A stretch of DNA of 64,000 nucleotides from Candidatus Bathyarchaeota archaeon A05DMB-4 (GTDB lineage Archaea; Thermoproteota; Bathyarchaeia; Bathyarchaeales; SOJC01), in the NCBI GenBank assembly GCA_019685575.1, contig JABFQO010000007.1, forward strand, positions 1-64,000. The letters run 5' to 3'. A program made the position numbers and the translations under genes. The notes beneath the pieces are model-generated. The model was not told where the DNA came from. It ran no database searches and was given only the letters and a program-made list of their open reading frames with translations. The number at the start of each line of letters is the position of its first letter. Position 1 is the stretch's first letter. Positions 1-64,000 of this stretch are shown here, one piece after another.

Positions 1-1265
1 TGGAATTCTACGGGAAGAGACAAGCTCGCAATAGTCATGTATGGAGGATTGGCATGGGTTCCTGATCGCGTCTACGTTTATTCCCTCTTCACACAAGATG
101 CTATCGGCGAAAAAGAAAAACTAATCTACGATCTACAAGAAAATGGCTATGATGTATTATCGCCATGGCACGATAAAGTCTACCAAAATATTACTGAGTA
201 TAATGGAACAAAAGATTGGGTGTATGACGCTACTGTGTGGGCTATTCAGAACGGTTACCACTAGTACCTGTTTGGGTTTTCTGCTGGAGGCGTTGTCGCA
301 GCATATGAAATTCAAAAAGACTACGCAAAAGTCTTCTCAGCCGCAGTGGTTGCTTCCGCTCCAGTAAACTTGGGACCTGGAACAGGCATATTTAACTCAG
401 CAGAAACCGCTACAAACGTGAAAACGTGCACATCTTTCATTGCTGGAAAAGATGACTATGCATTAGGCGACATTTACAACCAAACGTCAAGATACTTCCA
501 CAACACAAACGCACATAAAGATTGGCACAAATGGGATAATGGGCATGACATTTTCAACTGCCATTGTCTAACTCACCCGAACGAAGAAGTTTCAGCCGCC
601 GTCATCGCATGGTATGATAAGCATTCAGCTCAGCTTAGGAACCCAAGCTTCGAAGACAGATTAAGGGGCGTCTGGGAAACAGCGGACTGGCAAACCAGTG
701 CCAGTGGCTGGAGAGAGCTCAAAGGCGACATTAACGGCGATGGTCTCGTGAACATTATAGACATGAACCTCATAAACCCAAAATGGGGCTCTAGAGTAGG
801 AGATCGAGTCTATGATTGGCGGTGTGACTTAACGGCGACGGCATCATCAACATTGCAGACGTTAATATAATGAGTGGAGATTGGCAGAAACGTGCAAATC
901 GTGTTCATGGCGGATATTCTCGCTACATTGATGGCGGAACTGGCAATATAATTTGGCAGTGGATAAACGGCTCAGTCGTGGACACGCTCAAGGGCAAACA
1001 AATAACATTTACCTTCCAGTTCCGTCCCGCGGCAATACCGCCTAACGCCTCGTACTATATGGAGGCGGATATATGGTACTACGATTCAGTCGGCTTAAGA
1101 GTCATTTGTGGAAACCGTGTCTACTACAACCAAACCATCTGGCACACAGCCACCGTAACCGCAAACCTCCCAGCATCAACCCACACTGCCGTGCAATTAA
1201 GCATATACGGACGCCCAGAATTTACAGGATGGATAGACAACACAACAGTAACCACACATTCCTAA
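1..1265 (+). pseudogene. Broken exported alpha/beta-hydrolase with dockerin repeats (5' end outside window)
   Basis: Reads as one exported multi-domain protein with two lesions. Frame 1 is open from base 1 and carries an alpha/beta-hydrolase core. An in-frame TAG at 262-264 sits just before the nucleophile elbow GFSAGG, which continues in the same frame. Two dockerin-type calcium-loop repeats follow: GDINGDGLVN near 724, and NGDGIINIADVN near 831 in another frame. One base appears lost at about 829-830, shifting reading into the frame that runs to TAA 1263-1265 through a beta-rich, carbohydrate-binding-like tail. A CAG-to-TAG change plus a one-base deletion explains everything. Sequencing error, or pyrrolysine at TAG, is possible, but the second lesion favours decay. 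The dockerin pair resembles that of the metalloprotease at 48701-51055. Confidence 0.75.
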
Positions 1266-1342
1266 AACACTCTCATTCCTTTTTGCCGGCACTCTAATCG
1301 TTGTAGCAATTGTTAAAGAGGGGTACATTGAAATAGTTAAAA

Positions 1343-1882
1343 ATGGTGTTCCACGTGTCCTACATGGAAGTTTGGAAGGTATTAGAGGATTTGATTGAGG
1401 AGTTCCGAAAACGGGACGAAACAGTGCCTTCGGAGATAATGGAAGATTTGCGTTCGGCAAAGTCGCTCATAAACGTCCAACGTGCCGACCCTTCTCACTT
1501 GAAAGACAGTGTTCAGATTGAGGTTTACTTAGAAAACGTCGAATCTTATCTCATATCTAAAGCGCAGGAAAAGTTTGGCAAAGAATTCGCCGAGCAGTGG
1601 ATGAACAAAATCAAGAACGCTAGGACGGGCATTCTTGAAGAGACGGTTGAGGGTTCTACAGTTTCCAAGTTCGTACCCGGCGTACCTAGAGACGCAACCT
1701 GGATTCGGGTAAAGATTTCTGAGGATATTCCACGCGTCGCAGTCGAAGCGATCGCTCAGGAATCTGCACTCTCAACCAAGATGCAAGATAATGAGTTTTT
1801 GTTGGTTTATGGTGAAGAAGAAAAAATCAAGTCGTTTGTAAAGAAGTTAACAGAAAAATTCCGTGGCGCAAGAAAAACTTGA
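1343..1882 (+). CDS. DUF2096-like archaeal protein
   Basis: A 179-residue soluble, mostly helical protein with no signal peptide or membrane segment. The opening segment (WKVLEDLIEEFRK, then a hydrophobic helix ending LINVQRADPS) resembles the archaeal DUF2096 family from memory; the function of that family is unknown to me. The C-terminal third (about residues 115-175) looks like a small alpha/beta domain. Met-8 at 1364 is an equally good start, because neither ATG has a clear Shine-Dalgarno site; GAGGGG lies about 20 bases upstream of 1343. It lies 100 bases upstream of smc on the same strand and could be co-transcribed with it. Confidence 0.7.
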   Translation: MVFHVSYMEVWKVLEDLIEEFRKRDETVPSEIMEDLRSAKSLINVQRADPSHLKDSVQIEVYLENVESYLISKAQEKFGKEFAEQWMNKIKNARTGILEETVEGSTVSKFVPGVPRDATWIRVKISEDIPRVAVEAIAQESALSTKMQDNEFLLVYGEEEKIKSFVKKLTEKFRGARKT

Positions 1883-1982
1883 ACAAGCTCATGAACATAA
1901 GAGTTAAAACTGCTGGATGTATATTACAGAATAATCTTATAGAAGAGAAAATCACTCACGCCGCGGAGCGACACGGGAAGCC

Positions 1983-4900
1983 ATGCCCTACATCAAAAAA
2001 ATAGAACTGAAAGGGTTCAAATCATTTGGTCCAGAAACCGTCACCATCACTCTAGACAAAGGCTTCACCGCGGTCACGGGTCCGAATGGAAGCGGAAAAA
2101 CAAACGTTGTCGACGCCGTGCTTTTTGTTTTAGGCGAATTAAGCTCAAGGCGCTTGCGGGCGGAGAATTTTTCGAGACTTATCTTTCATGGTTCCCCGGA
2201 GGCTGGCGTCGAGAAGGCGAACATGGCAAAGGTCGTTATTCAATTCGACAACACTGACGGACGAATTCCCATAGAAACCAGCACGGTAACAGTTTCTCGA
2301 GAAGTGTTTAGGAATGGACAAAGCGTTTACCGCGTTAATGGCAGAACCTTTCCCCGAGCGCGCGTTCTCGATTTGTTTTCTATGGCTGGCTTGAGTTCAA
2401 CTGGTCATAACGTGATTCTTCAAGGCACGATTACCCGTTTAACTGAGATTTCGTCTGACGAGAGAAGAAAAATTATCGAAGACCTAATAGGCATCGCGCA
2501 GTATGACGCCGAGAAGGCGCAGGCTGAGCAGAAACTTCGAACCGCCGAGATTTCCATCCGCACCGCCATGGGAAGAATAGATGAGGTGCAACGAAGAGTC
2601 GATGACTTGGAGAGAGAACGCACTGAGCTGCTTCGTTACAACTTCATACAGAAAGAAATAAAACGTCTCGAAGCCATGAAATTCAGCTACGAAATTAACA
2701 AAATAAAAGAGAAAACCAGCGAAGTCACGGCGAGGCTTGAGGAAATCAACAGCAAATTGGAAAGCCTCCGCCAAATAAGAGAACAACACCGCACGCAAAG
2801 ACACGCTATCGAGTCGGAATGGAGAAAACTAAGCTCCGAAATGGTCGAAGAAGGCGGCTCAAAAGTTTTAGAGGTTCAAATCAAAATCGGAGACCTAAAA
2901 TCCAAACTTACCGAACTCGTCACAAAAATCGGAGCTGGAACCACTAGTTTTGAAGGCTTAAAAAAAGTCGACGAAAATAACACGCAACAGTTGGAGTCGA
3001 TAAGGAAAGAGATCGTTGAAAACCGCAAAAGAATCGAACGCCTACAACGCCAAAAAGACAGGCTACAGAAAGAAATGGACGCGAAGCAAGCAAACCACGA
3101 CGCGCTGGCAAATGAGACCAACCAGTTATGGAAAGACTTGGGAGAACACAACGCAAGAATTCGAGAGATAGAAAAACAACTCGACAACCTTTACCGCAAC
3201 CTTATGGACCTCCGCACCGAGCACGCTCGAAGCCAAACAACGATTAAAATTCTTACACGTAGGCTGGAAGACCTGAACAACCGTAAAAACCGGTTCGTCA
3301 CAACGCTGGGCGAATTGGAAAAATCTCGCACAGACCTTGAAGAGGTACAGAAGGAACAGAAAAAACAGTTGAAAAGTCTCGAACACACGCTGGAGAGAAG
3401 AATCGCGCAAAAAGACGCTGTAATACGCGAAGTAGACGAGGCAGGAAAAATCGCCGAAACAGCAAGAGAGGCAGTTGTTGAATTTGCGACCCAACGAGAA
3501 CTGGCAGAAACCGTAGCAGCAGAAGAAAACGCGTTAAGAAACATAGAAGAACTCGCCCGAATCGGAGTTATCACAGGCGTTTATGGACGCTTACGAAACC
3601 TAATCAAAACCGAAAAAACCTACGAACAAGCAATCGAAGTCGCCGCAGGAGGATGGCTCGACGCACTCGTAGTGAAAGACATCGAAACAGCCTTCACATG
3701 CACAGAAACACTAAGACAACTCAAACTGGGCAGAATAAAAATCATCCCAATCAAAGGGCTGGTCAAACATCGAGAGTTGAAACTGCCGCGAACCGAAAGT
3801 CGAGGCGGAATAGCCTCAAATTTTGTCAAATGCACTAAAGAACACATGCCCGCCGTTGATTTCGTCCTAGGCGATACGATTATAGTTGATAACGAAAAAA
3901 CCGCCATGAAAATCGCTCAGCAAGGCCACCGCACAGTCACAATCAACGGCGACCTCTACGAACCCGGAGGCGCACTTGAAAGCGGCTACTACCGTGCCCC
4001 AATCGACTTTTCCACAATAATCCCGAGCGAAAGCGCGATTAAGAGGCTGGACGAAGCCGTCAGCGCCCTTAGAGAACATTTAACTCGACGAGAAAGCGCG
4101 GTCTCGAGTTTGGAGGAAGAAATCGACAAGCTCCGCGTGGACATCACGAAGATGTCTGAAGCCATCGCCACCCTCGACGGCGAAATCGACAGAATTAAAC
4201 GAAGCGCAAAGATTACTCAACACAACATCCGACGCGTTGACAACTACATAAAGGGTTTACAAGAAAAATTAGACAAGGAAAAAACCCAAACCGGACTGCA
4301 AAAAGCCCAACGGCAAAGCATCCGAAAAGAAATACAGCAACTCCGCACCGAATTGGCTACGTTAAGACGGAAAACCGACCTTTCCCTCATTCAATCGATG
4401 GAGGTTCAACGCGAAAAACTCGCAGACGAAATCATAGAAATGCGACGCAAACTCGGCACGATCGACACTGAAATGTCAACGCTTCATTCAAAATACGAAA
4501 ATGTTCTGAAACCTTCCTACGAAAACATCAAAGTTCAACTTGGAAAAGTAAGGAAGCAACTTTCAATCGTAGAAAAAGAAGTCAACGAAGCACTCCAAGA
4601 GCGAGAACGATTAAAAGAAGAACTTTTGACACTTGAAAAGTCACGAGAAGAGCTTTCGCACTCAGTCTTGTCGGCGCGTAAAGAAGCCAAAAACTTCACC
4701 GACCAAATCGACAGCATCGACAAAAAACTTCGGCACCTAGACACGGAGTACGAACAAACCGAACGAATATACAATCAACTTCAACTCAGCCTTCAGACAA
4801 CTCAGCTTCAACTGGAGCAATACTGGCAAAGATTAAGAGAATTCGGCTGCGAAAAACCACTCGTCGTGTCGCCTGAACAATTAGCCGAAGCCGAAACGTC

Positions 4901-5534
4901 ACTGAAGATGATGCAACTGGAACTCGAAAGATTAGGCGCCGTCAACCAACTAGCCCTCTCCCACTACGCGGAACAGGTTTCACGTTACCGCGAACTATCG
5001 GTGCGCATGAACGAACTGGAAAAAGAAAAACAAGCGATCCTCGACTTCATGGAAGAAATTGAACGGAAGAAACGGACAATTTTCACAGAAGCCTTCCAAC
5101 GAATAAACACCAACATCGGCAAATACTTCTCCAAACTCACAGGCGGCGGCGAAGCAGTACTCAAACTCGAAGACCCCGAAGAACCTTTCCGCGGCGGCAT
5201 CGACATGATCGTCACTTTCCCCAACAAACCCCCAATAATCGTGAGCGGCGCCAGCGGCGGCGAAAGATCTGTAGCCGCGGTTGCATTCATTTTTGCGCTT
5301 CAAGAATTCACTCCGGCTGCGTTCTACATTTTCGACGAGATCGACGCGCATTTGGACGCGTTTCACGTTGGTAAGCTTGGAGAGCTTTTGCGGGAAGAAG
5401 CTGAGAAGACACAGTTTATCGCGATTACGTTGAAGCCCGAGATCGTGAACAAAGCGCAGAAGATCTACGGCGTCTACGAACGCAACGGCATCTCACACGT
5501 GGTTGCGGCTAACCTAAAGGAGGTTGCGGCTTAG
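1983..5534 (+). CDS. smc: Chromosome segregation protein SMC
   Basis: Full-length 1183-residue SMC ATPase that compacts and segregates chromosomes with the kleisin ScpA and with ScpB. The N-terminal head has Walker A GPNGSGKTN (residues 33-41). Two long coiled coils (about 170-510 and 680-1020) flank a hinge near 515-665 with its glycine-rich contacts (ITGVYGRL, EPGGALESG). The C-terminal head holds the ABC signature SGASGGERS and Walker B FYIFDEIDAHLD. The ATG at 1983 starts the conserved beta strand YIKKIELKGFKSF. GGAGGT near its stop (5519-5524) probably serves scpA, which begins 30 bases downstream in the same frame, so smc-scpA-scpB is an operon. Confidence 0.97.
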   Translation: MPYIKKIELKGFKSFGPETVTITLDKGFTAVTGPNGSGKTNVVDAVLFVLGELSSRRLRAENFSRLIFHGSPEAGVEKANMAKVVIQFDNTDGRIPIETSTVTVSREVFRNGQSVYRVNGRTFPRARVLDLFSMAGLSSTGHNVILQGTITRLTEISSDERRKIIEDLIGIAQYDAEKAQAEQKLRTAEISIRTAMGRIDEVQRRVDDLERERTELLRYNFIQKEIKRLEAMKFSYEINKIKEKTSEVTARLEEINSKLESLRQIREQHRTQRHAIESEWRKLSSEMVEEGGSKVLEVQIKIGDLKSKLTELVTKIGAGTTSFEGLKKVDENNTQQLESIRKEIVENRKRIERLQRQKDRLQKEMDAKQANHDALANETNQLWKDLGEHNARIREIEKQLDNLYRNLMDLRTEHARSQTTIKILTRRLEDLNNRKNRFVTTLGELEKSRTDLEEVQKEQKKQLKSLEHTLERRIAQKDAVIREVDEAGKIAETAREAVVEFATQRELAETVAAEENALRNIEELARIGVITGVYGRLRNLIKTEKTYEQAIEVAAGGWLDALVVKDIETAFTCTETLRQLKLGRIKIIPIKGLVKHRELKLPRTESRGGIASNFVKCTKEHMPAVDFVLGDTIIVDNEKTAMKIAQQGHRTVTINGDLYEPGGALESGYYRAPIDFSTIIPSESAIKRLDEAVSALREHLTRRESAVSSLEEEIDKLRVDITKMSEAIATLDGEIDRIKRSAKITQHNIRRVDNYIKGLQEKLDKEKTQTGLQKAQRQSIRKEIQQLRTELATLRRKTDLSLIQSMEVQREKLADEIIEMRRKLGTIDTEMSTLHSKYENVLKPSYENIKVQLGKVRKQLSIVEKEVNEALQERERLKEELLTLEKSREELSHSVLSARKEAKNFTDQIDSIDKKLRHLDTEYEQTERIYNQLQLSLQTTQLQLEQYWQRLREFGCEKPLVVSPEQLAEAETSLKMMQLELERLGAVNQLALSHYAEQVSRYRELSVRMNELEKEKQAILDFMEEIERKKRTIFTEAFQRINTNIGKYFSKLTGGGEAVLKLEDPEEPFRGGIDMIVTFPNKPPIIVSGASGGERSVAAVAFIFALQEFTPAAFYIFDEIDAHLDAFHVGKLGELLREEAEKTQFIAITLKPEIVNKAQKIYGVYERNGISHVVAANLKEVAA

Positions 5535-5564
5535 CTGTCAGCACCTGCTAAACGGCCGTTCTTT

Positions 5565-6233
5565 ATGTACCCGCCGTGGAACATTCTCTTCGAAGTTCAC
5601 AGATTGGAGAAGCTTTCGCCTTGGAACATCAACATTTCTTTTCTCTTGCACTCGTTTTTGGATGAGATGGCGAAGCGGGGGAAGGTGGATTTCCGCGCTT
5701 CGGGTGTGGCATTGGATTCTTCCGCGTTTATTTATTTGATGAAGACTAAGCTTTTGTTGAGGTTAGAAGAGCCGCCCGTTACTCCACAGAAGCCGTCGGA
5801 TTTTGTGCCTCCGCCTCTTTTCCTTCCGCTAAGGTACGAGTTGACTTCGACAACGATCAAGGATTTGCTTGAAGTTTTGGACGAGGTCCTGAAGGGAGAA
5901 CGGTTGCTTCCATTAAAGCCTCATTTGGAGCCAATTTTGCCTCCGCCACCCTCAGATTTGTTGCCGCAGATTGATTTGTATTTGATGGCGATTGAGGAGC
6001 AGATGGAGGTTCTTTACGATTCGCTCGTTGGACGCTTAAAAGACGGCGGTCCGATCCAGTTTTTCGAGTTTGTAAAGGGCTACGAGCGCATAGAAGCGAT
6101 CAAAACCTTCATTCTTCTTCTCTTTCTCGCCCAGCGTGGAAAGGTTAGTTTGTGGCAGGACCAAGAATCTGGCGATATTTATATTACATTGGGAGAAAAC
6201 GCTTATGGAACAAACAAGGCAGGAAATGCCTAA
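5565..6233 (+). CDS. scpA: Segregation and condensation protein A (kleisin)
   Basis: A 222-residue ScpA kleisin that bridges the SMC heads. The N-terminal SMC-neck-binding helices (MYPPWNILFEVHRLEKLSPWNI, residues 1-22) and the C-terminal winged helix (about 150-220) that binds the SMC cap are present, joined by a proline-rich linker (residues 60-135). The reading frame is open back to the smc TAG at 5532-5534. GGAGGT at 5519-5524 is well spaced for a CTG at 5535, but the first ATG is 5565 and fits the family start. The 3' end overlaps scpB. Confidence 0.9.
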   Translation: MYPPWNILFEVHRLEKLSPWNINISFLLHSFLDEMAKRGKVDFRASGVALDSSAFIYLMKTKLLLRLEEPPVTPQKPSDFVPPPLFLPLRYELTSTTIKDLLEVLDEVLKGERLLPLKPHLEPILPPPPSDLLPQIDLYLMAIEEQMEVLYDSLVGRLKDGGPIQFFEFVKGYERIEAIKTFILLLFLAQRGKVSLWQDQESGDIYITLGENAYGTNKAGNA

Positions 6234-6777
6234 GATTCTTCTTGAAGAAAAACAGAAGCGCGATTTGGCTTTGTTGGAAGCCGCGTTGTACGTGGCGGGT
6301 CGACCGTTGGATTTGAAGACGCTTTGTTCCGTGTTGAAGACGCGTTCTGAGGAGAAAGTGAAGCGTTTGGCTAAGATTCTTGCTGATGAGTATAAATCCC
6401 GCAACACTTCTTTAGAGATTCTGGAACTTGCGGACAAAAGATTCGTGCTACAGTTGAAACCCGAATTTACCCCCCAAGTGCGAAGGCTTGCAATCCGCCC
6501 GTTGCTGTCCACAGGTCCCTTAAAAACCCTAGCGTACATCGCTTTCCGTCAGCCAATTCCACAAGCTCGGGTAATCGCGGTGCGAGGCAGCCATGCGTAT
6601 GGGCATGTTAAACAGTTGGAAGAGTTGGGGTTGATCGTGCGTGAGCGTGTTAAACGTGGGATGGTGATTCGCACTACCGAGGTCTTTGCGGACTATTTCG
6701 GTTTGAGCCACGATGTGCGATTGATGAAGCGTCAACTGGGTGAGGTTTTCAAGGGTTACGAACAACTTGACACTTGA
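6205..6777 (+). CDS. scpB: Segregation and condensation protein B
   Basis: ScpB, a double winged-helix protein that binds ScpA and completes the SMC complex. The typical opening is visible (LALLEAALYVAGRPLDLKTL), followed by the first winged helix. The second domain carries the family core TLAYIAFRQPIPQARVIAVRG and the wing GLIVRERVKRG. I chose ATG 6205, which has GGGAG about 10 bases upstream and overlaps the scpA end by 29 bases. ATG 6226 is an alternative, and the open frame extends further upstream to GTG 6136. The overlap implies translational coupling with scpA. Confidence 0.9.
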   Translation: MEQTRQEMPKILLEEKQKRDLALLEAALYVAGRPLDLKTLCSVLKTRSEEKVKRLAKILADEYKSRNTSLEILELADKRFVLQLKPEFTPQVRRLAIRPLLSTGPLKTLAYIAFRQPIPQARVIAVRGSHAYGHVKQLEELGLIVRERVKRGMVIRTTEVFADYFGLSHDVRLMKRQLGEVFKGYEQLDT

Positions 6778-6866
6778 GCCTAGGGTTGTTTCATCGGGTG
6801 ATTTGTGTTTTAGGCACGGGTTTTAGACCGTTTATTAACTTTTTGAAGGAAAACAAAAACTGTAAT

Positions 6867-8051
6867 TCACTTTTTGGTCGTTTCAATCAAAGCCTTTTTC
6901 ATAACTTCGGATGGTGCGGTTGTTTTTATTCCTCTTGTGTGAAAATGCGTGGGCGAACCGTGGTAGTTTGCGGTTTCCAGTTGATTAATGACATTTTTTA
7001 ATGACGGCACGGGTAACCCAAACTTGTCACACATCTTATCAATCACATAATATGTTGGCGGAGCATCCACTTCATTCTCAGCCAGAGACAACAATTTATG
7101 AACCCTTCTTGTCTGGCCTAACCTTTTCCCGGCGAGTTCTTTCTTCATTCTGGAACAGAATTCTTTATCGAAAATTTTTCCCAACCAAAGAGGACCCGCG
7201 ACGCTTAGTTTGCTGTGGCATTCTGGGCATTCGAGTTTAGGCATCGACCACAAGCCCTTGACGGTTTCTCGGTGAAAACAACGGAAACAATGCAAAACGT
7301 AACCCATTTCCTTTAGGCCACTGTCTGCCTTTTGAGCGCTGTAGCTGGCAACTGCGTAAACGCGAAGATAATGGTCAGTGCTGTGACAAAACACAATTCT
7401 AACGCCAACATCGTGCTTAGCCGCCACTGTGACTAGGCATCCAGCCAACAACCGCACTGCCAACTCATGGCAATATTCTGTCCTTAACGGTTTACCTCCA
7501 TACTTGCGAACACAAGCCCGAGGATGCACACCGCACAACGGCGCCATGTCCGTCGCCGTCAAAGCCAGTAATCCGCCGTCCCGTAAGGCACGAATTGCAC
7601 TGTCCAGATAGGGCGCTGGAGAACCAAACGGGTCAACATCAACATAGTCGAAACGCTTTCGCGGCGCAGCGTACATGCTTAGAAACAAGTTTGCATCCAA
7701 ATTCTCTATGCTAACCTTGCCTGCAACATTGTTTTCTTTGACGTTAAACTTGGCAAGCCTCGCCGCCTCTTCTCTGATATCGTTCAAAAAAACGCGGCCA
7801 ACACCCTTTACTTCAACCGCGAACCTGACACCTCGAACCCCGCAGCCAGTCATAGGCTCGCAAACAATCACTTTCCGCCCGACGATTTTCTGTTGAGCCT
7901 GCAGAGCCAAAACTGCCAAGTCACGGTTCAACTCCATGACTGGATTAAAAAACACGGGCAAACAAGAAGGCAAAACCTCGCCGCGCTTCGGCACGTAAAC
8001 CTTTATCGATCCTTCTTCTACAATCTCAACCGGAAAACCCAACTCTGTCAT
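6867..8051 (-). CDS. trm1: tRNA (guanine(26)-N2)-dimethyltransferase Trm1
   Basis: Trm1 makes m2,2G at position 26 of tRNA using SAM. A Rossmann methyltransferase domain has the SAM motif (CEPMTGCGVRGVRFA) and the catalytic DPFGSPAPYLD. The C-terminal domain has a zinc site (CFRC and CPEC) and the Trm1-specific tail. The open frame reaches TTG at 8066; ATG 8051 gives 394 residues and the usual N-terminus (EIVEEGSIKVYVP). A TATA-like TATATATC at 8089-8097 on this strand fits a short leader. Divergent from the THEP1 gene. Confidence 0.95.
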   Translation of the reverse strand: MTELGFPVEIVEEGSIKVYVPKRGEVLPSCLPVFFNPVMELNRDLAVLALQAQQKIVGRKVIVCEPMTGCGVRGVRFAVEVKGVGRVFLNDIREEAARLAKFNVKENNVAGKVSIENLDANLFLSMYAAPRKRFDYVDVDPFGSPAPYLDSAIRALRDGGLLALTATDMAPLCGVHPRACVRKYGGKPLRTEYCHELAVRLLAGCLVTVAAKHDVGVRIVFCHSTDHYLRVYAVASYSAQKADSGLKEMGYVLHCFRCFHRETVKGLWSMPKLECPECHSKLSVAGPLWLGKIFDKEFCSRMKKELAGKRLGQTRRVHKLLSLAENEVDAPPTYYVIDKMCDKFGLPVPSLKNVINQLETANYHGSPTHFHTRGIKTTAPSEVMKKALIETTKK

Positions 8052-8102
8052 TTCAGCGAACCACAAAACTCGTTAACATCCACACTTGATATATAATGAT
8101 TT

Positions 8103-8663
8103 ATGCATCAAACAAAACGCGTAATCCTCATCACGGGCAGACCGGGCATTGGCAAAACAACCGTGGTAATGAAGATTGTGGAAGAGTTAAGAGCCAAGGG
8201 TTGTAAGGTAGGCGGCATGACGAGCGGAGAAAAACGCGAAGATGGCGCGCGTGTGGGATTCCAAATTCAAGACATCACAACCGGAAAGCAAGGCTGGCTG
8301 GCGCATATCAGGCAACCGAACGGACCAAAAATAGGCAAATACCGCGTCAACATAAACGACCTTGAAAACATCGGTGCAAAAGCCGTCGAAAACGCCACAG
8401 AAAACGCGGACATCGTAGTCGTTGACGAAATTGGACCGATGGAACTTTGCTCTCAAGCGTTTAGACGAGCAATCCTTCGAGTAGTAGACGGCGAAAAACC
8501 CGTAATCGCCACCGTACACTTCAAGGCTACAGACCAATTAGTGAAAAAAATCAAGACACGAGAAGACGCAGAAATGTTCGAAGTTACACTCGAAAACCGA
8601 AAAAACGTCCATAACGTTATTATCGCCTTAGTAACCAAAATTCTAAAAGAAGGGCATAGTTGA
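8103..8663 (+). CDS. Nucleoside-triphosphatase, THEP1 family
   Basis: A 186-residue P-loop NTPase of the THEP1 family, which hydrolyses NTPs to NDPs in vitro; the physiological role is unclear. Walker A is GRPGIGKTT (residues 12-20), Walker B is VVVDEIGPMEL (about 109-119), and the family segment GGMTSGEKREDGARVGFQI follows the first helix. The stop is one base before the RNase HII start, so the two are probably one transcript. The TATA-like stretch just upstream (8089-8097) is too close to the ATG for this gene and more likely serves trm1. Confidence 0.93.
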   Translation: MHQTKRVILITGRPGIGKTTVVMKIVEELRAKGCKVGGMTSGEKREDGARVGFQIQDITTGKQGWLAHIRQPNGPKIGKYRVNINDLENIGAKAVENATENADIVVVDEIGPMELCSQAFRRAILRVVDGEKPVIATVHFKATDQLVKKIKTREDAEMFEVTLENRKNVHNVIIALVTKILKEGHS

Positions 8664-8664
8664 C

Positions 8665-9324
8665 ATGTTAATCGCAGGCGTGGACGACGCGGGAAGAGGC
8701 GCCATAATCGGCCCACTCGTAATTGCAGGCGTTTTGCTGGAAGAAAAAAATCTGCCGAAACTCACAGAATTGCGGGTGAAGGATTCTAAGATGCTTTCAC
8801 CTAGGAGACGCGAAGAACTGGCGATTGAGATAAAGAAGCTTGTGCTAAAATTCCATGTGGAAAAGTTGTGGCCCGCCGAAATCGATAAAGTTGTTGACAG
8901 CGGAAGAAAACTGTACAAACTGAACCGTTTAGAAGCAAAAACCATGGCGAAGGTCATCGAAACCCTCAAGCCCGACGTTGCTTTTGTAGACGCGTCTGAC
9001 ATACTGGAAAAACGTTTCGGAGAACATATACAAGAATGCCTCTCCTTTAAGGTTCAAATAATTTCAGAACACAAAGCCGACCGAAACTACCCCATCGTCT
9101 CAGCAGCGTCAATCATAGCAAAAGTAGAACGCGACAAGACAATCGCCGAGTTGAGCGAAAAATTTGGAAACATCGGCTGCGGTTACCCTTCCGACCCAGC
9201 GACCATAAATTTCTTGGAAGAGTGGCTTGGGCGGTATGGTTCATACCCAGATTTTGTGAGAAAATCTTGGAAACCTGCGAAGAGGCTCAAAACTAACGCC
9301 GAGGCGAAGCAGACCACGTTTTGA
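8665..9324 (+). CDS. rnhB: Ribonuclease HII
   Basis: A 219-residue RNase HII that cleaves RNA in RNA-DNA hybrids and at misincorporated ribonucleotides. The N-terminal motif is GVDDAGRG rather than the usual G-D-E-AGRG, so the second metal-binding carboxylate is Asp-8 instead of Glu. The remaining acidic residues are present (FVDASD near 111; SEHKADRNYPIVSAASIIAK, with Asp near 137), as is the GCGYPSDPAT substrate loop. I recall the DD form from other TACK archaea, so it is probably active. It follows the THEP1 gene by one base. Confidence 0.95.
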   Translation: MLIAGVDDAGRGAIIGPLVIAGVLLEEKNLPKLTELRVKDSKMLSPRRREELAIEIKKLVLKFHVEKLWPAEIDKVVDSGRKLYKLNRLEAKTMAKVIETLKPDVAFVDASDILEKRFGEHIQECLSFKVQIISEHKADRNYPIVSAASIIAKVERDKTIAELSEKFGNIGCGYPSDPATINFLEEWLGRYGSYPDFVRKSWKPAKRLKTNAEAKQTTF

Positions 9325-9337
9325 AGGAGAAGTTAGC

Positions 9338-10282
9338 CTATAGCAGTTCGCGCAACTGGCGTAGGTTGTCGATTTTTTCCAGTTCTTTGCGGTCGATGCA
9401 TTTGATGTGGTCGTTTTTGGCGTTTTCTTTTTCAGTGATTAACACGGGTTGAGCGTCGATTACTTTGCTTACGCTGATGATTTCTTCGACTCTTTTTTCG
9501 AGGTTGGGTTCTTTTCTGCTTGCTACGCCGCCCACTATGTTAACGTGTTCTTTTTTGGAGTTGGCGATAAAGTCGAACGGTGCTCTTTTCACGTGAGCAA
9601 CAAAAACATTAAGCCTTGACAGTTTTCTTTCAACAACGCGGAGACAATGGTGGGTGCTCAGCAGAAGTTTCGCTTTCGAAAGAAAACCCGTGTCTTGTTC
9701 CGGCGGCGGTTGAAACACGTCGATTTCCTGCACTAACGGAACCCCAAGCGCATATTCGAGGTTGTAAGCCGCAGAAATTGAAGCCTTGACCTTTCCTTTC
9801 TCATACCCATAAAGCGTTCTTCTCGAAATTCCCGTCATCTCAGCGAGTTTGCCCACAGAGAGTTCGAGGCTTTGCCTTTTCTTTCTAATTTTTTCGCCGT
9901 CAAGCCTCACATAATAGCCTCCGGGGGTGGCGTCCACGAGTGGATTTCTGCCGTGAAGGATTATTTCTTCAAGCGTCATGGGAGTGACGGCGTAAATACC
10001 GTAGCGAGAATATATCGTGTCGTCTTCCATGAGTTTGTGATGACTTTTCTCGCCGATAAGCAAGGGAACCGCCGAAAGATGCTTGGACAACATTTTAAGC
10101 TCCAGCGCATCTCTAACGGAAACGTTGCCTATGTTTTCGTGGGTCTTTATAAAAGCAAGTTGAAACTTTCTTCGGGCAACCATGTCGAAACAACTAGGTC
10201 TTGAACAACATCTTTCGGAAACGTCGAAGCCAGCTTTCCTCAGAGCAGATTCAGTAATGTCGGTCATTTCTGCTCGATTCAC
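9338..10282 (-). CDS. HTH-type transcriptional regulator, COG1395-like
   Basis: A 314-residue predicted regulator of the archaeal COG1395 type. The N-terminal 125 residues form a nuclease-like alpha/beta domain (FDMVARRKFQLAFIKTHEN; PLLIGEKSHHKLMEDDTIYSRYGIYAV). A Cro/XRE helix-turn-helix follows (LSVGKLAEMTGISRRTLYGYEKGK, about 141-164), then a second alpha/beta domain resembling the first. GTG 10282 has GGGAGG three bases upstream; ATG 10267 is the alternative. A good TATA box (TTTATATC at about 10321-10329 on this strand) lies about 45 bases upstream. The target and ligand are unknown. Confidence 0.88.
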   Translation of the reverse strand: MNRAEMTDITESALRKAGFDVSERCCSRPSCFDMVARRKFQLAFIKTHENIGNVSVRDALELKMLSKHLSAVPLLIGEKSHHKLMEDDTIYSRYGIYAVTPMTLEEIILHGRNPLVDATPGGYYVRLDGEKIRKKRQSLELSVGKLAEMTGISRRTLYGYEKGKVKASISAAYNLEYALGVPLVQEIDVFQPPPEQDTGFLSKAKLLLSTHHCLRVVERKLSRLNVFVAHVKRAPFDFIANSKKEHVNIVGGVASRKEPNLEKRVEEIISVSKVIDAQPVLITEKENAKNDHIKCIDRKELEKIDNLRQLRELL

Positions 10283-10411
10283 GGTCCTCCCTCAAACAAG
10301 AAAGAACCTTAAGAAGCGTCCGATATAAACCTACTTACTCAAAAATGTACCCTTAAACACAAAAGGATTCAAATTTTTTGTAAAAAACAAAAAACTGCCA
10401 ACGCTTTAAAC

Positions 10412-11113
10412 TTATTGTTTGTGTTTTCTGGCTACAACCATGGCGTGAGCTTTTTCGAAAGGCTCGAGGGGCACGATGTCGCTTATTTTGAAGTCACGTT
10501 CTTTTAGCACTTTGACTTCTTGCCTATACACTTCTGACGGCTCCTTCGTCACGTCGATGCTCTGAGACTTTACCGCAAGCATGACCCAGCCATTTTGTTT
10601 TAAGAAAAGGTCGGCGTTATCGGCTAAGATTTTGGCTTGCTCGGGCTGGGCGACGTCGCAGTAAATGTCATCAACGGGCTCCACAAACATCGCATACCGC
10701 TGAGGTGTTCTGGCATCCTCGAGCAACGGCGTCATGTTACGCCGAAAAGCACACACGTTGTTCACCAGTTCCCTCATAGAACGCGACGAAAACTCTACAC
10801 AATAAACGTGTCCGCCGTCGCCTACAATATCAGACACGTGACTCGCGGTTGTTCCAGACGCTGCCCCCAAGTATAACACCTTATGCTGAGGCTTTATCGG
10901 CATGGTTTTTAATCCCTTTAAAATCGCGGCCGCAAGTTTGCTCCTGAAAGCATCCCAAACTCGGTATTCCACGCCTTTCCAAACGATTAACCGTTCATTA
11001 TAAACATGTCTTCCCGGCGACAGATTCATTGTGGCAAGTTTTTCTGCGCCATCCTCGAACACAGCAAGGTATACTCCGGAAAATTCTGGGTGAGGCTTAA
11101 CGTTTACGACCAC
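10412..11113 (-). CDS. flpA: Fibrillarin-like rRNA/tRNA 2'-O-methyltransferase
   Basis: Fibrillarin, the SAM-dependent catalytic subunit of the box C/D sRNP that 2'-O-methylates rRNA and tRNA. Motifs seen are GVYLAVFEDG at the N-terminus, the SAM loop VLYLGAASGTTASHVSDIV, acidic CVEFSSRS, and YCDVAQPEQAKIL. The open frame extends to 11194, inside nop5, but GTG 11113 has GAGGAG eight bases upstream and gives the family-length 233-residue protein. It overlaps the end of nop5 by 17 bases, so the two partners are translationally coupled. Confidence 0.95.
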   Translation of the reverse strand: MVVNVKPHPEFSGVYLAVFEDGAEKLATMNLSPGRHVYNERLIVWKGVEYRVWDAFRSKLAAAILKGLKTMPIKPQHKVLYLGAASGTTASHVSDIVGDGGHVYCVEFSSRSMRELVNNVCAFRRNMTPLLEDARTPQRYAMFVEPVDDIYCDVAQPEQAKILADNADLFLKQNGWVMLAVKSQSIDVTKEPSEVYRQEVKVLKERDFKISDIVPLEPFEKAHAMVVARKHKQ

Positions 11114-12326
11114 GTTTGAATCTCCTCGACGGCGTTTCCTTAGGCTTCTGCCATTGCGATGCGGAAGTAGAAGGCGGCTCGACGTATTTCTCATGGATTC
11201 CTTTAATTCTTCTCTCTAAATCTGCTTTCAACTCGTCGCCAACGTATTTGCCACCATAAGCGTCTATCCTCGCAGCAATAGCGATTTTTCCAGCCAATGC
11301 ACGGGCAACTTTCCCTCTCTGCCACCGCGCTGCCTCGTGAATTGATGCGTGCTGAAACAGTAGTCCATGCTTTGGCGGTCGAGCCCCAGTTTTCAACGCC
11401 CTAAACAACGCCTTCTCAGCACCCAAAACTTGGATCGTGCTCGCGGGCATTTTCGCCAAGTTGGTTAACCCGCCGGCTACTGCGATCAGCCTCGCGCCGA
11501 GAAGCGAACCAACCACAGCGGTTATGTTGGGCGCAACTTCACTCATGGCTGAATCAATGTGTGCCTCTAATGCTTGCCTGACCTCGTAAAGCCCCAATGT
11601 GGTTTTGCATAATTCTTTTACTTGCTTCATGTCGTCTTCTCTTACTGCCGCTCCCATGGAAGACGTTGCAGCATTCGCGATTTGTTGAGCCTTGTCACGT
11701 GGCAACCCTTCTTTTTCAAGATTCTCCAAGGTGAAATTTTCTCGCGCACCAAGATTCAGAACCAGTCTCGCGTAGGTCTCGTGTCTCTCCAAGAGACCGT
11801 CTAACTCTGGAAAATGCAAACCGTACCATTCACGTATCCTACTCATGAAAAGATTAACCGTCTTGTCCAAGTCGTCGATTGACAAAATGACTTGGGCAAC
11901 CATCAAATCACGCTTTTCTACAGCTACCCGCACACGTCTCTTAGTCAACGCAACTGAAACGTCACGAACCCAATCGCGGAACTCATCAGATGTTCTCACA
12001 AAGCCCGCATCAACCGCAAACTGAGCCATACTCTTGTTCAGTAAGCTTTCCACAGAAGAAAGTTTGACTGCTTCCACTTGGACGTTGAAAAGTTCCTTCA
12101 CATTTTTACCGATTTCCGAACTCTCCAAAGCAAACTCGCCATACCCTTCGTCGACAAGTTTCTTAAGGAGTAATTGAAGCTCTTCAACCACCACTCCAGT
12201 TTCAGATTTGAAAATCTTCTCCGCAACCATGTCCGCATCCTTTCTGAACAAAACTTTATCTATCAAACGGTTAGTCTCGTCAAAAGCAAAAAAGCCAAGT
12301 ATGGAGCCCACGATTTTTGCTTTCAT
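11097..12326 (-). CDS. nop5: Nop5/Nop56/58-like box C/D sRNP scaffold protein
   Basis: A 409-residue Nop5, the scaffold that joins fibrillarin to L7Ae-bound box C/D guide RNA. The N-terminal fibrillarin-binding domain covers about residues 1-120, then a coiled-coil pair (about 125-250), then the Nop domain with the diagnostic stretch VVGSLLGARLIAVAGGL and ASTIQVLGAEKALFRAL. A basic tail (RRFKRGRKR) ends the protein. The downstream flpA overlaps it, reproducing the standard archaeal nop5-flpA operon. Confidence 0.97.
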   Translation of the reverse strand: MKAKIVGSILGFFAFDETNRLIDKVLFRKDADMVAEKIFKSETGVVVEELQLLLKKLVDEGYGEFALESSEIGKNVKELFNVQVEAVKLSSVESLLNKSMAQFAVDAGFVRTSDEFRDWVRDVSVALTKRRVRVAVEKRDLMVAQVILSIDDLDKTVNLFMSRIREWYGLHFPELDGLLERHETYARLVLNLGARENFTLENLEKEGLPRDKAQQIANAATSSMGAAVREDDMKQVKELCKTTLGLYEVRQALEAHIDSAMSEVAPNITAVVGSLLGARLIAVAGGLTNLAKMPASTIQVLGAEKALFRALKTGARPPKHGLLFQHASIHEAARWQRGKVARALAGKIAIAARIDAYGGKYVGDELKADLERRIKGIHEKYVEPPSTSASQWQKPKETPSRRFKRGRKR

Positions 12327-12504
12327 GCTTCATCCTCCATCATCGAATTTCTCAGCAACTTTAGAATCCTTCAAGCCGAGATAAAACCATTCCTCCTTAA
12401 TAGACTCCGCTTCACGTAATAATTGCGGAAAAATGAAAAAACAAGCAGGAAAAAATTGGAAAAATGACGTAAGTTGAAGATTTTTCTCGAAGAATTTTTC
12501 ACAA

Positions 12505-12520
12505 ATTTTATATAATAACG
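12505..12520 (+). promoter_or_regulatory. TATA box of the small HTH gene
   Basis: The A/T run TTTTATATAATAAC lies about 35-45 bases before ATG 12552. A start site near 12535 would leave a short leader containing AGGAG at 12541-12545. The rest of the 12327-12551 gap is A-rich and shows nothing else. Confidence 0.55.
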
Positions 12521-12551
12521 CTAGGTCAGATATTAATCGAAGGAGTTTGGT

Positions 12552-12800
12552 ATGTTAAGGTATAGGTACGCCTTAACAGAGGAAGGCAAGAGACGTTGCA
12601 AAAGCAACGAGTTTTACTTGCAAGACACTGCTAACTATAGGGGTTACACCGAAAGAATATTCACCCTCCTGTACCGATCCGGATCGCCCATGACCGCCCG
12701 CGAAATAAGCGAGCTTACGGGTATAAAAATCCGTTCAGTAAACGGTGTAATCACCTTCAACATCGGCGCAGGCTACATCACACGCCTACAGATAAAGTAG
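12552..12800 (+). CDS. Small winged-helix DNA-binding protein
   Basis: An 82-residue basic protein. Residues about 30-80 form a winged helix: TERIFTLLYRSGSPMTAREISELTG, then the recognition helix IRSVNGVITFNIGAG and a short wing. The first 25 residues (RYRYALTEEGKRR) also look like a wing-type strand and helix. AGGAG at 12541-12545 and a TATA box at 12505-12520 support expression as a single gene. The downstream pyrD has its own TATA box, so the two are probably separate. A regulatory role is inferred; no target can be read. Confidence 0.75.
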   Translation: MLRYRYALTEEGKRRCKSNEFYLQDTANYRGYTERIFTLLYRSGSPMTAREISELTGIKIRSVNGVITFNIGAGYITRLQIK

Positions 12801-12839
12801 GCTGTCCTTCGCCGTCTCCTTCTTTTTCTCGTCAAAAAG

Positions 12840-12854
12840 TGAATAATATAAATC
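12840..12854 (+). promoter_or_regulatory. TATA box of pyrD-pyrK
   Basis: GAATAATATAAATCC at 12840-12854 is a clear archaeal TATA element about 40 bases before GTG 12891. It would start transcription near 12873 and give a very short leader for the pyrD-pyrK transcript. Confidence 0.55.
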
Positions 12855-12890
12855 CTAGTCCGGCGAATACGTAGCAGATGGCGAGTTTAT

Positions 12891-13832
12891 GTGGCTCGTT
12901 GGAGAAAGCCAAACTTGAAAAGTAAACTGAGCATCGATTTGGCTGAACTACGATTGGCTAACCCTGCAATGCTTGCTGCCGGAATTTTAGGCATGACTAG
13001 CTTTTCGTTGAAACGCGTGGCAGAAGCAGGGGCGGGAGCAGTAGTGACAAAGTCTGTGGGCTTAAAACCCCGAATGGGCTATCCAAACCCGACCGTGACA
13101 CAAGCAGAAGGTGGCGTACTAAACGCTATGGGGCTCCCTAACCCGGGAATAGATTACTTCGCCGAAGAAATACGAAAGACAAAATCAACGGTAAACTGCC
13201 CAGTAATCACGAGCATCTACGGCTTCTCAGCAGAAGAGTACGCGAAAATTGGAAAAAAAGCCGAGGAAGCAGGCACGGATGCTTTAGAGTTGAATGTTTC
13301 TTGCCCACACGTGGAAAAAGTCGGGTGCGAAATCGGGCAAGACCCTAAAATACTAAAGACCATAGTTAAAACCGTGAAAAAAAACGTAAGCATACCTGTT
13401 TTTGTGAAACTAACGCCTAACGTCACGAACATCATTGAATTCGCCAAAACCGCAGAAGAAGGCGGTGCAGACGCGGTTACGGCAATTAACACCGTCCGAG
13501 CCATGGCAATAAACGTGGAAACCAAAAGGCCAATACTTGGAAACAAACTCGGCGGACTTTCAGGCCCCGCCATAAAACCCATAGCGCTTAGATGCGTCTA
13601 CGAGATTTACCCCGAAGTTAAAGTGCCCATAATAGGCTGCGGCGGCATACGCAGTTGGCGAGACGCTGTGGAGTTCATACTGGCAGGCGCAACTGCAGTT
13701 CAAGTTGGCACAGCCATCTCGTTTGAAGGACCAGAGGTTTTTCAATCGATTAAGAAAGGAATTGAAGCTTATCTAAAGAAGGAAAAGCATGGGAGCGTAA
13801 GAGAGATTGTCGGTTTGGCACACCGAGGCTAA
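12891..13832 (+). CDS. pyrD: Dihydroorotate dehydrogenase, catalytic subunit (class 1B)
   Basis: FMN enzyme oxidising dihydroorotate to orotate in pyrimidine synthesis. TIM-barrel landmarks are NPAMLAAGILG, KSVGLKPRMGYPNPT, NAMGLPNPG, the catalytic loop LNVSCPHVEKVGCEIGQDP (Cys base of class 1B), KLTPNVTNI, INTVRA, LGGLSGPAIKP and the phosphate site GCGGI with GATAVQVGTA. Length is 313 residues from GTG 12891; TTG 12915 is another possible start. Its end overlaps pyrK by 26 bases, so the heterotetramer subunits are coupled. NAD is the expected acceptor through PyrK. Confidence 0.96.
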   Translation: MARWRKPNLKSKLSIDLAELRLANPAMLAAGILGMTSFSLKRVAEAGAGAVVTKSVGLKPRMGYPNPTVTQAEGGVLNAMGLPNPGIDYFAEEIRKTKSTVNCPVITSIYGFSAEEYAKIGKKAEEAGTDALELNVSCPHVEKVGCEIGQDPKILKTIVKTVKKNVSIPVFVKLTPNVTNIIEFAKTAEEGGADAVTAINTVRAMAINVETKRPILGNKLGGLSGPAIKPIALRCVYEIYPEVKVPIIGCGGIRSWRDAVEFILAGATAVQVGTAISFEGPEVFQSIKKGIEAYLKKEKHGSVREIVGLAHRG

Positions 13833-14634
13833 TAGTCTACGGGTTGTTCCGTTAAAGAAAGCGAAACAAGAGAACTCTTCTGTAAAAACACTGTTTTTTG
13901 ACGATGAACTCTGCCGAAAAGCCGTGCCCGGACAGTTTATTATGATTTGGATTCCTGGATTAGACGAAATTCCGATGAGCATATCCTACACTTTCCCTCA
14001 GGGCGCATCTGTTAGCGTGGAAAAGGTGGGTCCAGCAACCGAGGCTTTGCATGCACTGCGCGCGGGCGACTTGATTGGCATCCGTGGACCCTTCGGCAAC
14101 GGATTCCGCTTAATGAAGAAGGGAAGCGTTCTTATCGTCGGAGGCGGCACGGGACTTATTCCGTTAACGTTTCTTGGCGAAAAACTGGCAAAGTTAGGCG
14201 TAAAAATAACTTTTATGGCGGGCGCTAAAACAAAGGAGAAGTTGTTGTTTACAGATAAAATTGGGTTGCTTGCTCGGAAAAACCGAGGAAAAATGATCGT
14301 CACCACTGATGATGGAAGTTGTGGAATACGATGCCTAGTCACTGACGCAGCAGAGGAACTGCTGGTTAAGGAAAAGTTTGACATGATTTACGCTTGCGGC
14401 CCGGAACCCATGATGTACAAAATGCTTTCACTCGCCGAAAAGCACAATGTCGCATTCCAAGCAAGCCTAGAAAGGCTCATGCGATGCGCTATGGGAATTT
14501 GTGGAAGCTGTATGCTTGGCAAGTTTCGAGTATGCGTGGACGGTCCGGTTTTCACAAAAGCACAATTGCGCGCTGTGAAGGATGAATTCGGACGTTTTAA
14601 ATTGAATTTTAACGGAAAAAGGTTGAAGATTTAA
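13807..14634 (+). CDS. pyrK: Dihydroorotate dehydrogenase electron-transfer subunit PyrK
   Basis: Iron-sulphur flavoprotein that carries electrons from PyrD to NAD. An FAD-binding barrel (PGQFIMIWIPG; IPMSISYTF) is followed by the NAD domain (VLIVGGGTGLIPL; YACGPEPMMYKML). The C-terminal 2Fe-2S ligands are present in the segment CAMGICGSCMLGKFRVCVDG. Starts at TTG 13807, overlapping the pyrD end. The 275-residue length is normal for the family. Confidence 0.95.
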   Translation: MSVWHTEANSLRVVPLKKAKQENSSVKTLFFDDELCRKAVPGQFIMIWIPGLDEIPMSISYTFPQGASVSVEKVGPATEALHALRAGDLIGIRGPFGNGFRLMKKGSVLIVGGGTGLIPLTFLGEKLAKLGVKITFMAGAKTKEKLLFTDKIGLLARKNRGKMIVTTDDGSCGIRCLVTDAAEELLVKEKFDMIYACGPEPMMYKMLSLAEKHNVAFQASLERLMRCAMGICGSCMLGKFRVCVDGPVFTKAQLRAVKDEFGRFKLNFNGKRLKI

Positions 14635-14710
14635 CTGTTTTGCATGTGCTTGGTTGATGATTGTTGCTGAGTAAAAGGTTCTAATTCAGACACGTATCTG
14701 AACTCGAAAT

Positions 14711-14884
14711 ATGTCGTGTTTTGATGAAAAGATTAAAAATCTTCTTCTCGTGTTAAACTATAGGAGACAGCAGATTTTGAGACGAACAGAGAAGGCTGAC
14801 AAACTCAAAATGATGCTCAAAGACCAAGGCTATTCAGAGAAGGCGACCCGAGAAATTCTGAAATGGTACGGCGAAAACTCCTAA
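14711..14884 (+). CDS. Small basic helical protein, 57 residues
   Basis: A short open frame between pyrK and ileS, read directly from the sequence: ATG 14711 to TAA 14882-14884. The product is Lys/Arg-rich and predicted helical, with MSCFDEKIKNLLLVLNYRRQ at the start and SEKATREILKWYGENS at the end. The second half resembles a DNA- or RNA-binding helical hairpin. A downstream in-frame TTG (14777) or ATG (14804) could be the real start. No convincing Shine-Dalgarno site is present before 14711. Function unknown. Confidence 0.45.
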   Translation: MSCFDEKIKNLLLVLNYRRQQILRRTEKADKLKMMLKDQGYSEKATREILKWYGENS

Positions 14885-14971
14885 CTATCATCGTGACTGG
14901 ACAGATTCTTACTTCAAAAAAGTTATATGCATGTGTAGGCATCTGTAGGGGTTGGCGGGAAAGAATGACCG

Positions 14972-17900
14972 GTGACTGCCAAATTCGAAACTGATTCTCG
15001 TCGTTGGCTTACTGAAGATTATCGCCCGCTTGACCTTGAGAAAAAAGTACGCGAATTCTGGAAAATGAACAAGACCGCGACAAAACTGATGCAACAACGA
15101 GAAAACTCCAACAAAGGCGTTTTAGGCTACGTAGAAGGCCCACCCACGCTGAACGGTCTTCCCCACGTTGGCCATGCACGCGGTAGAGTCATGAAGGATT
15201 TGCGTTACCGTTGGAAGTCGATGCAAGGTTTTTACATGAACCTTTGGGCAGGCTGGGACACTCAAGGCTTGCCCGTGGAATTAGAGGTCGAACGGGCGTT
15301 AGGCGTTAAAAACAAGCGCGAACTTCTCGAAAAGGTTAGTTTGGAAAAATTTGTAGAAGAATGCAAGAAAACCGTCATGAAATACTACAAGGAATGGCGG
15401 AGCGCCGACGACAAACTTGGCATGTTTATGGATTACGATAGGGCTTACTGGACCTATCTAGATGCATACATAGAACGCGAATGGCAGTATCTGAAGAAGG
15501 CTTGGGAGCAGGGCTTGCTAGGCGAAGGATACTATGTAGTTGCTTATTGTCCTCACTGTCAAACTTCGTTGAGCAACGCAGAAGTCGGGCTTGGCTACGA
15601 GGAAGTCGAGGATCCTTCAACATACTTCAAATTCAAAGTAGACGGTGGGAAGAACGAGTTTTTCCTTGTTTGGACGACCATGCCCTTCACTCTGGTTACA
15701 GACATGATGCTGGCGGTGCATCCAGAAGCCGAATACGCCAAGGTCAAGGTGGGTGACGAAGTTTGGATAATGGTTTCTCAGCGTGTTGAGGCTTTGATGC
15801 AGGAACTGGAAGTAGAGAAGTATGAGGTGCTTGAAACTGTTAAGGGCAGCGAATTGGAAGGTGTAAAGTACAGTTATCCCTTCATGGATTTGGTGCCTAA
15901 ACAGAAGGAACTTGACAAACTTCCACACGTGCACACGGTTGTCTGCGAGGATTTTGTCGACGTTTTAACCGCGACTGGAATCGTACATTTGGCGCCTGGG
16001 AACGGTGAAGACGATTTTGTAGCCGCTCAGAAGCGAGAAATGGAGGTTTATGTGCCGTTTGACGACGAATGCAAGTTCACCAAAGAAGCAGGCGCGTTTG
16101 ACGGTTTGTTCGCAAGAGATGCCGACGCCAAAGTAGTGGAAGAACTTAGGAAACGCGGATTGTTGGTTTCAGTCAAGCTCGTGCGTCATGAGTACCCAAC
16201 TTGTTGGCGTTCGCATCATAAGCTGGTTTGGCTTGCAAGAAGAGAATACTACCTCTGGACCAACAAGATAAACAAGCGCGTCGTCTCAGCTGCAGAAAAG
16301 GTGGAATACTTCAACGAAAGCCCAAAAAACCGTTTCCTCTCTTTCCTGAAAGAAGGTAAACCATGGTGCATAAGCCGAGAGCGAGTTTGGGGCACACCAT
16401 TGCCCGTTTGGGTTTGCGAAAAATGCGGAACAAAAACTTTAGTCGCTAGCAAGAAAGAAATGGCTGAAAAATCGTTGGAGCCGCTTCCGAAGGATTTTGA
16501 ACTACACAAGCCGTGGATAGATAGAGTTGTTTTCAAATGCGACAAGTGTGGAGGCTTGATGAAACGCGAGCCTTTCGTTCTCGACTGCTGGTTTGACAGT
16601 GGAGCTTCTCCTTACGCAAGATACACGGACGCCGAATTTGAAAAGTTCGTGCCAGTTGACTTCTTGACCGAAGCCATAGACCAAACCCGCGGCTGGGCTA
16701 ATTCGCTTTTACTGTTGCACGTGACCTTAACTGAGAAAGCAGAAGCACCATACAGGGCATTCTTGTTTCAAGGGCACGTTTTAGACGCAAAGGGCAGAAA
16801 GATGAGTAAAAGCTTAAAGAACATGTTGGAAGCCAACCCGCTATTGGAGAAAACTTCAGCGGACGTTTTCCGCTTCTACGTGCTCTGGAAATGCTCACCC
16901 GTGGACTCGATGAACTTTGACTTGCAAGAACTAAGCAAGCGTCCCTACCAAGTCTTGAGCACGCTGTATCATTTACACAGGTTTTTCATGCAAAACGCCG
17001 AGTACGATAACTTTAACCCAAAAACACACAGCCTAGAATGGGCAGAAAAAAACAAGGCGCTTAGACCAGTTGACCGTTGGCTCTTGTCGAAGCTACAGGG
17101 CGCCGTGAAAAGGGTTACTGATAGGCTGGATAGCTGCGAGTTTCAGTTGGCTTTGTCTGAGCTTGAGGAATTTGTCGTGGACGTGTTAAGCCGTGATTAC
17201 GTGCCCATGGTTCGCAAGGACTTGTGGACTGATGAGCCCGAAACACTGAACCGAAGACTAGCCGTCTACTCGACGCTTCACTACGTTCTGAAAACCCTAG
17301 TCCTACTCTTCAACCCTGCAACGCCATTTCTCTGCGAAGCCCTTTATCAAAGAGTCTACCGTCAATTAGAAACCAGTTTGCCCGAATCGGTAAATTTCGA
17401 AGGATGGCCCACACCAAACGATGCTTTAGAAGACAAAGCCGTCGAACAACAGTTTGAAACCTTAAAGCAAGTTGTTTCGTTGACATACTCGGCTCGACAA
17501 TCGGCAAAGCTGAAACGAAGGTGGCCGTTGCGTACGGTTCAGGTTGCGGCGCCTAAGAATGTCCAGAAAGCCTTGAAAGAATTGGAAGATTTGTTTCTTG
17601 AACTCGCGAACGTGAAGGTTGTTGAATACATGGATAAACTTTCAACAGAGGATGCGAAGGGTTGGCAAGTGGCTTCTGACGGCGATGTACACGTGCGGCT
17701 TTCTACTGTTCGAGACGAGGCTTTGGTGGGCGAGGGTGTAATGCGGGACTTGTCCAGACGCGTGCAGTCGCTTAGGAAGGAGTTAGGCTTCTCGCCGACC
17801 GATATGCTTGAAACCGTGCACCTAGCCGAACTCGACAAGGAAACCGTGAAACTGCTGATGCCTTTCTTGAAAGAAATGGCTGAACTGGTAAGAGCGAAAA

Positions 17901-17995
17901 GGGTCCAAGTGCACCAAAAACGAGACGAAGTAAACGCGGAATGGCATGAATACCCATTAGACAATGCTAAGATGTACGTCGCCATAACAAAATAG
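14972..17995 (+). CDS. ileS: Isoleucyl-tRNA synthetase
   Basis: Class I synthetase charging tRNA-Ile, 1007 residues. The HIGH motif appears as GLPHVGHARGR, the KMSKS loop as GRKMSKSLKN, and WAGWDTQGLPVELEVE is typical of IleRS. The editing domain (about residues 190-390) includes VWTTMPFTLVTDMMLAV. Zinc-type cysteines occur at CPHCQ and at CEKCG...CDKCG. The anticodon-binding domain covers about 650-830, with a C-terminal extension. GTG 14972 is the start used; no strong Shine-Dalgarno site is visible. Confidence 0.97.
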   Translation: MTAKFETDSRRWLTEDYRPLDLEKKVREFWKMNKTATKLMQQRENSNKGVLGYVEGPPTLNGLPHVGHARGRVMKDLRYRWKSMQGFYMNLWAGWDTQGLPVELEVERALGVKNKRELLEKVSLEKFVEECKKTVMKYYKEWRSADDKLGMFMDYDRAYWTYLDAYIEREWQYLKKAWEQGLLGEGYYVVAYCPHCQTSLSNAEVGLGYEEVEDPSTYFKFKVDGGKNEFFLVWTTMPFTLVTDMMLAVHPEAEYAKVKVGDEVWIMVSQRVEALMQELEVEKYEVLETVKGSELEGVKYSYPFMDLVPKQKELDKLPHVHTVVCEDFVDVLTATGIVHLAPGNGEDDFVAAQKREMEVYVPFDDECKFTKEAGAFDGLFARDADAKVVEELRKRGLLVSVKLVRHEYPTCWRSHHKLVWLARREYYLWTNKINKRVVSAAEKVEYFNESPKNRFLSFLKEGKPWCISRERVWGTPLPVWVCEKCGTKTLVASKKEMAEKSLEPLPKDFELHKPWIDRVVFKCDKCGGLMKREPFVLDCWFDSGASPYARYTDAEFEKFVPVDFLTEAIDQTRGWANSLLLLHVTLTEKAEAPYRAFLFQGHVLDAKGRKMSKSLKNMLEANPLLEKTSADVFRFYVLWKCSPVDSMNFDLQELSKRPYQVLSTLYHLHRFFMQNAEYDNFNPKTHSLEWAEKNKALRPVDRWLLSKLQGAVKRVTDRLDSCEFQLALSELEEFVVDVLSRDYVPMVRKDLWTDEPETLNRRLAVYSTLHYVLKTLVLLFNPATPFLCEALYQRVYRQLETSLPESVNFEGWPTPNDALEDKAVEQQFETLKQVVSLTYSARQSAKLKRRWPLRTVQVAAPKNVQKALKELEDLFLELANVKVVEYMDKLSTEDAKGWQVASDGDVHVRLSTVRDEALVGEGVMRDLSRRVQSLRKELGFSPTDMLETVHLAELDKETVKLLMPFLKEMAELVRAKRVQVHQKRDEVNAEWHEYPLDNAKMYVAITK

Positions 17996-18006
17996 GCTTA
18001 ATTCTC

Positions 18007-18486
18007 TTACTTTCTTATTTTCAGCACCAGTTCCGCAGTTCTTTTACCCAGGTCCTTGCAAATTTCCATGTCTTCTTCTCGTGGTCTACCAACGGCAGTA
18101 GCGCCATAGTGTTTCTCATGTGCTCTCCCTTGCACAATCATTCCGTGCACAAGCATGGCTTCAAGAATAGAGATTATAGTGGTTTCTGCTCCGCATGCGG
18201 TTCCGCCGGAACTCGTGAACGCCGCACCTACTTTTCCGCTAAGCTTTCCGTGAATCTTGACTGACTCGTCGAATAATGTTTTGATTTTCCCCGCCATCTG
18301 TCCATAATACGTGGGTGAACCGATTATGATGCCGTCAGCGTTCAATAAATCATCCAGCGTTGCCTGTTCCACCTTCTTAACATCTACCACAACGTCCTTA
18401 ACCAGCTTTACCCCCTCAGCCACCGCGTGCGCCATCTTCTCAGTATTCCCTGTTCTCGAATAGTAAACTATCAGCACTTTCGCCAA
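18007..18486 (-). CDS. Flavodoxin-family (WrbA-like) protein
   Basis: A 159-residue FMN-binding flavodoxin fold. The phosphate loop is YYSRTGNTEKMA (residues 8-19), followed by GIIIGSPTYYGQMAGKIK and AAFTSSGGTACGAETTI, which contact the isoalloxazine in WrbA-type quinone reductases. It may be an electron carrier or an NAD(P)H:quinone oxidoreductase. ATG 18486 starts the first strand. It precedes no obvious redox partner; the neighbour on the same strand is an HExxH protein 18 bases away. Confidence 0.9.
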   Translation of the reverse strand: MAKVLIVYYSRTGNTEKMAHAVAEGVKLVKDVVVDVKKVEQATLDDLLNADGIIIGSPTYYGQMAGKIKTLFDESVKIHGKLSGKVGAAFTSSGGTACGAETTIISILEAMLVHGMIVQGRAHEKHYGATAVGRPREEDMEICKDLGKRTAELVLKIRK

Positions 18487-18504
18487 GCATACCGCCCCTC
18501 ATAG

Positions 18505-19062
18505 TTACTGTATGTATGCTGAGCTGGATTTATCAAAGTTCCTAACAAGTTCCACATGATACTCCGAAGGCGGCTCGTTGTCCAAAGGAAGATGAGCCAC
18601 TTTTGGAAAATATGCACCGATTCCTTTTCTCGCCATCACAGTGGTCGGATGACCGTTCCCGAAGGCTAGAAGACAAACTTCTTCCGTTAAATCTTGCACC
18701 TGCCTCTCGTCCAAATACCCCAGGGAATGCAAGTATTCGTGTAACAAAAGTAGAAAGCAATAGGCGTTATAGATTTTCTTATCAGTTGTTTTAGACGCCA
18801 TTTTCAAGGGAGCCTTATTTACAACAATAATGTTCGAGCCGACAGGATAGAAAGCACCGATGAAGAAGCCTCGTTTCATGCCTAAATTTGCCAAGCCGAG
18901 CATCAAGCCCGCCCGGTGACGGTTAAGATACTGTCTGACCACACGTTTGACAAGCTCAAAAATGTCAGCTAAATCGGTTAGGCTCTCAAGTTCGCGAATG
19001 TTATTCTCTACACTTTGCAGTTTTCTCGACACTCCAGAAACAGAATACGAAACAAAGGGCAT
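18505..19062 (-). CDS. Putative HExxH metallopeptidase-like protein
   Basis: A 185-residue cytosolic protein that I do not recognise by name. A helix carries LLLHEYLHSLGYLDERQVQDLTEEV, so the zinc-type HEYLH is followed by a glutamate 13 residues later, the arrangement of many gluzincin-like peptidases. The N-terminal part is helical (RQYLNRHRAGLMLGLANLG), then a beta strand (SNIIVVNKAPL). No signal peptide or membrane span. It sits between a flavodoxin and a site-2 protease on the same strand, so an operon is possible. Peptidase function is inferred from the motif only. Confidence 0.75.
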   Translation of the reverse strand: MPFVSYSVSGVSRKLQSVENNIRELESLTDLADIFELVKRVVRQYLNRHRAGLMLGLANLGMKRGFFIGAFYPVGSNIIVVNKAPLKMASKTTDKKIYNAYCFLLLLHEYLHSLGYLDERQVQDLTEEVCLLAFGNGHPTTVMARKGIGAYFPKVAHLPLDNEPPSEYHVELVRNFDKSSSAYIQ

Positions 19063-19081
19063 TTCATAAACTTTGCTGAAA

Positions 19082-20212
19082 CTAGAAAATTGTTGCGAGA
19101 GGAACCACGCTGAGAAGGAATATGGCTATTAGGACAAAGACGAAAACCTTTCTGCCACTTGAAAGTTTTGAAACGTCATCCAATGGGCCGGGATGCCTAT
19201 AGAAGGACAAGAATAGCACGAAGAAAAACATAAGCCAGTACCCCATAACGAGTAGTACGGCTAAAGAAAAAAACGTAAGTACGTACAACGCGCGTTCTCC
19301 AAGCAAACTTCTCGCCGTATGCCCACCGTCTAGCATACCCGTCGGCAACAAGTTAAGCATAGTTACAATCATGCCCACCCAACCTGCGAACGCGACCGGA
19401 TGCAACAACAAAACACTGTTCCCGTTTGTTGGCCACTTGAGCATGGCGATAAAAAGGTCGAAAAGTATGGGCACGTTAATGGAAGAAGTATTAGGCGGCA
19501 TCTGAGATGCTGGAACCACTGGCGAGAGCATCACCCCAACCGCGGTTACCACCGCCGCGACTATGAACCCGATCACCGGACCACTGGCGCCCAAATCGAA
19601 AAGTGCATCTTTGTTAGGCGAAAGCGATTTTTGTTGGATAACTGCACCGAATGTGCCGATGGGTGGAAGGCCTGGTATGAAGTATGGATACGTCGCCTCT
19701 ACGCCGTGTTTATTGGCCGCTAGTTTATGTCCCATCTCGTGAGCGCCAAGTATGGCCAAAATTGCCACGGTGAACTCTGCAGCGCCCACGTAAGGGTTGG
19801 GTATGTATTCGGGTAAGCCCAATGAAAGAAAATAGCCAGAAAAATACGTGGCTCCGATCGTGGCTAAAAGGAGTAGGATATTGATCATGGGGCGGTAGGG
19901 TTTTGTGGTTGGTTTTGGAACAACACGTAGCACGGGTCTATCATTGATACGTCTCAGAAGAGGTAGAAGTTTCATTTCATCAAACTTTTTAATCAACCGC
20001 AAAAACGCAGCTTTAGAATCATTCCCAAGTTTCACGTAAAAAGTTGGAACCCCATGCTCCACTAATTTTTCCTCAACGAAAAACTCCGATTCTACGATGC
20101 TAGAAACCCTCTCGAACTGATTAATGTCAAACAGTTGCTCGGTCGGTATGGGCATATCACTCATGTTGAATCGGTAGTGAAATGGATGTGGAGGTATTAG
20201 AATATTATGCAT
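19082..20212 (-). CDS. Site-2 protease family (M50) membrane metalloprotease
   Basis: An intramembrane zinc protease of 376 residues with about seven hydrophobic segments. The zinc helix is ILGAHEMGHKLAANKHG, and the third ligand lies in NLLPTGMLDGGHTARSLLG. A cytosolic N-terminal domain (residues 1-105) precedes the first span. Such proteases release membrane-tethered regulators or clear signal peptides; the substrate is unknown. Met-17 (20164) is an alternative start, and neither start has a clear ribosome site. A presenilin-like protease also lies in this window. Confidence 0.92.
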   Translation of the reverse strand: MHNILIPPHPFHYRFNMSDMPIPTEQLFDINQFERVSSIVESEFFVEEKLVEHGVPTFYVKLGNDSKAAFLRLIKKFDEMKLLPLLRRINDRPVLRVVPKPTTKPYRPMINILLLLATIGATYFSGYFLSLGLPEYIPNPYVGAAEFTVAILAILGAHEMGHKLAANKHGVEATYPYFIPGLPPIGTFGAVIQQKSLSPNKDALFDLGASGPVIGFIVAAVVTAVGVMLSPVVPASQMPPNTSSINVPILFDLFIAMLKWPTNGNSVLLLHPVAFAGWVGMIVTMLNLLPTGMLDGGHTARSLLGERALYVLTFFSLAVLLVMGYWLMFFFVLFLSFYRHPGPLDDVSKLSSGRKVFVFVLIAIFLLSVVPLATIF

Positions 20213-20365
20213 GAATTGTTCGGAGTTGGATTTTGAGTCTAAACTACTAAAAACTTTTTAATAACGCTCTTTTGAGATAACGCTCTCGAGTACAACATAA
20301 GAAAAATGTTGACAATGTCATTACGTTCATGTTTGTATCCCGAAAACTAAGAGGGAGCCGAGCAA

Positions 20366-21571
20366 TTGAAAATAGCCATACTATACAGCCATCTAAAAGA
20401 GAAAGGTGGTGCAGAAAACGTCATATTCAAACAGACGGAGCTTCTTCACAATAGAGGACATGACACGTTATCTTATTTCGCCTACGTCGACAAAAAATTC
20501 AACAAACCCTCAAGCAACCCTCACTGTTATGTACGAAGCTTTTTTCGACCACTTATACCGCAAAACAAGACAACACGAATTCTTTTGTCGATTCCTCTTG
20601 CACCTTTAACGCTTGAAAGCTTCAAAGACGTCGACGTTTTACTCTGCCACGGATACGGTCCAGCACCGTGGATAGGCTACACCTTGAAAAAGTTGAAACG
20701 CCTAAAATATGTGAGTTACATTCATTCTCCTCCACGTTTTTTGTATCTTGCGCCCGAAGATAGAAACCTTTGGAGGTTCGATGATACTCGTGACCTAATT
20801 TTTTTACTTAGTAAAGTTGGTGGGCGATTATTGAAAAAATTGGATTATTTGGGAGTTCTTCACTCTGACAAGGTTTTAGTAAACAGTCAGTTTACTGCGC
20901 GCCGCATAAAAGCGATTTACGGAGTGGATCCGATTGTTTGTTATCCTCCAGTTGACATAAGAGTCTTCAAGCCTATAAAATCCAAGATCGTCAAGAAAAT
21001 TCGAGCTAAATTCGGCTGGCCCCTTATTCTATCGACTGGGCGGCTTGCAGCAGTGAAACGATGGGAATGGCTCGTGGAAATGATGCCTTATATCACTAAA
21101 AACTTCCCATCAGCAACCCTGGCAGTCACAGGTGAAATTTCTCGAGAAAACACTGCCTACGCACAGCAGTTAACGCGGCTAGCCACAATTTTAGGCGTAA
21201 AAGAGAACATAAAATTTCTAGGATTCCAACCGTTGAACGAGTTAATAGCTTTGTACAACGCTGCCGATGTTTACGTGTACCCTGTTCCTCGTGAGGATTT
21301 CGGCTTGGGACCCATCGAAGCGATGGCGTGTGGGACGCCCGCCGTTGTGTGGAATGACGGCGCAGGACCGTGTGAAACTGTGATTTCTGGAAAAACTGGT
21401 TTTAGAGCAACTCCATACTGCATAGAAGATTTCGCGGAAAAGACGATGAAAACACTCGACATAGACAAGGAATTCATGCGCGGCTTCGCTTATGATTTCG
21501 TGAAAAACACCTTTTCTCCTAAAAAACACTTGAAAACGTTGGAAAACACGCTCGAAGAAGTTGTTTCATAA
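20366..21571 (+). CDS. Family 4 glycosyltransferase
   Basis: A 401-residue GT-B enzyme. The N-terminal domain has the GGAEN loop (residues 14-18); the C-terminal domain has the nucleotide-sugar motif with the E-x7-E pattern EDFGLGPIEAMACGTPAV. Retaining transfer of a hexose is expected; donor and acceptor cannot be read. TTG 20366 is preceded by GAGGGAG. It lies 14 bases before another GT4 gene, so the pair probably acts on a common glycan or lipid. Confidence 0.9.
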   Translation: MKIAILYSHLKEKGGAENVIFKQTELLHNRGHDTLSYFAYVDKKFNKPSSNPHCYVRSFFRPLIPQNKTTRILLSIPLAPLTLESFKDVDVLLCHGYGPAPWIGYTLKKLKRLKYVSYIHSPPRFLYLAPEDRNLWRFDDTRDLIFLLSKVGGRLLKKLDYLGVLHSDKVLVNSQFTARRIKAIYGVDPIVCYPPVDIRVFKPIKSKIVKKIRAKFGWPLILSTGRLAAVKRWEWLVEMMPYITKNFPSATLAVTGEISRENTAYAQQLTRLATILGVKENIKFLGFQPLNELIALYNAADVYVYPVPREDFGLGPIEAMACGTPAVVWNDGAGPCETVISGKTGFRATPYCIEDFAEKTMKTLDIDKEFMRGFAYDFVKNTFSPKKHLKTLENTLEEVVS

Positions 21572-21585
21572 CGCGTGGCATATTC

Positions 21586-22860
21586 ATGAAGAAAGAAACA
21601 GGGATGCGGGTTTTCAGCGTATTTTTTCATCCAAGCATCTCTGTAACTGCAGTTGGTGGAGCAGAGAGACGTTTCTATGAAACAGTAAAATTTTTTGCAA
21701 GAAAGAACGTCCAAGTAGTTGTTCTGGAACCCAATTCGAGTCTGTTGAAGAAAAATTATGGCGTTTACAAGGTTCACGAATTATCACGTCCCTTTTCTGA
21801 GGCGAAGGGCTGGCTGGCCATTTATTTAGATTGGGTTCTGTGGACGTTGCTTGCTTGTTTTCGCGCCGTCACACTTGTACTTAAAGAAGCATGCCAAATC
21901 ATTTTATCCCCAAACAACACTGCGCCAAACATTATTCCTGCCTATCTTGCGCACGTAGTAACCCATCGACCACTCTGTGTAATCGCACATCATATCGACG
22001 TGCCCTCAGAAAACGTTCAACCTACTTTTGGAAACATTTTCTGCACGTACAGGGAAATCGGTTACTCAATGTTCACTTCTTTTATCAAGTCATCAGCGTT
22101 TCTCGTAATGGTCATGATGTTAAAGAAAGCCGACGCTTGCATCACGGTCTCAAATTTCACCGCAAAAACGCTAGTCAGACTCGGCGTTAAAGCAGAAAGA
22201 ATCTCAGTCAGCGGAAACGCTGTTGACACACGATTGACCATACACCCCGACCCATACGAAAATAAGCAATTCGACGCAGTTTTTGTTGGACGAATTGCAA
22301 AAGAAAAGGGCATCTTCGACCTTTTGCAGGTGTGGCGAGAAGTTCTCCGAAAAAACAATTCTGCACGGCTTTTAATTATCGGTAGTGGACCAGAAACTCA
22401 AAAAGTTAAGGATTTTATTAAAGACTCAACATTGCAAAACAATGTTATTGTTTGCGGACGTGTTGATGATAAGACGCTGTATTATCTGATGAAAGCCAGC
22501 AGAGTTTTCGTGTTTCCCAGCAGGTTTGAAGGATGGGGGTTGTCTGTTGCTGAGGCGATGGCTTGTGGTTTACCCGTGATTTGTTACGATATACCGGCGT
22601 TGAGAGAAGTCTTCGGTCGTTGTGAGAGTGTTTTTCTTGTTCCAGCGGGAGATGTAGGAAGGTTTTCTGAGGTGGCATTGGGAATTCTTAACAAGCGAAA
22701 AAAGGAATACGAAAGATTGGCTAAAATCTCGAGAAACTATGTCAACCATTTCTCTTGGGATAGCATTGCCACGGAAGATTTGCGGGTGATTAAAAAAGCA
22801 TGCATGTTAAGCTTGACTGGTGGTGCGAGTGGGTTCTACACAAAGAATGCAGTAGGTTAG
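21586..22860 (+). CDS. Family 4 glycosyltransferase
   Basis: A 424-residue GT-B enzyme. GGAERRFYET forms the N-terminal acceptor loop; the C-terminal Rossmann domain has FVGRIAKEKGIFDLL, IIGSGPE and the E-x7-E motif FEGWGLSVAEAMACGLPVI. A hydrophobic insertion (about 65-90 and 155-190) suggests membrane association. It begins 14 bases after the previous glycosyltransferase. The stop is three bases from the end of the convergent nrdD gene. Confidence 0.9.
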   Translation: MKKETGMRVFSVFFHPSISVTAVGGAERRFYETVKFFARKNVQVVVLEPNSSLLKKNYGVYKVHELSRPFSEAKGWLAIYLDWVLWTLLACFRAVTLVLKEACQIILSPNNTAPNIIPAYLAHVVTHRPLCVIAHHIDVPSENVQPTFGNIFCTYREIGYSMFTSFIKSSAFLVMVMMLKKADACITVSNFTAKTLVRLGVKAERISVSGNAVDTRLTIHPDPYENKQFDAVFVGRIAKEKGIFDLLQVWREVLRKNNSARLLIIGSGPETQKVKDFIKDSTLQNNVIVCGRVDDKTLYYLMKASRVFVFPSRFEGWGLSVAEAMACGLPVICYDIPALREVFGRCESVFLVPAGDVGRFSEVALGILNKRKKEYERLAKISRNYVNHFSWDSIATEDLRVIKKACMLSLTGGASGFYTKNAVG

Positions 22861-22863
22861 GCG

Positions 22864-24966
22864 TTAAATTTCGTATCTGTGCCTATCCTTAAACTCCTGC
22901 ACTTTACCTGAATTCCAGCCTCTCACGCGCTGATAATATCCAGTTACTCGTGACCAGTATTCCAAATCCTCTCCCGACGCGCCGCATTTTTTACAGGCTT
23001 GCAGTCTTCCGCCTTCCACAGTGCTACAGTTCTGGCAGATCGTCAAGTCTCGCGTGTAGGTGAAGTAAGCCGACAAACTGTTTGTTGCGATTTTCTTGGT
23101 CAACGCCCACATAGCCTCAGGAGAAGGATTGTTTTCCCCAAGCCAAACATGCAAAATTGCTCCGCCGCGTGTTAAGGGATGGAAACTGGCTTCGATATTA
23201 ATCCTGTCGACCAAAGGCAAAGCAGAGGAAGGACGTACATGCGAACTGTTCGTATAATAAACTGCTCCGCTGTTAACGTCGCCCTGCACTACCGCTTTAT
23301 CACCGAACGCCTTCAAATCAATCATCGCCAACCTATGTGCGCAACTTTCTGCCGGTGTTTGTATGCAACCAAACCTGTAGCCTGTTTCCTTCGCATACTC
23401 GTTCGTCCGTTCGACCATGTGTTTTATAACGCGGAGTCCAAATCGCCAAGCGTCGCCGCCTTCATGCAACTCCTTCCCCAAATGCGCCTTTAACATTTCA
23501 TTCAAGCCCACAAACCCGATGTTTAAGACTTGTTTGTCAATGTTTAAGTACGGTTCGCCGTCACAGTCCATACCGCAAAACGGCAAGGCGCCTTCCTTAA
23601 GCCTCTCTCTGATAATCTGTTGCTTAACAAACAAAGCCTCTCGAGCCAAATCCATACGTCGGTTCAGAATCTCAAAAAACCGCGCATCGTCACCCTTCGC
23701 CTCGTACGCAATTCTGGGCAAGTTAATCGTAACTACTTGCAAGCTCCCCATCCTAAGTGCGCCTCGGTGGAAGTCTTCCAGCTCGTCACTGTCAGGCGTG
23801 AAAATGAGCCTACAGCATTGACTGTTCACGATGTCAGGCATGTATGAGGGGCAAAGGTTAAGATAGTAAGGAGTCCCAAATTTTGCCGCAAGCTTTGAAA
23901 CTTTCAAGTATTCTTCATCGAATTCATCGATGTACTCTCTTCGCAGTTTAACTTCGCACTTTGGAAAATTAAATGGTTTTCCAACATAGTCGCCCTGCAA
24001 ATACACATCCAAAATAGCGTTGAAGAACATGTTAGCTTCATCATAAAAGCTTCCATAAGTTTCGCTTTCGCTCACTTTTCCGCCGGGTAACACTGCGGGC
24101 ACATCCCAAATAATCTTTGGTACCGCGCACTCTAACGCGATTGATGAGAATACTGTTTGACCGCCCCGTGCAACGTACATCTGCGACATCTCATAAATAT
24201 ACATCTGCGCCAACTGCTTCATCCTCTCGTAGGGCAACCCACGCACAAAAGGCGCCAACCAAACGTTAAAGAAATCATAGCCTTGCCCACCAGCCCAATT
24301 CGTCTGTGCCGCAGCCAAAGCTTTCGCGGCATGCAAAATTGCTACTTCTGGATGTTTAGCGGGACCAGCAACAGCTGTGTGCACCCCCTGACCATCCACA
24401 ACCAAACCTTTCTTTAAGAAAAACCGCAAATCATGTTCTTGGCAGAAAGGCCTTGTGGCGAAATACTCCAAATCGTGAATGTGAATTGCACCTTCGATGT
24501 GTGCATCAGCGAGGTGTGGCGGAAGACAACTCAGTAGCGCGTACTGATCAAAAATGTTATCAGCAGCTAATTTGTGAATTGTTTCAGGGTTATGTTGCAA
24601 GTTTGCGTTTTCCCGGTCGCCCGCCATGATTAGTTTCTCGACGTCGAACAACGGTAATCCCAGACGGGTATACCTTGCGCGTTCATACTCCAGATTGTGC
24701 TCAAGCAAGGAAACACACACAAATTCTCGAATTAAAGGCCCAGACAAAAACTCCAAATCCAGCTTCTTAATTTTGTCCGCTACGCTGAGCGCAATTTTTT
24801 CCGCAACTTCGGTTGGCAACTTGGTTTCTTTCATGAGCGAATTCTTTATTCTTTCATGGTCGAAATTTTCAAACATTATTTTTGACGTTCGGACTCGGGG
24901 AAAGTATTTGAGCGAATCTACTCTGAATTCTACAGTGACCAACAAAACCACCGCAGTCACACACAT
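22864..24966 (-). CDS. nrdD: Anaerobic (class III) ribonucleoside-triphosphate reductase
   Basis: Oxygen-sensitive glycyl-radical enzyme making dNTPs, 700 residues. An ATP-cone allosteric domain (about 28-115) starts at VRTSKIMFENFDHERI. The core keeps the active-site cysteines (RPFCQEHDLRFF; SYMPDIVNSQCCRLIF), INLPRIAYEAKGDDARFF, and a C-terminal zinc ribbon (Cys 644, 647, 658, 661) next to the radical loop RVTGYYQRV (Gly-676). ATG 24966 lies about 26 bases after a TATA element, so the message may be leaderless. No nrdG activase is in the window. A degenerate paralogue lies directly upstream on the same strand. Confidence 0.96.
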   Translation of the reverse strand: MCVTAVVLLVTVEFRVDSLKYFPRVRTSKIMFENFDHERIKNSLMKETKLPTEVAEKIALSVADKIKKLDLEFLSGPLIREFVCVSLLEHNLEYERARYTRLGLPLFDVEKLIMAGDRENANLQHNPETIHKLAADNIFDQYALLSCLPPHLADAHIEGAIHIHDLEYFATRPFCQEHDLRFFLKKGLVVDGQGVHTAVAGPAKHPEVAILHAAKALAAAQTNWAGGQGYDFFNVWLAPFVRGLPYERMKQLAQMYIYEMSQMYVARGGQTVFSSIALECAVPKIIWDVPAVLPGGKVSESETYGSFYDEANMFFNAILDVYLQGDYVGKPFNFPKCEVKLRREYIDEFDEEYLKVSKLAAKFGTPYYLNLCPSYMPDIVNSQCCRLIFTPDSDELEDFHRGALRMGSLQVVTINLPRIAYEAKGDDARFFEILNRRMDLAREALFVKQQIIRERLKEGALPFCGMDCDGEPYLNIDKQVLNIGFVGLNEMLKAHLGKELHEGGDAWRFGLRVIKHMVERTNEYAKETGYRFGCIQTPAESCAHRLAMIDLKAFGDKAVVQGDVNSGAVYYTNSSHVRPSSALPLVDRINIEASFHPLTRGGAILHVWLGENNPSPEAMWALTKKIATNSLSAYFTYTRDLTICQNCSTVEGGRLQACKKCGASGEDLEYWSRVTGYYQRVRGWNSGKVQEFKDRHRYEI

Positions 24967-24989
24967 ATGCGGATTAAGCTCTTAGATTT

Positions 24990-25012
24990 TTTATACAATT
25001 TTTTTGTATAAA
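24990..25012 (-). promoter_or_regulatory. Perfect 9-5-9 palindrome overlapping the nrdD TATA box
   Basis: TTTATACAA at 24990-24998 and TTGTATAAA at 25004-25012 are exact inverted repeats around five T residues. On the nrdD strand the proximal arm gives TTGTATAAAAAA, whose TATAAA core is centred about 26 bases from ATG 24966. A dimeric protein bound here would block TBP. The rest of the 24967-25179 gap is A/T-rich. Confidence 0.65.
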
Positions 25013-25179
25013 CCACGAGTTTAGCTGGCGAAATCTATATTCAGCTTAGACGGAAAACTGTTCAAAAAACGCACGGTATTTCTTTATCTAATTTTTTTGA
25101 ATAAATTATATAAAATTTTAAACTATATGTCAGCCAGATTTACACGAATAATATGCATTTGAGACGGTAAAAATGCTTG

Positions 25180-27405
25180 CTACGTCTGAGAGTTATGTTG
25201 CTGGTATTTTGTCGAGGTTCTCGTAAAAGTTTTAAGTCCGTCCACGTTGCCGCATGAGGGGCATTTCGGGAGTGCGGCGTAAGTTAGCTTTCCACAATGT
25301 GTGCAGTGGCTGAGGGTTTGGTCATAGGTGAAAAGTCCAATGTTGAACGTGTTTACGATTTGTTTCGTGTTTGACAATAATTCCTCGGCGTTTTGTGTGT
25401 TTTTTCGGAGAGATAAAAGCGTGATGTGCCCTCCGCGGGTAAGTTTGTGAAAGGGTTCTTCCGTCGACAGGCGTTCTTGCCAAGGAATTTCTAGATTAAA
25501 CGGTATTATACCAACGTTGGTGTAGGCAGGTTTTTCTTTGCTGCCTTGTGCGTTAATTTTTGCCCAGCCGAATCTTTCGGCATCGAGTTGAGCGAACCGT
25601 GTTGCAGCTTCTGGGCTGGAGAGCATTGACGTTACCACGCGGGTCTCGGGTTTTCTTGAGAATTCCTTGGCACGTTGGGCTATGGTTTCTGCGATTTTTT
25701 CTGCAAGTTTTAGGGCTTCTTTGTCGGTTTGTATTGGTTTTCCGATAAGAGCCTTTGTTGCTTCGTTTAATCCTGTAAAACTGATAGTTCGTGTGGAGTT
25801 TTCGTGACGGTGATAGTTTTCGTTGTTTCGAGTTTGTGAAAGGAAGGGCAGCAGTTTTTCTTCAAGACGTTGTTTAATGGTTTGATGCTTAATTTCTAAG
25901 GCGTGGGCCGCGGTTTCTAGTTGTTCCTCGAGTTGTTGAAAGAATTTTGCTTCTTCTTTTTCGTTTTGGTAGGCGATTCTGGGTAAATTAATCGCTATAG
26001 TGTCGAGGTTGCCTGTTCTCATTGTGTCGATTTCCCAATCTTCTTTCCATTCGTTTCCTATGCGGGTGCCAGTGGCAGCGTAGGTGGCACATGTTTGTTT
26101 TTCTGGGAAATAATTGGCGAAATAGGGTGTGCCGGTAAGAGTTGCTAGTTGGTGGGCCAATAGAAGAATGGGCTGGGTTTCGGTTTTGTTAAGGTTTTCT
26201 GGGCGAAGTTTTATTATTATGCTGGGGTTGAATGAGGGTTTTTGTTTGTTTTCGTCGAGGATTATTTTTAGAAGAAGATGGGCAAGTTTCTGAGTTTCTT
26301 CTTCGAACTCGGCATAAAAGCCGTTTGTTTTTTCCTCTGCCCCTTCGGCGATCTTTTCTTTAAAGAAATCGGGAACAGTTAGTTCGATGCCAAGTGTAAC
26401 TTGGATCGGCATGCTGTTTGAGGTTTGTGTTTGGTTGAGGTTTTGGAGAAAGAGTTGTAGTTTTTCTTCTATTTCTATTGTAGTCATGTTTTTGGTGAAA
26501 GGTGCAAGGAAGATGTTGAAGTAGTCGATTGTTTGTTCGCTATTAATCTCTCTTGACGCGTTTTGAAGTACGTTCAGCGTGATTGCAAGTGCTTGGTCAA
26601 GGTTTTTTGGTGGTTTGCCTAGGCCGTTTTTTAGAAAATAGCGTAGGTCGTGGATGATTTCGTTGGGTTTGAGTATCCATGTGCCGAGGTTTTCGAGGTG
26701 GATAGCGCCGGACATATGAGCGTCGGAAATGTCGCGTGGCAACACGTTTAGCAGTGTGTATTCCTCTATTACAGCGTCGCCCGCGGCTTTGTGGACGGCT
26801 TCTACGTTTGGCGTGTTGGTTTTGGCTGTGTTTTTTATTAATTGTGTGACGTCGTATACTGGAACGCCGAGGCGTGTGAGTTTGTGCCTGTACTCTTCTA
26901 ATCCTTTTTCGAGGAGGATTGTGTTAACGATTTCGCGGATGAGTGGTGCGGTTAGGTATTTTGTTTTGAATTCTTGTAGGCGTTTTTCTGTTTCTCGGGC
27001 GATGTTCTGAGCTAGATTTACTGGTACGTTGGCTTCTTTTATGAGGCTCAGTGCGATTTTGTTGCGGTCGAATTCTTCCATTGCTAGGCGTGAAGTACGG
27101 ACGAGTATTTTTCGGCGTTTGAAGGTGTGTTTTTCGATTTCTTCGCTGATGTCGACGATCATCTTGCCCAAGTCGGTGAGTTTGTATTTTTTGGTTTCCA
27201 CATCGGGTTCAATGAGGTCGGTTTTGAGAAGAAATTTAAGGTGGTAGGCGAATCTGCCAGCGTCTTTGGTTTGGTTAAGTTTGAGATTGTTCATGATCTT
27301 CGTGTACGAGAGCGAACCTTTGTCGTAAAGAAGAGTCAACACTTGAAGACGGATGCCGCTGGATACGGCTTTGAGAATTTTCACTCCTTTTCTTGTATGC
27401 GACAA
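25180..27405 (-). CDS. HTH-ATP-cone-NrdD fusion, probable inactive reductase homologue
   Basis: A 741-residue protein. Residues about 8-85 form an ArsR-like winged helix (AVSSGIRLQVLTLLYDKG; AGRFAYHLKFLLKTDLIE; KLTDLGKMI). An ATP cone follows (VRTSRLAMEEFDRNKIALSL, about 98-190), then a full-length NrdD-like domain aligning with the neighbour (INLPRIAYQ; FTGLNEATKALIGKP; LTRGGHITLLSL) and a zinc ribbon (Cys 701, 704, 715, 718). The radical loop RVTGYYQR is replaced by RTSTKYQQ, so Gly becomes Thr-732, and the last 15 residues are missing. The active-site Cys in RPFCQEHDLR is lost (KPNEIIHDLR), as is the CCR pair. TTG 27405 has GGAG upstream. Most likely a nucleotide-sensing regulator; the function is inferred. 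Confidence 0.85.
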   Translation of the reverse strand: MSHTRKGVKILKAVSSGIRLQVLTLLYDKGSLSYTKIMNNLKLNQTKDAGRFAYHLKFLLKTDLIEPDVETKKYKLTDLGKMIVDISEEIEKHTFKRRKILVRTSRLAMEEFDRNKIALSLIKEANVPVNLAQNIARETEKRLQEFKTKYLTAPLIREIVNTILLEKGLEEYRHKLTRLGVPVYDVTQLIKNTAKTNTPNVEAVHKAAGDAVIEEYTLLNVLPRDISDAHMSGAIHLENLGTWILKPNEIIHDLRYFLKNGLGKPPKNLDQALAITLNVLQNASREINSEQTIDYFNIFLAPFTKNMTTIEIEEKLQLFLQNLNQTQTSNSMPIQVTLGIELTVPDFFKEKIAEGAEEKTNGFYAEFEEETQKLAHLLLKIILDENKQKPSFNPSIIIKLRPENLNKTETQPILLLAHQLATLTGTPYFANYFPEKQTCATYAATGTRIGNEWKEDWEIDTMRTGNLDTIAINLPRIAYQNEKEEAKFFQQLEEQLETAAHALEIKHQTIKQRLEEKLLPFLSQTRNNENYHRHENSTRTISFTGLNEATKALIGKPIQTDKEALKLAEKIAETIAQRAKEFSRKPETRVVTSMLSSPEAATRFAQLDAERFGWAKINAQGSKEKPAYTNVGIIPFNLEIPWQERLSTEEPFHKLTRGGHITLLSLRKNTQNAEELLSNTKQIVNTFNIGLFTYDQTLSHCTHCGKLTYAALPKCPSCGNVDGLKTFTRTSTKYQQHNSQT

Positions 27406-27505
27406 AGGCTTTTCTCCATTATTAGGGGTGCTAATTGTATTCGCAGTTGTAAGGTTTAAAGTTTAAGCGAGTTTCCTCTGTTCGTGTCAGTTTCTCTGCG
27501 CCTCC

Positions 27506-27549
27506 TTAGGTCCCTTTTCCATATATGCTCCTATTAGACTCCAAATATA
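27506..27549 (-). repeat. 11-bp-phased promoter element, copy D
   Basis: Read on the minus strand this copy consists of TATATTTGGAG, TCTAATAGGAG, CATATATGGAA and AAGGGACCTAA, each 11 bases and contiguous. It matches units 2-5 of the three plus-strand copies with few changes, but lacks unit 1 and the upstream hairpin. It points towards the HTH-NrdD fusion, whose TTG lies about 100 bases downstream. Confidence 0.8.
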
Positions 27550-27680
27550 GTTAGGCGTTTTTTTATCCTTGCATTGGAGTTTTTGAGTTGTTCAATTTCT
27601 TTTACCAAAGCAGGATAAACATAACCTGAAATACCATTAATCCCAGCATCACCCCCTCCATTCGCACAAAAATCCAAAAA

Positions 27681-27757
27681 AGTGAACTCTTGGTTCTCTG
27701 TTCATATTTGGGGTGTATTTGGAGCCTAATAGGATCATATATGGAAGAGGGCCTAGA
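27681..27757 (+). repeat. 11-bp-phased promoter element, copy A
   Basis: An inverted repeat (AGTGAAC 27681-27687, GTTCTCT 27693-27699) precedes five contiguous 11-base units from 27703: CATATTTGGGG, TGTATTTGGAG, CCTAATAGGAT, CATATATGGAA, GAGGGCCTAGA. It points to the membrane-protein gene beginning near 27909. CATATATG (27736-27743) may be the TATA box. Confidence 0.85.
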
Positions 27758-27908
27758 AACGCGGCACACTCCAACACCAAAGAAAAACAACAAAAACAAA
27801 ACCACACAAAAACCCCATAAAACCCAAATACCTCTACACAACACTAAACCAGCATAAAGTATTAAAAGTCCATCCTCATAAAATACTAATCTCAAATCCA
27901 AAAAAACG

Positions 27909-28595
27909 GTGACACCATTGAGCAAAACACTAAGAAAACAGCTAAGACCAATAATCATACTCGTCATCGGCATCCTCCTAATAACCCTATCATTCGTCTT
28001 CTGGTTCTACACCGTACCACCATTTGCCAGCCTAACCACCTACACCCTGAACCGCCCAACCACCACAAAAACCCTAAACACCACGGCAAGCCTCATCGAA
28101 TACTTCGGCCACAACGAACAAAAAGCCCCTACACCCTTCAACGAAAGCCGCCCCATGGATTACCTCATCAACACGACTCTAAGACTAGCCGTAACATACG
28201 GCGGACCAGTCGAAATAACAGTACACGTGGGCGACAAAATCGTTTTCAACGTGCAAACCAATGCTACAATGACCGAAATAAGATGTAACACCACAAGGTA
28301 CCTAAGCTACATTCAAAACGGCACTCTCCCACCAGCCGGAATTTTCCCGAATATCACAAGCACCATTTCAGCTTCATTGTTCGACGCTTTCTCTGGAGGG
28401 CCATCCCCATACTTGCTAGTGAAAAACTTGAACACCAATTCCTCAACCAGCGTTTCTTACAGCTTCTCTTACACCGGAATACGCAGAAACAGCAGCGGCA
28501 TCCCTTTGGTAATGTTCATAATTGGAGTAATAATAGTCATAATCGAAGGCATCGTACTGCTTAGAGCCCTCATAAAACGCCTAAGAGGACGCTAA
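27909..28595 (+). CDS. Membrane-anchored exported protein, two spans
   Basis: A 228-residue protein I do not recognise. An N-terminal span (IIILVIGILLITLSFVFWFY, about 15-34) and a C-terminal span (VMFIIGVIIVIIEGIVLL, about 201-218) bracket an outside domain rich in Thr, Asn and Pro with many N-x-S/T glycosylation sequons. The end is basic (KRLRGR), so both termini are probably inside. The start is GTG 27909 or TTG 27918. The phased element, copy A, lies about 150 bases upstream. The coding strand is A/C-rich. Confidence 0.75.
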   Translation: MTPLSKTLRKQLRPIIILVIGILLITLSFVFWFYTVPPFASLTTYTLNRPTTTKTLNTTASLIEYFGHNEQKAPTPFNESRPMDYLINTTLRLAVTYGGPVEITVHVGDKIVFNVQTNATMTEIRCNTTRYLSYIQNGTLPPAGIFPNITSTISASLFDAFSGGPSPYLLVKNLNTNSSTSVSYSFSYTGIRRNSSGIPLVMFIIGVIIVIIEGIVLLRALIKRLRGR

Positions 28596-28617
28596 TCCTT
28601 TTTCAACACCAAAAACT

Positions 28618-28977
28618 TCACTTTTCAACATGAACATAACACTGCATTATTTTTGAGCAAACTAAACACTCGTCAGGAATAGAAACATCTTCCGGTAGCG
28701 TTCTTAAATAGCCAAGATGATGCCGACAATCTTTCGGAGTTTCCTTCACAGAAACGTGAGAATTCACATCAGACGAAGCTACTGCCTCAACAGTGCCAAC
28801 ATTCTGTGCATCCTTCAAAACCAAGTCCAGCTTCGACAAACAATGCGGACAAGCATAATACGTCTCCCGAGGCAAACAAGCCTCATCCGTAAGCAGAACA
28901 GGCTGCAAAAACTCCTTCCCGCAATTCCCGTAAGGACAAACCAAAACATTTACCACCTTCAAAACCCCCAAGCACAC
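28618..28977 (-). CDS. Small zinc-binding protein
   Basis: A 119-residue cytosolic protein with cysteine pairs in zinc-ribbon style: CPYGNC (about 14-19), CPHC (about 43-46), and near the end DCRHHLGYL with CLVCSKIMQC. Two metal sites are likely. The middle (about 50-80) is low in structure. GTG 28977 is used; GTG 28956 is an alternative start just before the first cysteine pair. No homologue is recognised and no function is assigned. It converges with the membrane-protein gene. Confidence 0.65.
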   Translation of the reverse strand: MCLGVLKVVNVLVCPYGNCGKEFLQPVLLTDEACLPRETYYACPHCLSKLDLVLKDAQNVGTVEAVASSDVNSHVSVKETPKDCRHHLGYLRTLPEDVSIPDECLVCSKIMQCYVHVEK

Positions 28978-29038
28978 GCCTAACTTATTCTCGAATATTA
29001 ATAATTAATAAATATTTCTGCATTTATGTTCAGCATAA

Positions 29039-29641
29039 CTACAATTCAAATTTCACGAGTTCAAGATGTTTGCGGTACCATCTAGCAAATTTCCGTAAAG
29101 CCTTGGCGCGATGTGAATACTTATTTTTTTGTGGTGGAGGCAGTTCTGCAAAAGTTTTGCTTGTGTTTGTGAAGGGTAGAAAAATGGGGTCAAAACCAAA
29201 CCCATGGATGCCCCGCGGTTGCCTAGCGATTTTTCCTCGAACTTTTCCGTGGAAGCATCTAGGCGATTTAGCATTCGGACTATAGAATGCGACTACAGCG
29301 TGGAATGCGGCATTTCTTTCTTCAACATTTTCCATCAATTTGAGAATGCCTTTGATTCCGATGGTTCTAAACACGTAAGAAGAATACGGCCCTGGAAAAC
29401 CATTTAAGGCGTCTATAAATAAACCAGCGTCTTCGACTATTACGGGGAGGGCACTTTTCTCGCCTGCGTCTATGGCACTGATTTTGGCTATGCTTTCTAA
29501 GTTGTCGGCTTGAATCTCCATAGCGTCCATGTTGAGCATAACACAAGAGAAACCAAACTCTTTCAGTACACTGCGGGCTTCGTTAAATTTATTGACGTTC
29601 CCCGTGACGAGAAAGACCACTTTTCTCAAAACATTACTCAT
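29039..29641 (-). CDS. rdgB: XTP/dITP diphosphatase (RdgB/HAM1 family)
   Basis: House-cleaning pyrophosphatase that removes dITP and XTP from the nucleotide pool. The opening strand and loop VVFLVTGNVNKFNEA, VIVEDAGLFIDALNGFPGPYSSYVF, and GFGFDPIFLPF with KTFAEL and SHRAKAL are the family signature. The 200-residue length is normal. It is the last gene of the kae1-bud32-rdgB run, a common archaeal arrangement, and starts seven bases after bud32 ends. Confidence 0.95.
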   Translation of the reverse strand: MSNVLRKVVFLVTGNVNKFNEARSVLKEFGFSCVMLNMDAMEIQADNLESIAKISAIDAGEKSALPVIVEDAGLFIDALNGFPGPYSSYVFRTIGIKGILKLMENVEERNAAFHAVVAFYSPNAKSPRCFHGKVRGKIARQPRGIHGFGFDPIFLPFTNTSKTFAELPPPQKNKYSHRAKALRKFARWYRKHLELVKFEL

Positions 29642-29648
29642 GGTTTCC

Positions 29649-30290
29649 TCACCTTTCTTCCCTTTCCGCCACGTATCTCCCTCTTTTTTCTATTTCTCTG
29701 ATTTTTTCATAAACGTTTTCTGCCACATTATCGCCTACTATAGAAGCATAACCATCCATAACTGCACCAAAGCTTTCTTCCGCGTATCTAAAATGCGTGC
29801 TCTGAAGGGCTCTCTTCATTAAATGCAGGTCTACCCCCCGGATTTCCAGTTCTTTCGAGTATTCCCCTAAACCGAAATCTACGAAGACGACCTTTCCATG
29901 AGGCGTTAATATCATGTTAGAAGTCGTTAAATCGCCGTGAATTATGCCTTTGTGGTGAAGGCGACCGATTAATTCTCCAATATACCTGCAAAGACGTAGT
30001 CTTTCTTCTTTTTTTAAATGGTTTAAAACTTGCTTAACTTGCTTTCCTTCTACGAACTCCATTATGATCGTGGAGTTTTTAGGATCAATCATTAAGATCG
30101 TCGGTGTTGGTACTCCGGCTTCTTTGGCGCGGTGAATAAGTTGAGGTTCATGGAGGGTCCGATAGGTTCTTATTTGCTCATCGAGTTGTTGCAAGCGATA
30201 GTGTTTGGGTAAACGTTTTTTCATTATAACTTTTCTGCCGTGCCATTTTTCCAGAAAGAGATTGGCTTCGGCTCCTTTTTTCAATAGCAA
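29649..30290 (-). CDS. bud32: KEOPS complex kinase/ATPase Bud32
   Basis: Small atypical kinase of the KEOPS complex, needed for t6A formation at tRNA position 37. The N-terminal KKGAEANLFLE replaces the glycine loop, MKKRLPKHYR follows, and the catalytic loop IIHGDLTTSNMI and metal motif VFVDFGLGEYS are intact. The 213-residue length is typical. TTG 30290 is used, with AAGGAGG overlapping the kae1 end about 12 bases upstream. Kae1 is encoded just upstream, so the complex partners are co-expressed. Confidence 0.95.
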   Translation of the reverse strand: MLLKKGAEANLFLEKWHGRKVIMKKRLPKHYRLQQLDEQIRTYRTLHEPQLIHRAKEAGVPTPTILMIDPKNSTIIMEFVEGKQVKQVLNHLKKEERLRLCRYIGELIGRLHHKGIIHGDLTTSNMILTPHGKVVFVDFGLGEYSKELEIRGVDLHLMKRALQSTHFRYAEESFGAVMDGYASIVGDNVAENVYEKIREIEKRGRYVAEREER

Positions 30291-30297
30291 ATAGGGT

Positions 30298-31329
30298 TTA
30301 CGCCTCCTTAATCCAAGGTATATGAACTTCTTCCAATCGCCATTTTAGCCGGACAAAACTTTCCTCAACAGAAGTCGTAATCCCGTGCTGAAATGCAAGC
30401 ATGCCCGCCCATGCGATCATGGCACCGTTGTCTAACGCAAATTCCTTGGGAACCACAGAAAATTTTGCATCATGCTCATTTGCGATTGAGTCGAGCATTG
30501 TTTGTAAACGTTTGTTCGCGGCGACGCCTCCGGTTAGTAGTATTTCGGGTTTTTCTGTGTGCGCTAATGCACGTTCAGTTACTTCAGTCAACATTGAAAA
30601 AGCCACTTCTTGAAGACTGTAGCACAAGTCTTCAAGACGGTATTTCCCTTTGTGAAGCAGTTGTATTACCGCAGTTAGTAGGCCGCTGAAGGACAAATCC
30701 ATGCCTTTAACAACGTAAGGAAGGGGTATCAATTCTTTTCCTTGTGTTGCTAACTGTTCTATTATGGCGCCGAAGGGTTTTCCCTCTTTTTGCTTGAAGC
30801 CGGCTTCCCGCGCAAAAACATCAAGACAATTACCGATGGCTATGTCCAGCGTTTCGCCGAAAACACAGTATCGTTTTGCCTCAAAAGCAGCGACTATCGT
30901 GTTTCCACCTGAAACGTAAAGCGTCACTGGATCCTTTGCTTGCTCTGTTAATTTGCCGATCTCTATGTGCGCAACACAGTGGTTAACGCCTACTAATGGA
31001 ACATTAAGATAGGAGGCCAAGGCACGGGCTGCAGTTGCACCTGTTCGGAGACATGGACCTAATCCTGGCCCTTGTGAAAATGCAACTACCGCTATGTCTT
31101 TTGGAGTTATTCCAGCTTTTTGAAAGGCTCTTTCTAGTACTTCGCCGGCGACTTGCGCGTGGTGTCGCGCCGCTTCTCGAGGGTGGATGCCGCCTTCTTC
31201 GGGAATGTAGGCGCTTATGACGTTGGATAGGATTTTGCCATCAGCGGAAACTATGCCGACGCTAAAGTCATCCGCAGTGGATTCTATGCCTAAGCAGTAT
31301 GCAAAGTTTTTTCGCAATTTTTGCACCAT
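30298..31329 (-). CDS. kae1: tRNA N6-threonylcarbamoyladenosine synthase subunit Kae1/TsaD
   Basis: ASKHA-fold enzyme that transfers threonylcarbamoyl to A37 of ANN-decoding tRNAs. LGIESTADDFSVGIV starts the fold; HHAQVAGEVL, the metal-binding VNHCVAHIEIG, LYVSGGNT, and ILLTGGVAANKRL with DNGAMIAWAG are the family motifs. Length 343 residues. ATG 31329 starts the gene, divergent from the RPC34-like gene across a 120-base A/T-rich gap. It leads the kae1-bud32-rdgB operon. Confidence 0.96.
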   Translation of the reverse strand: MVQKLRKNFAYCLGIESTADDFSVGIVSADGKILSNVISAYIPEEGGIHPREAARHHAQVAGEVLERAFQKAGITPKDIAVVAFSQGPGLGPCLRTGATAARALASYLNVPLVGVNHCVAHIEIGKLTEQAKDPVTLYVSGGNTIVAAFEAKRYCVFGETLDIAIGNCLDVFAREAGFKQKEGKPFGAIIEQLATQGKELIPLPYVVKGMDLSFSGLLTAVIQLLHKGKYRLEDLCYSLQEVAFSMLTEVTERALAHTEKPEILLTGGVAANKRLQTMLDSIANEHDAKFSVVPKEFALDNGAMIAWAGMLAFQHGITTSVEESFVRLKWRLEEVHIPWIKEA

Positions 31330-31449
31330 CGAATTAAAGTTTGATGTTGCTGTTAAACATTTTCAATTCAAACTTTTCTTGTTTAACATACATGTTTTTA
31401 TGCTTAAAGAACATAATATATTAAGGAGGGTTTGAAGGAACCGATATAT

Positions 31450-31830
31450 ATGCCAAAAAGGAACGACTTGGAGCACAAGGCTCTTTCACACATTGCGAAT
31501 ACAGGCGGCGACGGCATACTTCAGTCGGATTTATGGCGCCAACTCGGCGCTAGCAGTAGAGAGGGGTCTAGAGTTGCCTTGAAACTTGAAAATAAGGGGT
31601 TAATCCGTCGAGAAAAGGAGCTTTGTGAGGGAAGGTGGACTTATAGGCTTTATCCAAAACGAAAACCTGCATCGATAAATTCTATTGCTGATTGTCCCTG
31701 TTTAACTTGTGCTGAGAACTTACGGTGCGGCTCGTGGGGCGCTACTTCTCCCAACGACTGCGAAAAGTTGACGGAATGGATTTTACAGCAATCGGGAATA
31801 GTTGGGATGAGCCCTCAAGGTGACAGTTAA
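31450..31830 (+). CDS. RPC34/RPC39-like winged-helix iron-sulphur protein
   Basis: A winged helix (about 8-70: HKALSHIANTGGDGILQSDLWRQLG, then ALKLENKGLIRREKEL) is followed by a cysteine cluster with spacing C-x2-C-x5-C-x10-C (Cys 84, 87, 93, 104) and the tail SPNDCEKLTEWIL. This spacing and tail match what I recall of the RNA polymerase III subunit RPC39, whose archaeal orthologues occur in TACK lineages. The open frame also allows TTG 31432, but GGAGGG is too close to it; ATG 31450 has GAAGGA ten bases upstream. Start uncertain. It runs directly into rlmE. Confidence 0.8.
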   Translation: MPKRNDLEHKALSHIANTGGDGILQSDLWRQLGASSREGSRVALKLENKGLIRREKELCEGRWTYRLYPKRKPASINSIADCPCLTCAENLRCGSWGATSPNDCEKLTEWILQQSGIVGMSPQGDS

Positions 31831-31833
31831 CAT

Positions 31834-32451
31834 TTGCCGAAAACATGGCTAAAGCAGCACAGACGCGACTATTATTATAAAAAAGCAAAAGAAGAACAAT
31901 ACCGGTCAAGAGCGGCGTACAAGTTACTTCAAGCAATCAACAAATATCATTTTATGAAGTTGAGTGATATAGTTGTGGATTTGGGGGCTGCGCCGGGGGG
32001 TTGGCTGCAAGTTTCGAGCAGAGTTGTAGGGGAAGAAGGTATTGTTTTAGGTGTGGACATCAAAGAGGTTGAGCCCTTACCTGAATCAAACGTTTGCACA
32101 ATCATCGGAGACATAATTGACCAAGAAATCATCAATCAAATTCAGGCGATTTTACCCCGCCCAGTAGATGTTGTTATTTCCGACGTATCCCCAAATCTTT
32201 CTGGTGTTTGGGAACTTGACCATGCTAGACAAATAGACTTGGCTAGACGGTCGCTTCAAATCGCCTTGGCAGTTCTTCGGCAAGGCGGTAACTTTTTCGT
32301 CAAAACCTTTCAAGGTGAAATGCTAGGGGATCTTGTTACAGAAATCAAGAATCATTTCGTTCATGTGGAAATATTTAAACCTCCTGCCAGCAGAGCAAAA
32401 AGCGCAGAAATATATGTTCTAGGTGTTGGATTGAAGACGAAACTTGTTTGA
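31834..32451 (+). CDS. rlmE: 23S rRNA 2'-O-methyltransferase RlmE/FtsJ family
   Basis: SAM-dependent ribose methyltransferase, 205 residues. YRSRAAYKL contains the first catalytic Lys; the SAM loop is VVDLGAAPGGWLQ; the catalytic Asp lies in VVISDVSPNLSG, the second Lys in NFFVKTFQG, and the Glu in AEIYVLGVG (K-D-K-E tetrad). TTG 31834 starts three bases after the RPC34-like gene, with AAGGTGA at 31818-31824 as ribosome site. The target in archaea is 23S or tRNA ribose; 23S is the usual call. Confidence 0.94.
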   Translation: MPKTWLKQHRRDYYYKKAKEEQYRSRAAYKLLQAINKYHFMKLSDIVVDLGAAPGGWLQVSSRVVGEEGIVLGVDIKEVEPLPESNVCTIIGDIIDQEIINQIQAILPRPVDVVISDVSPNLSGVWELDHARQIDLARRSLQIALAVLRQGGNFFVKTFQGEMLGDLVTEIKNHFVHVEIFKPPASRAKSAEIYVLGVGLKTKLV

Positions 32452-32455
32452 ACGG

Positions 32456-33670
32456 TTATTGGGTAAGGTGTTCTGCTATGTCGCGAAGGGCTGAAGATAG
32501 TTTGTGAACTTCCTCTTTTGTGTTGTAGAAGTAAGTTGAGGCCCGTGCTACACTTGACTTCTTTAATACTTGTTTTATAAGTGGCAAGGCACAGTGATGC
32601 CCCGATCGAATCATTATATTAGCCGACACGTCCAACGCCAAGGCAACATCGTGGGGGTTTAAGTTGTCGACGTTAAAGGCTAGAATACTGATTTTTTTCT
32701 GAGGTGGTGGACCGTATACTTCGATTTTCGGGATTTCAGAAACCTCTTCGTACATTTGTTTGGCGAGGCTCTTTTCGTGTTTTTCAATGTTTTCCATTCC
32801 GATCTTCTGCAGATAGTCGACGGCTGCGCCTAGTCCTATGCCTTCGGCAATCGGCGGCGTGCCCGCTTCATAGCGTTTAGAGGTTTTGTTTAATGTGTAA
32901 TTGTTGATTTCGACATCTTCGATTACTCCGCCTCCAATGTTTAACGGTTCTATTTCGTCCATAACTTCGTTCTTAATGTACAAGGCGCCGCATCCTGTGG
33001 GTCCGCACATTTTGTGGCCACTAAATGCTAGAAAGTCACAGTCGATTTTTCGTACATCGACTTTCATGTGGGGGACTGATTGTGCGGCGTCGATGAGCAT
33101 GAAGGCGTCGTGTTCGTGGGCAATTTCAGCTATTTGTTCTACTGGAGAGATTGTGCCGAGAACGTTTGAGGCGTGAGTCACTGCGACAAGTTTTGTTTTG
33201 TCATCGACGATCTTCTCAAAATCCCCAACATCTAATAACCCATACATCACTGGGGGTTTTGGCTTGACTATTTCAATCTTAACTCCGTAACGTTGCTTTA
33301 GCCGTAGCCAAACGAGAAAGTTCGAGTGGTGCTCGAGAAGTGTTGTGACTATTTTGTCGCCTTTCTTCCACTGTAACCCATTGGCAACTGTGTTAATGCC
33401 TTCAGTCGTGTTTTTTGTTATAACAACTTCGTTTTGCGATTTAGCGTTAAGAAAATCCGCCACCTTCGCGTGTGCTTTTTCATATTCCTCACTTGCTTTT
33501 TGGGACAATCGATGAACGCCTCTGTCAACGTTGGCGCGGTATTCATGATAGAATTCAAGCATCTTCTGAAGCACAGGTTCAGGTGTCAAGCTGCTGGATG
33601 TGCTGTCGAAATAGATTATGCCTTTTTTTAGTATCGGGAAATCCTGTCGGATTTTTTCGGTGTTTAGCAT
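32456..33670 (-). CDS. sufS: Cysteine desulfurase, SufS family
   Basis: PLP enzyme mobilising sulphur from cysteine for Fe-S assembly and thio-modifications. YFDSTSSSLTP at the N-terminus, TKNTTEGINTVA, LEHHSNFLVW, DAAQSVPHMKVDV, the PLP lysine in FSGHKMCGPTG, and the persulphide cysteine in IRSGHHCALP near residue 359 are all present. Length 404 residues matches the group II enzymes. No SufBC genes are in the window. ATG 33670 is clear. Confidence 0.95.
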   Translation of the reverse strand: MLNTEKIRQDFPILKKGIIYFDSTSSSLTPEPVLQKMLEFYHEYRANVDRGVHRLSQKASEEYEKAHAKVADFLNAKSQNEVVITKNTTEGINTVANGLQWKKGDKIVTTLLEHHSNFLVWLRLKQRYGVKIEIVKPKPPVMYGLLDVGDFEKIVDDKTKLVAVTHASNVLGTISPVEQIAEIAHEHDAFMLIDAAQSVPHMKVDVRKIDCDFLAFSGHKMCGPTGCGALYIKNEVMDEIEPLNIGGGVIEDVEINNYTLNKTSKRYEAGTPPIAEGIGLGAAVDYLQKIGMENIEKHEKSLAKQMYEEVSEIPKIEVYGPPPQKKISILAFNVDNLNPHDVALALDVSANIMIRSGHHCALPLIKQVLKKSSVARASTYFYNTKEEVHKLSSALRDIAEHLTQ

Positions 33671-33780
33671 TGCTTTGTCTCCTAGAATTGATAATCTATG
33701 CTAGGTACCGCTTATATTATTGCGTGTTGGCGACAGATTTTTTAATGATACACTGTTAAATAGCATTGTGATGAAACCGT

Positions 33781-34317
33781 ATGACTTTCGAATACACGTA
33801 TAAGAACATAAAAATCATCGTAACAGTGGGCGACATAACACAACAGAAAGTAGACGCCATTGTAAATCCAGCAAACAGCCTATTAATAATGGGCGGCGGA
33901 GTGGCCGGCGCAATAAAACGTGCTGGTGGAGAAGAAATAGAAAGAGAAGCACGACAACACGCCCCTGTTTCTGTCGGAAAGGCCGTCGCAACCACGGCTG
34001 GCAAGCTAAAGGCGAAATACGTCATCCACTCACCGACAATGCAAAAACCCGCCATGGTTATTGGAGAAGAAAACGTTAAGCTCGCCATGAAAGGCGCCCT
34101 AGATTGTGCAGAACGAATCAAAATCCAAAGCCTTGCCTTTCCAGGACTTGGCACAGGTGTCGGAGGATTCAGTTTGGAAAAAGCGGCAAACATAATGATT
34201 TCAGTGTTAAAAGAGCACATTGACCGAGGTACTAAACTAAAAGAAATAATTTTTGTCGGATTTAAAAACGATTTAGCCACCGCATTCAAAAATGCCATCG
34301 ATAAAATTCTGACATAA
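33781..34317 (+). CDS. Macro-domain protein (ADP-ribose binding)
   Basis: A stand-alone macro domain, 178 residues. VGDITQQKVDAIVNPANSLLIMGGGVAGAIKRAGG holds the ADP-ribose and catalytic-loop residues of the hydrolytic macro domains; SLAFPGLGTGVGGFSLEKAA supplies the distal loop. It may bind or remove ADP-ribose or related nucleotides. A single-gene unit: sufS diverges on the left and the Fae-Hps gene follows after 107 bases with its own TATA element. Confidence 0.93.
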   Translation: MTFEYTYKNIKIIVTVGDITQQKVDAIVNPANSLLIMGGGVAGAIKRAGGEEIEREARQHAPVSVGKAVATTAGKLKAKYVIHSPTMQKPAMVIGEENVKLAMKGALDCAERIKIQSLAFPGLGTGVGGFSLEKAANIMISVLKEHIDRGTKLKEIIFVGFKNDLATAFKNAIDKILT

Positions 34318-34374
34318 CTTTCAACAAATTCTACTTATGATGTCGGAGTATCGGTTTTCTTTTATTTGTTTCCG

Positions 34375-34388
34375 ACAGTTTTAAATAG
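34375..34388 (+). promoter_or_regulatory. TATA box of the HTH-Fae-Hps gene
   Basis: CAGTTTTAAATAGT at 34375-34388 is a TATA element about 40 bases before ATG 34425. GGTGAG at 34411-34416 gives a fair ribosome site. Confidence 0.5.
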
Positions 34389-34424
34389 TTAATCCGCCAC
34401 AAGAATTAGTGGTGAGCGATATTA

Positions 34425-35888
34425 ATGTCGGGATTTAGCGGAAAAAGGCCAGCGTCCAGAGAAGATTTCATTCAAATGCTCAAAAATGCCATGCAGAAAG
34501 AAGTTGAAGAACGAAAGACTGTCGGTGAAATGCGGAAAAAACCGACAATTGCCGGAACTGCGAAGGCTCTCGGGGTCCATCGTGACACGTTGTATGAATG
34601 GTTTAAAGAGTTTAATGTAAAATTCGATGAAATCAGCGCGACTGTTAAGCCGTCCCCTCCCTCCACGCAAGTTCCAGAATCTGCAGAAAAGCCCGTATAC
34701 TTGATTGGTGAGGCTTTGGTAGGCGAGGGTGATGAAGTAGCTCACATCGACCTGTTAATCGGAGATAAGAACGGTCCAGTGGGCGAGGCGTTCGCCAGTG
34801 GCATGTCGAATCTTTCTATGGGGCATACGCCGCTTTTGGCAGTGATTAGACCTAACCTTCCGCCAAAGCCTCACACGCTTCTTGTGCCTAAAGTCAGTGT
34901 CAAGAATTTTGAGGAAGTTGGAAAAATTTTTGGTCCAGCGCAAGCCGCCGTGGCGAAGGCTGTTGCCGACGCGACTGAAGAGGGAATCATACCGAGGGAC
35001 AAGATTGATGATTGGGTTATAATTTCAAGCGTTTTCATTCACCCAAACGCAAAGGATTACAGGCGAATATATCATTACAATTATTCTGCGACGAAGTTGG
35101 CGTTAAAGAGGGCTTTGTCGAAGTATCCGACACTGGAAAAAGTGATTTACGACAAAGACAGAGCCAAACATCCTATTATGGGGTTCCGTGTGCCTCGTCT
35201 CTGGCGGCCCCCATACCTACAGATTGCGCTTGACATTCCTAGTTTAGAACGAACGAAGACAATTATAGAGAATTTGCCAGAAAGCGATAGGCTTATACTC
35301 GAAGTGGGCACGCCTTTGCTGAAGAAGTATGGCACCAAAGTCATTCGCGACTTGCGCGAAGTTGCGAAGGATTACTTCTTAATCGCCGATCTCAAAACCT
35401 TAGACGTGGGAAAAGTGGAGGTCGATTTGGCTTTCGAAGAAACCGCGGACGCCGTGGTTGCGTCAGGTTTAGCCGCGCCAGAAACGATAAACGAGTTCCT
35501 ACATGAATCGCAAAGACTTGGAATTTACGGTATAGTTGACATGATGAACGTTGACAACCCCATTGCCAAACTCAAATCGCTGAAAAACTTCCCCGATGTT
35601 GTCATTCTGCACCGTGGTATCGACATGGAAAAAGCAGGAAGGCTCCACGCATGGGGGATGATTAAGGAAATTAAACAAGCATTTCCGGACAAGAAATTCC
35701 TCGTCGCTGTCGCTGGGGGGATAACTCCTTTCAACATGCAAGAGGCGCTGAGTCAAGGCGCAGACATTATTATTGTTGGGAGGTACATTACGCAGTCAAG
35801 GGACGTGAAGCGAGCAACGAGAGACTTCCTCGAGAGCACTCCAGAAATGCGGGAAGACATAGACTTATTCCGCGTGCATGTGGAATAG
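34425..35888 (+). CDS. fae-hps: HTH-containing fusion of formaldehyde-activating enzyme and hexulose-6-phosphate synthase
   Basis: A 487-residue fusion. Fae (about 90-255) condenses formaldehyde with tetrahydromethanopterin; its catalytic His-107 lies in [11 protein letters not shown], with [14 protein letters not shown] and [19 protein letters not shown] downstream. Hps (about 265-487) links formaldehyde and ribulose-5-phosphate, with [19 protein letters not shown] and VAGGITPFN as landmarks. In archaea the pair serves pentose synthesis as well as formaldehyde handling. Unusual here are the first about 75 residues, with a helix-turn-helix ([20 protein letters not shown], 41-60) and a Pro-rich linker. 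The HTH may bind DNA or only mediate assembly. Confidence 0.93.
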
Positions 35889-35922
35889 CCTTTTTCTTTT
35901 TATACCCCTTTTTTCTCATTAC
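35889..35922 (+). terminator. T-rich terminator after fae-hps
   Basis: Runs of five, five and six T residues follow the stop codon directly. T tracts of this kind terminate archaeal RNA polymerase; no stem is needed. Confidence 0.5.
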
Positions 35923-35954
35923 AAGATAAAAAGAAAACGACGAAAGGGTCAATC

Positions 35955-37196
35955 ATGAAAAAGACGGCTGGCATCGTCCTTTCCTTATTGCTATTGGTGC
36001 CAATTATCTTTAGCTGGAGTTTTTACGCAGTAGGCGCAGTTTCTCTTTCCGAAAGCGAGTTTCTAGTCAAAGCGAACGTGAGATTCACGGCATCAGGAGG
36101 CGCGTGGAATTTTTCTGAGGAAGAAAAAGAAATAAGCCTTTACATGAACAGCACGTGGCAAACCGTGATGCTAGTTAACAGTTCTTATTCTTTTGAAAAC
36201 ATAAAAACTGACGAAGACGGCAACAAACTCGCCATCCTAAATATGCCGTCAATCGAGCCGAATCAAAGCATCGAATACACGGTATTCTACCGCGTTCTTT
36301 CGAAACCTCGGAACATCCCAGACATCAACAAAAACACTGCCCTAAACTTAACCGCCATCCCCAGCAACCTATCGCAAGCTTATTTGGGAAACAGTGGAAC
36401 ATGGATGACCAACAACGCTACAATTCGAGCGCTCGCTGAAACACTGGCGGAAAACCAAACCACTGTTCTGGCGATTATTGAGAAATTTATACGTTGGATA
36501 TGGGATAACATTGAATACGGTTCCAACGAGGTGCCGTTATACCCGAATGAAACCATGTCCCAGAAACGAGGAGACTGCGACGACCAAGCAATTTTGCTTG
36601 TTTCCATGTGCCGCATTGTAGGAATTCCTGCGTACTTGCAAATAGGCAGTATTTACCGTCCTCAAGTTGAAAATGAAACGTCGACTGGGTGGGAAGGGCA
36701 TGTTGAAAGCACTCAGAACCACGTTGGATGGCACGGTTGGGCCATGGTATACGTTCCGCCTTGGGAATGGTTGCCCGTCGATTTGATGTATATTTACACA
36801 CTTTCAAAAAATGACGCCTTAAACGCGATAAAGACTGCCGCAGTAACTTCGCAAAGAGTCATCCAATACATGAACATAATCCAAACAGACTACGTGTCAA
36901 AGGCGCGGGATTACCGAAGCTTCCTGATAAACAACGACTTTTATATTCAAACTTTTGACGAAATCATCGCCGTGCGGGAAGCGAACCCTTTCGAGTTTTT
37001 GTCGGAATGGTTGAACACCTTAGTTAAATACGTGCTTGTAACGCTTTTGGTTGCTGGCGTAATTGTAGGGGTTCTTGTAGGTTTGTTTTACGCGAGACGG
37101 ATGAAAAAAAGAGGGGTCGTTGATTCTACCGCTGGGAATAGTCGAGTATTGTGTGGGCGTAAATTTTCGTGGCATCCACCACGTCTTTTGCGTTGA
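35955..37196 (+). CDS. Exported transglutaminase-like protein with C-terminal membrane anchor
   Basis: A 413-residue protein: signal segment (residues 5-28), an extracellular beta-rich domain with many N-x-S/T sequons, and a transglutaminase-like core. The Cys lies in QKRGDCDDQAILLVSMCRIVGIPA, the His in NHVGWHGWAMVYVP and the Asp in EWLPVDLMYI, so the catalytic triad is intact. A span near residues 355-378 is followed by a basic tail. The last about 23 residues overlap the 3' end of the convergent M20 peptidase gene by 71 bases. A protease or cross-linking role at the cell surface is possible. Confidence 0.85.
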   Translation: MKKTAGIVLSLLLLVPIIFSWSFYAVGAVSLSESEFLVKANVRFTASGGAWNFSEEEKEISLYMNSTWQTVMLVNSSYSFENIKTDEDGNKLAILNMPSIEPNQSIEYTVFYRVLSKPRNIPDINKNTALNLTAIPSNLSQAYLGNSGTWMTNNATIRALAETLAENQTTVLAIIEKFIRWIWDNIEYGSNEVPLYPNETMSQKRGDCDDQAILLVSMCRIVGIPAYLQIGSIYRPQVENETSTGWEGHVESTQNHVGWHGWAMVYVPPWEWLPVDLMYIYTLSKNDALNAIKTAAVTSQRVIQYMNIIQTDYVSKARDYRSFLINNDFYIQTFDEIIAVREANPFEFLSEWLNTLVKYVLVTLLVAGVIVGVLVGLFYARRMKKRGVVDSTAGNSRVLCGRKFSWHPPRLLR

Positions 37197-38391
37197 CAAA
37201 CTCGTTGTAAGCATGGTTCACTTCGCCGTAGCCTGGACCAAACGAAATCGTCGGGATACCTAATGTTTCTCTGAAACTGTGAGCGTCGCTGGTCGCCGCC
37301 ATATAAATCGCTTGTGGCTTGTAGCCCAATACGTTTTTCCCGTGTTTCTGAAGAATCTTTACCAAAGGCTCGTTCGCAGGCGTGTAAGATGCAAGAGTGC
37401 GGTTGGTGATTTGATATTCGAAATCTTTTGACGTAATGAATTTTATGAATTCCTCGACTGCGTCTGGGTGCCCTCCTGCTGGGATTCGTATGTCAATTTC
37501 GGCTTCGCATTGTTCGGGAACGACATTGGTTTTAGTTCCGCCTTTTATCGTACCTATGTTCACTGTGTAATGGTCCATGGTTCTTGTAAGCTCTTTTGGA
37601 CGAATTCCCATTCCCTTCGCAGTTCTTGTCATGTCAAGTTTGCCGTTGCGAACCAAGGCTTTTGCATCTTTCGGGGTTTTTACCGGCATCGCCTCGAGCA
37701 TATCTAACTTTTTCAGAGCCTTAATCAACAGCAGAATAGCGTTTTTCCCGAAAGCCGGCGTGCTTCCGTGTGCTGGTTTGCCTTTTGCTATTAGCCTCAC
37801 CCATAGGTTGCCGCGTTCGCCTCCGATGATTGAGTATTGAGAATGCAAGTAGCCCGTGGGCTCGGTGATGAGGCAGACGTCGCCGTCGAGTTTGTGGTTT
37901 TTGAGCAACCAATGCGCGCCTGCAGGTCCGTTGTCTTCCTCGTCGCATACCACGGCTAAAACCGCTGTTCCGCTTAGTTCTTTCTCCAAGCAAGCTAACG
38001 CTGCACTTGCCATAAGCATCGACGCTACGCCACCTTTCATGTCGGAAGCCCCCCTTCCATAGATCTTGCCGTCTTCGATTGTTCCGCTGTAGGGTGGGAC
38101 TTTCCAGTGTTTTGGGTCGCCGGCTGGGACGACGTCGATATGTCCGCATAGGATTATTTTCGGCGTCCCTTTCCCAACTGTTGCTAAGATGTTGACATGG
38201 CCTTTCCTTGGCTCGTATCTTTTGTAAGAAACCCCGTGCTTGTCAAGGAAGGTTTCGACAACCTTTGCAACCTTTGTTACGTCTCCTGGAGGGTTTTCTC
38301 CACCCGCTTGAACTAATTTGGAGCAGAAATCAACCACTTCTTTCTCATGTTCTTTTAAAAATTCGTCAACTTTTCGGTTTAGCGCCTTCAA
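37126..38391 (-). CDS. M20 family metallopeptidase (ArgE/DapE-like)
   Basis: A 421-residue zinc deacylase or peptidase. The first metal-binding stretch is ILCGHIDVVPAGD, the bridging Asp lies in YGRGASDMKGG, and the Glu pair in AVVCDEEDNGPAGAH; a dimerisation domain covers about 190-300 and a late His lies in TSDAHSFRE. Candidates are acetylornithine deacetylase, succinyl-diaminopimelate desuccinylase or an aminoacylase; the substrate cannot be chosen. It is a single-gene unit and its 3' end overlaps the transglutaminase-like gene. Confidence 0.92.
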   Translation of the reverse strand: MKALNRKVDEFLKEHEKEVVDFCSKLVQAGGENPPGDVTKVAKVVETFLDKHGVSYKRYEPRKGHVNILATVGKGTPKIILCGHIDVVPAGDPKHWKVPPYSGTIEDGKIYGRGASDMKGGVASMLMASAALACLEKELSGTAVLAVVCDEEDNGPAGAHWLLKNHKLDGDVCLITEPTGYLHSQYSIIGGERGNLWVRLIAKGKPAHGSTPAFGKNAILLLIKALKKLDMLEAMPVKTPKDAKALVRNGKLDMTRTAKGMGIRPKELTRTMDHYTVNIGTIKGGTKTNVVPEQCEAEIDIRIPAGGHPDAVEEFIKFITSKDFEYQITNRTLASYTPANEPLVKILQKHGKNVLGYKPQAIYMAATSDAHSFRETLGIPTISFGPGYGEVNHAYNEFVNAKDVVDATKIYAHTILDYSQR

Positions 38392-38555
38392 AGTTCAATC
38401 CTCAAATCGAGGATATTTTTTAGGTTTATTTGTTTTTAAGGTTATTCAATGTTTGAAACAGTTGACCTCAAGCGCAAGCAAATCCTTAATAAACAAGATT
38501 GTCTCCTTTCTGTAAAGCTTGCAAGAAAACTATCTCGTGGAGAGTAGTCTAACGC

Positions 38556-39011
38556 ATGGCAAAATTCAAAATAATCATATCTGATCCAGAAACTGGAAAA
38601 TCGCAAGCAGTGGAGCTTGAGGGTTCTCGCGCCGTTCCGTTAATCGGAAGAAAACTCGGCGAAACAATAGACGGCGCCATTGTTGGTTTGAGTGGCCAAA
38701 AGGTGCAGATCACTGGTGGATGCGATAGGGACGGTTTTCCGATGCGTTTTGACGTTCACGGCGGAGTCAGAGCTAACATTATACTCAGCGAGGGTGTAGG
38801 TTTTCATCCAAAACGTGAAGGTGAAAGACGAAGAAAAAACGTGAGAGGTAGCGTTATCACCGAAGAGATAGCGCAAATTAACATGAAAATCGCCAAGAAC
38901 CCAGAAAAAGAAAAGTCAGAAAAAATTGAAAAAACAGAAAAGGCTCTACCCGACGAGAAGACTATTGAAGAACAACCTAAAACAGAACCTACGCAACACC
39001 AACAACAATAA
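38556..39011 (+). CDS. rps6e: 30S ribosomal protein S6e
   Basis: Small-subunit protein of the archaeal/eukaryotic S6e family. The conserved core (residues 1-110) has FKIIISDPETGKSQ, LIGRKLGETIDG, ITGGCDRDGFPMR and RRRKNVRGSVITEEIAQIN. A Lys/Glu/Gln-rich low-complexity tail of about 40 residues follows (KEKSEKIEKTEKALPDEK), longer than in most archaeal S6e. It starts the translation cluster; aIF2-gamma follows after 114 bases. Confidence 0.97.
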   Translation: MAKFKIIISDPETGKSQAVELEGSRAVPLIGRKLGETIDGAIVGLSGQKVQITGGCDRDGFPMRFDVHGGVRANIILSEGVGFHPKREGERRRKNVRGSVITEEIAQINMKIAKNPEKEKSEKIEKTEKALPDEKTIEEQPKTEPTQHQQQ

Positions 39012-39125
39012 TCTTCAAAGAAAACCACAAAAAACATTCACATAAAATAATCTCTTTTGCGAAAAGATCTCCCCTTCATCACATAACTCTTTTATCTTTC
39101 ACATGTAAAGTAAGTGAGGAGAATC

Positions 39126-40379
39126 ATGTCCGAACTTCAAAGCAAACAAAGTCTTCCAGCACAACCAGAGGTCAACATAGGCACGATTGGCCACGTTGAC
39201 CATGGAAAAACCTCGCTGGTCAAAGCCCTAACTGGCATCTGGGCGTCACGCCACAGCGAAGAGCTCCGCCGAGGCATTACAATCCGATTAGGCTATGCTG
39301 ATGCGCCGATTTACAAATGCCCCAACTGTAACGCCCCAGAATGCTACACAACAAAACCCGTTTGTCCCAACTGCAAAACCAAATGCGAATTCCTACGCGC
39401 CGTAAGTTTTGTCGACGCGCCTGGCCATGAGGCACTGATGGCCACTATGCTTTCGGGGGCGGCGATTATGGATGGCGCGTTGCTTGTTATCGCGGCAGAC
39501 GAACCGTGCCCCCAGCCCCAGACAAGAGAACACCTTGCTGCGGCGGAAATCGTGGGCTTGAAGAATTTGGTTATCGTGCAGAACAAGATTGATTTAGTTG
39601 ACGAGAAAAGGGCCTTAGAAAGTTATCAGGAAATCATTAATTTTGTGCGTGGTGGTGTTGCAGAAGGCGCGCCGATAGTTCCGGTTTCTTCACAAAGGAA
39701 CATCAACATAGACGCGTTGATCCAAACTATGGAAGAATATATACCGACGCCAAAACGCGATCCTAACTTGCCGCCTATAATGCACGTCATCCGTTCCTTC
39801 GACATAAATAAACCCGGTACACCCGTAGAAGACTTGGCCGGCGGAGTACTAGGCGGTAGTATTTCGCAAGGAAAATTCAGCGTGGGTGAGGAAATAGAAA
39901 TCAGACCGGGGATTAGAGTGGAAAAGAGCGGAGGGGTAACTTATGAGCCTCTTTTTACTGAAATCGTTAGTTTGCAAGCGGGCGGGAAAAAAGTAAAAAC
40001 TGCGCAGTGTGGCGGTTTAGTAGGCATCGGCACACTACTCGACCCTGCGCTGACGAAGGCCGACGGTTTAACAGGAAACCTTGTGGGCAAACCAAACCAG
40101 TTACCTCAAACCTTGACGGAGTTCACATTGGAAATGTTTCTCTTCAAGCAAGTCGTGGGAACAAAAGAACTTGCTGAGGTAGGGAAAATACAGGTTCGTG
40201 AACTTTTCTTGTTGGATGTTGGAGCAACGATCACCTCGGGAACGGTGGTTTCTATAAAGGGCGACACGGTTACGTTTCGGCTAGGGCGACCTGTCTGCGC
40301 AAAAGAAGGTTCACGAGTGGCAGTGAACAGAAAAATTGGAGGCAGATGGCGACTAATCGGGTATGGAATACTAGTTTAA
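39126..40379 (+). CDS. eif2g: Translation initiation factor aIF2 subunit gamma
   Basis: GTPase that carries initiator Met-tRNA to the small subunit. G1 is [11 protein letters not shown]3 DAPGH, G4 QNKIDLV, with the zinc knuckle [10 protein letters not shown] and CPNCKTKC between switch regions. Domains 2 and 3 follow from about residue 205. An upstream GTG (39114) is open, but GAGGAG at 39115-39120 fits ATG 39126 exactly. The downstream PIN gene starts four bases after the stop. Confidence 0.97.
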
Positions 40380-40383
40380 GCAA

Positions 40384-40800
40384 ATGTTTTTGGAAATAAA
40401 ATTGGGCAAAAAAATCATCATAGATACAAATTTTCTTTTTGTGCCGTCGATGTTTCGATTAGACATTTTTGAAGAGATGGGTAACATCTTCGGCCAACGC
40501 ATAGAACCGATCATTCTTTTGCCGACCTATAAAGAACTAAAAAAGCTCGCCGAATCGGAATCACCGAAAATGCGCAAAAACGCGTCGCTCGGACTTGAAC
40601 TTGCCAAAAAATGCAAAATAGTAGAGGTTGATCGAAGAAACATGGAATCAAACGACGACTTAATCTTCAGAATGGCCGTTGAATGGAAGTGTCCCGTAGC
40701 GACTAATGATAGAGAGTTGAGGACAAGATTAAGAAAAGCAGGCGTCGCGGTGGTTTTTTTGAGGCAAAAATCTCGTTTGGCGGTAGAAGGAGGTATTTAG
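40384..40800 (+). CDS. PIN-domain RNA-binding nuclease-like protein (FCF1/VapC9 type)
   Basis: A 138-residue PIN domain. KKIIIDTNFLFVP carries the first Asp, LPTYKELKKLAE the Glu, and NDDLIFRMAVEWKCPVATNDRELRTRL the last acidic residues, so the Mg-binding set is complete. Stand-alone archaeal PIN proteins in this place, between aIF2-gamma and rpo7, are probably ribosome-maturation endonucleases rather than toxins; no antitoxin gene is nearby. Translation is likely coupled to aIF2-gamma. Confidence 0.9.
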   Translation: MFLEIKLGKKIIIDTNFLFVPSMFRLDIFEEMGNIFGQRIEPIILLPTYKELKKLAESESPKMRKNASLGLELAKKCKIVEVDRRNMESNDDLIFRMAVEWKCPVATNDRELRTRLRKAGVAVVFLRQKSRLAVEGGI

Positions 40801-40872
40801 GGAATTGTTTAAATCCTATCTCAAACTTTATGTGAGAGAAAAGCCTCGTTGTGAAGGAGGCAAGACTGCTAC

Positions 40873-41487
40873 ATGTTTAAACTCGTAACTCTGGAAGATA
40901 CGACTCGCATTCCGCCCGAAAAGTTCGGTAACCCCCCAAGCATCGTGGGCTATGAACAGCTTAAAATGAAATACGAAGGCATGGTTGACGAAGAATTAGG
41001 TTATGTCGTGGCGGTTACAAAGATTCAAGTTAACCCCGTTGGAAAGATTATTCCAGGCGACGGCGCCACTTACCATAAAGTCAAATTTTCGCTTTTGACG
41101 TTCCTTCCGAAGGTTCAAGAGGTTGTCGAGGGCGAAGTTGTCGAAATTGCAGATTTTGGAGCGTTTGTGAGGATTGGTCCGTTGGACGCGTTGCTTCACG
41201 TGTCGCAGCTTATGGACGATTTCATATCCTATGACGAGAAACAAGGTGTGCTTCTTGGGAAAGAGACAAGACGCAAACTAGCCACAGGAGACCATGTGCG
41301 TGTAAGAATAACAGCGGTTTCGCTTGGGCGTGGAGGTAGTTCAGGCAAAATTGGAGTCACCGCGAGACAACCTTTCCTCGGAAAACTCGAGTGGATTAAC
41401 GAGGACGTAAGACGAATAACCGGAAAAGCAGAAGAGAAAACGAAAAAGCCAGAAAAACCCGAGAAAACTGAGAAAAAAGCAAAATAG
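40873..41487 (+). CDS. rpo7: RNA polymerase subunit Rpo7 (RpoE')
   Basis: Stalk subunit of archaeal RNA polymerase, homologous to Rpb7. The N-terminal tip domain (residues 1-80) is followed by an S1 RNA-binding domain (VVEGEVVEIADFGAFVRIGPLDALLHVSQL). A Lys/Glu/Pro tail (EEKTKKPEKPEKTEKKAK) extends it by about 20 residues beyond the usual end. AAGGAGG at 40855-40861 lies before ATG 40873. The downstream spt4 gene follows after 13 bases. Confidence 0.97.
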   Translation: MFKLVTLEDTTRIPPEKFGNPPSIVGYEQLKMKYEGMVDEELGYVVAVTKIQVNPVGKIIPGDGATYHKVKFSLLTFLPKVQEVVEGEVVEIADFGAFVRIGPLDALLHVSQLMDDFISYDEKQGVLLGKETRRKLATGDHVRVRITAVSLGRGGSSGKIGVTARQPFLGKLEWINEDVRRITGKAEEKTKKPEKPEKTEKKAK

Positions 41488-41500
41488 GATGTGTTAAAAG

Positions 41501-41686
41501 TTGCCTGAAAAAGCGTGCAGAGAGTGTCGTTTGTTATCCACGGGTTCTGTTTGTCCAAGATGCAAATCCGCTTCGCTTAGTGATGATTTTTCCGGCTTGG
41601 TTATCATTTTTGACCCCGAGACTTCTGCGATAGCGAAAGCCATGAAGGTAAAAGAAAAGGGACGTTATGCTTTGCGTGTAAGGTGA
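41501..41686 (+). CDS. spt4: Transcription elongation factor Spt4 (RpoE'')
   Basis: A 61-residue zinc protein, partner of Spt5 in processive transcription. Two pairs of cysteines (CREC at about 6-9; CPRC at about 18-21) form the zinc site; SGLVIIFDPETSAIAKAM and KGRYALRVR form the Spt5-binding sheet. Starts at TTG 41501. The stop overlaps the start of the next gene by four bases. Confidence 0.95.
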   Translation: MPEKACRECRLLSTGSVCPRCKSASLSDDFSGLVIIFDPETSAIAKAMKVKEKGRYALRVR

Positions 41687-42219
41687 TTCAGATTCGTTTT
41701 CTCACCGAATCTCAACGGGTTCAACTAAAGACGCCGCTGGGCAGACTGCTTAGAGGCTCGTTTAATCAGACAATGCGGGAATTTGAAACTGTTGTAAAGA
41801 CCAAAAAACCCGTCATGATCGTCTCAGTCGGCGATGCGGTTTCTGAGGTACTGCTTAAGCATAATGTTTTTCCTAAGGTCATAATCGTCGATTCTGTAGT
41901 GATGAGGAAACCGATTGAACCCCTTAAAACAGAAAGTTACGAGACTATCCACGTCAGGAACAAGGCAGGAACAATCTCAGACGAGGCTTGGTTTGCCATC
42001 GAATCCGCCATAAAGAAACCGTCCAAAGTGAAAGTCGTCGTTGAAGGAGAGGAAGATTTGCTCGCATTGGTGGCGATTTTAAGTGCGCCCGAAAAATCTT
42101 TGGTTGTGTACGGTCAGCCTCGTGAGGGTATGGTGGTTGTTGAAGCGACTGCTACAAAGAAAGGCGAAATTAGAACAATTGTCGATGCTATGGAGCGACG
42201 CACGGTCTCGAAAAGCTAA
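41683..42219 (+). CDS. GTP-dependent dephospho-CoA kinase (DUF359 family)
   Basis: A 178-residue member of the family shown in archaea to carry out the last step of CoA synthesis, GTP-dependent phosphorylation of dephospho-CoA. Family segments are VSVGDAVSEVLL, KVIIVDSVVMRKP, VRNKAGTIS, KVVVEGEEDLLALVAIL and VVYGQPREGMVVVEA. GTG 41683 overlaps the end of spt4. This gene sits between spt4 and rps24e in many archaea, supporting the call. Confidence 0.93.
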   Translation: MIQIRFLTESQRVQLKTPLGRLLRGSFNQTMREFETVVKTKKPVMIVSVGDAVSEVLLKHNVFPKVIIVDSVVMRKPIEPLKTESYETIHVRNKAGTISDEAWFAIESAIKKPSKVKVVVEGEEDLLALVAILSAPEKSLVVYGQPREGMVVVEATATKKGEIRTIVDAMERRTVSKS

Positions 42220-42265
42220 AGTAAGAGATGTGCATCTGTGTGAACATCAATTGGATGGAAACGCA

Positions 42266-42670
42266 ATGAAGGTCAAAATCATTACTCAGCGTCATAACCC
42301 CTTGCTAAAGAGAAGAGAAGTCGTTTTTGAGGCAGAACACGGAACGCGTGAGGGCACTTTAACCCGCGCTGAGTTGCGGAAAAATTTGGCTGAAATCCTG
42401 AAAACAAACGTTGACTTGATTTTTATTCAACGCGCAGTAACAAAAACTGGTACTCAGATCACCGTAGGCGAGGCAAACGTTTACGACACGGTTGCGCAAG
42501 CAAAACTTGTCGAAACAAAACATATCTTCGAAAGAAACATTCCACCAGCCAAACCAAAGGAAGGAGAAGCGCCCGCGGCAAAACCTGCCGAGGCGGCACC
42601 ACAAAAAGAAGAGAAGAATAAACCGAAAGAAGAAGAAAAGAAAGCTGAACAAAAACCTAAGGAGGCATAA
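42266..42670 (+). CDS. rps24e: 30S ribosomal protein S24e
   Basis: S24e core in residues 1-95: MKVKIITQRHNPLLKRREV, TLTRAELRKNLAEIL and FIQRAVTKTGTQITVGEANVY. The remaining about 40 residues are a Lys/Glu/Ala/Pro-rich tail. The frame is open back to 42083, inside the preceding gene, but ATG 42266 gives the conserved N-terminus. S27ae follows three bases after the stop, and AAGGAGG at its end is the ribosome site for that gene. Confidence 0.96.
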   Translation: MKVKIITQRHNPLLKRREVVFEAEHGTREGTLTRAELRKNLAEILKTNVDLIFIQRAVTKTGTQITVGEANVYDTVAQAKLVETKHIFERNIPPAKPKEGEAPAAKPAEAAPQKEEKNKPKEEEKKAEQKPKEA

Positions 42671-42673
42671 TAA

Positions 42674-42994
42674 ATGTCAAAGAAAGAAAAAGCAGAAAAC
42701 CCAGCAAAAGAAACTAAGGAACCAAAAGAAGAAAAACCTATCGAGGCTCCAGAAGCCCCAACAGAAGCAGAAGCGCCTGTTGCCAAAAAACCTGCAAAAG
42801 GGAAAATTAAAAGAAAAAAGAGAATCGGGAAGAAAATTTACACGCTTTACAAGATTGACGGCGAAACCATAACGCGCGTGAGACCCTTCTGTGAACGTTG
42901 CGGACCAGGCTATTTCATGGCGGATCATGGCAACCGTTTTGCTTGCGGGCACTGTGGCTTTACGAGGTATAAAGTGGCTGAACCCGCTGAATAA
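42674..42994 (+). CDS. rps27ae: 30S ribosomal protein S27ae
   Basis: Zinc-ribbon ribosomal protein. The conserved part (residues about 55-106) has IYTLYKIDG, then CERCGPGYFMADHGNRFACGHCG with four zinc cysteines. The first about 45 residues are a Lys/Glu/Pro/Ala low-complexity extension that most archaeal S27ae proteins lack. ATG 42674 is preceded by AAGGAGG at 42658-42664. Last gene of the aIF2-gamma to S27ae run. Confidence 0.96.
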   Translation: MSKKEKAENPAKETKEPKEEKPIEAPEAPTEAEAPVAKKPAKGKIKRKKRIGKKIYTLYKIDGETITRVRPFCERCGPGYFMADHGNRFACGHCGFTRYKVAEPAE

Positions 42995-43045
42995 GTAAGC
43001 ACGTTTTTATCTTACATATATGCTAAGTAAGTGTGGCGGCGAGTA

Positions 43046-43474
43046 ATGTTACAAGTAAACGTTTTCCTCGAAAACATCTCAGCAGAACGATTTTGGGATA
43101 TTGAAAAACCTCTTCCGCAACTTCAGATTTCCACGAACCTCAACCTTGTTGGGATAAACAAAAAACAAGATGAACAATTAGAAGTACCCTTCGTGTTTTC
43201 AATCAATTATAACCCTGCCATCGCACAGATAAGCGTAAAAGGTAAGGCATTTGTCCGCGGTTCCAGAGAAGAAGTGTCTGACATCTATGACTCTTACACG
43301 CAGAAAAAGCCTCCACCGCCCATGATTGTTCAGGCTGTTTCAAACGTGGCATTTTTAGAATCTATTTTAATCTCTCGCATCTTGAATGTCCCCCCGCCTA
43401 TTCCGTTGCCTCAGGTTACGCCTCCGGCTGGCGCTGGTGAGAAGAAAAAGGGTGAACCTTCTTATCGTACATAA
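43046..43474 (+). CDS. Conserved archaeal protein, SecB-like pattern
   Basis: About 142 residues from ATG 43046 (GTG 43031 is also open). An N-terminal strand-rich part (LQVNVFLENISAERFW; FVFSINYNPAIAQISVKGKAFV) and a C-terminal helix ending in a Pro-rich segment (VAFLESILISRILNVPPPIP) follow the order seen in the export chaperone SecB, though identity is low and the call is tentative. A short Pro/Gly/Lys tail follows. It has its own promoter-like sequence (43004-43033) resembling that of aIF2-gamma. Its 3' end faces the ribosomal gene rps19. Confidence 0.7.
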   Translation: MLQVNVFLENISAERFWDIEKPLPQLQISTNLNLVGINKKQDEQLEVPFVFSINYNPAIAQISVKGKAFVRGSREEVSDIYDSYTQKKPPPPMIVQAVSNVAFLESILISRILNVPPPIPLPQVTPPAGAGEKKKGEPSYRT

Positions 43475-43495
43475 AAACAGAAGGTTGAAAACAGA

Positions 43496-43900
43496 TTATT
43501 TTAATGGCACATACATTGATGAACGAGAAGCCCCGATGCCAGGCGTGCCGTGTCGTACGGGTTGGTTGGTAATAGCGAACTCGCCCAAATAATGACCTAC
43601 CATCTCGGGGGTTATTTCAACGGGTGAGAATCCACTTCCATTATGAACGTGAACAGTGACGCCCACCATTTCTGGAAGAATCACCATGTCTCTGGCGTGA
43701 GTTTTCACGGCGACCATTTGTCCTTGACGTGTCGCTTCTTTGGCTTTTCGGATGTTTTCGATAAGTTTTCTTTGGTCAGCATTAAGTCCACGCTGAAGGC
43801 TCCGACGTTGCCGAGAAGGAAGCAAGCGGATAAACTCGTCCATTGACATTGCCTCAAGCTGATCGAACGGCAAACCCCTGTAAAGGAATTCTTTCGGCAT
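43496..43900 (-). CDS. rps19: 30S ribosomal protein S19
   Basis: S19 with the archaeal N-terminal extension: EFLYRGLPFDQLEAMSMDEFI, then PSRQRRSL, VKTHARDMVILPEMVGVTVHVHNG and the basic C-terminus QPVRHGTPGIGASRSS. It is the last gene of an L3-L4-L23-L2-S19 run; L22, S3 and the rest of the usual S10/spc order do not follow, because the convergent gene at 43046-43474 lies there. Confidence 0.97.
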   Translation of the reverse strand: MPKEFLYRGLPFDQLEAMSMDEFIRLLPSRQRRSLQRGLNADQRKLIENIRKAKEATRQGQMVAVKTHARDMVILPEMVGVTVHVHNGSGFSPVEITPEMVGHYLGEFAITNQPVRHGTPGIGASRSSMYVPLK

Positions 43901-43941
43901 AGCTTTTCCCTACATCTTGAATGCTTATTTTTCGGGGTCTC

Positions 43942-44679
43942 TTAAATCTTTACCTTCTTTCTTCCGCGCCCGGCGCTTCTCGCTGCGATTAAGCCGACTT
44001 TTTGCCCTGGCGACGCATGCCGTGAAACCGTGGTAACTCGACGTCCTCCACGTTTGCTACTTCCGTAAGGATGCACCGCGGCAACCATGGCAACGCCACG
44101 GGTTCTCGGATAGACACGCCCCTTGGCGTGCATTAGGTGATATCTTTTGCCTGCTTTCAGGAAAGGTTTGTCGACTCTACCTGCGCCTGCTATTACGCCT
44201 ACGGTAGCTCTGCAGTTGGCGTTGATGTAGTGGGTTTTTCCGGAGGGTAGTTTGATTATCGTTCCTTCGGGTGTGTGGGTGACTATTGTGGCGTAAGTCC
44301 CAGAGGATCTTGCAAGTTTTCCGCCGTCGTTAGGCGTCATTTCAATGTTACACACCAGCGTGCCTTCGGGGATTCTGCCTATGGGAAGTACGTTTCCGAT
44401 GTCTATCGGCGCGTTGCCTCCGATTTGTATTTGCTGTCCTTGATAGACGCCTTCGGGTGCCACCGTGTACCATGTTTCGCCGTTCTCCATTTTCACGACT
44501 GCGAAAGGTGCTCCTCTGCCCGCCTCATGTGTAAGTTCCACTATTGCTCCTTGAACAGCGCCTTCGAGTTCCTGTTTGTTCATGTGTGGGTACCTGACAG
44601 GAGCGATTCGTTTGTGTGTTGATGCGCGGAAAGTTGGAGCACCGCGACCGCGTCTTTGAACCCTAATTCTTTTCCCCAT
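43942..44679 (-). CDS. rpl2: 50S ribosomal protein L2
   Basis: L2, 245 residues, at the peptidyl-transferase centre. GKRIRVQRRGRGAPTFRAST at the N-terminus, then the SH3-like domain (GQQIQIGGNAPIDIGNVLPI) and the conserved loop with the catalytic-region histidine in VAMVAAVHPYGSSKRG. Both domains are complete. It follows rpl23 by 13 bases. Confidence 0.98.
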   Translation of the reverse strand: MGKRIRVQRRGRGAPTFRASTHKRIAPVRYPHMNKQELEGAVQGAIVELTHEAGRGAPFAVVKMENGETWYTVAPEGVYQGQQIQIGGNAPIDIGNVLPIGRIPEGTLVCNIEMTPNDGGKLARSSGTYATIVTHTPEGTIIKLPSGKTHYINANCRATVGVIAGAGRVDKPFLKAGKRYHLMHAKGRVYPRTRGVAMVAAVHPYGSSKRGGRRVTTVSRHASPGQKVGLIAARSAGRGRKKVKI

Positions 44680-44692
44680 AAATCACTGCCTC

Positions 44693-44956
44693 CTACAGTA
44701 TGCCGAGTTTTATAGCCACGTCCGAGGCTTTGTAGTCGGGATGCAAACGCACGAAAGCCTTCTTCACTCCTTTGTGAGTCAGCACAACATTGACCTTTTC
44801 AACTCTAACTTCATACAGTTGTTCCACAGCGTTCTTCACGTCAGCTTTAGTTGCCTTCAAATTCACCGCGAAAACAAGCTTATTCTCCGTCTCGAGAACA
44901 CGGCTAGCAATTTCGGTCATAAGCGGGTAAAGAATAACTTCATGAGGGTCCATCAC
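44693..44956 (-). CDS. rpl23: 50S ribosomal protein L23
   Basis: An 87-residue L23 at the exit tunnel, docking site for SRP. VILYPLMTEIASRVLETENKLVF and KADVKNAVEQLYEVRVEKVNV are the family core. Its start overlaps the end of rpl4 by four bases, so the two are coupled. Confidence 0.97.
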   Translation of the reverse strand: MMDPHEVILYPLMTEIASRVLETENKLVFAVNLKATKADVKNAVEQLYEVRVEKVNVVLTHKGVKKAFVRLHPDYKASDVAIKLGIL

Positions 44957-45738
44957 AGTTTGCCTCCATAGCGTGTATCAAGTTTTTCAAAAGCAGAGTT
45001 TGTCCATATAGTCAATCGTCCTGGGTGAGTTCCCGGCGCGAGTAGTTCAACGTTTAGTTCGTCAAGGGTTGCGACGTCGACGCCTGGGAGGTTTTGAGCC
45101 GCTTCGGCGATTCCGTCGTTTTTGTCTATTACGATTAGTGGTCCTACGGCTTGTTTAATTCTTCTGCCTCGTTTCTTGCCCTTGCCTGCGCGTACTTTTC
45201 TGCTGTCTTTTGAACGGTAAATGTCGGACAAAACACCCAACGCTGTAAGGGTTTCCTCAACTTCTTTCGCCTTCTTCAGCGCTTGAATTTCGTCTGTAAC
45301 CACTATGGGGAAATCTTGGACATCTTCTACACTGTGTCCCCGTTTGGCAACGATTTCTCTCAAGCCAGTCGCGGCGATAGCTGAACGCAAAGCCAGCCGC
45401 ATCTCTTTCCGTGGAAGTTTCTTTCGTATCTTCTTGTTCACGTTTGGTGGAAAAGCAGCTCTGCCGCTTACTATGCCCGGTGCGAATCTTGCTCTCGAGC
45501 CGCCGGCTTTTTCTCGTGGAACCCGTGCGATGCCTAAGCCTACGCCGCGTGATTCGGCTGATGTTCGTTTTCCCGCTAACGGGTTTCGTCCTTGCGGTTG
45601 GTAGTTGTGAGATTGAATTGTGACGACAGCGCGTTTTATGACGTCTGGTCTTAGTGGGGTTTGGAAAATCTTCGGAACGTTTATCTTGCCCGTCGAAGCG
45701 CCTTTAAGGTCAAAAAGTTTCGTAGTCAACTTTCCCAT
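44953..45738 (-). CDS. rpl4: 50S ribosomal protein L4
   Basis: Archaeal L4 (L1e type), 261 residues. The frame is open to GTG 45762, but ATG 45738 has GAGGAG ten bases upstream and gives the normal start GKLTTKLFDLKG. The tunnel loop (GRNPLAGKRTSAESRGVGLG) and the C-terminal domain (LPGVDVATLDELNVELLAPG) are intact. It sits between rpl3 and rpl23. Confidence 0.96.
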   Translation of the reverse strand: MGKLTTKLFDLKGASTGKINVPKIFQTPLRPDVIKRAVVTIQSHNYQPQGRNPLAGKRTSAESRGVGLGIARVPREKAGGSRARFAPGIVSGRAAFPPNVNKKIRKKLPRKEMRLALRSAIAATGLREIVAKRGHSVEDVQDFPIVVTDEIQALKKAKEVEETLTALGVLSDIYRSKDSRKVRAGKGKKRGRRIKQAVGPLIVIDKNDGIAEAAQNLPGVDVATLDELNVELLAPGTHPGRLTIWTNSAFEKLDTRYGGKL

Positions 45739-45758
45739 CGCCAAATCTCTCCTCGCGG

Positions 45759-46772
45759 TCACTTTCCTTGAGGCGACTTCAACGATACTTCAACAATTTT
45801 CGGCGGCTCTGCGGGAATTTTTTTCGGTGGTCTTGCAGGACAGCGAAGCCTTATGAGGCGTTTGGTTGCGCCGGGCAAACTGCCTTTAATTATTATGTGT
45901 GGGCCTTTTACTTGACCGTACCTGAGGAAGCCGCCTTTCGGGGTAACTTCTTTTCCGTCTGCGCCGATTTTTAGTATGCGTTTGTTGTATTCGGTTCTTT
46001 GATGATAGCCCATTTGTCCGGCTCGAGCAACGGTGTACAGTGTGTGGGCTGGCTGCCAAGGTCCGATGCAGGCGACGCCACGGTGGGTTTTGTTTGACTT
46101 TCTGCCTAAAAGTTTGACGCCGAAACGTTTTACTGGGCCTTGAAAGCCTTTTCCTTTGCTGACTGCGATGGCGTCGATGTATTGTCCTTCTTTGAAAACT
46201 TCAATCGCCGAGACTGTTTTGCCGAGCAGATTCTTTGCGTATTCAAATTGGTCTTTTATTTTTCCTCCGCCGATTTTAATCTCGGCCATGTCGGGCTTCT
46301 TTTTCGAAATGCCCGCGAGGCGTGGTTGAGTTGCCGCTATTAGAGTGAAAACTGTAATTTTGTCAAGGTTTTCTTCGATTTTTTTCAGCATTTCTTCTGT
46401 GCTGAATTTTTCTGGCAGTGTAGCTAGACGGTTTAAATCGTCTGGTGGTTCCTTCATCCATGCTTCGCAAAAAGTCCGCAACCCATACGGGTCTCGCGTG
46501 TAAGCGCGAATGCCGCACACCAAAAGCGGTGGTGCCTCTAAAATTGTTGCGGCGCTGAAGATTTCTTTGCCGAAGTTGGGCGAACCAGCAGTATCGTCTA
46601 CATAGAACACGTGGGTCATGCCGGCTTTGTAGACCATGAACCCGAGCAAGGTAGGCGCGTCTGTTTTTGGGGTTGGCCAGTATTTTATTTTGCCTATTGG
46701 CCGTGCAGCGCGTCCCCTCGGTATGTAGGCAAGCGAACCGTGCCTGGGTGCGCTTTGTTTTCGGTGTCCCAT
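45759..46772 (-). CDS. rpl3: 50S ribosomal protein L3
   Basis: L3, 337 residues, with the archaeal/eukaryotic start GHRKQSAPRHGSLAYIPRGR. The globular core (TKTDAPTLLGFMVYKAGMTH is read here as PKTDAPTLLGFMVYKAGMTH) and the long loop reaching the peptidyl-transferase centre (GPWQPAHTLYTVARAGQMGY) are present. First gene of the L3-L4-L23-L2-S19 run; rpl4 starts 20 bases downstream. Confidence 0.97.
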   Translation of the reverse strand: MGHRKQSAPRHGSLAYIPRGRAARPIGKIKYWPTPKTDAPTLLGFMVYKAGMTHVFYVDDTAGSPNFGKEIFSAATILEAPPLLVCGIRAYTRDPYGLRTFCEAWMKEPPDDLNRLATLPEKFSTEEMLKKIEENLDKITVFTLIAATQPRLAGISKKKPDMAEIKIGGGKIKDQFEYAKNLLGKTVSAIEVFKEGQYIDAIAVSKGKGFQGPVKRFGVKLLGRKSNKTHRGVACIGPWQPAHTLYTVARAGQMGYHQRTEYNKRILKIGADGKEVTPKGGFLRYGQVKGPHIIIKGSLPGATKRLIRLRCPARPPKKIPAEPPKIVEVSLKSPQGK

Positions 46773-46827
46773 TGTTTATCCGTCCGCCTTCTTTTTGAAT
46801 ACATCTACGAGTTATAAACGTTACTAA

Positions 46828-47682
46828 TCAATCCTTCATTGACGGCGTGTCTAAATAATGTGTATGCGATGGAGGGATGTCTCTGCTTGTCTTTTTCCAT
46901 CCATACTTTGTTGCGACCGCGATGAGCCAACCGCCGAAAATCATAACCGTAGCGGGAAGCCCTTGATGTGGAAAATATGTGAGCATGATGGCTTCGACTA
47001 TTCCGAAAACCACCGCCATAGAAACGATTGCCAGTATCGCGAATCGGCGCCCATATTTTTTTTCTGTTTGAATTCCCAGAAGCCCAGTTAGGAAGAGGTC
47101 GCCCAAGCCGAGTGCCATTGAGGCTTCCAGACTGGGCACTACTGGCAAGACTATGAATATGGGTAGCGACAGGTCGAAGATTTTTTTGCTGGTGGTTATC
47201 ATGTAGCCCGTGCCGAGGACTTGGATGACATCCATGATTGTGAGGAACGCTGCGAAGGCAAAGGTTGTTTTCCACGTGAAGAAGCTGCCGACGTACACTG
47301 TGATGAAGACTATGAAGAGTATAGCGAACAAGTCCAGCAAGTAATAGTTCCAAACCGCCGTGTCTTTAAATAAAAAGTAAAGCACCAAAAAAGCAACAGG
47401 ACCGACGAACCCGAGGTACCATCTTTGCGAAATTAAATACGTTATCATGAAAAGCGCGACTGAGAAAACCCACAAAAACAAAACAAGGATGGCTTGGGAG
47501 GGAACGATGACTAACACCGTGATCATAGCCCCCATAGCAATTACTATTAAAAGTGCATCTTTGATGGTGAATTCTTTTTCTTCAAAAAGTGTCTTTACGC
47601 GTTTTTCGAGTTTTGAATAAAGAAGAATGGTTGCTACAGCGATTAGAATTAGTGCGGTGGGCAACATTACGTCAAATGTCAT
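46828..47682 (-). CDS. Presenilin/signal-peptide-peptidase-like intramembrane aspartyl protease (A22)
   Basis: A 284-residue protein with about eight or nine hydrophobic segments. The two catalytic aspartates are in place: Asp-151 in the helix FLTIMDVIQV and Asp-195 in the diagnostic GLGD of MALGLGDLFLTG. A late helix carries QGLPATVMIF, near where the PAL motif should be. These enzymes cut substrates within the membrane, for example remnant signal peptides. The gene is inserted between the SPOUT methyltransferase gene and rpl3, which are usually neighbours, so it is probably on the ribosomal transcript. Confidence 0.88.
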   Translation of the reverse strand: MTFDVMLPTALILIAVATILLYSKLEKRVKTLFEEKEFTIKDALLIVIAMGAMITVLVIVPSQAILVLFLWVFSVALFMITYLISQRWYLGFVGPVAFLVLYFLFKDTAVWNYYLLDLFAILFIVFITVYVGSFFTWKTTFAFAAFLTIMDVIQVLGTGYMITTSKKIFDLSLPIFIVLPVVPSLEASMALGLGDLFLTGLLGIQTEKKYGRRFAILAIVSMAVVFGIVEAIMLTYFPHQGLPATVMIFGGWLIAVATKYGWKKTSRDIPPSHTHYLDTPSMKD

Positions 47683-47726
47683 AGCCCATTCTATAAGAGG
47701 CGTTAAAGATTTGCTTTTTGGTGGCT

Positions 47727-48584
47727 TTACACGGAAGTGATCATGTTGAGAACGGCAAGTGAAGCGCAGACTGCTTCTTCTGTGCGCACGGTTTCTGTTC
47801 CCTGCGATGGAATCATGTTTACCACAAAATCTACAATATCTTCAAGTGCCAAGTTTTCGTGTTTTACAATTTCATAAAGTCCCTGCGTTGGTGCTCCAAA
47901 AGCTACCAAAATTTTATACGCGTTTTTCCAATGTTTCAAGATTTCTTCTTTAGCCTTCGCGAGGGGAACTCCGAGACGGGAGGTGGCCAGTGTGAGGTCG
48001 AATTTTCCTTCTTTAATCAGTCGTCCCAGTGGCATGTCTGTCGTGGTTATTTGGAAACCCCAGTATGTTTTGATTTCTTGACGGTTCACAAGTGTTGCTT
48101 CTGGAGGTGGCTGGGTTTTTGTGATTTTTACAGTTATTCTTTTGTTTAGTTTGACATCCTTATTCAACACCAAAACTGGCTGTTCAATTCCGACATCTAC
48201 GAGTACGCCGTCTTTTACGCGTGATATGCTGACGCCCTCACGGTAATCGCCGACCTTCAAGTCTCGCAACTTTTTTGTCAATGGATGATGCGTCGTACGC
48301 AAGGGAGGCAAAATACCCGCGTACCGTAGTTCTGGCACCATTTTGAACAACCATTTCCGTAAATACTGTGGCGTTTCCATGTAAGACAGAATCGTCGAGA
48401 CCAGTTTTATGTCTCGGTTTTGATTGACCTTGGGCATGTCGGGAAAAATGATAACCTCGTTAACGCGAAAAATCGCAGCCGCACGTCCGATTATGCCGAT
48501 TCTTGCAGTTTTTTCTCTAAGATGCGGTATGTCGGAAACGATCGAGGCGGGTATGGCGATTGAAAGTTCAGCGCTCTTATACAA
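47727..48584 (-). CDS. SPOUT-class RNA methyltransferase (COG2106/DUF171)
   Basis: A 285-residue knotted methyltransferase. LSIAIPASIVSDIPHLREKTARIGIIGRAAAIF opens the fold, an OB-like insertion covers about 115-160 (LKVGDYREGVSISRVKDGVLVDVG), and the SAM-binding knot includes LVAFGAPTQGLYEIV and FVVNMIPSQGTETVRTEEAV. This family lies beside rpl3 in many archaea and probably modifies rRNA; the position is unknown to me. Confidence 0.9.
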   Translation of the reverse strand: MYKSAELSIAIPASIVSDIPHLREKTARIGIIGRAAAIFRVNEVIIFPDMPKVNQNRDIKLVSTILSYMETPQYLRKWLFKMVPELRYAGILPPLRTTHHPLTKKLRDLKVGDYREGVSISRVKDGVLVDVGIEQPVLVLNKDVKLNKRITVKITKTQPPPEATLVNRQEIKTYWGFQITTTDMPLGRLIKEGKFDLTLATSRLGVPLAKAKEEILKHWKNAYKILVAFGAPTQGLYEIVKHENLALEDIVDFVVNMIPSQGTETVRTEEAVCASLAVLNMITSV

Positions 48585-48700
48585 CGGGTCTCGCTCTCTC
48601 AGTGTCTTATCTTGCGGCTATCTAAAATATATTTGTGTGCATCGCAAAGTTTTCTGCTTATTTTTCTATAAACTTTAAGCATCACAAGATTTATTTCCCT

Positions 48701-51055
48701 ATGCTTGTTAACCAGAAATTTATGTTCAAAAGAAAAATTTTAACTGGCGCATTATCTTTGTTGCTGCTTTCGCTGATGTTTAATGCATACATCAAACCGT
48801 CACTAAGCCAAAGCTATCAAGCCACCCAAATAATCTCTCATGACATACCGCTTGATGTTGTCTTCGTAGGCTACGACCAAGAAGCGATCGACATGGCCGC
48901 GATGGATTCCGTTATTACGAAGGATTACACAGTACCCTACGTCGAATGGTCCCTCAACTATTATTTTGACGTCAACTACGTCTTCGCAAACCAAACCTAC
49001 CTCCAAACCTTAACATCCTTTATCCTACAAAACTCGGTCGAGGGAGTCGACACAACTTCGAAGCTGAACGTAACCGCGTTAGAGTACCAGAAAGCAACTG
49101 CAACAAAAATGTCCATATTCCTCCCACAATCAGGCCGGGCTATTGACGCAATTGCAGTCGAGGATTGGTTTGCGGCTAACCCGTACGTTTCCTCCAGCAC
49201 TCCACGCTACGCTTTTTATGTTTTGAACTTTTCAATGTTTGATACTCCGGATCACACGTGGGAGCACTGGTATAACCTCACTGAGCCAGAACTCGATGCG
49301 AACACTGTCAGAGATTTCTGGAGGCTTGAGTGGGACAACCCGCTTAATCCTCACGTCGATTTTCCATACGCGGGCTTCTCGTATAGGCATCCGCTTTTCT
49401 TCGTTGACCCTTCGGCCTTCAACTGGTACTTGACGTGGGCGAGAATATGGTGGGAACTGGATCCCTACATTACTGATCCGAAGTACGACTATTACTACGA
49501 AGACTTGGACACTTTCCAGCAAACCCACGATTTGACCACGCCGGAAGGCAAAACCGCCTTGGGCTACTACTTGGGCGGATGGATAGATGACATACTAAGC
49601 AACACCTTCGCGTCAGCTGTTTGGGTGCAACCGACCGTTTCGCAGTCGCTTCAGATCTTGGTTCTAAACAACGCGTCTGAGTATGGCTATACTTATGAAA
49701 ATTTGAAGTGGATCATAAACACCAGCCTAGTTAAAGACGCCGTGGAGCAACTGGCACCTTGGATATCCACGGATGTTTCTGTGAAATTCGCCAACCTCTC
49801 GGAGTACCCTGACGTTGAAGCCCTCCTGCAAAGTTGCATCATCAATAAGACAAACGGCTGGACGTATATTGATGGCTTGTCGTTCTTCTACGGGCTAGAA
49901 GACCTTCGGCGCTGGCATTTCAACTATAACAAGGCAGAAATGGTGGTGAATGGCTACGTCACGTTGCTGAAGAATGCTTCGATGATCGTTGATAATGGCG
50001 AGTTTACTGGGTTGGGTGGAGACAGACAAGTCTTGCTTATGAAGTCTATTGACCGTTATTTCCGAGAAGACGGCGTAACACCGAAGTCGGGTCTCAGTTG
50101 CTATATGACGCATGAACTGGGGCACAATCTCGGGTTCGGGCATACTTTCGGTTGGAACACTTATGCTGGCGACTTTGCTTTTGACGTGATGGGCTACTAT
50201 CCGTACTCTTACTATTTCACCAAACTCTTAACAGACGCTTACCGACGCACCTACGCGGACACTGCGCTCGCTGAGTTGCAAAACGCTTTGATAATCGACC
50301 AAGAATTGTACAGCATGTGGGGTTCTTCTCCTTTCATCGATGTGTTGTTTGATGAGATAAGTGAGAGAATCGATGAAGCCGCTTTGCTGTATGACGAATT
50401 AGATTATTTGAGCGCCCTTTACAAATTGTTCGAGGCGCAACGCATAGAGGCATACCTCAGAGAATTAGTATGCGACATAATACCAATCGGCGACCTAAAC
50501 CACGATGGCATCGTAAACATCACGGACGCAACAAAAGTCGGCGTTGCTTGGATGTCGCGGACTGGCGACACTCGCTATGATTTCTTCGCTGACTTGAATT
50601 ATGATACAATAATCAACATAAAAGACTTGACGCCTATCGGGAAAAATTGGCAGAAAACCGGAAAAGTTAAAGCGGGGTTTGTTAGGTGGGCGACGGGCAA
50701 TCGAACGACAATCTTCGATTACGTAGCAAACGTGTGGCCTGATTGGTGGTGGACCGAGAACAACATGACTTATGGCTATTGGAACTGGGCGAACGCCGAT
50801 TTACAGTGCTCTTTACGGATAAAAAACATCACCGATGTTGACAACATGGAGAGCATCTACCTTAAAATCTACAACGCCACCGCCACAGTGCTCGAAATCT
50901 ACTGGAACGCCGGCGACCCCGTGCCTCAAGATTGGATATCCTTCACGGTGGGGGCGCACTCAAAATACTCCTTATACCTAGAGGTTGTGTACACTTCTTA
51001 CGCGCCAACGTGGTTCAGCAGAATAACCTTTGAATCAAGAGTAGACTCGCCATAA
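48701..51055 (+). CDS. Exported metzincin-type metalloprotease with dockerin repeats
   Basis: A 784-residue protein. A signal peptide (about 10-30, LTGALSLLLLSLMFNAY) leads into a large exported region with many sequons. The zinc site HELGHNLGFGH is the metzincin HExxHxxGxxH. Two dockerin-type loops follow (GDLNHDGIVNITDATKVGVA; DLNYDTIINIKDLTPIG, whose second loop has a weaker calcium set), then a beta-sandwich C-terminus. ATG 48701 lies about 30 bases after a TATA-like CTATAAAC, so the message may be leaderless; ATG 48722 is the alternative. No cohesin is visible in the window. Confidence 0.88.
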   Translation: MLVNQKFMFKRKILTGALSLLLLSLMFNAYIKPSLSQSYQATQIISHDIPLDVVFVGYDQEAIDMAAMDSVITKDYTVPYVEWSLNYYFDVNYVFANQTYLQTLTSFILQNSVEGVDTTSKLNVTALEYQKATATKMSIFLPQSGRAIDAIAVEDWFAANPYVSSSTPRYAFYVLNFSMFDTPDHTWEHWYNLTEPELDANTVRDFWRLEWDNPLNPHVDFPYAGFSYRHPLFFVDPSAFNWYLTWARIWWELDPYITDPKYDYYYEDLDTFQQTHDLTTPEGKTALGYYLGGWIDDILSNTFASAVWVQPTVSQSLQILVLNNASEYGYTYENLKWIINTSLVKDAVEQLAPWISTDVSVKFANLSEYPDVEALLQSCIINKTNGWTYIDGLSFFYGLEDLRRWHFNYNKAEMVVNGYVTLLKNASMIVDNGEFTGLGGDRQVLLMKSIDRYFREDGVTPKSGLSCYMTHELGHNLGFGHTFGWNTYAGDFAFDVMGYYPYSYYFTKLLTDAYRRTYADTALAELQNALIIDQELYSMWGSSPFIDVLFDEISERIDEAALLYDELDYLSALYKLFEAQRIEAYLRELVCDIIPIGDLNHDGIVNITDATKVGVAWMSRTGDTRYDFFADLNYDTIINIKDLTPIGKNWQKTGKVKAGFVRWATGNRTTIFDYVANVWPDWWWTENNMTYGYWNWANADLQCSLRIKNITDVDNMESIYLKIYNATATVLEIYWNAGDPVPQDWISFTVGAHSKYSLYLEVVYTSYAPTWFSRITFESRVDSP

Positions 51056-51122
51056 ACAACCTTCAATTCCCCCCTCTTTTATATCTAAAAACGCATATAC
51101 TTCAAACAGGCTAGGTGAAGAA

Positions 51123-52271
51123 ATGAAAAGAATCGACGTTTTAGACGACCCGCAAACTTTGCGAAAAATTGATAAAAACAACATGCTGGAACTGTGCCTT
51201 AAAACGGGCGAATTCTGCAAAGAAGCCATCACGTTGGCGCGACGGTTTAAATTGCCAAAAACGGTGCAGGTTTCTGAGAATTTGCAGATAAAATACGGCA
51301 AGCCTCGAAACATAGTAATCGCAGGTATGGGTGGTTCCGCTATAGGCGGAGACCTTTTGCGGGACTGGCTGCTCGACCGTCTCAGCGTGCCCGTCGAAGT
51401 TTGTCGAGACTATTATTTGCCCGCGTATGCTGACGAGGAAACGTTGGTTTTGGTCGTTAGTTACTCGGGCGAGACTGAAGAAGCACTTTGCGCGTTACTT
51501 GACGCGGTTAAACGAAAATGCATGACGGTTGCTGTGGCTTCAGGCGGCACTTTAATATCGTTCGCAAAAAAGTTGCATTTACCCTACTTTGAAGCGAGAA
51601 GTGGCTTTCAGCCGCGCGTAGCGGTTCCCTACTTGTTCTTTCCTTTGGCAATTATTTTGGAGAAGTTGGGGCTCGTTTCTGGTCTAGAAAAAGAGATGCA
51701 AGAGACAATACATGTGCTAAAAAAACTGGCAGCCGAAAATTCACCCGAAGTTCCACAAGAGAAAAATCTTGCTAAGAAATTGGCGTGGCAACTGCGTTCA
51801 ACAATTCCCGTCGTGTACAGTTTCCGACAATACCACAGCGTGGCTTGCCGTTTCAAGTCAGAACTGAATGAGAACAGCAAAATCCCAGCGAAATACGAGA
51901 ACTTCCCCGAACTGAACCACAATGACGTGGTTGGCTGGGAAGCATCAGAAAGGCTTACGAAAAAATTCACCGTGATACTCATTCGGGACCCTGAAGAGCC
52001 GCCGGAAATACGCAATCGCATAGAAGCAACAAAGAAACTTGTTTTGAATAAAGCCGCAAAAGTTTTAGAAGTTCAATCAGTTGGCGACTCTCAATTAGCG
52101 AGAATGTTTTCTGTAGTGTTCTTGGGCGACCTAACAAGCGTGTATCTCGCGATTATGCTCGGCGTTGACCCTTCACCAGTAAAAATAATCACGGCGATGA
52201 AGAACGAGATGAAACGGAAATTCGACATCGTCGAAAGACTGAAAAAAGAATTAAACACGCTTACAGGTTAG
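51123..52271 (+). CDS. pgi/pmi: Bifunctional phosphoglucose/phosphomannose isomerase
   Basis: SIS-domain isomerase interconverting fructose-6-phosphate with glucose-6- and mannose-6-phosphate. SIS landmarks are GMGGSAIGGDLLRDW and VSYSGETEEALC; the second SIS domain has SELNENSKIPAKYENFPELNHNDVVGWE, the signature of the archaeal bifunctional type. Length 382 residues is near normal. GGTGA at 51114-51118 precedes ATG 51123. Its stop overlaps that of the convergent inositol-1-phosphate synthase by four bases; glucose-6-phosphate is the substrate of that enzyme. Confidence 0.94.
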   Translation: MKRIDVLDDPQTLRKIDKNNMLELCLKTGEFCKEAITLARRFKLPKTVQVSENLQIKYGKPRNIVIAGMGGSAIGGDLLRDWLLDRLSVPVEVCRDYYLPAYADEETLVLVVSYSGETEEALCALLDAVKRKCMTVAVASGGTLISFAKKLHLPYFEARSGFQPRVAVPYLFFPLAIILEKLGLVSGLEKEMQETIHVLKKLAAENSPEVPQEKNLAKKLAWQLRSTIPVVYSFRQYHSVACRFKSELNENSKIPAKYENFPELNHNDVVGWEASERLTKKFTVILIRDPEEPPEIRNRIEATKKLVLNKAAKVLEVQSVGDSQLARMFSVVFLGDLTSVYLAIMLGVDPSPVKIITAMKNEMKRKFDIVERLKKELNTLTG

Positions 52272-53335
52272 CCTTCTCGTTTTCCTTCAATAAACTCTCT
52301 GAACCACTGTTCCGCTATGTCCAAAGGTTCAGCCTGCGGCGGGTTCTTGAATGCATACGCAGAAACACTCGCCAGTGAACCCTTGATTTTCCTGTTCAAA
52401 GCGATTTTAACTGCTCTAATCACGTCAAACAACATTGAACCGGCGTTAGGAGCGTCCACGGTGCATAGTCGAACGTCCATACGCATCGGAACATTACAGA
52501 AATACGTGCCTTGCAACCAGAAGTAGCTATCGCGGCGGTTTTCCAAGAAATCCACAAAATCGGTCGAACCTGCGACGATTTCAGCTTTGTAAGGCAAAGC
52601 AGTCGCGACGGCTTTTGTCTTTATCGTTCTCTTTGTCTCTCGGGTACGGTCAAGAGTATCAAGCGATTCGGTTCCACCACCTACATCGAGCTGATAGGTC
52701 TCCGTTATCTTGACACCACTGTCTGACAAAAGTTTAAGCAATGTTTTATGCAATGTTGTCGCGCCCACTTGGTCAATTAAGTCGTCACCCACAACGGGCA
52801 CGCCAGCATCCTCAAATTTTCTACTCCACACAAGATTGCTGGCTATAGGAGTCGGTGTCACGTTTACGAAGGCGCACTTTGCTTTCAACGCTTGCTCGGC
52901 GTACCACTCAGAAGCCTTGACCGCACCGCTAGGAAGCAAGTTAAGCACAATTTCAGCTCTGGTCGCTTTTAGCACTTCTGCAACGTCTACTGGGGGCGCG
53001 TCAGAAATTTGAATAACATTTTTTAAGTATTCACCCACACCGTCAAGCGTTGCTCCCTTCTGGACAACAACTCCCTGCTTAGGAACCTCCGTGAGCTTTA
53101 AAGTGTTGTTTGGTGGGCTAAAAACTGCTTCACACAAGTCTTTACCCACCTTTCTCCTGTCAATATCAAAAGCAGACACAAACTCTATGTCACGAGCGTG
53201 ATAGCCTCCCAAAAGAAAATGTTTCAGTCCAATTGCTTGTTCTTCACTTTTTGTGTCTTTATAATATTGAACCCCCTGAACTAACGCGGAAGCGCAGTTC
53301 CCCACACCGACAAGCGCAACTCTGATTTTCTCCAA
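52268..53335 (-). CDS. ino1: myo-Inositol-1-phosphate synthase
   Basis: NAD enzyme converting glucose-6-phosphate to inositol-1-phosphate, the precursor of archaeal inositol lipids and some osmolytes. The Rossmann loop is VALVGVGNCASALVQG; VSAFDIDRRKVGKDL, VNVTPTPIAS, and DDLIDQVGATTLHKTLL with QLDVGGGTESLD are family segments. The 355-residue length matches the short archaeal/mycobacterial form. A single-gene unit; it may supply head groups for the glyco-lipids suggested by the glycosyltransferase pair. Confidence 0.94.
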   Translation of the reverse strand: MEKIRVALVGVGNCASALVQGVQYYKDTKSEEQAIGLKHFLLGGYHARDIEFVSAFDIDRRKVGKDLCEAVFSPPNNTLKLTEVPKQGVVVQKGATLDGVGEYLKNVIQISDAPPVDVAEVLKATRAEIVLNLLPSGAVKASEWYAEQALKAKCAFVNVTPTPIASNLVWSRKFEDAGVPVVGDDLIDQVGATTLHKTLLKLLSDSGVKITETYQLDVGGGTESLDTLDRTRETKRTIKTKAVATALPYKAEIVAGSTDFVDFLENRRDSYFWLQGTYFCNVPMRMDVRLCTVDAPNAGSMLFDVIRAVKIALNRKIKGSLASVSAYAFKNPPQAEPLDIAEQWFREFIEGKREG

Positions 53336-53789
53336 GTTTTTTCACCTAATCACGACGAGTATCTGCTTTATGCCCTTGTTACCATTAAAGTGTTTCGAGG
53401 CGCTTACTATAAACAAAAAACATAGCTTGATTAAACAGTCTCCACAGTCAAAAATGTGAACGCTTATACGCCAAGGCCTCATTCACACCATACCTCCCCA
53501 ACCCAACATCAAATACAGAACGTGCCACCCAACTTTCAACGCCCAAAAAGAAACAACCAACCGAACACTCGTAGAATTCACAATAAAAAAACACCAACAC
53601 ACCCAACACGAGAGAACCACCGATTCACTCATCATATTTGCGGTATATTTGGAGCCTAATAGGATCATATATGGAAGAGGGCCTAGAACGGCGCCGAGAA
53701 GCGAAAACTGGCTAAACAAAAACCGTCAGCCGTTTACACGAATTATAAATACTCCTAACAATGTAACAAAGAAAGGAGAAAAAGAGAGC
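53336..53789. other. Regulatory gap upstream of the acyl-CoA ligase gene
   Basis: This 454-base gap lies between ino1 and the ligase gene. The plus strand from about 53460 to 53610 is strongly G-poor, with no credible frame. The phased element, copy B, fills 53610-53687. The leader 53697-53789 contains AAGGAG at 53773-53778. Nothing else is seen. Confidence 0.7.
53610..53687 (+). repeat. 11-bp-phased promoter element, copy B
   Basis: An inverted repeat (GAGAGAA 53610-53616, TTCACTC 53624-53630) precedes five contiguous 11-base units from 53633: CATATTTGCGG, TATATTTGGAG, CCTAATAGGAT, CATATATGGAA, GAGGGCCTAGA. The palindrome CGGCGCCG follows at 53689-53696. It points to the acyl-CoA ligase gene, whose ATG is about 100 bases away. 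Confidence 0.85.
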
Positions 53790-55478
53790 ATGCCAAAACC
53801 TTGGCACAAAAACTGGCCGGAAAAAGTTGCACAATCTATCCAATACCCCGACGTGCCGCTTCATGAACTCCTGACAAGAACAGCCAACCTATACCCAAAG
53901 AATACGGCCATCGTTTTCTACGGAAAAACAATCACATACAAGGAACTAGAAACACTCACAAACAAGTTTGCCACAGCATTAAACGATTTAGGCGTCAAAA
54001 AAACCGACCGAATCGCGCTGCTCCTCCCAAACATCCCACAATACATAATCAGCTACTACGGCGCACTTAAAGCAGGCGCCACAGTAACCGCCATCAGCCC
54101 GCTTTCAAAAGAACGCGAAATCATGCACCAACTCAACGACTCCGAAGCCGAAACAATCGTTGCGCTCGACGTTTTCTTCCCAGCGATAAAAAACATCTGG
54201 AACCACACAACCCTCAAACGAGTAATAATCGCAAAAATGAAAGAATACCTACCAAGCACAAAAGCATTCTTCGGCACCCTACTCGGCAAAGTGCCCAGCC
54301 GCAAAGTCGAAAAACAACCAAGCGTTTACTTCTTCAAGGAACTAACAGAAAAACACCCGCCAAACCCGCCCACCGTAAAAATAAACCCGAGATCAGACCT
54401 AGCCGCACTCCAATACACTGGTGGAACAACAGGAATCCCAAAAGGCGCCATGCTAACACACTACAACCTAGTAACAAACGCCGTAATGTGCGCAGAATGG
54501 CTAACTGCGAGGACAAGCCAAGAAGTGTTCCTCACCGTGCTGCCACTCTTCCACATATACGGAATGACAACCTCAATGAACGCGGCCATCTACATCGCCG
54601 GCACCATGGTTCTACTCCCAAGATTTCACCCGACAGACGTGCTGAAGGCAATCGAACAATACGGAGTGACAATTTTCTGCGGCGTCCCAACAATGTACAC
54701 CGTACTCGTCAACCACCCCCACATCACAAAATACAAACTTTCAACCATCAAATTCTGCATCTCCGGCGCAGCGCCACTCCCGCCAGAAGTACAGAGAAAG
54801 TTTATGAAAATCACGGGCGGCGTACTCGTAGAAGGCTACGGACTCACCGAAAGCTCACCCGTAACGCACTGCAACCCATTAGACCCAACCATGAAAACAG
54901 TAAAAATCGGATCCATCGGAATCCCATGGCCCGATACTGAAGCAAAAATCGTCGACATAAAAACTGGAAAGAAAGAACAGCCACCCGGCAAGGTCGGCGA
55001 ACTCGTCGTTAAGGGTCCGCAGGTGATGCTGGGCTACTGGAACATGCCAGAAGACACGGCGGCCGTGCTGAAAGACGGTTGGTTGTACACGGGCGACGTG
55101 GGCAAAATGGACGAAGACGGCTACTTCTTCATCACAGACCGCAAAAAAGACCTAATCAAATACAAGGGCTACAGCGTGTACCCGCGAGAATTGGAAGACG
55201 TGCTGTACGAACACCCGGCAGTAAAACTTTGCGCGGTAGTGGGCAAACCAGACGAAACATCAGGAGAAATTCCAAAGGCTTTCGTAGTGCTTAAAGAAGG
55301 CGCGAAAGCCACAGAAAAAGAGCTTATTCAATTCGTAAAAGACCGCGTGGCTCCCTACAAGGCCATCCGAGAAATCGAATTCAGAAAAGAACTCCCCACC
55401 TCACTCGTGGGAAAAGTCCTTCGCCGAACACTACGAGAAGAAGAAACCGAAAAACAACAACCCGCAGCCCAAGCATAA
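53790..55478 (+). CDS. AMP-forming acyl-CoA synthetase (long-chain type)
   Basis: A 562-residue adenylate-forming ligase activating a carboxylic acid with ATP and CoA. Core motifs are YTGGTTGIPKGAMLTH (ATP loop), EGYGLTESSPVTH, YTGDVGKMDEDGYFFITDRKKD, KYKGYSVYPRELED, and the C-terminal lysine motif GKVLRRTLR. The frame is open to 53649 inside the repeat element; ATG 53790 with AAGGAG upstream gives the normal N-terminus. The long-chain substrate is a family-level guess. The coding strand is A/C-rich, like other genes behind this element. Confidence 0.93.
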   Translation: MPKPWHKNWPEKVAQSIQYPDVPLHELLTRTANLYPKNTAIVFYGKTITYKELETLTNKFATALNDLGVKKTDRIALLLPNIPQYIISYYGALKAGATVTAISPLSKEREIMHQLNDSEAETIVALDVFFPAIKNIWNHTTLKRVIIAKMKEYLPSTKAFFGTLLGKVPSRKVEKQPSVYFFKELTEKHPPNPPTVKINPRSDLAALQYTGGTTGIPKGAMLTHYNLVTNAVMCAEWLTARTSQEVFLTVLPLFHIYGMTTSMNAAIYIAGTMVLLPRFHPTDVLKAIEQYGVTIFCGVPTMYTVLVNHPHITKYKLSTIKFCISGAAPLPPEVQRKFMKITGGVLVEGYGLTESSPVTHCNPLDPTMKTVKIGSIGIPWPDTEAKIVDIKTGKKEQPPGKVGELVVKGPQVMLGYWNMPEDTAAVLKDGWLYTGDVGKMDEDGYFFITDRKKDLIKYKGYSVYPRELEDVLYEHPAVKLCAVVGKPDETSGEIPKAFVVLKEGAKATEKELIQFVKDRVAPYKAIREIEFRKELPTSLVGKVLRRTLREEETEKQQPAAQA

Positions 55479-55588
55479 ACCAAAAACACATCTCCACTAG
55501 ACGAGCGTGTACGCACGCCTAGAGAACAACGACCTCTGCAAGGAAAAACGATAAAGCGGTCACTCACCTATCCTATCCTGAACGTCTT

Positions 55589-55667
55589 GGGCCCGTAGCC
55601 TAGTCAGGATTAGGGTGTCGGCCTTCGGAGCCGGTGGTCTTGGGTTCAAATCCCAACGGGCCCGCCA
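55589..55667 (+). tRNA. tRNA-Arg (anticodon TCG)
   Basis: A cloverleaf can be drawn by eye. Acceptor arms GGGCCCG and CGGGCCC pair fully. The anticodon arm TCGGC-CTTCGGA-GCCGG reads TCG, for CGA codons. The T arm is TTGGG-TTCAAAT-CCCAA, with discriminator G. CCA is encoded at 55665-55667. No intron. Confidence 0.95.
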
Positions 55668-55703
55668 AAAACACTAAATTTGGTTTACAGTAAAGTGTTG
55701 ATT

Positions 55704-56186
55704 ATGGAACTCACAACCGTCAAAATCGAGCCGCCGAAAGACTGCAACGTAATCTTGGGCATGGCACACTTCATTAAAACAGTTGAAGACTTGTATGAGG
55801 CTCTTGTGAATTCTGTGCCCAGCATAAAATTCGGCATAGGCTTCTGCGAAAGTTCTGGCCCGTGTTTGGTTCGTGTGGAGGGCAATGATGAAGAACTGAA
55901 ACAGTTAGCCGCTAAAACAGCTTTTAACCTCGCAGCGGGACACAGTTTCGTCGTTTTCATAAAAAACGCCTACCCGCTGAACGTGCTGGACAAGATAAAG
56001 CATGTTCCCGAAGTCTGCACAATCTACGCTTCAACCGCGAACCCGCTGGAAGTCATAATCGCAGAAACCACGCAGGGCAGAGGCATAATAGGCGTTGTTG
56101 ACGGTTTTAAGAGTAAAGGCATCGAAACAGAAAACGACGTTAAAGCCCGAAAAGAATTCCTCAGAAAAATCGGCTACAAACTGTGA
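55704..56186 (+). CDS. Adenosine-specific kinase family protein
   Basis: A 160-residue protein matching the small archaeal/bacterial adenosine_kin family (PF04008-like) along its whole length: [61 protein letters not shown], and [19 protein letters not shown]. The family was named from structural work with bound adenosine; the reaction is not firmly known to me. ATG 55704 gives the conserved start. It follows the tRNA-Arg gene. Confidence 0.9.
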
Positions 56187-56352
56187 TTAGGAGAAAAACC
56201 GACGCTTTCGTTTATTCATTAATACTAAACACACATCGAACCTTCGAGTGCACGCTTGCGAACCTTTCCGCACACGCTGACCATGAATACTGAGCGTGAG
56301 TTCATAACACTTTTCTATACATAAAGGGCCATGATTAACTGGTGAATAAACC

Positions 56353-56445
56353 ATGCCGAAAATACGACCGTTTATGCGAAGAAAACCAGGACAGAAAAAG
56401 CGAACGGTACACGTGAAAGGCCACTATAGACACACGCGCGCATAA
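56353..56445 (+). CDS. Tiny basic protein, 30 residues
   Basis: Read by eye: ATG 56353 to TAA 56443-56445. The product is extremely basic, beginning MPKIRPFMRRKPGQKKR and ending HYRHTRA. A perfect archaeal ribosome site GGTGA at 56341-56345 lies seven bases before the ATG, and a TATA-like CTATACATAAA at about 56317-56327 lies the right distance upstream of it. Ribosomal-type or nucleic-acid-binding character is inferred from composition only. The region on either side (56187-56340, 56446-56549) shows no other gene. Confidence 0.6.
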   Translation: MPKIRPFMRRKPGQKKRTVHVKGHYRHTRA

Positions 56446-56552
56446 ACAACCGCACGGTCTATTCTAGCATTTTTTCGAAAAAAGTAGCATGTATCATGCG
56501 CCATGTTTTTCTGTTCTTTTTTTGTGTTAACCAAAAAACCGCACAACAATGG

Positions 56553-56648
56553 TGGGGTCGCTGGGATTTGAACCCAGGATCGCCAGCGTTCTGTACGCGT
56601 TTTGCGTCCCCCAGGCTGGTATCCTTGACCAAGCTAGACGACGACCCC
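56553..56648 (-). tRNA. tRNA-Pro (anticodon GGG) with a 20-base intron
   Basis: Minus-strand cloverleaf: acceptor GGGGTCG with CGACCCC, discriminator A, and CCA encoded (complement of 56550-56552). The anticodon stem CCAGC/GCTGG encloses 27 bases instead of 7. Removing 20 bases at the canonical 37/38 site leaves the loop CTGGGGC, matching the loop form of the tRNA-Pro(TGG) at 62765. The intron forms a small hairpin (ACGC/GCGT), and a three-base AAC bulge lies at the 3' junction, as in a relaxed bulge-helix-bulge. Confidence 0.92.
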
Positions 56649-56708
56649 TACATACTATTTTGCGAACGAATACTTTTATTTTCTAGCTTAAATATCCTCT
56701 GTGTTTAG

Positions 56709-56927
56709 GTGTTGTCCGAGTTGGTCAAGTGGGAATACAAGGTGGTTCCGATAAAGACGCAGATTCATTCAGATCGTTTCCATGCAGACAGAAAGCCAGT
56801 CATAGATGATGTTCAAAATGACCTTAACGCCTTAGGCGACGAAGGATGGGAACTTGTCAGCATCCAGGATGTTCACCTTCCCGACGACAGAATATTCACT
56901 GTCGCTTACCTCAAGAGAAAAAAATAA
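56709..56927 (+). CDS. DUF4177-like small protein
   Basis: A 72-residue cytosolic protein. VKWEYKVVPIKTQ at the start and LNALGDEGWELVSIQDV, then a final strand TVAYLKRKK, follow the DUF4177 pattern. The role of the family is unknown to me. GTG 56709 or TTG 56712 is the likely start; no strong ribosome site is visible. It lies just beyond the tRNA-Pro gene on the other strand. Confidence 0.75.
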   Translation: MLSELVKWEYKVVPIKTQIHSDRFHADRKPVIDDVQNDLNALGDEGWELVSIQDVHLPDDRIFTVAYLKRKK

Positions 56928-57138
56928 CAAACAGCATAGAGACGCCCACACTTACTCCTTACGCGTTACATAACATAGCCCGGAAAAAGAAGATCACGCG
57001 GAAGCCTTTTGACAAATTTGCGTTTCGCCGCGGTTGCACGTCGTTTGGACAAAATTTTCGGGATGCATAATAGTGTCGAAATTTAGATGACCGCAAAAGT
57101 CTTATTCAATAGCGTTGAATTAAATTTGAGGAAAATCT

Positions 57139-57333
57139 ATGAGCAAAGAAGTTGAAAAAGGACTCCAGCGAATCGGCGTTACAGTGTCAAAGCCCATAAT
57201 GGCTTTGATCGCTATAATCTTCGGCATACTTGTCATCGTTTATCCGGATTTGCTGCAATGGATCGTCGGGTTGTACTTTATCATCCAAGGCATACTGTTC
57301 TTCATCGATTATTTCGAACTGAGAAGAAAATAA
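57139..57333 (+). CDS. Small two-span membrane protein
   Basis: A 64-residue protein with two hydrophobic helices (MALIAIIFGILVIVY, about 21-35; QWIVGLYFIIQGILFFIDYF, about 40-59) and basic ends, like the DUF308/DUF3096 type of short membrane proteins. GAGGAAAA lies before ATG 57139. Function unknown. It resembles in size and layout the protein at 63095-63280, which sits behind a phased element. Confidence 0.75.
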   Translation: MSKEVEKGLQRIGVTVSKPIMALIAIIFGILVIVYPDLLQWIVGLYFIIQGILFFIDYFELRRK

Positions 57334-57344
57334 CACAGTTGACG

Positions 57345-57368
57345 CGTTAGTCACCCTTTTTTTCTATT
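57345..57368 (+). terminator. T-rich terminator
   Basis: A run of seven T and further T residues lie about 20 bases after the stop of the small membrane protein, as expected for archaeal termination. Confidence 0.4.
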
Positions 57369-57584
57369 ATAGACGCACAGTAGTTTGGGGAACATTCAGG
57401 TCTCCTCGACAAGATTGCACCGTGCCAATATCAATAAACCGGCGGATCTCGTAGGCGATTTTTAAACAACATATCTCTCCTAACAAGGCATGATTGAATG
57501 GATAGACAAAGTTTTATTGGACAAACTGGAGTACATGTCGTATAAGAAAAACCTGCGAAACACGTAGTGAAGAAGGCATAGGCA

Positions 57585-58112
57585 ATGGAGTTCTATCAAG
57601 TAGTACGAACCAGAAGAAGCGTAAGAAAATACAAACCAGACCCGGTTCCGAAGGAAACCTTAAACAGAATCCTCGAAGCAGTCCGCATTGCGCCATCAGG
57701 TTCAAACCGTCAACCATGGAAATTCATCCTAATCACTGACCCAGCGCTTAAACGAAAACTCGCCACCGCGTGCCATAACCAAAAGTTCATCGCCGAGGCT
57801 CCAATCGCAATCGTAGCCCTCGCACAAAAACTTCAGATAAACCGAGGGGGCTACATGGGTGAAATGAGCACACTCATGGATACGACGATTGCCTTTACTC
57901 ACCTCGTCCTCGCCGCACGAGCCGAAGCCTTAGGAACTTGCTGGATCGGCGCCTTCAATAATGACGAAATCAAGAAACTTCTTAACATTCCCGACGAATA
58001 TTACGTGGTCGCGGTCACGCCGTTGGGTTCTCCAGCGAACGGAGAAAAGGCGTTTACGGAGACTGTTGACAGAAAACCCTTGAAGGAAATCGTAACAGAA
58101 AACGAATTCTAA
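57585..58112 (+). CDS. Nitroreductase-family FMN oxidoreductase
   Basis: A 175-residue nitroreductase fold. The FMN-binding start is VVRTRRSVRKYKPDPVP; RIAPSGSNRQPWKFILI, HLVLAARAEALGTCWIGAF and the phosphate-contacting GSP of VAVTPLGSPANGEK are present. It uses NAD(P)H with an unknown acceptor. ATG 57585 is used. A 25-residue frame at 57491-57568 lies upstream but is weak. The stop is 15 bases before the FAH gene, so the two are probably co-transcribed. Confidence 0.92.
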   Translation: MEFYQVVRTRRSVRKYKPDPVPKETLNRILEAVRIAPSGSNRQPWKFILITDPALKRKLATACHNQKFIAEAPIAIVALAQKLQINRGGYMGEMSTLMDTTIAFTHLVLAARAEALGTCWIGAFNNDEIKKLLNIPDEYYVVAVTPLGSPANGEKAFTETVDRKPLKEIVTENEF

Positions 58113-58127
58113 GACGGGCTGCAACAG

Positions 58128-58961
58128 TTGAAGATTGCACGTTTTAAACACAACAACAAACAACACGTGGGCATAGTAAACGAGAAAACTGGAACCGTCA
58201 CGGTCATCACTAAACCCGCAACCATTGAACAACTAATCCGCCAAAACACAAAGACACTTGACGCAGTCGAAAAAGGCGCTGTTCTAAAACTCGATCAAGT
58301 GCAACTGCAAGCACCAATCGCGCATCCAACAAAAATCATTTGCCTCGGCCTAAACTACTATGACCACGCAAAGGAACAAAACGCCCAGATTCCCGACGAA
58401 CCCATAATTTTCCTCAAACCTCACACAGCCATCACGGGTCCAAACCAGCCTGTTCTAAAGCCGAAATTTGTGAAGCAACTCGACTACGAAGCCGAACTCG
58501 CCATCATAATCGGCAAAAAAGCCAAAAACATCGCATTAACCGAAGCAAAACACCATATCTTCGGCTATACCGTGCTTAATGACGTTTCAGCCCGCGACGT
58601 ACAATTCAAGGACAAACAATGGACAAGAGGAAAAAGTTTCGACACATTCGCCCCAACAGGACCATACGTAACGACAGCCGATCAAATCGGAAACCCTAAC
58701 AATTTGAGAATAAGAACTTGGGTAAACCGGGAACTACGTCAGGATTCGTCTACGAAAAACATGGTCTTCAACGTGTATCAGGTGGTTCATCATTTAAGCC
58801 GAGTAATGACGCTTGAGCCTACGGACATAATTGCCACGGGTACGCCGGCAGGCGTAGGGTTCGCAATGAAGCCCGAACCAAAGTTTCTAAAATCAGGCGA
58901 CATGGTCAAAGTGGAAATCGAGGGAATCGGGACACTCGAAAACCACGTTATCGAAGCCTAA
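58128..58961 (+). CDS. Fumarylacetoacetate hydrolase family protein
   Basis: A 277-residue FAH-fold enzyme. The N-terminal domain (1-65) precedes the catalytic barrel with ICLGLNYYDHAKEQNA, IIFLKPHTAITGPNQPV, the metal-binding YEAELAIIIG, GYTVLNDVSARDVQ, and ATGTPAGVG. Likely reactions are hydrolysis or decarboxylation of 2-oxo acids; the substrate is not readable. TTG 58128 starts the protein with KIARF. Follows the nitroreductase gene. Confidence 0.93.
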   Translation: MKIARFKHNNKQHVGIVNEKTGTVTVITKPATIEQLIRQNTKTLDAVEKGAVLKLDQVQLQAPIAHPTKIICLGLNYYDHAKEQNAQIPDEPIIFLKPHTAITGPNQPVLKPKFVKQLDYEAELAIIIGKKAKNIALTEAKHHIFGYTVLNDVSARDVQFKDKQWTRGKSFDTFAPTGPYVTTADQIGNPNNLRIRTWVNRELRQDSSTKNMVFNVYQVVHHLSRVMTLEPTDIIATGTPAGVGFAMKPEPKFLKSGDMVKVEIEGIGTLENHVIEA

Positions 58962-58971
58962 CATATGCGGC

Positions 58972-59190
58972 TTAAGCATGTTTGGCCCAAGCTTCCTTCA
59001 ATTCACGAATAAAACTTGCCTCATCCGTGGCTAATCGTTCTTTGATTCTACGCCATGTCGCTTGGCAATTCTTGTAATCTACGCCTACGATGCCGTGGAT
59101 GATTCGGTCAATCTTCTGCTTGTTCTCTTTCGTGACTAGTATGCCTGCTCTTCGGAAAACCTCTTGGAGATGTCTAAAATAACAGGTCAA
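58972..59190 (-). CDS. Small conserved-looking helical protein
   Basis: A 72-residue soluble helical protein that I do not recognise. Segments such as HLQEVFRRAGILVTKENKQKIDRIIHGIVG and TWRRIKERLATDE suggest a helical bundle with some resemblance to a DNA- or RNA-binding protein. TTG 59190 is preceded by GTGAGG, which overlaps the stop of the CMD gene, so the pair is a coupled operon. It converges with the FAH gene. Confidence 0.7.
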   Translation of the reverse strand: MTCYFRHLQEVFRRAGILVTKENKQKIDRIIHGIVGVDYKNCQATWRRIKERLATDEASFIRELKEAWAKHA

Positions 59191-59199
59191 CTCAAAACC

Positions 59200-59613
59200 T
59201 CACAATTTAACGGGTTCGCCCTTTCGACGCTTTTCCATGCATTGGTCAAACAAGTCCACGGCGCGACGCAAATGGGGAATGGTTATGGAGCCGCCGACTA
59301 TTAATGCAACGTTTAAAGCCTCGAAGAATTCTTCTTCGGTGACGCCTTCTTGAACACAACGGATAACGTGATAGGCTATGCAGTCGTTGCAACGCAAAAC
59401 CGTGGAGGCCACCAAACCAAGCAATTCTTTAGTTTTTACGCTCAACGCGCCCTTCTCATAAGCCCGGGAATCCAACGCAAAAAACCGTTTAATCCCAAGG
59501 TTACCCGTGGAAAGTACACGTTGGTTCATGCGTTCACGATAACGCCTAAACTCTTCAAACTCGTCCAACATGAACCCCACGGCTTTCATAATTAAAGAGT
59601 TAGCATAAAACAC
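59200..59613 (-). CDS. Carboxymuconolactone decarboxylase (AhpD-like) family protein
   Basis: A CMD-domain protein, up to 137 residues. The redox motif CNDCIAYHV (CxxC-x3-H) is that of AhpD-type peroxidase partners; KTKELLGLVASTVLRC and ALIVGGSITIPHLRRAVDLF complete the domain. A thiol-based antioxidant role is likely. GTG 59613 is the far start; ATG 59589 and ATG 59571 are also possible and the last begins the typical helix. The downstream small gene overlaps its ribosome site with this stop. Confidence 0.9.
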   Translation of the reverse strand: MFYANSLIMKAVGFMLDEFEEFRRYRERMNQRVLSTGNLGIKRFFALDSRAYEKGALSVKTKELLGLVASTVLRCNDCIAYHVIRCVQEGVTEEEFFEALNVALIVGGSITIPHLRRAVDLFDQCMEKRRKGEPVKL

Positions 59614-59883
59614 TTTCCAAACGCAACATCCAGTAGTTGGCGGCTTGTTTGATCCGTTGCCTTGCTTGAAACTATAGTTTGATATGTGGTTTTTCCATGG
59701 TTCTTTGTGGGTGACTGTTCGAGAAGTTCGACTTTTTTGTTTTTAGGCACATAGACATTTCTTCCATAAGCTTTTTAGGACAAATGCAACTATCAATATA
59801 CGGTGGAGTTTGAACCCGAGAATTAGGTAAATCTTAAATATTGAGGATAGAATACTGGATGTTTAACTTTCGGGAAGGATGAG
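59614..59883. other. Divergent intergenic gap
   Basis: A 270-base A/T-rich gap between the CMD gene and the exported-protein pair. TCTTAAATATTG near 59830-59841 is a plausible TATA element for the rightward pair. No gene, tRNA or repeat is visible. Confidence 0.5.
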
Positions 59884-60543
59884 ATGGACCCGCCTTCTAA
59901 AAAAACATTAATCCCCATACTTCTCGTGTCAATAATTCTGCCAGTCAGTCTTATCCTGGGTTTTAATCGAACATCGGAATTCCACATTTCACGAGAAATC
60001 AACGTAAAAGCAGTAGAATGGAACTTCACAAGACCCTATTATCCATATCAGGTAAGTAAACATGTTCCAATTGGAGAACCCGTCGTAAATTCCCACAATG
60101 ACGATGTCGCTGCTATTCAGCTCAGCCTATTCATGGGTGATTATTTTGAAGAATCTTTGGAATTCGGTGATTATATCCTCTTCAGAACAATCTTTTCTGC
60201 AAATCTCACCAAGGGCTTCATTTACAAATTGCAGATAAAATTTTCTTGTATAGATGAAAATGTCAGTCTAGATATACTCGGCTACATTGGTAGCGACAGT
60301 CCTATCGAAACCCGTAATCTTTCAATATTACGTGTTATAGACTACGTAAGCGAACCATACGTTGATGCCATAGCTACTGGCGATCGAAAAACTTGCTACC
60401 TAAAAATGTATGCATTTTGGCTATTCTTTGACGAAAACAATGTTGATCACGGGTGTATGGCGATAGCCGATCTTGTTATTTTTAACGGTTCGGAATACGT
60501 GAAGATACAAATCCCAATAAGTCTCGGGGTATTTATTTCGTGA
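59884..60543 (+). CDS. Membrane-anchored exported protein
   Basis: A 219-residue protein with an N-terminal signal-anchor (IPILLVSIILPVSLILGF, about 10-27) and a beta-rich outside domain with sequons. I do not recognise it. Near residues 190-200 a segment (MYAFWLFFDENNVDHGCMAIADLVIF) resembles one in the next protein (IFAYWFFYDNNNQEHELYVTATVEY), so the two share a domain. GGAAGGATGAG precedes ATG 59884. The stop overlaps the next start by four bases; the two products probably act together at the cell surface. Confidence 0.75.
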   Translation: MDPPSKKTLIPILLVSIILPVSLILGFNRTSEFHISREINVKAVEWNFTRPYYPYQVSKHVPIGEPVVNSHNDDVAAIQLSLFMGDYFEESLEFGDYILFRTIFSANLTKGFIYKLQIKFSCIDENVSLDILGYIGSDSPIETRNLSILRVIDYVSEPYVDAIATGDRKTCYLKMYAFWLFFDENNVDHGCMAIADLVIFNGSEYVKIQIPISLGVFIS

Positions 60544-62756
60544 AGAAACGAGTCATTCTTGCAAGCATTATTGTAGCATTGTTATTTTTCAGCGTTTTTC
60601 ATTACGTAGCAATAGCTTGGGAGTTTGAAAGACCATCCTGTTTAGTTGATATCAATGAACGAGATGAAACTTCTATAACAAACGGTAATGTAAGCGTAGG
60701 ATTGGGTACACATATCGGCGAGTACGTAGATGATAGTTCGACGTATGGCTGTGATTATGCGTTATTGAAGTTGGTGGCTACGTCCAATACGAGGAGAAAT
60801 GTGAACTACCAGTGGATGGGAGATACTTTTCTTTGGCACGACATCACTTATAATGTTAGTGACCATCCTTGGCAGGGAGGTTGGGTCTCAACTTTTGGAA
60901 ATCCTTTCCAATTTTATGGCGGCTACAGGAGCAGTGAATATTATAGCGTTTGGGTGTCTCCGTACGGATTTGTAAGCGTCGATGGCGAATATTGGGGGAG
61001 CCCTCCATCCAGCATCCCAAGCGGAATAGATCCTAACGCGTTCATCGCGGTTTTTTGGCGCGATGACCTGTACATAGATGACCAGAGCTCTATTACGTAT
61101 GGATACGTGAGTCATTTGTTCGGCGTGGATTGCTTATGCATCAGTTGGAACAATTTGTGGAGTCCCGGCGGTAACGGGTACCGCCATTCTTTTCAACTGT
61201 TGTTGGAAATAACCTCTGGATACGATAGATTCTATTTTTACGGTAGAATATGGCTTCAGTATCGATCGATCGTGGTAAACAATGCCGTGCTTGTTGGGGT
61301 TGAAGATGAATCGGGAGAACTTGGCGTAACAATAGACTCGACTTATCTAAGCAGCGGCTCAGCGTTCAGAATATTCCCACAAAGATGGGGCCGATTTATT
61401 AAGAATCTTAAAATCACAATAACCAAGCCAGAAGGAGATACAACCGCAAATATTGATATTTTTACGACTGGCCTAGGCGTTTCAAATTTCAGAGGATATA
61501 ACATTGCAGGAAACTTGACCCCACCAGAACATGAAGATCTGTCCGGAAGATTTGCAACGGCTTTTCTTGGTACAGGGACATTACTTGCAACAGTTTTCTT
61601 CCCAGAAGTTGGTTGGGTGAAGGGTCTTTGCTTGTTGATTGACGGAGCGCTTTGCGCCTATGGCTGGACGGATGCTTTTTTCGCCGCTCAGAAGCAAGCA
61701 CAAGCACTTCCCCCTCTTGACATAATTGATGGGCAAACGGTAAATCACATAAAAGTTGCAGCAGTAAATGAAGGTGTTATGGATGCCTCAGTATGTATTT
61801 TTGCATATTGGTTTTTCTACGATAATAACAATCAAGAGCATGAACTCTACGTGACAGCGACGGTTGAATATGATGATGTGGATAGTCAATATGGGTATAC
61901 CCCCTATCTTCGTACATTAACCACCGAGCCAATCCATCTAAAGTTCACACGAGATATCGGGAATGATTTTGCCAATGTAAAGACAGTAACTCCGGGCTTT
62001 TACAGAGGATGCCTTGGAAGAGAAACGATTCAAAGTCCCCGCGACGATGATGATTTCTACAAAATTAACGTGGTCTGGCCAAACACGCAAATAGACGTTT
62101 CCGTGACGTCGCCCATCGAAGCCAATTTCGACCTTTATCTATACGATGCGGGCCATAATCTTCGTGCAATGAGTTGTAACCCTGAGGAAGGAGCCACTGA
62201 AACCATTCGGTACATAGGCTTTGGAGGGAACTGGTACGTAGATGTAAAACGTGCTGGCGGAAATGGCATCTACAACTTAACCATAGCCTTAAGCGTTCCT
62301 CCTCCACCGCCTCCGCCTCCCCCTGGCGGTGGATGCCCTACGTTGTTTGTTTGGAATGGCACAGTTTTTCTGGAGGAAGCAACGTTAAACATCCATTCCG
62401 AACCTAATGTTGACGTTAACTTCTTTTATCCGCTAAACAATGCCCCGGCGATTAAATACGGCGTCTACACGCTGAAGCTTTCAGAAATTGGTGAAGGCTA
62501 CAACTTCACCGAATCGTTCATTGACAACACCAAATTATTCATCATAGACGAGCATGGCTTCTGGTATCCCTGTCCACTCTTGATGGCAACGCATTCAAGA
62601 TATGGAAACGTATGGTCAAAACTCGTCCTCAGCGACGACGTGAGAACAAACACGTTGAAAGGCGACGAAATCCTCCTAAAATTCTTCAACTTCTGGCCTG
62701 TAAACCCCACCGCTTTCGTGTTCATCCTTGAGGGGCACAACCCGTTGAAACAATAG
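60540..62756 (+). CDS. Large exported multi-domain protein with PPC-like domain
   Basis: A 738-residue protein. A signal peptide (about 1-26) is followed by a beta-rich domain with aromatic repeats (IDPNAFIAVFWRDDLYID; FQLLLEITSGYDRFYFYGRIW) like nidogen-type surface domains. A segment shared with the preceding protein lies near 420. A PPC-like beta sandwich (DDDFYKINVVWPNTQIDVSV to YNLTIALSV, about 500-585) is followed by a proline run of nine and a C-terminal beta domain. GTG 60540 overlaps the previous stop. No catalytic motif is seen; an adhesin or envelope protein is the best guess. Confidence 0.75.
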   Translation: MKKRVILASIIVALLFFSVFHYVAIAWEFERPSCLVDINERDETSITNGNVSVGLGTHIGEYVDDSSTYGCDYALLKLVATSNTRRNVNYQWMGDTFLWHDITYNVSDHPWQGGWVSTFGNPFQFYGGYRSSEYYSVWVSPYGFVSVDGEYWGSPPSSIPSGIDPNAFIAVFWRDDLYIDDQSSITYGYVSHLFGVDCLCISWNNLWSPGGNGYRHSFQLLLEITSGYDRFYFYGRIWLQYRSIVVNNAVLVGVEDESGELGVTIDSTYLSSGSAFRIFPQRWGRFIKNLKITITKPEGDTTANIDIFTTGLGVSNFRGYNIAGNLTPPEHEDLSGRFATAFLGTGTLLATVFFPEVGWVKGLCLLIDGALCAYGWTDAFFAAQKQAQALPPLDIIDGQTVNHIKVAAVNEGVMDASVCIFAYWFFYDNNNQEHELYVTATVEYDDVDSQYGYTPYLRTLTTEPIHLKFTRDIGNDFANVKTVTPGFYRGCLGRETIQSPRDDDDFYKINVVWPNTQIDVSVTSPIEANFDLYLYDAGHNLRAMSCNPEEGATETIRYIGFGGNWYVDVKRAGGNGIYNLTIALSVPPPPPPPPPGGGCPTLFVWNGTVFLEEATLNIHSEPNVDVNFFYPLNNAPAIKYGVYTLKLSEIGEGYNFTESFIDNTKLFIIDEHGFWYPCPLLMATHSRYGNVWSKLVLSDDVRTNTLKGDEILLKFFNFWPVNPTAFVFILEGHNPLKQ

Positions 62757-62764
62757 TTTTTTGG

Positions 62765-62839
62765 TGGGGCTGCCCGGATTTGGACCGGGGTCTAGAGAGC
62801 CCAAGTCTCCAAGCCTAGACCAAGCTAGCCGACAGCCCC
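62765..62839 (-). tRNA. tRNA-Pro (anticodon TGG)
   Basis: Minus-strand cloverleaf: acceptor GGGGCTG with CAGCCCC, discriminator A, and CCA encoded by the complement of 62762-62764. The anticodon arm GGAGA-CTTGGGC-TCTCT reads TGG. The T arm is CCCGG-TCCAAAT-CCGGG. No intron, unlike the tRNA-Pro(GGG) at 56553. Confidence 0.95.
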
Positions 62840-62938
62840 ATACATAAACACAAAACTCCACAACATTCAATATATACCTTATTACCTCCAACTCAATAAT
62901 CCAACACACTACAGAACCCCGCGGCGCCTTCAAACTCC

Positions 62939-63016
62939 GAGAGAACCCGTGATTCTCTGTTCATATTTGCGGCATATTTGGAGCCTAATAGGATCATATA
63001 TGGAAGAGGGCCTAGA
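62939..63016 (+). repeat. 11-bp-phased promoter element, copy C
   Basis: An inverted repeat (AGAGAA 62940-62945, TTCTCT 62953-62958) precedes five contiguous 11-base units from 62962: CATATTTGCGG, CATATTTGGAG, CCTAATAGGAT, CATATATGGAA, GAGGGCCTAGA. A GC-rich hairpin (CGCGG/CCGCG) follows. It points to the small membrane-protein gene at 63095. Confidence 0.85.
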
Positions 63017-63094
63017 CCCGCGGCACACCGCGCGAAAGAAAACCTTTTCAACACCTAACACTCAACCATAATAGCAAAGGAGAAAAACAAACCC

Positions 63095-63280
63095 ATGAAC
63101 ACAGTAAGGCAATTTTGGCGCGCTTCATGGCTAGGCATATTACTCATCGGCCTCGGCATACTCCTCTACCTTGACAACACGCCCAACTACAAGGGAATAT
63201 TCTTTCCAGGCCTCCTCATACTAATCGGCATACTCTTGCTCATCGGCGGCGTAATCCGTGCCAGCACGCAAACTGTCTAA
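63095..63280 (+). CDS. Small two-span membrane protein
   Basis: A 61-residue protein with two hydrophobic helices (WLGILLIGLGILLYL, about 12-26; GIFFPGLLILIGILLLIGGVI, about 34-54). AAAGGAGAA precedes ATG 63095. It is the first gene behind phased element C and is followed 38 bases later by a larger membrane protein, probably on the same transcript. Function unknown. Confidence 0.8.
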   Translation: MNTVRQFWRASWLGILLIGLGILLYLDNTPNYKGIFFPGLLILIGILLLIGGVIRASTQTV

Positions 63281-63318
63281 CACAAAAAACAGAAACAAAC
63301 AAAAAGGAAGAAATATGC

Positions 63319-64000
63319 ATGAACGAAAAACAAAAACCAACCCGTGAACTAACCATAGGCGAAATCATCACCCAAACCTTCAGCATATACTCACAAAAAT
63401 TCACACAATACCTAATTCCATTCCTCGCCGCAGGCATCATAACAGGCCTCATAACGATGGCGATTTATTACACAATCAAAATCCCCACACCTCCACTATC
63501 ACCTCCACAAAACCCAACCCCAGAAGAAATTGCTAATTGGCTATCACAATTCTCAAGCTACCTTGCAGCCGTCCTTGCAAGCGCCCTCTTAGCAGGCATA
63601 ATAGGGTGGATAATAAACCAAATAACCCAAGGAATTGGCGTAAAATTCACCGCTGACACATTAGAGAAAGGCAAAGCAGACCTCAGAACAAGCTTCAATT
63701 TCACCATATCAAAACTGCTATCACTGCTAGCCGTCAGCATAATCACAGGCATTCTCATAATCCTCGGCGTCATTGCATTCATCATCCCGGGAATAATCTT
63801 GGCAATCATCTTCTCTCTCGTAGTTCCAACGATAATAATCGAAAACACTGGAACCCTCGAAAGCCTCTCAAGAAGCAGGTTACTCGTTAGCCACAGATGG
63901 CTCAAAACCTTCGCGCTGCTTCTTATACTCTATTTGATAATTGGCATAGCAAACATTTTGATCGGCGCGATCGTTTTTCCTTTTAGAGAAGCTGCACCAC
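63319..64000 (+). CDS. Multi-span membrane protein (3' end outside window)
   Basis: An open frame from ATG 63319 running off the end of the window, 227 residues visible. After a short soluble start (RELTIGEIITQTFSIYSQKF) it has spans near 32-51, 79-100, 136-172 and 203-222. The stretch IPGIILAIIFSLVVPTII followed by SLSRSRLLVSHRWLKTF is typical of archaeal and bacterial DUF7847/GlpQ-membrane-like transporters of unknown function. AAGGAAG lies eight bases before the start. It follows the small membrane-protein gene behind element C. Confidence 0.8.
   Translation, partial: MNEKQKPTRELTIGEIITQTFSIYSQKFTQYLIPFLAAGIITGLITMAIYYTIKIPTPPLSPPQNPTPEEIANWLSQFSSYLAAVLASALLAGIIGWIINQITQGIGVKFTADTLEKGKADLRTSFNFTISKLLSLLAVSIITGILIILGVIAFIIPGIILAIIFSLVVPTIIIENTGTLESLSRSRLLVSHRWLKTFALLLILYLIIGIANILIGAIVFPFREAAP

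Follow-up and report, generated by a model that had tools for sequence, protein, structure and literature searches.

A family of archaeal proteins joins a winged helix-turn-helix (wHTH) and an ATP-cone to a body derived from class III ribonucleotide reductase (RNR), NrdD, that has lost its catalytic residues, and we propose that its members are probably nucleotide-sensing transcription regulators of RNR genes, built from a class III RNR and convergent with NrdR, DNA and nucleotide binding being inferred. Cells make DNA precursors de novo only through RNR. The member from which the analysis started, P0001, is encoded in a window of 64,000 nucleotides (the whole stretch of DNA that was analysed) from Candidatus Bathyarchaeota archaeon A05DMB-4, and all window features given below lie on its minus strand. 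The architecture, the loss of catalysis, the conservation across the phylum under purifying selection, the linkage to two RNR classes and the persistence in genomes without NrdD and the activase NrdG2 are directly supported, and the promoter words common to the regulator and nrdJ are no more than suggestive. DNA binding, nucleotide binding, RNR as the main target and repression at high dATP are all inferred, the sign of regulation included.

Domain layout and loss of the catalytic residues

The first-pass annotation, made from the letters alone, had described the protein at 25180-27405 as an HTH, an ATP-cone and an NrdD in one chain, and this description is borne out. The open reading frame is real (741 aa, TTG start) and matches Pfam NRDD with 288 bits, DUF7347 (PF24038, HTH-type) exactly at the cut-off and the ATP-cone (PF03477) with 24.8 bits, just below the cut-off of 25.8; relatives of P0001 pass the cut-offs for the ATP-cone and for the HTH (PF12840/PF01022). 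The gained wHTH occupies residues 10-95 (27121-27378), where the structural model has the helices and wing, and includes a putative recognition helix, DAGRFAYHLKFLLK (residues 48-61; 27223-27264), with 63% mean pairwise identity in the family alignment. The ATP-cone follows at residues 100-190 (26836-27108) and is the best conserved large domain (62–64% mean identity). Its hairpin reads VRTS, as does that of the adjacent NrdD, and not the canonical KRDG, so that adenine nucleotide binding or ligand preference may differ; E110, F112, K/R116 and I117 are retained. The NrdD-like core spans residues 195-697 (25315-26823). Behind it the zinc ribbon CxxC..CxxC (25240-25314) keeps all four cysteines (Cys701, 704, 715 and 718) and remains alignable with the adjacent NrdD, as had been noted.

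The AlphaFold model of P0001 (34-sequence alignment) has a pLDDT of 87.6 and a pTM of 0.79, and its helices and strands are those that a winged helix, a cone and a barrel should have. A predicted structure had been suggested as a check, and Foldseek places this one in the class III NrdD fold: the top PDB matches are all class III NrdD, with E down to 8e-27 and a TM-score on the target of up to 0.78 (T4 NrdD). The model of a homologue from an ammonia oxidiser (pLDDT 85.3) again finds NrdD (E 2e-21, TM-score up to 0.66). By these two methods the ten-stranded barrel of NrdD is present in the protein. Against the NrdD equivalog TIGR02487, P0001 scores 302 bits, under the cut-off of 326, and the adjacent NrdD passes with 532.

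That neighbour (P0002; 22864-24966) is an intact class III RNR with every catalytic motif present, and is the presumed target. Compared with it, P0001 has KPNEI in place of RPFCQ, lacks the QCCR cysteines and reads RTSTKYQQ instead of RVTGYYQR in the former glycyl-radical loop (25198-25221), where Gly has become Thr732; these substitutions agree with the first-pass annotation. The C-terminal tail, which it had called gone, is reduced relative to the adjacent NrdD and is better described as shorter. The NxN flap is absent as well, and the HxHD triphosphate motif is down to its first His; these motifs and the radical residues are defined as for the NrdD of Prevotella copri (PMC11226230).

The losses are conserved across the family. 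Among 71 aligned members, P0001 included, none has the thiyl-radical Cys, the second active-site Cys, the radical Gly-Tyr or the NxN flap (0/71 in each case), a Gly somewhere in the old radical loop is left in five, and the second His and the Asp of HxHD persist in 4/71 and 7/71, respectively. A homologue with the same HTH that kept the cysteines and the radical Gly would have refuted the original reading; there is none among the 71, and the five with a loop Gly lack Gly-Tyr. The sole cysteine of P0001 outside the zinc ribbon, Cys439, is close to the lost thiyl site, out of register and not conserved, and no cysteine column outside the zinc ribbon exceeds 30% in the family alignment. Intact NrdDs of the same genomes retain their catalytic motifs. 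Loss of catalysis is thus a trait of the whole family, and since the catalytic features fail, the protein is not an RNR.

Linkage to RNR genes and their promoters

An intact NrdD directly adjoins the family gene in f1 (the family of the window), f2, f4, f6 and f37. In five other families (f10, f19, f48, f51 and f61) the gene lies directly upstream of, and co-directional with, that for the adenosylcobalamin-dependent class II enzyme NrdJ (TIGR02504 above cut-off in examples from f10, f19 and f61). By descent these linkages probably amount to about four separate ones, two to class III and two to class II, and in most families the RNR is not a neighbour. A small ORF of about 92–108 aa (cluster 36) lies between regulator and nrdD in f4 and f6 (L047, L049). 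The window's own genome has NrdG2, beside other NrdDs. Eighteen sampled genomes (G042, G048, G055, G057, G063, G067, G105, G117, G120, G136, G143, G167, G169, G182, G198, G219, G236 and G354) carry a dead copy with no intact NrdD and no NrdG2 above cut-off, although in the f40 pair among them, G143 and G198, the copies are only remote. Absence of the activase here means the NrdG2 profile cut-off only, NrdG of the TIGR02491 type being outside that search. Each of the 18, ammonia oxidisers among them, has a class I/II-type RNR barrel protein.

These data bear on an alternative that we consider unlikely, namely that the protein is a non-catalytic RNR partner, a regulatory subunit that hetero-oligomerises with NrdD (or NrdJ) and tunes its activity, the HTH serving for protein contacts. 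The retained NrdD fold, the NrdD adjoining the gene in the window and in five families, and the VRTS type of cone common to P0001 and its neighbour would all suit such a subunit. However, the persistence of the dead copy in the 18 genomes argues against a mere NrdD subunit as well as against radical chemistry, and adjacency to class III in some lineages and to class II in others makes it unlikely that the protein is just a subunit of NrdD, to which NrdJ is only distantly related. In addition, few stretches are as well conserved as the putative recognition helix for DNA, whereas the core, where contacts would be expected, evolves fastest.

The intergenic region before nrdD (24967-25179), likely the nrdD promoter, is unusually well conserved in several blocks among same-family relatives, and Rfam matched no RNA element near the locus, this region included. 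Upstream of the family gene, the element CTTAAACTTTAAACC (27453-27467) is a TATA box with a gene-specific TTTAAAC core. After dereplication of the family at 85% protein identity, 45 of 71 family promoters have TTTAAAC at the TATA position, compared with 11 of 214 control promoters taken at the same loci, and the extended pattern has four matches genome-wide. It is absent from nearly all RNR promoters examined, which leaves it at most a role in autoregulation or as a promoter element specific to this gene. Searches for enriched palindromes and words over 71 promoters in Bathyarchaeia found no operator common to regulator and RNR promoters, and a comparison of words common to family-gene and nrdD promoters in f1 and f6 gave nothing convincing. 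Two candidates were set aside: a second word set (AGCCGACAGCCCC), which probably reflects neighbouring tRNA genes, and triple clusters of TGATC, which are not locus-specific, with many elsewhere in the genome and similar control counts.

The ammonia oxidisers (24 genomes) give a different picture. There, of all 4-mers, GATC shows the strongest joint enrichment in the two kinds of promoter, 4.8-fold in the regulator promoter and 3.1-fold in the nrdJ promoter relative to 107 promoter-bearing intergenic control regions, and at least three GATC within 150 bp occur in 75% of regulator promoters, 50% of nrdJ promoters and 13% of controls. Since these genomes share ancestry and GATC clusters also occur elsewhere, this evidence is suggestive only. 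A recurrent element of the form TGATCGxTGATC...TATA...TTGATC was also seen in several ammonia-oxidiser genomes (L274 1501-1537, L283 1501-1537), where it precedes different or unrecognised genes, with no tRNA there.

The surroundings of the gene also raise the question of other targets. In 15 of 41 loci (L049, L047, L050, L058 and others), from several lineages, pyrB lies at most three genes away from it, and so the targets may be broader than RNR. The protein could then be a nucleotide-sensing regulator of a wider set, such as pyrimidine synthesis and replication, of which RNR is not the main target, and the lack of an RNR neighbour in most families fits this too. Yet pyrB is convergent with the family gene or its NrdD neighbour, so that no promoter is shared (pyrI is divergent from pyrB), and the repeated adjacency to two RNR classes and the word common with the nrdJ promoter in ammonia oxidisers point to RNR; we regard the wider set as improbable.

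Distribution, conservation and descent

HTH-cone-NrdD proteins across the archaea were named at the outset as a thing to look for, and they turned out to be widespread. In the own-family and order-level sample, the gene is present at full length or in large part in 40 of 41 genomes, G026 being without, and of 200 sampled genomes of the GTDB phylum about 120 gave an end-to-end match to a profile of HTH plus cone (counted from the printed rows of the search). The architecture recurs across the Thermoproteota sample except in a block of crenarchaeal-type families; f18, f26, f27, f30, f32, f34, f35, f38, f43 and f47 gave only weak matches to the profile or none. Carriers range from deep-sediment anaerobes to the oxygen-breathing ammonia oxidisers (f19, f48 and f51; amoA present), and f19 has a homologue in all 29 sampled genomes, with a near-invariant HTH in the two dozen aligned. 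In a named collection there are at least 534 loci, and the 80 matches listed are all archaeal, nearly all titled Bathyarchaeota and the rest close archaeal MAGs. Viral contigs gave cone matches only, with no HTH attached.

The core is shortened in f22, f25, f29, f31 and f40 (frames of 539–654 aa), often lacks the zinc ribbon and in places is no longer recognised by Pfam; the HTH and usually the cone stay, in what looks like progressive erosion towards an HTH plus a cone. In f40 the cone is degenerate as well; homologues such as those at L244, L251, L258, L259 and L243 keep the HTH beside a degenerate cone (such as LNWDYSFEPINRNIIAEQLVEA), and their ligand may have changed. One genome of f22 (G045) has two copies, a full-length 745-aa frame and a shortened 640-aa frame (L062, L245). 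Some ammonia oxidisers (L197, L198, L205, L206, L211) have a very acidic, Asp-rich N-terminal extension ahead of the HTH.

Within the family, conservation is highest in HTH and cone, whereas working NrdDs conserve their core more strongly than their cone. Mean pairwise identity in the cone is 64% in the dead family against 43% in NrdD, in the core 35/31% against 50/44%, and in the radical-loop region 24% against 57%. In a maximum-likelihood tree a single branch sets all dead copies apart (support 100/100; recovered in 100% of bootstrap trees), which is compatible with a single origin.

An enzymatic activity that has gone unrecognised, for example radical chemistry with displaced residues, might still be imagined from the retained NrdD fold, Cys439 near the old thiyl loop of P0001 and the loop Gly of five members. 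It finds hardly any room in a family in which cysteine columns beyond the zinc ribbon never exceed 30%, Gly-Tyr is missing from all 71 aligned members, many carriers have no NrdG2 above cut-off and the core of some members has eroded below Pfam recognition, and we consider it highly improbable. A decaying pseudogene or chance fusion, for which only in-frame stops in some related ORFs of single assemblies could be cited, is refuted by reading frames open in more than 100 genomes, by the single origin and by dN/dS values well below 1 (Nei-Gojobori, close pairs: 0–0.06 in HTH plus cone, 0.03–0.19 in the core), so that the signs of decay that would have overturned the first-pass annotation are not seen.

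Relation to known regulators, and meaning

The regulator of RNR genes that we favour would work as follows. The N-terminal winged helix would bind the promoter of its own gene and those of RNR genes, namely class III nrdD in the window's genome and, in ammonia oxidisers, class II nrdJ. Sensing of the ATP/dATP ratio would fall to the ATP-cone, which would shift the NrdD-like body to another conformation or oligomeric state. Free of chemistry, this body would act as a dimerisation and allosteric scaffold that passes the signal on through dimer geometry; the changed state of the body would alter DNA binding and with it RNR transcription. A more far-reaching version, which we offer only tentatively and think rather doubtful, is that two signals are sensed, dATP/ATP by the cone and the other dNTPs by the dead body, at the former specificity site of the dimer interface. 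The protein would then tell the promoters of RNRs, whatever their class, how large and how balanced the dNTP pool is, and would be the general regulator of RNR in much of Thermoproteota, even in aerobic ammonia oxidisers that have given up the anaerobic enzyme.

An NrdR-like sensor of this kind had been the inference of the first-pass annotation, and linkage to two RNR classes, persistence without NrdD and NrdG2 and the nrdJ promoter word lend it support, binding and repression remaining inferred. Like NrdR, the family joins an ATP-cone to a DNA-binding domain, has links to RNR genes that extend beyond a single class and is proposed to read ATP/dATP. NrdR, however, is a small, unrelated protein in bacteria with an N-terminal zinc ribbon as its DNA-binding domain and no RNR body, whereas in the P0001 family a winged helix and another subtype of cone are joined to a dead NrdD of 500 aa. 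P0001 matches neither TIGR00244 nor the NrdR zinc ribbon (PF22811), and is thus not NrdR. NrdR is described as rare in archaea (PMC9110341, PMC12176259), and TIGR00244 is above cut-off in only two of 57 genomes. One is the window's own, where contig C20 carries NrdR (157.5 bits), NrdD (a second type, PRK08270 equivalog) and NrdG2 together (788-1465, 1462-3582 and 3579-4076, all minus strand; L001); in the other, G018, NrdR also lies beside an NrdD. This restriction suggests acquisition from bacteria, and a genuine NrdR elsewhere in the window's genome is a caveat to the NrdR-like reading.

The other parts have relatives of their own. To class III NrdD (PF13597, TIGR02487) the homology is clear in fold, cone position and zinc ribbon; the dead family differs in lacking Gly-Tyr, the active-site cysteines and NxN, in its broken HxHD and in the added N-terminal winged helix. 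ArsR/SmtB-type and HTH_20/DUF7347 proteins have the same type of DNA-binding domain, but stand-alone ArsR proteins have no cone and no RNR body, and P0001 does not pass the metalloregulator model NF033788 (19.7 bits, cut-off 55). IMPDH-related protein VII of Methanothermobacter is likewise archaeal, related to an enzyme and predicted to contain a winged helix; it binds a promoter and is a suspected energy-state sensor, though it belongs to the IMPDH family, has CBS domains and is not an RNR (PMC3087415). Pfam and NCBIfam matches include no model of the whole architecture, and no paper on the HTH-cone-dead-NrdD architecture was found in the literature searched, most subscription papers being outside reach. 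ATP-cone regulators of RNR genes and transcription factors derived from enzymes are known kinds; what is new is the variant of wHTH, cone and dead NrdD.

Such proteins are easily read as anaerobic RNRs in organisms without any, which calls for caution in annotation. As a regulator, the family would show clearly how an essential radical enzyme can lose its chemistry and take up transcription control, with a graded series of core erosion along which this can be followed, and it offers a concrete, testable candidate for the control of RNR transcription over much of one archaeal phylum.
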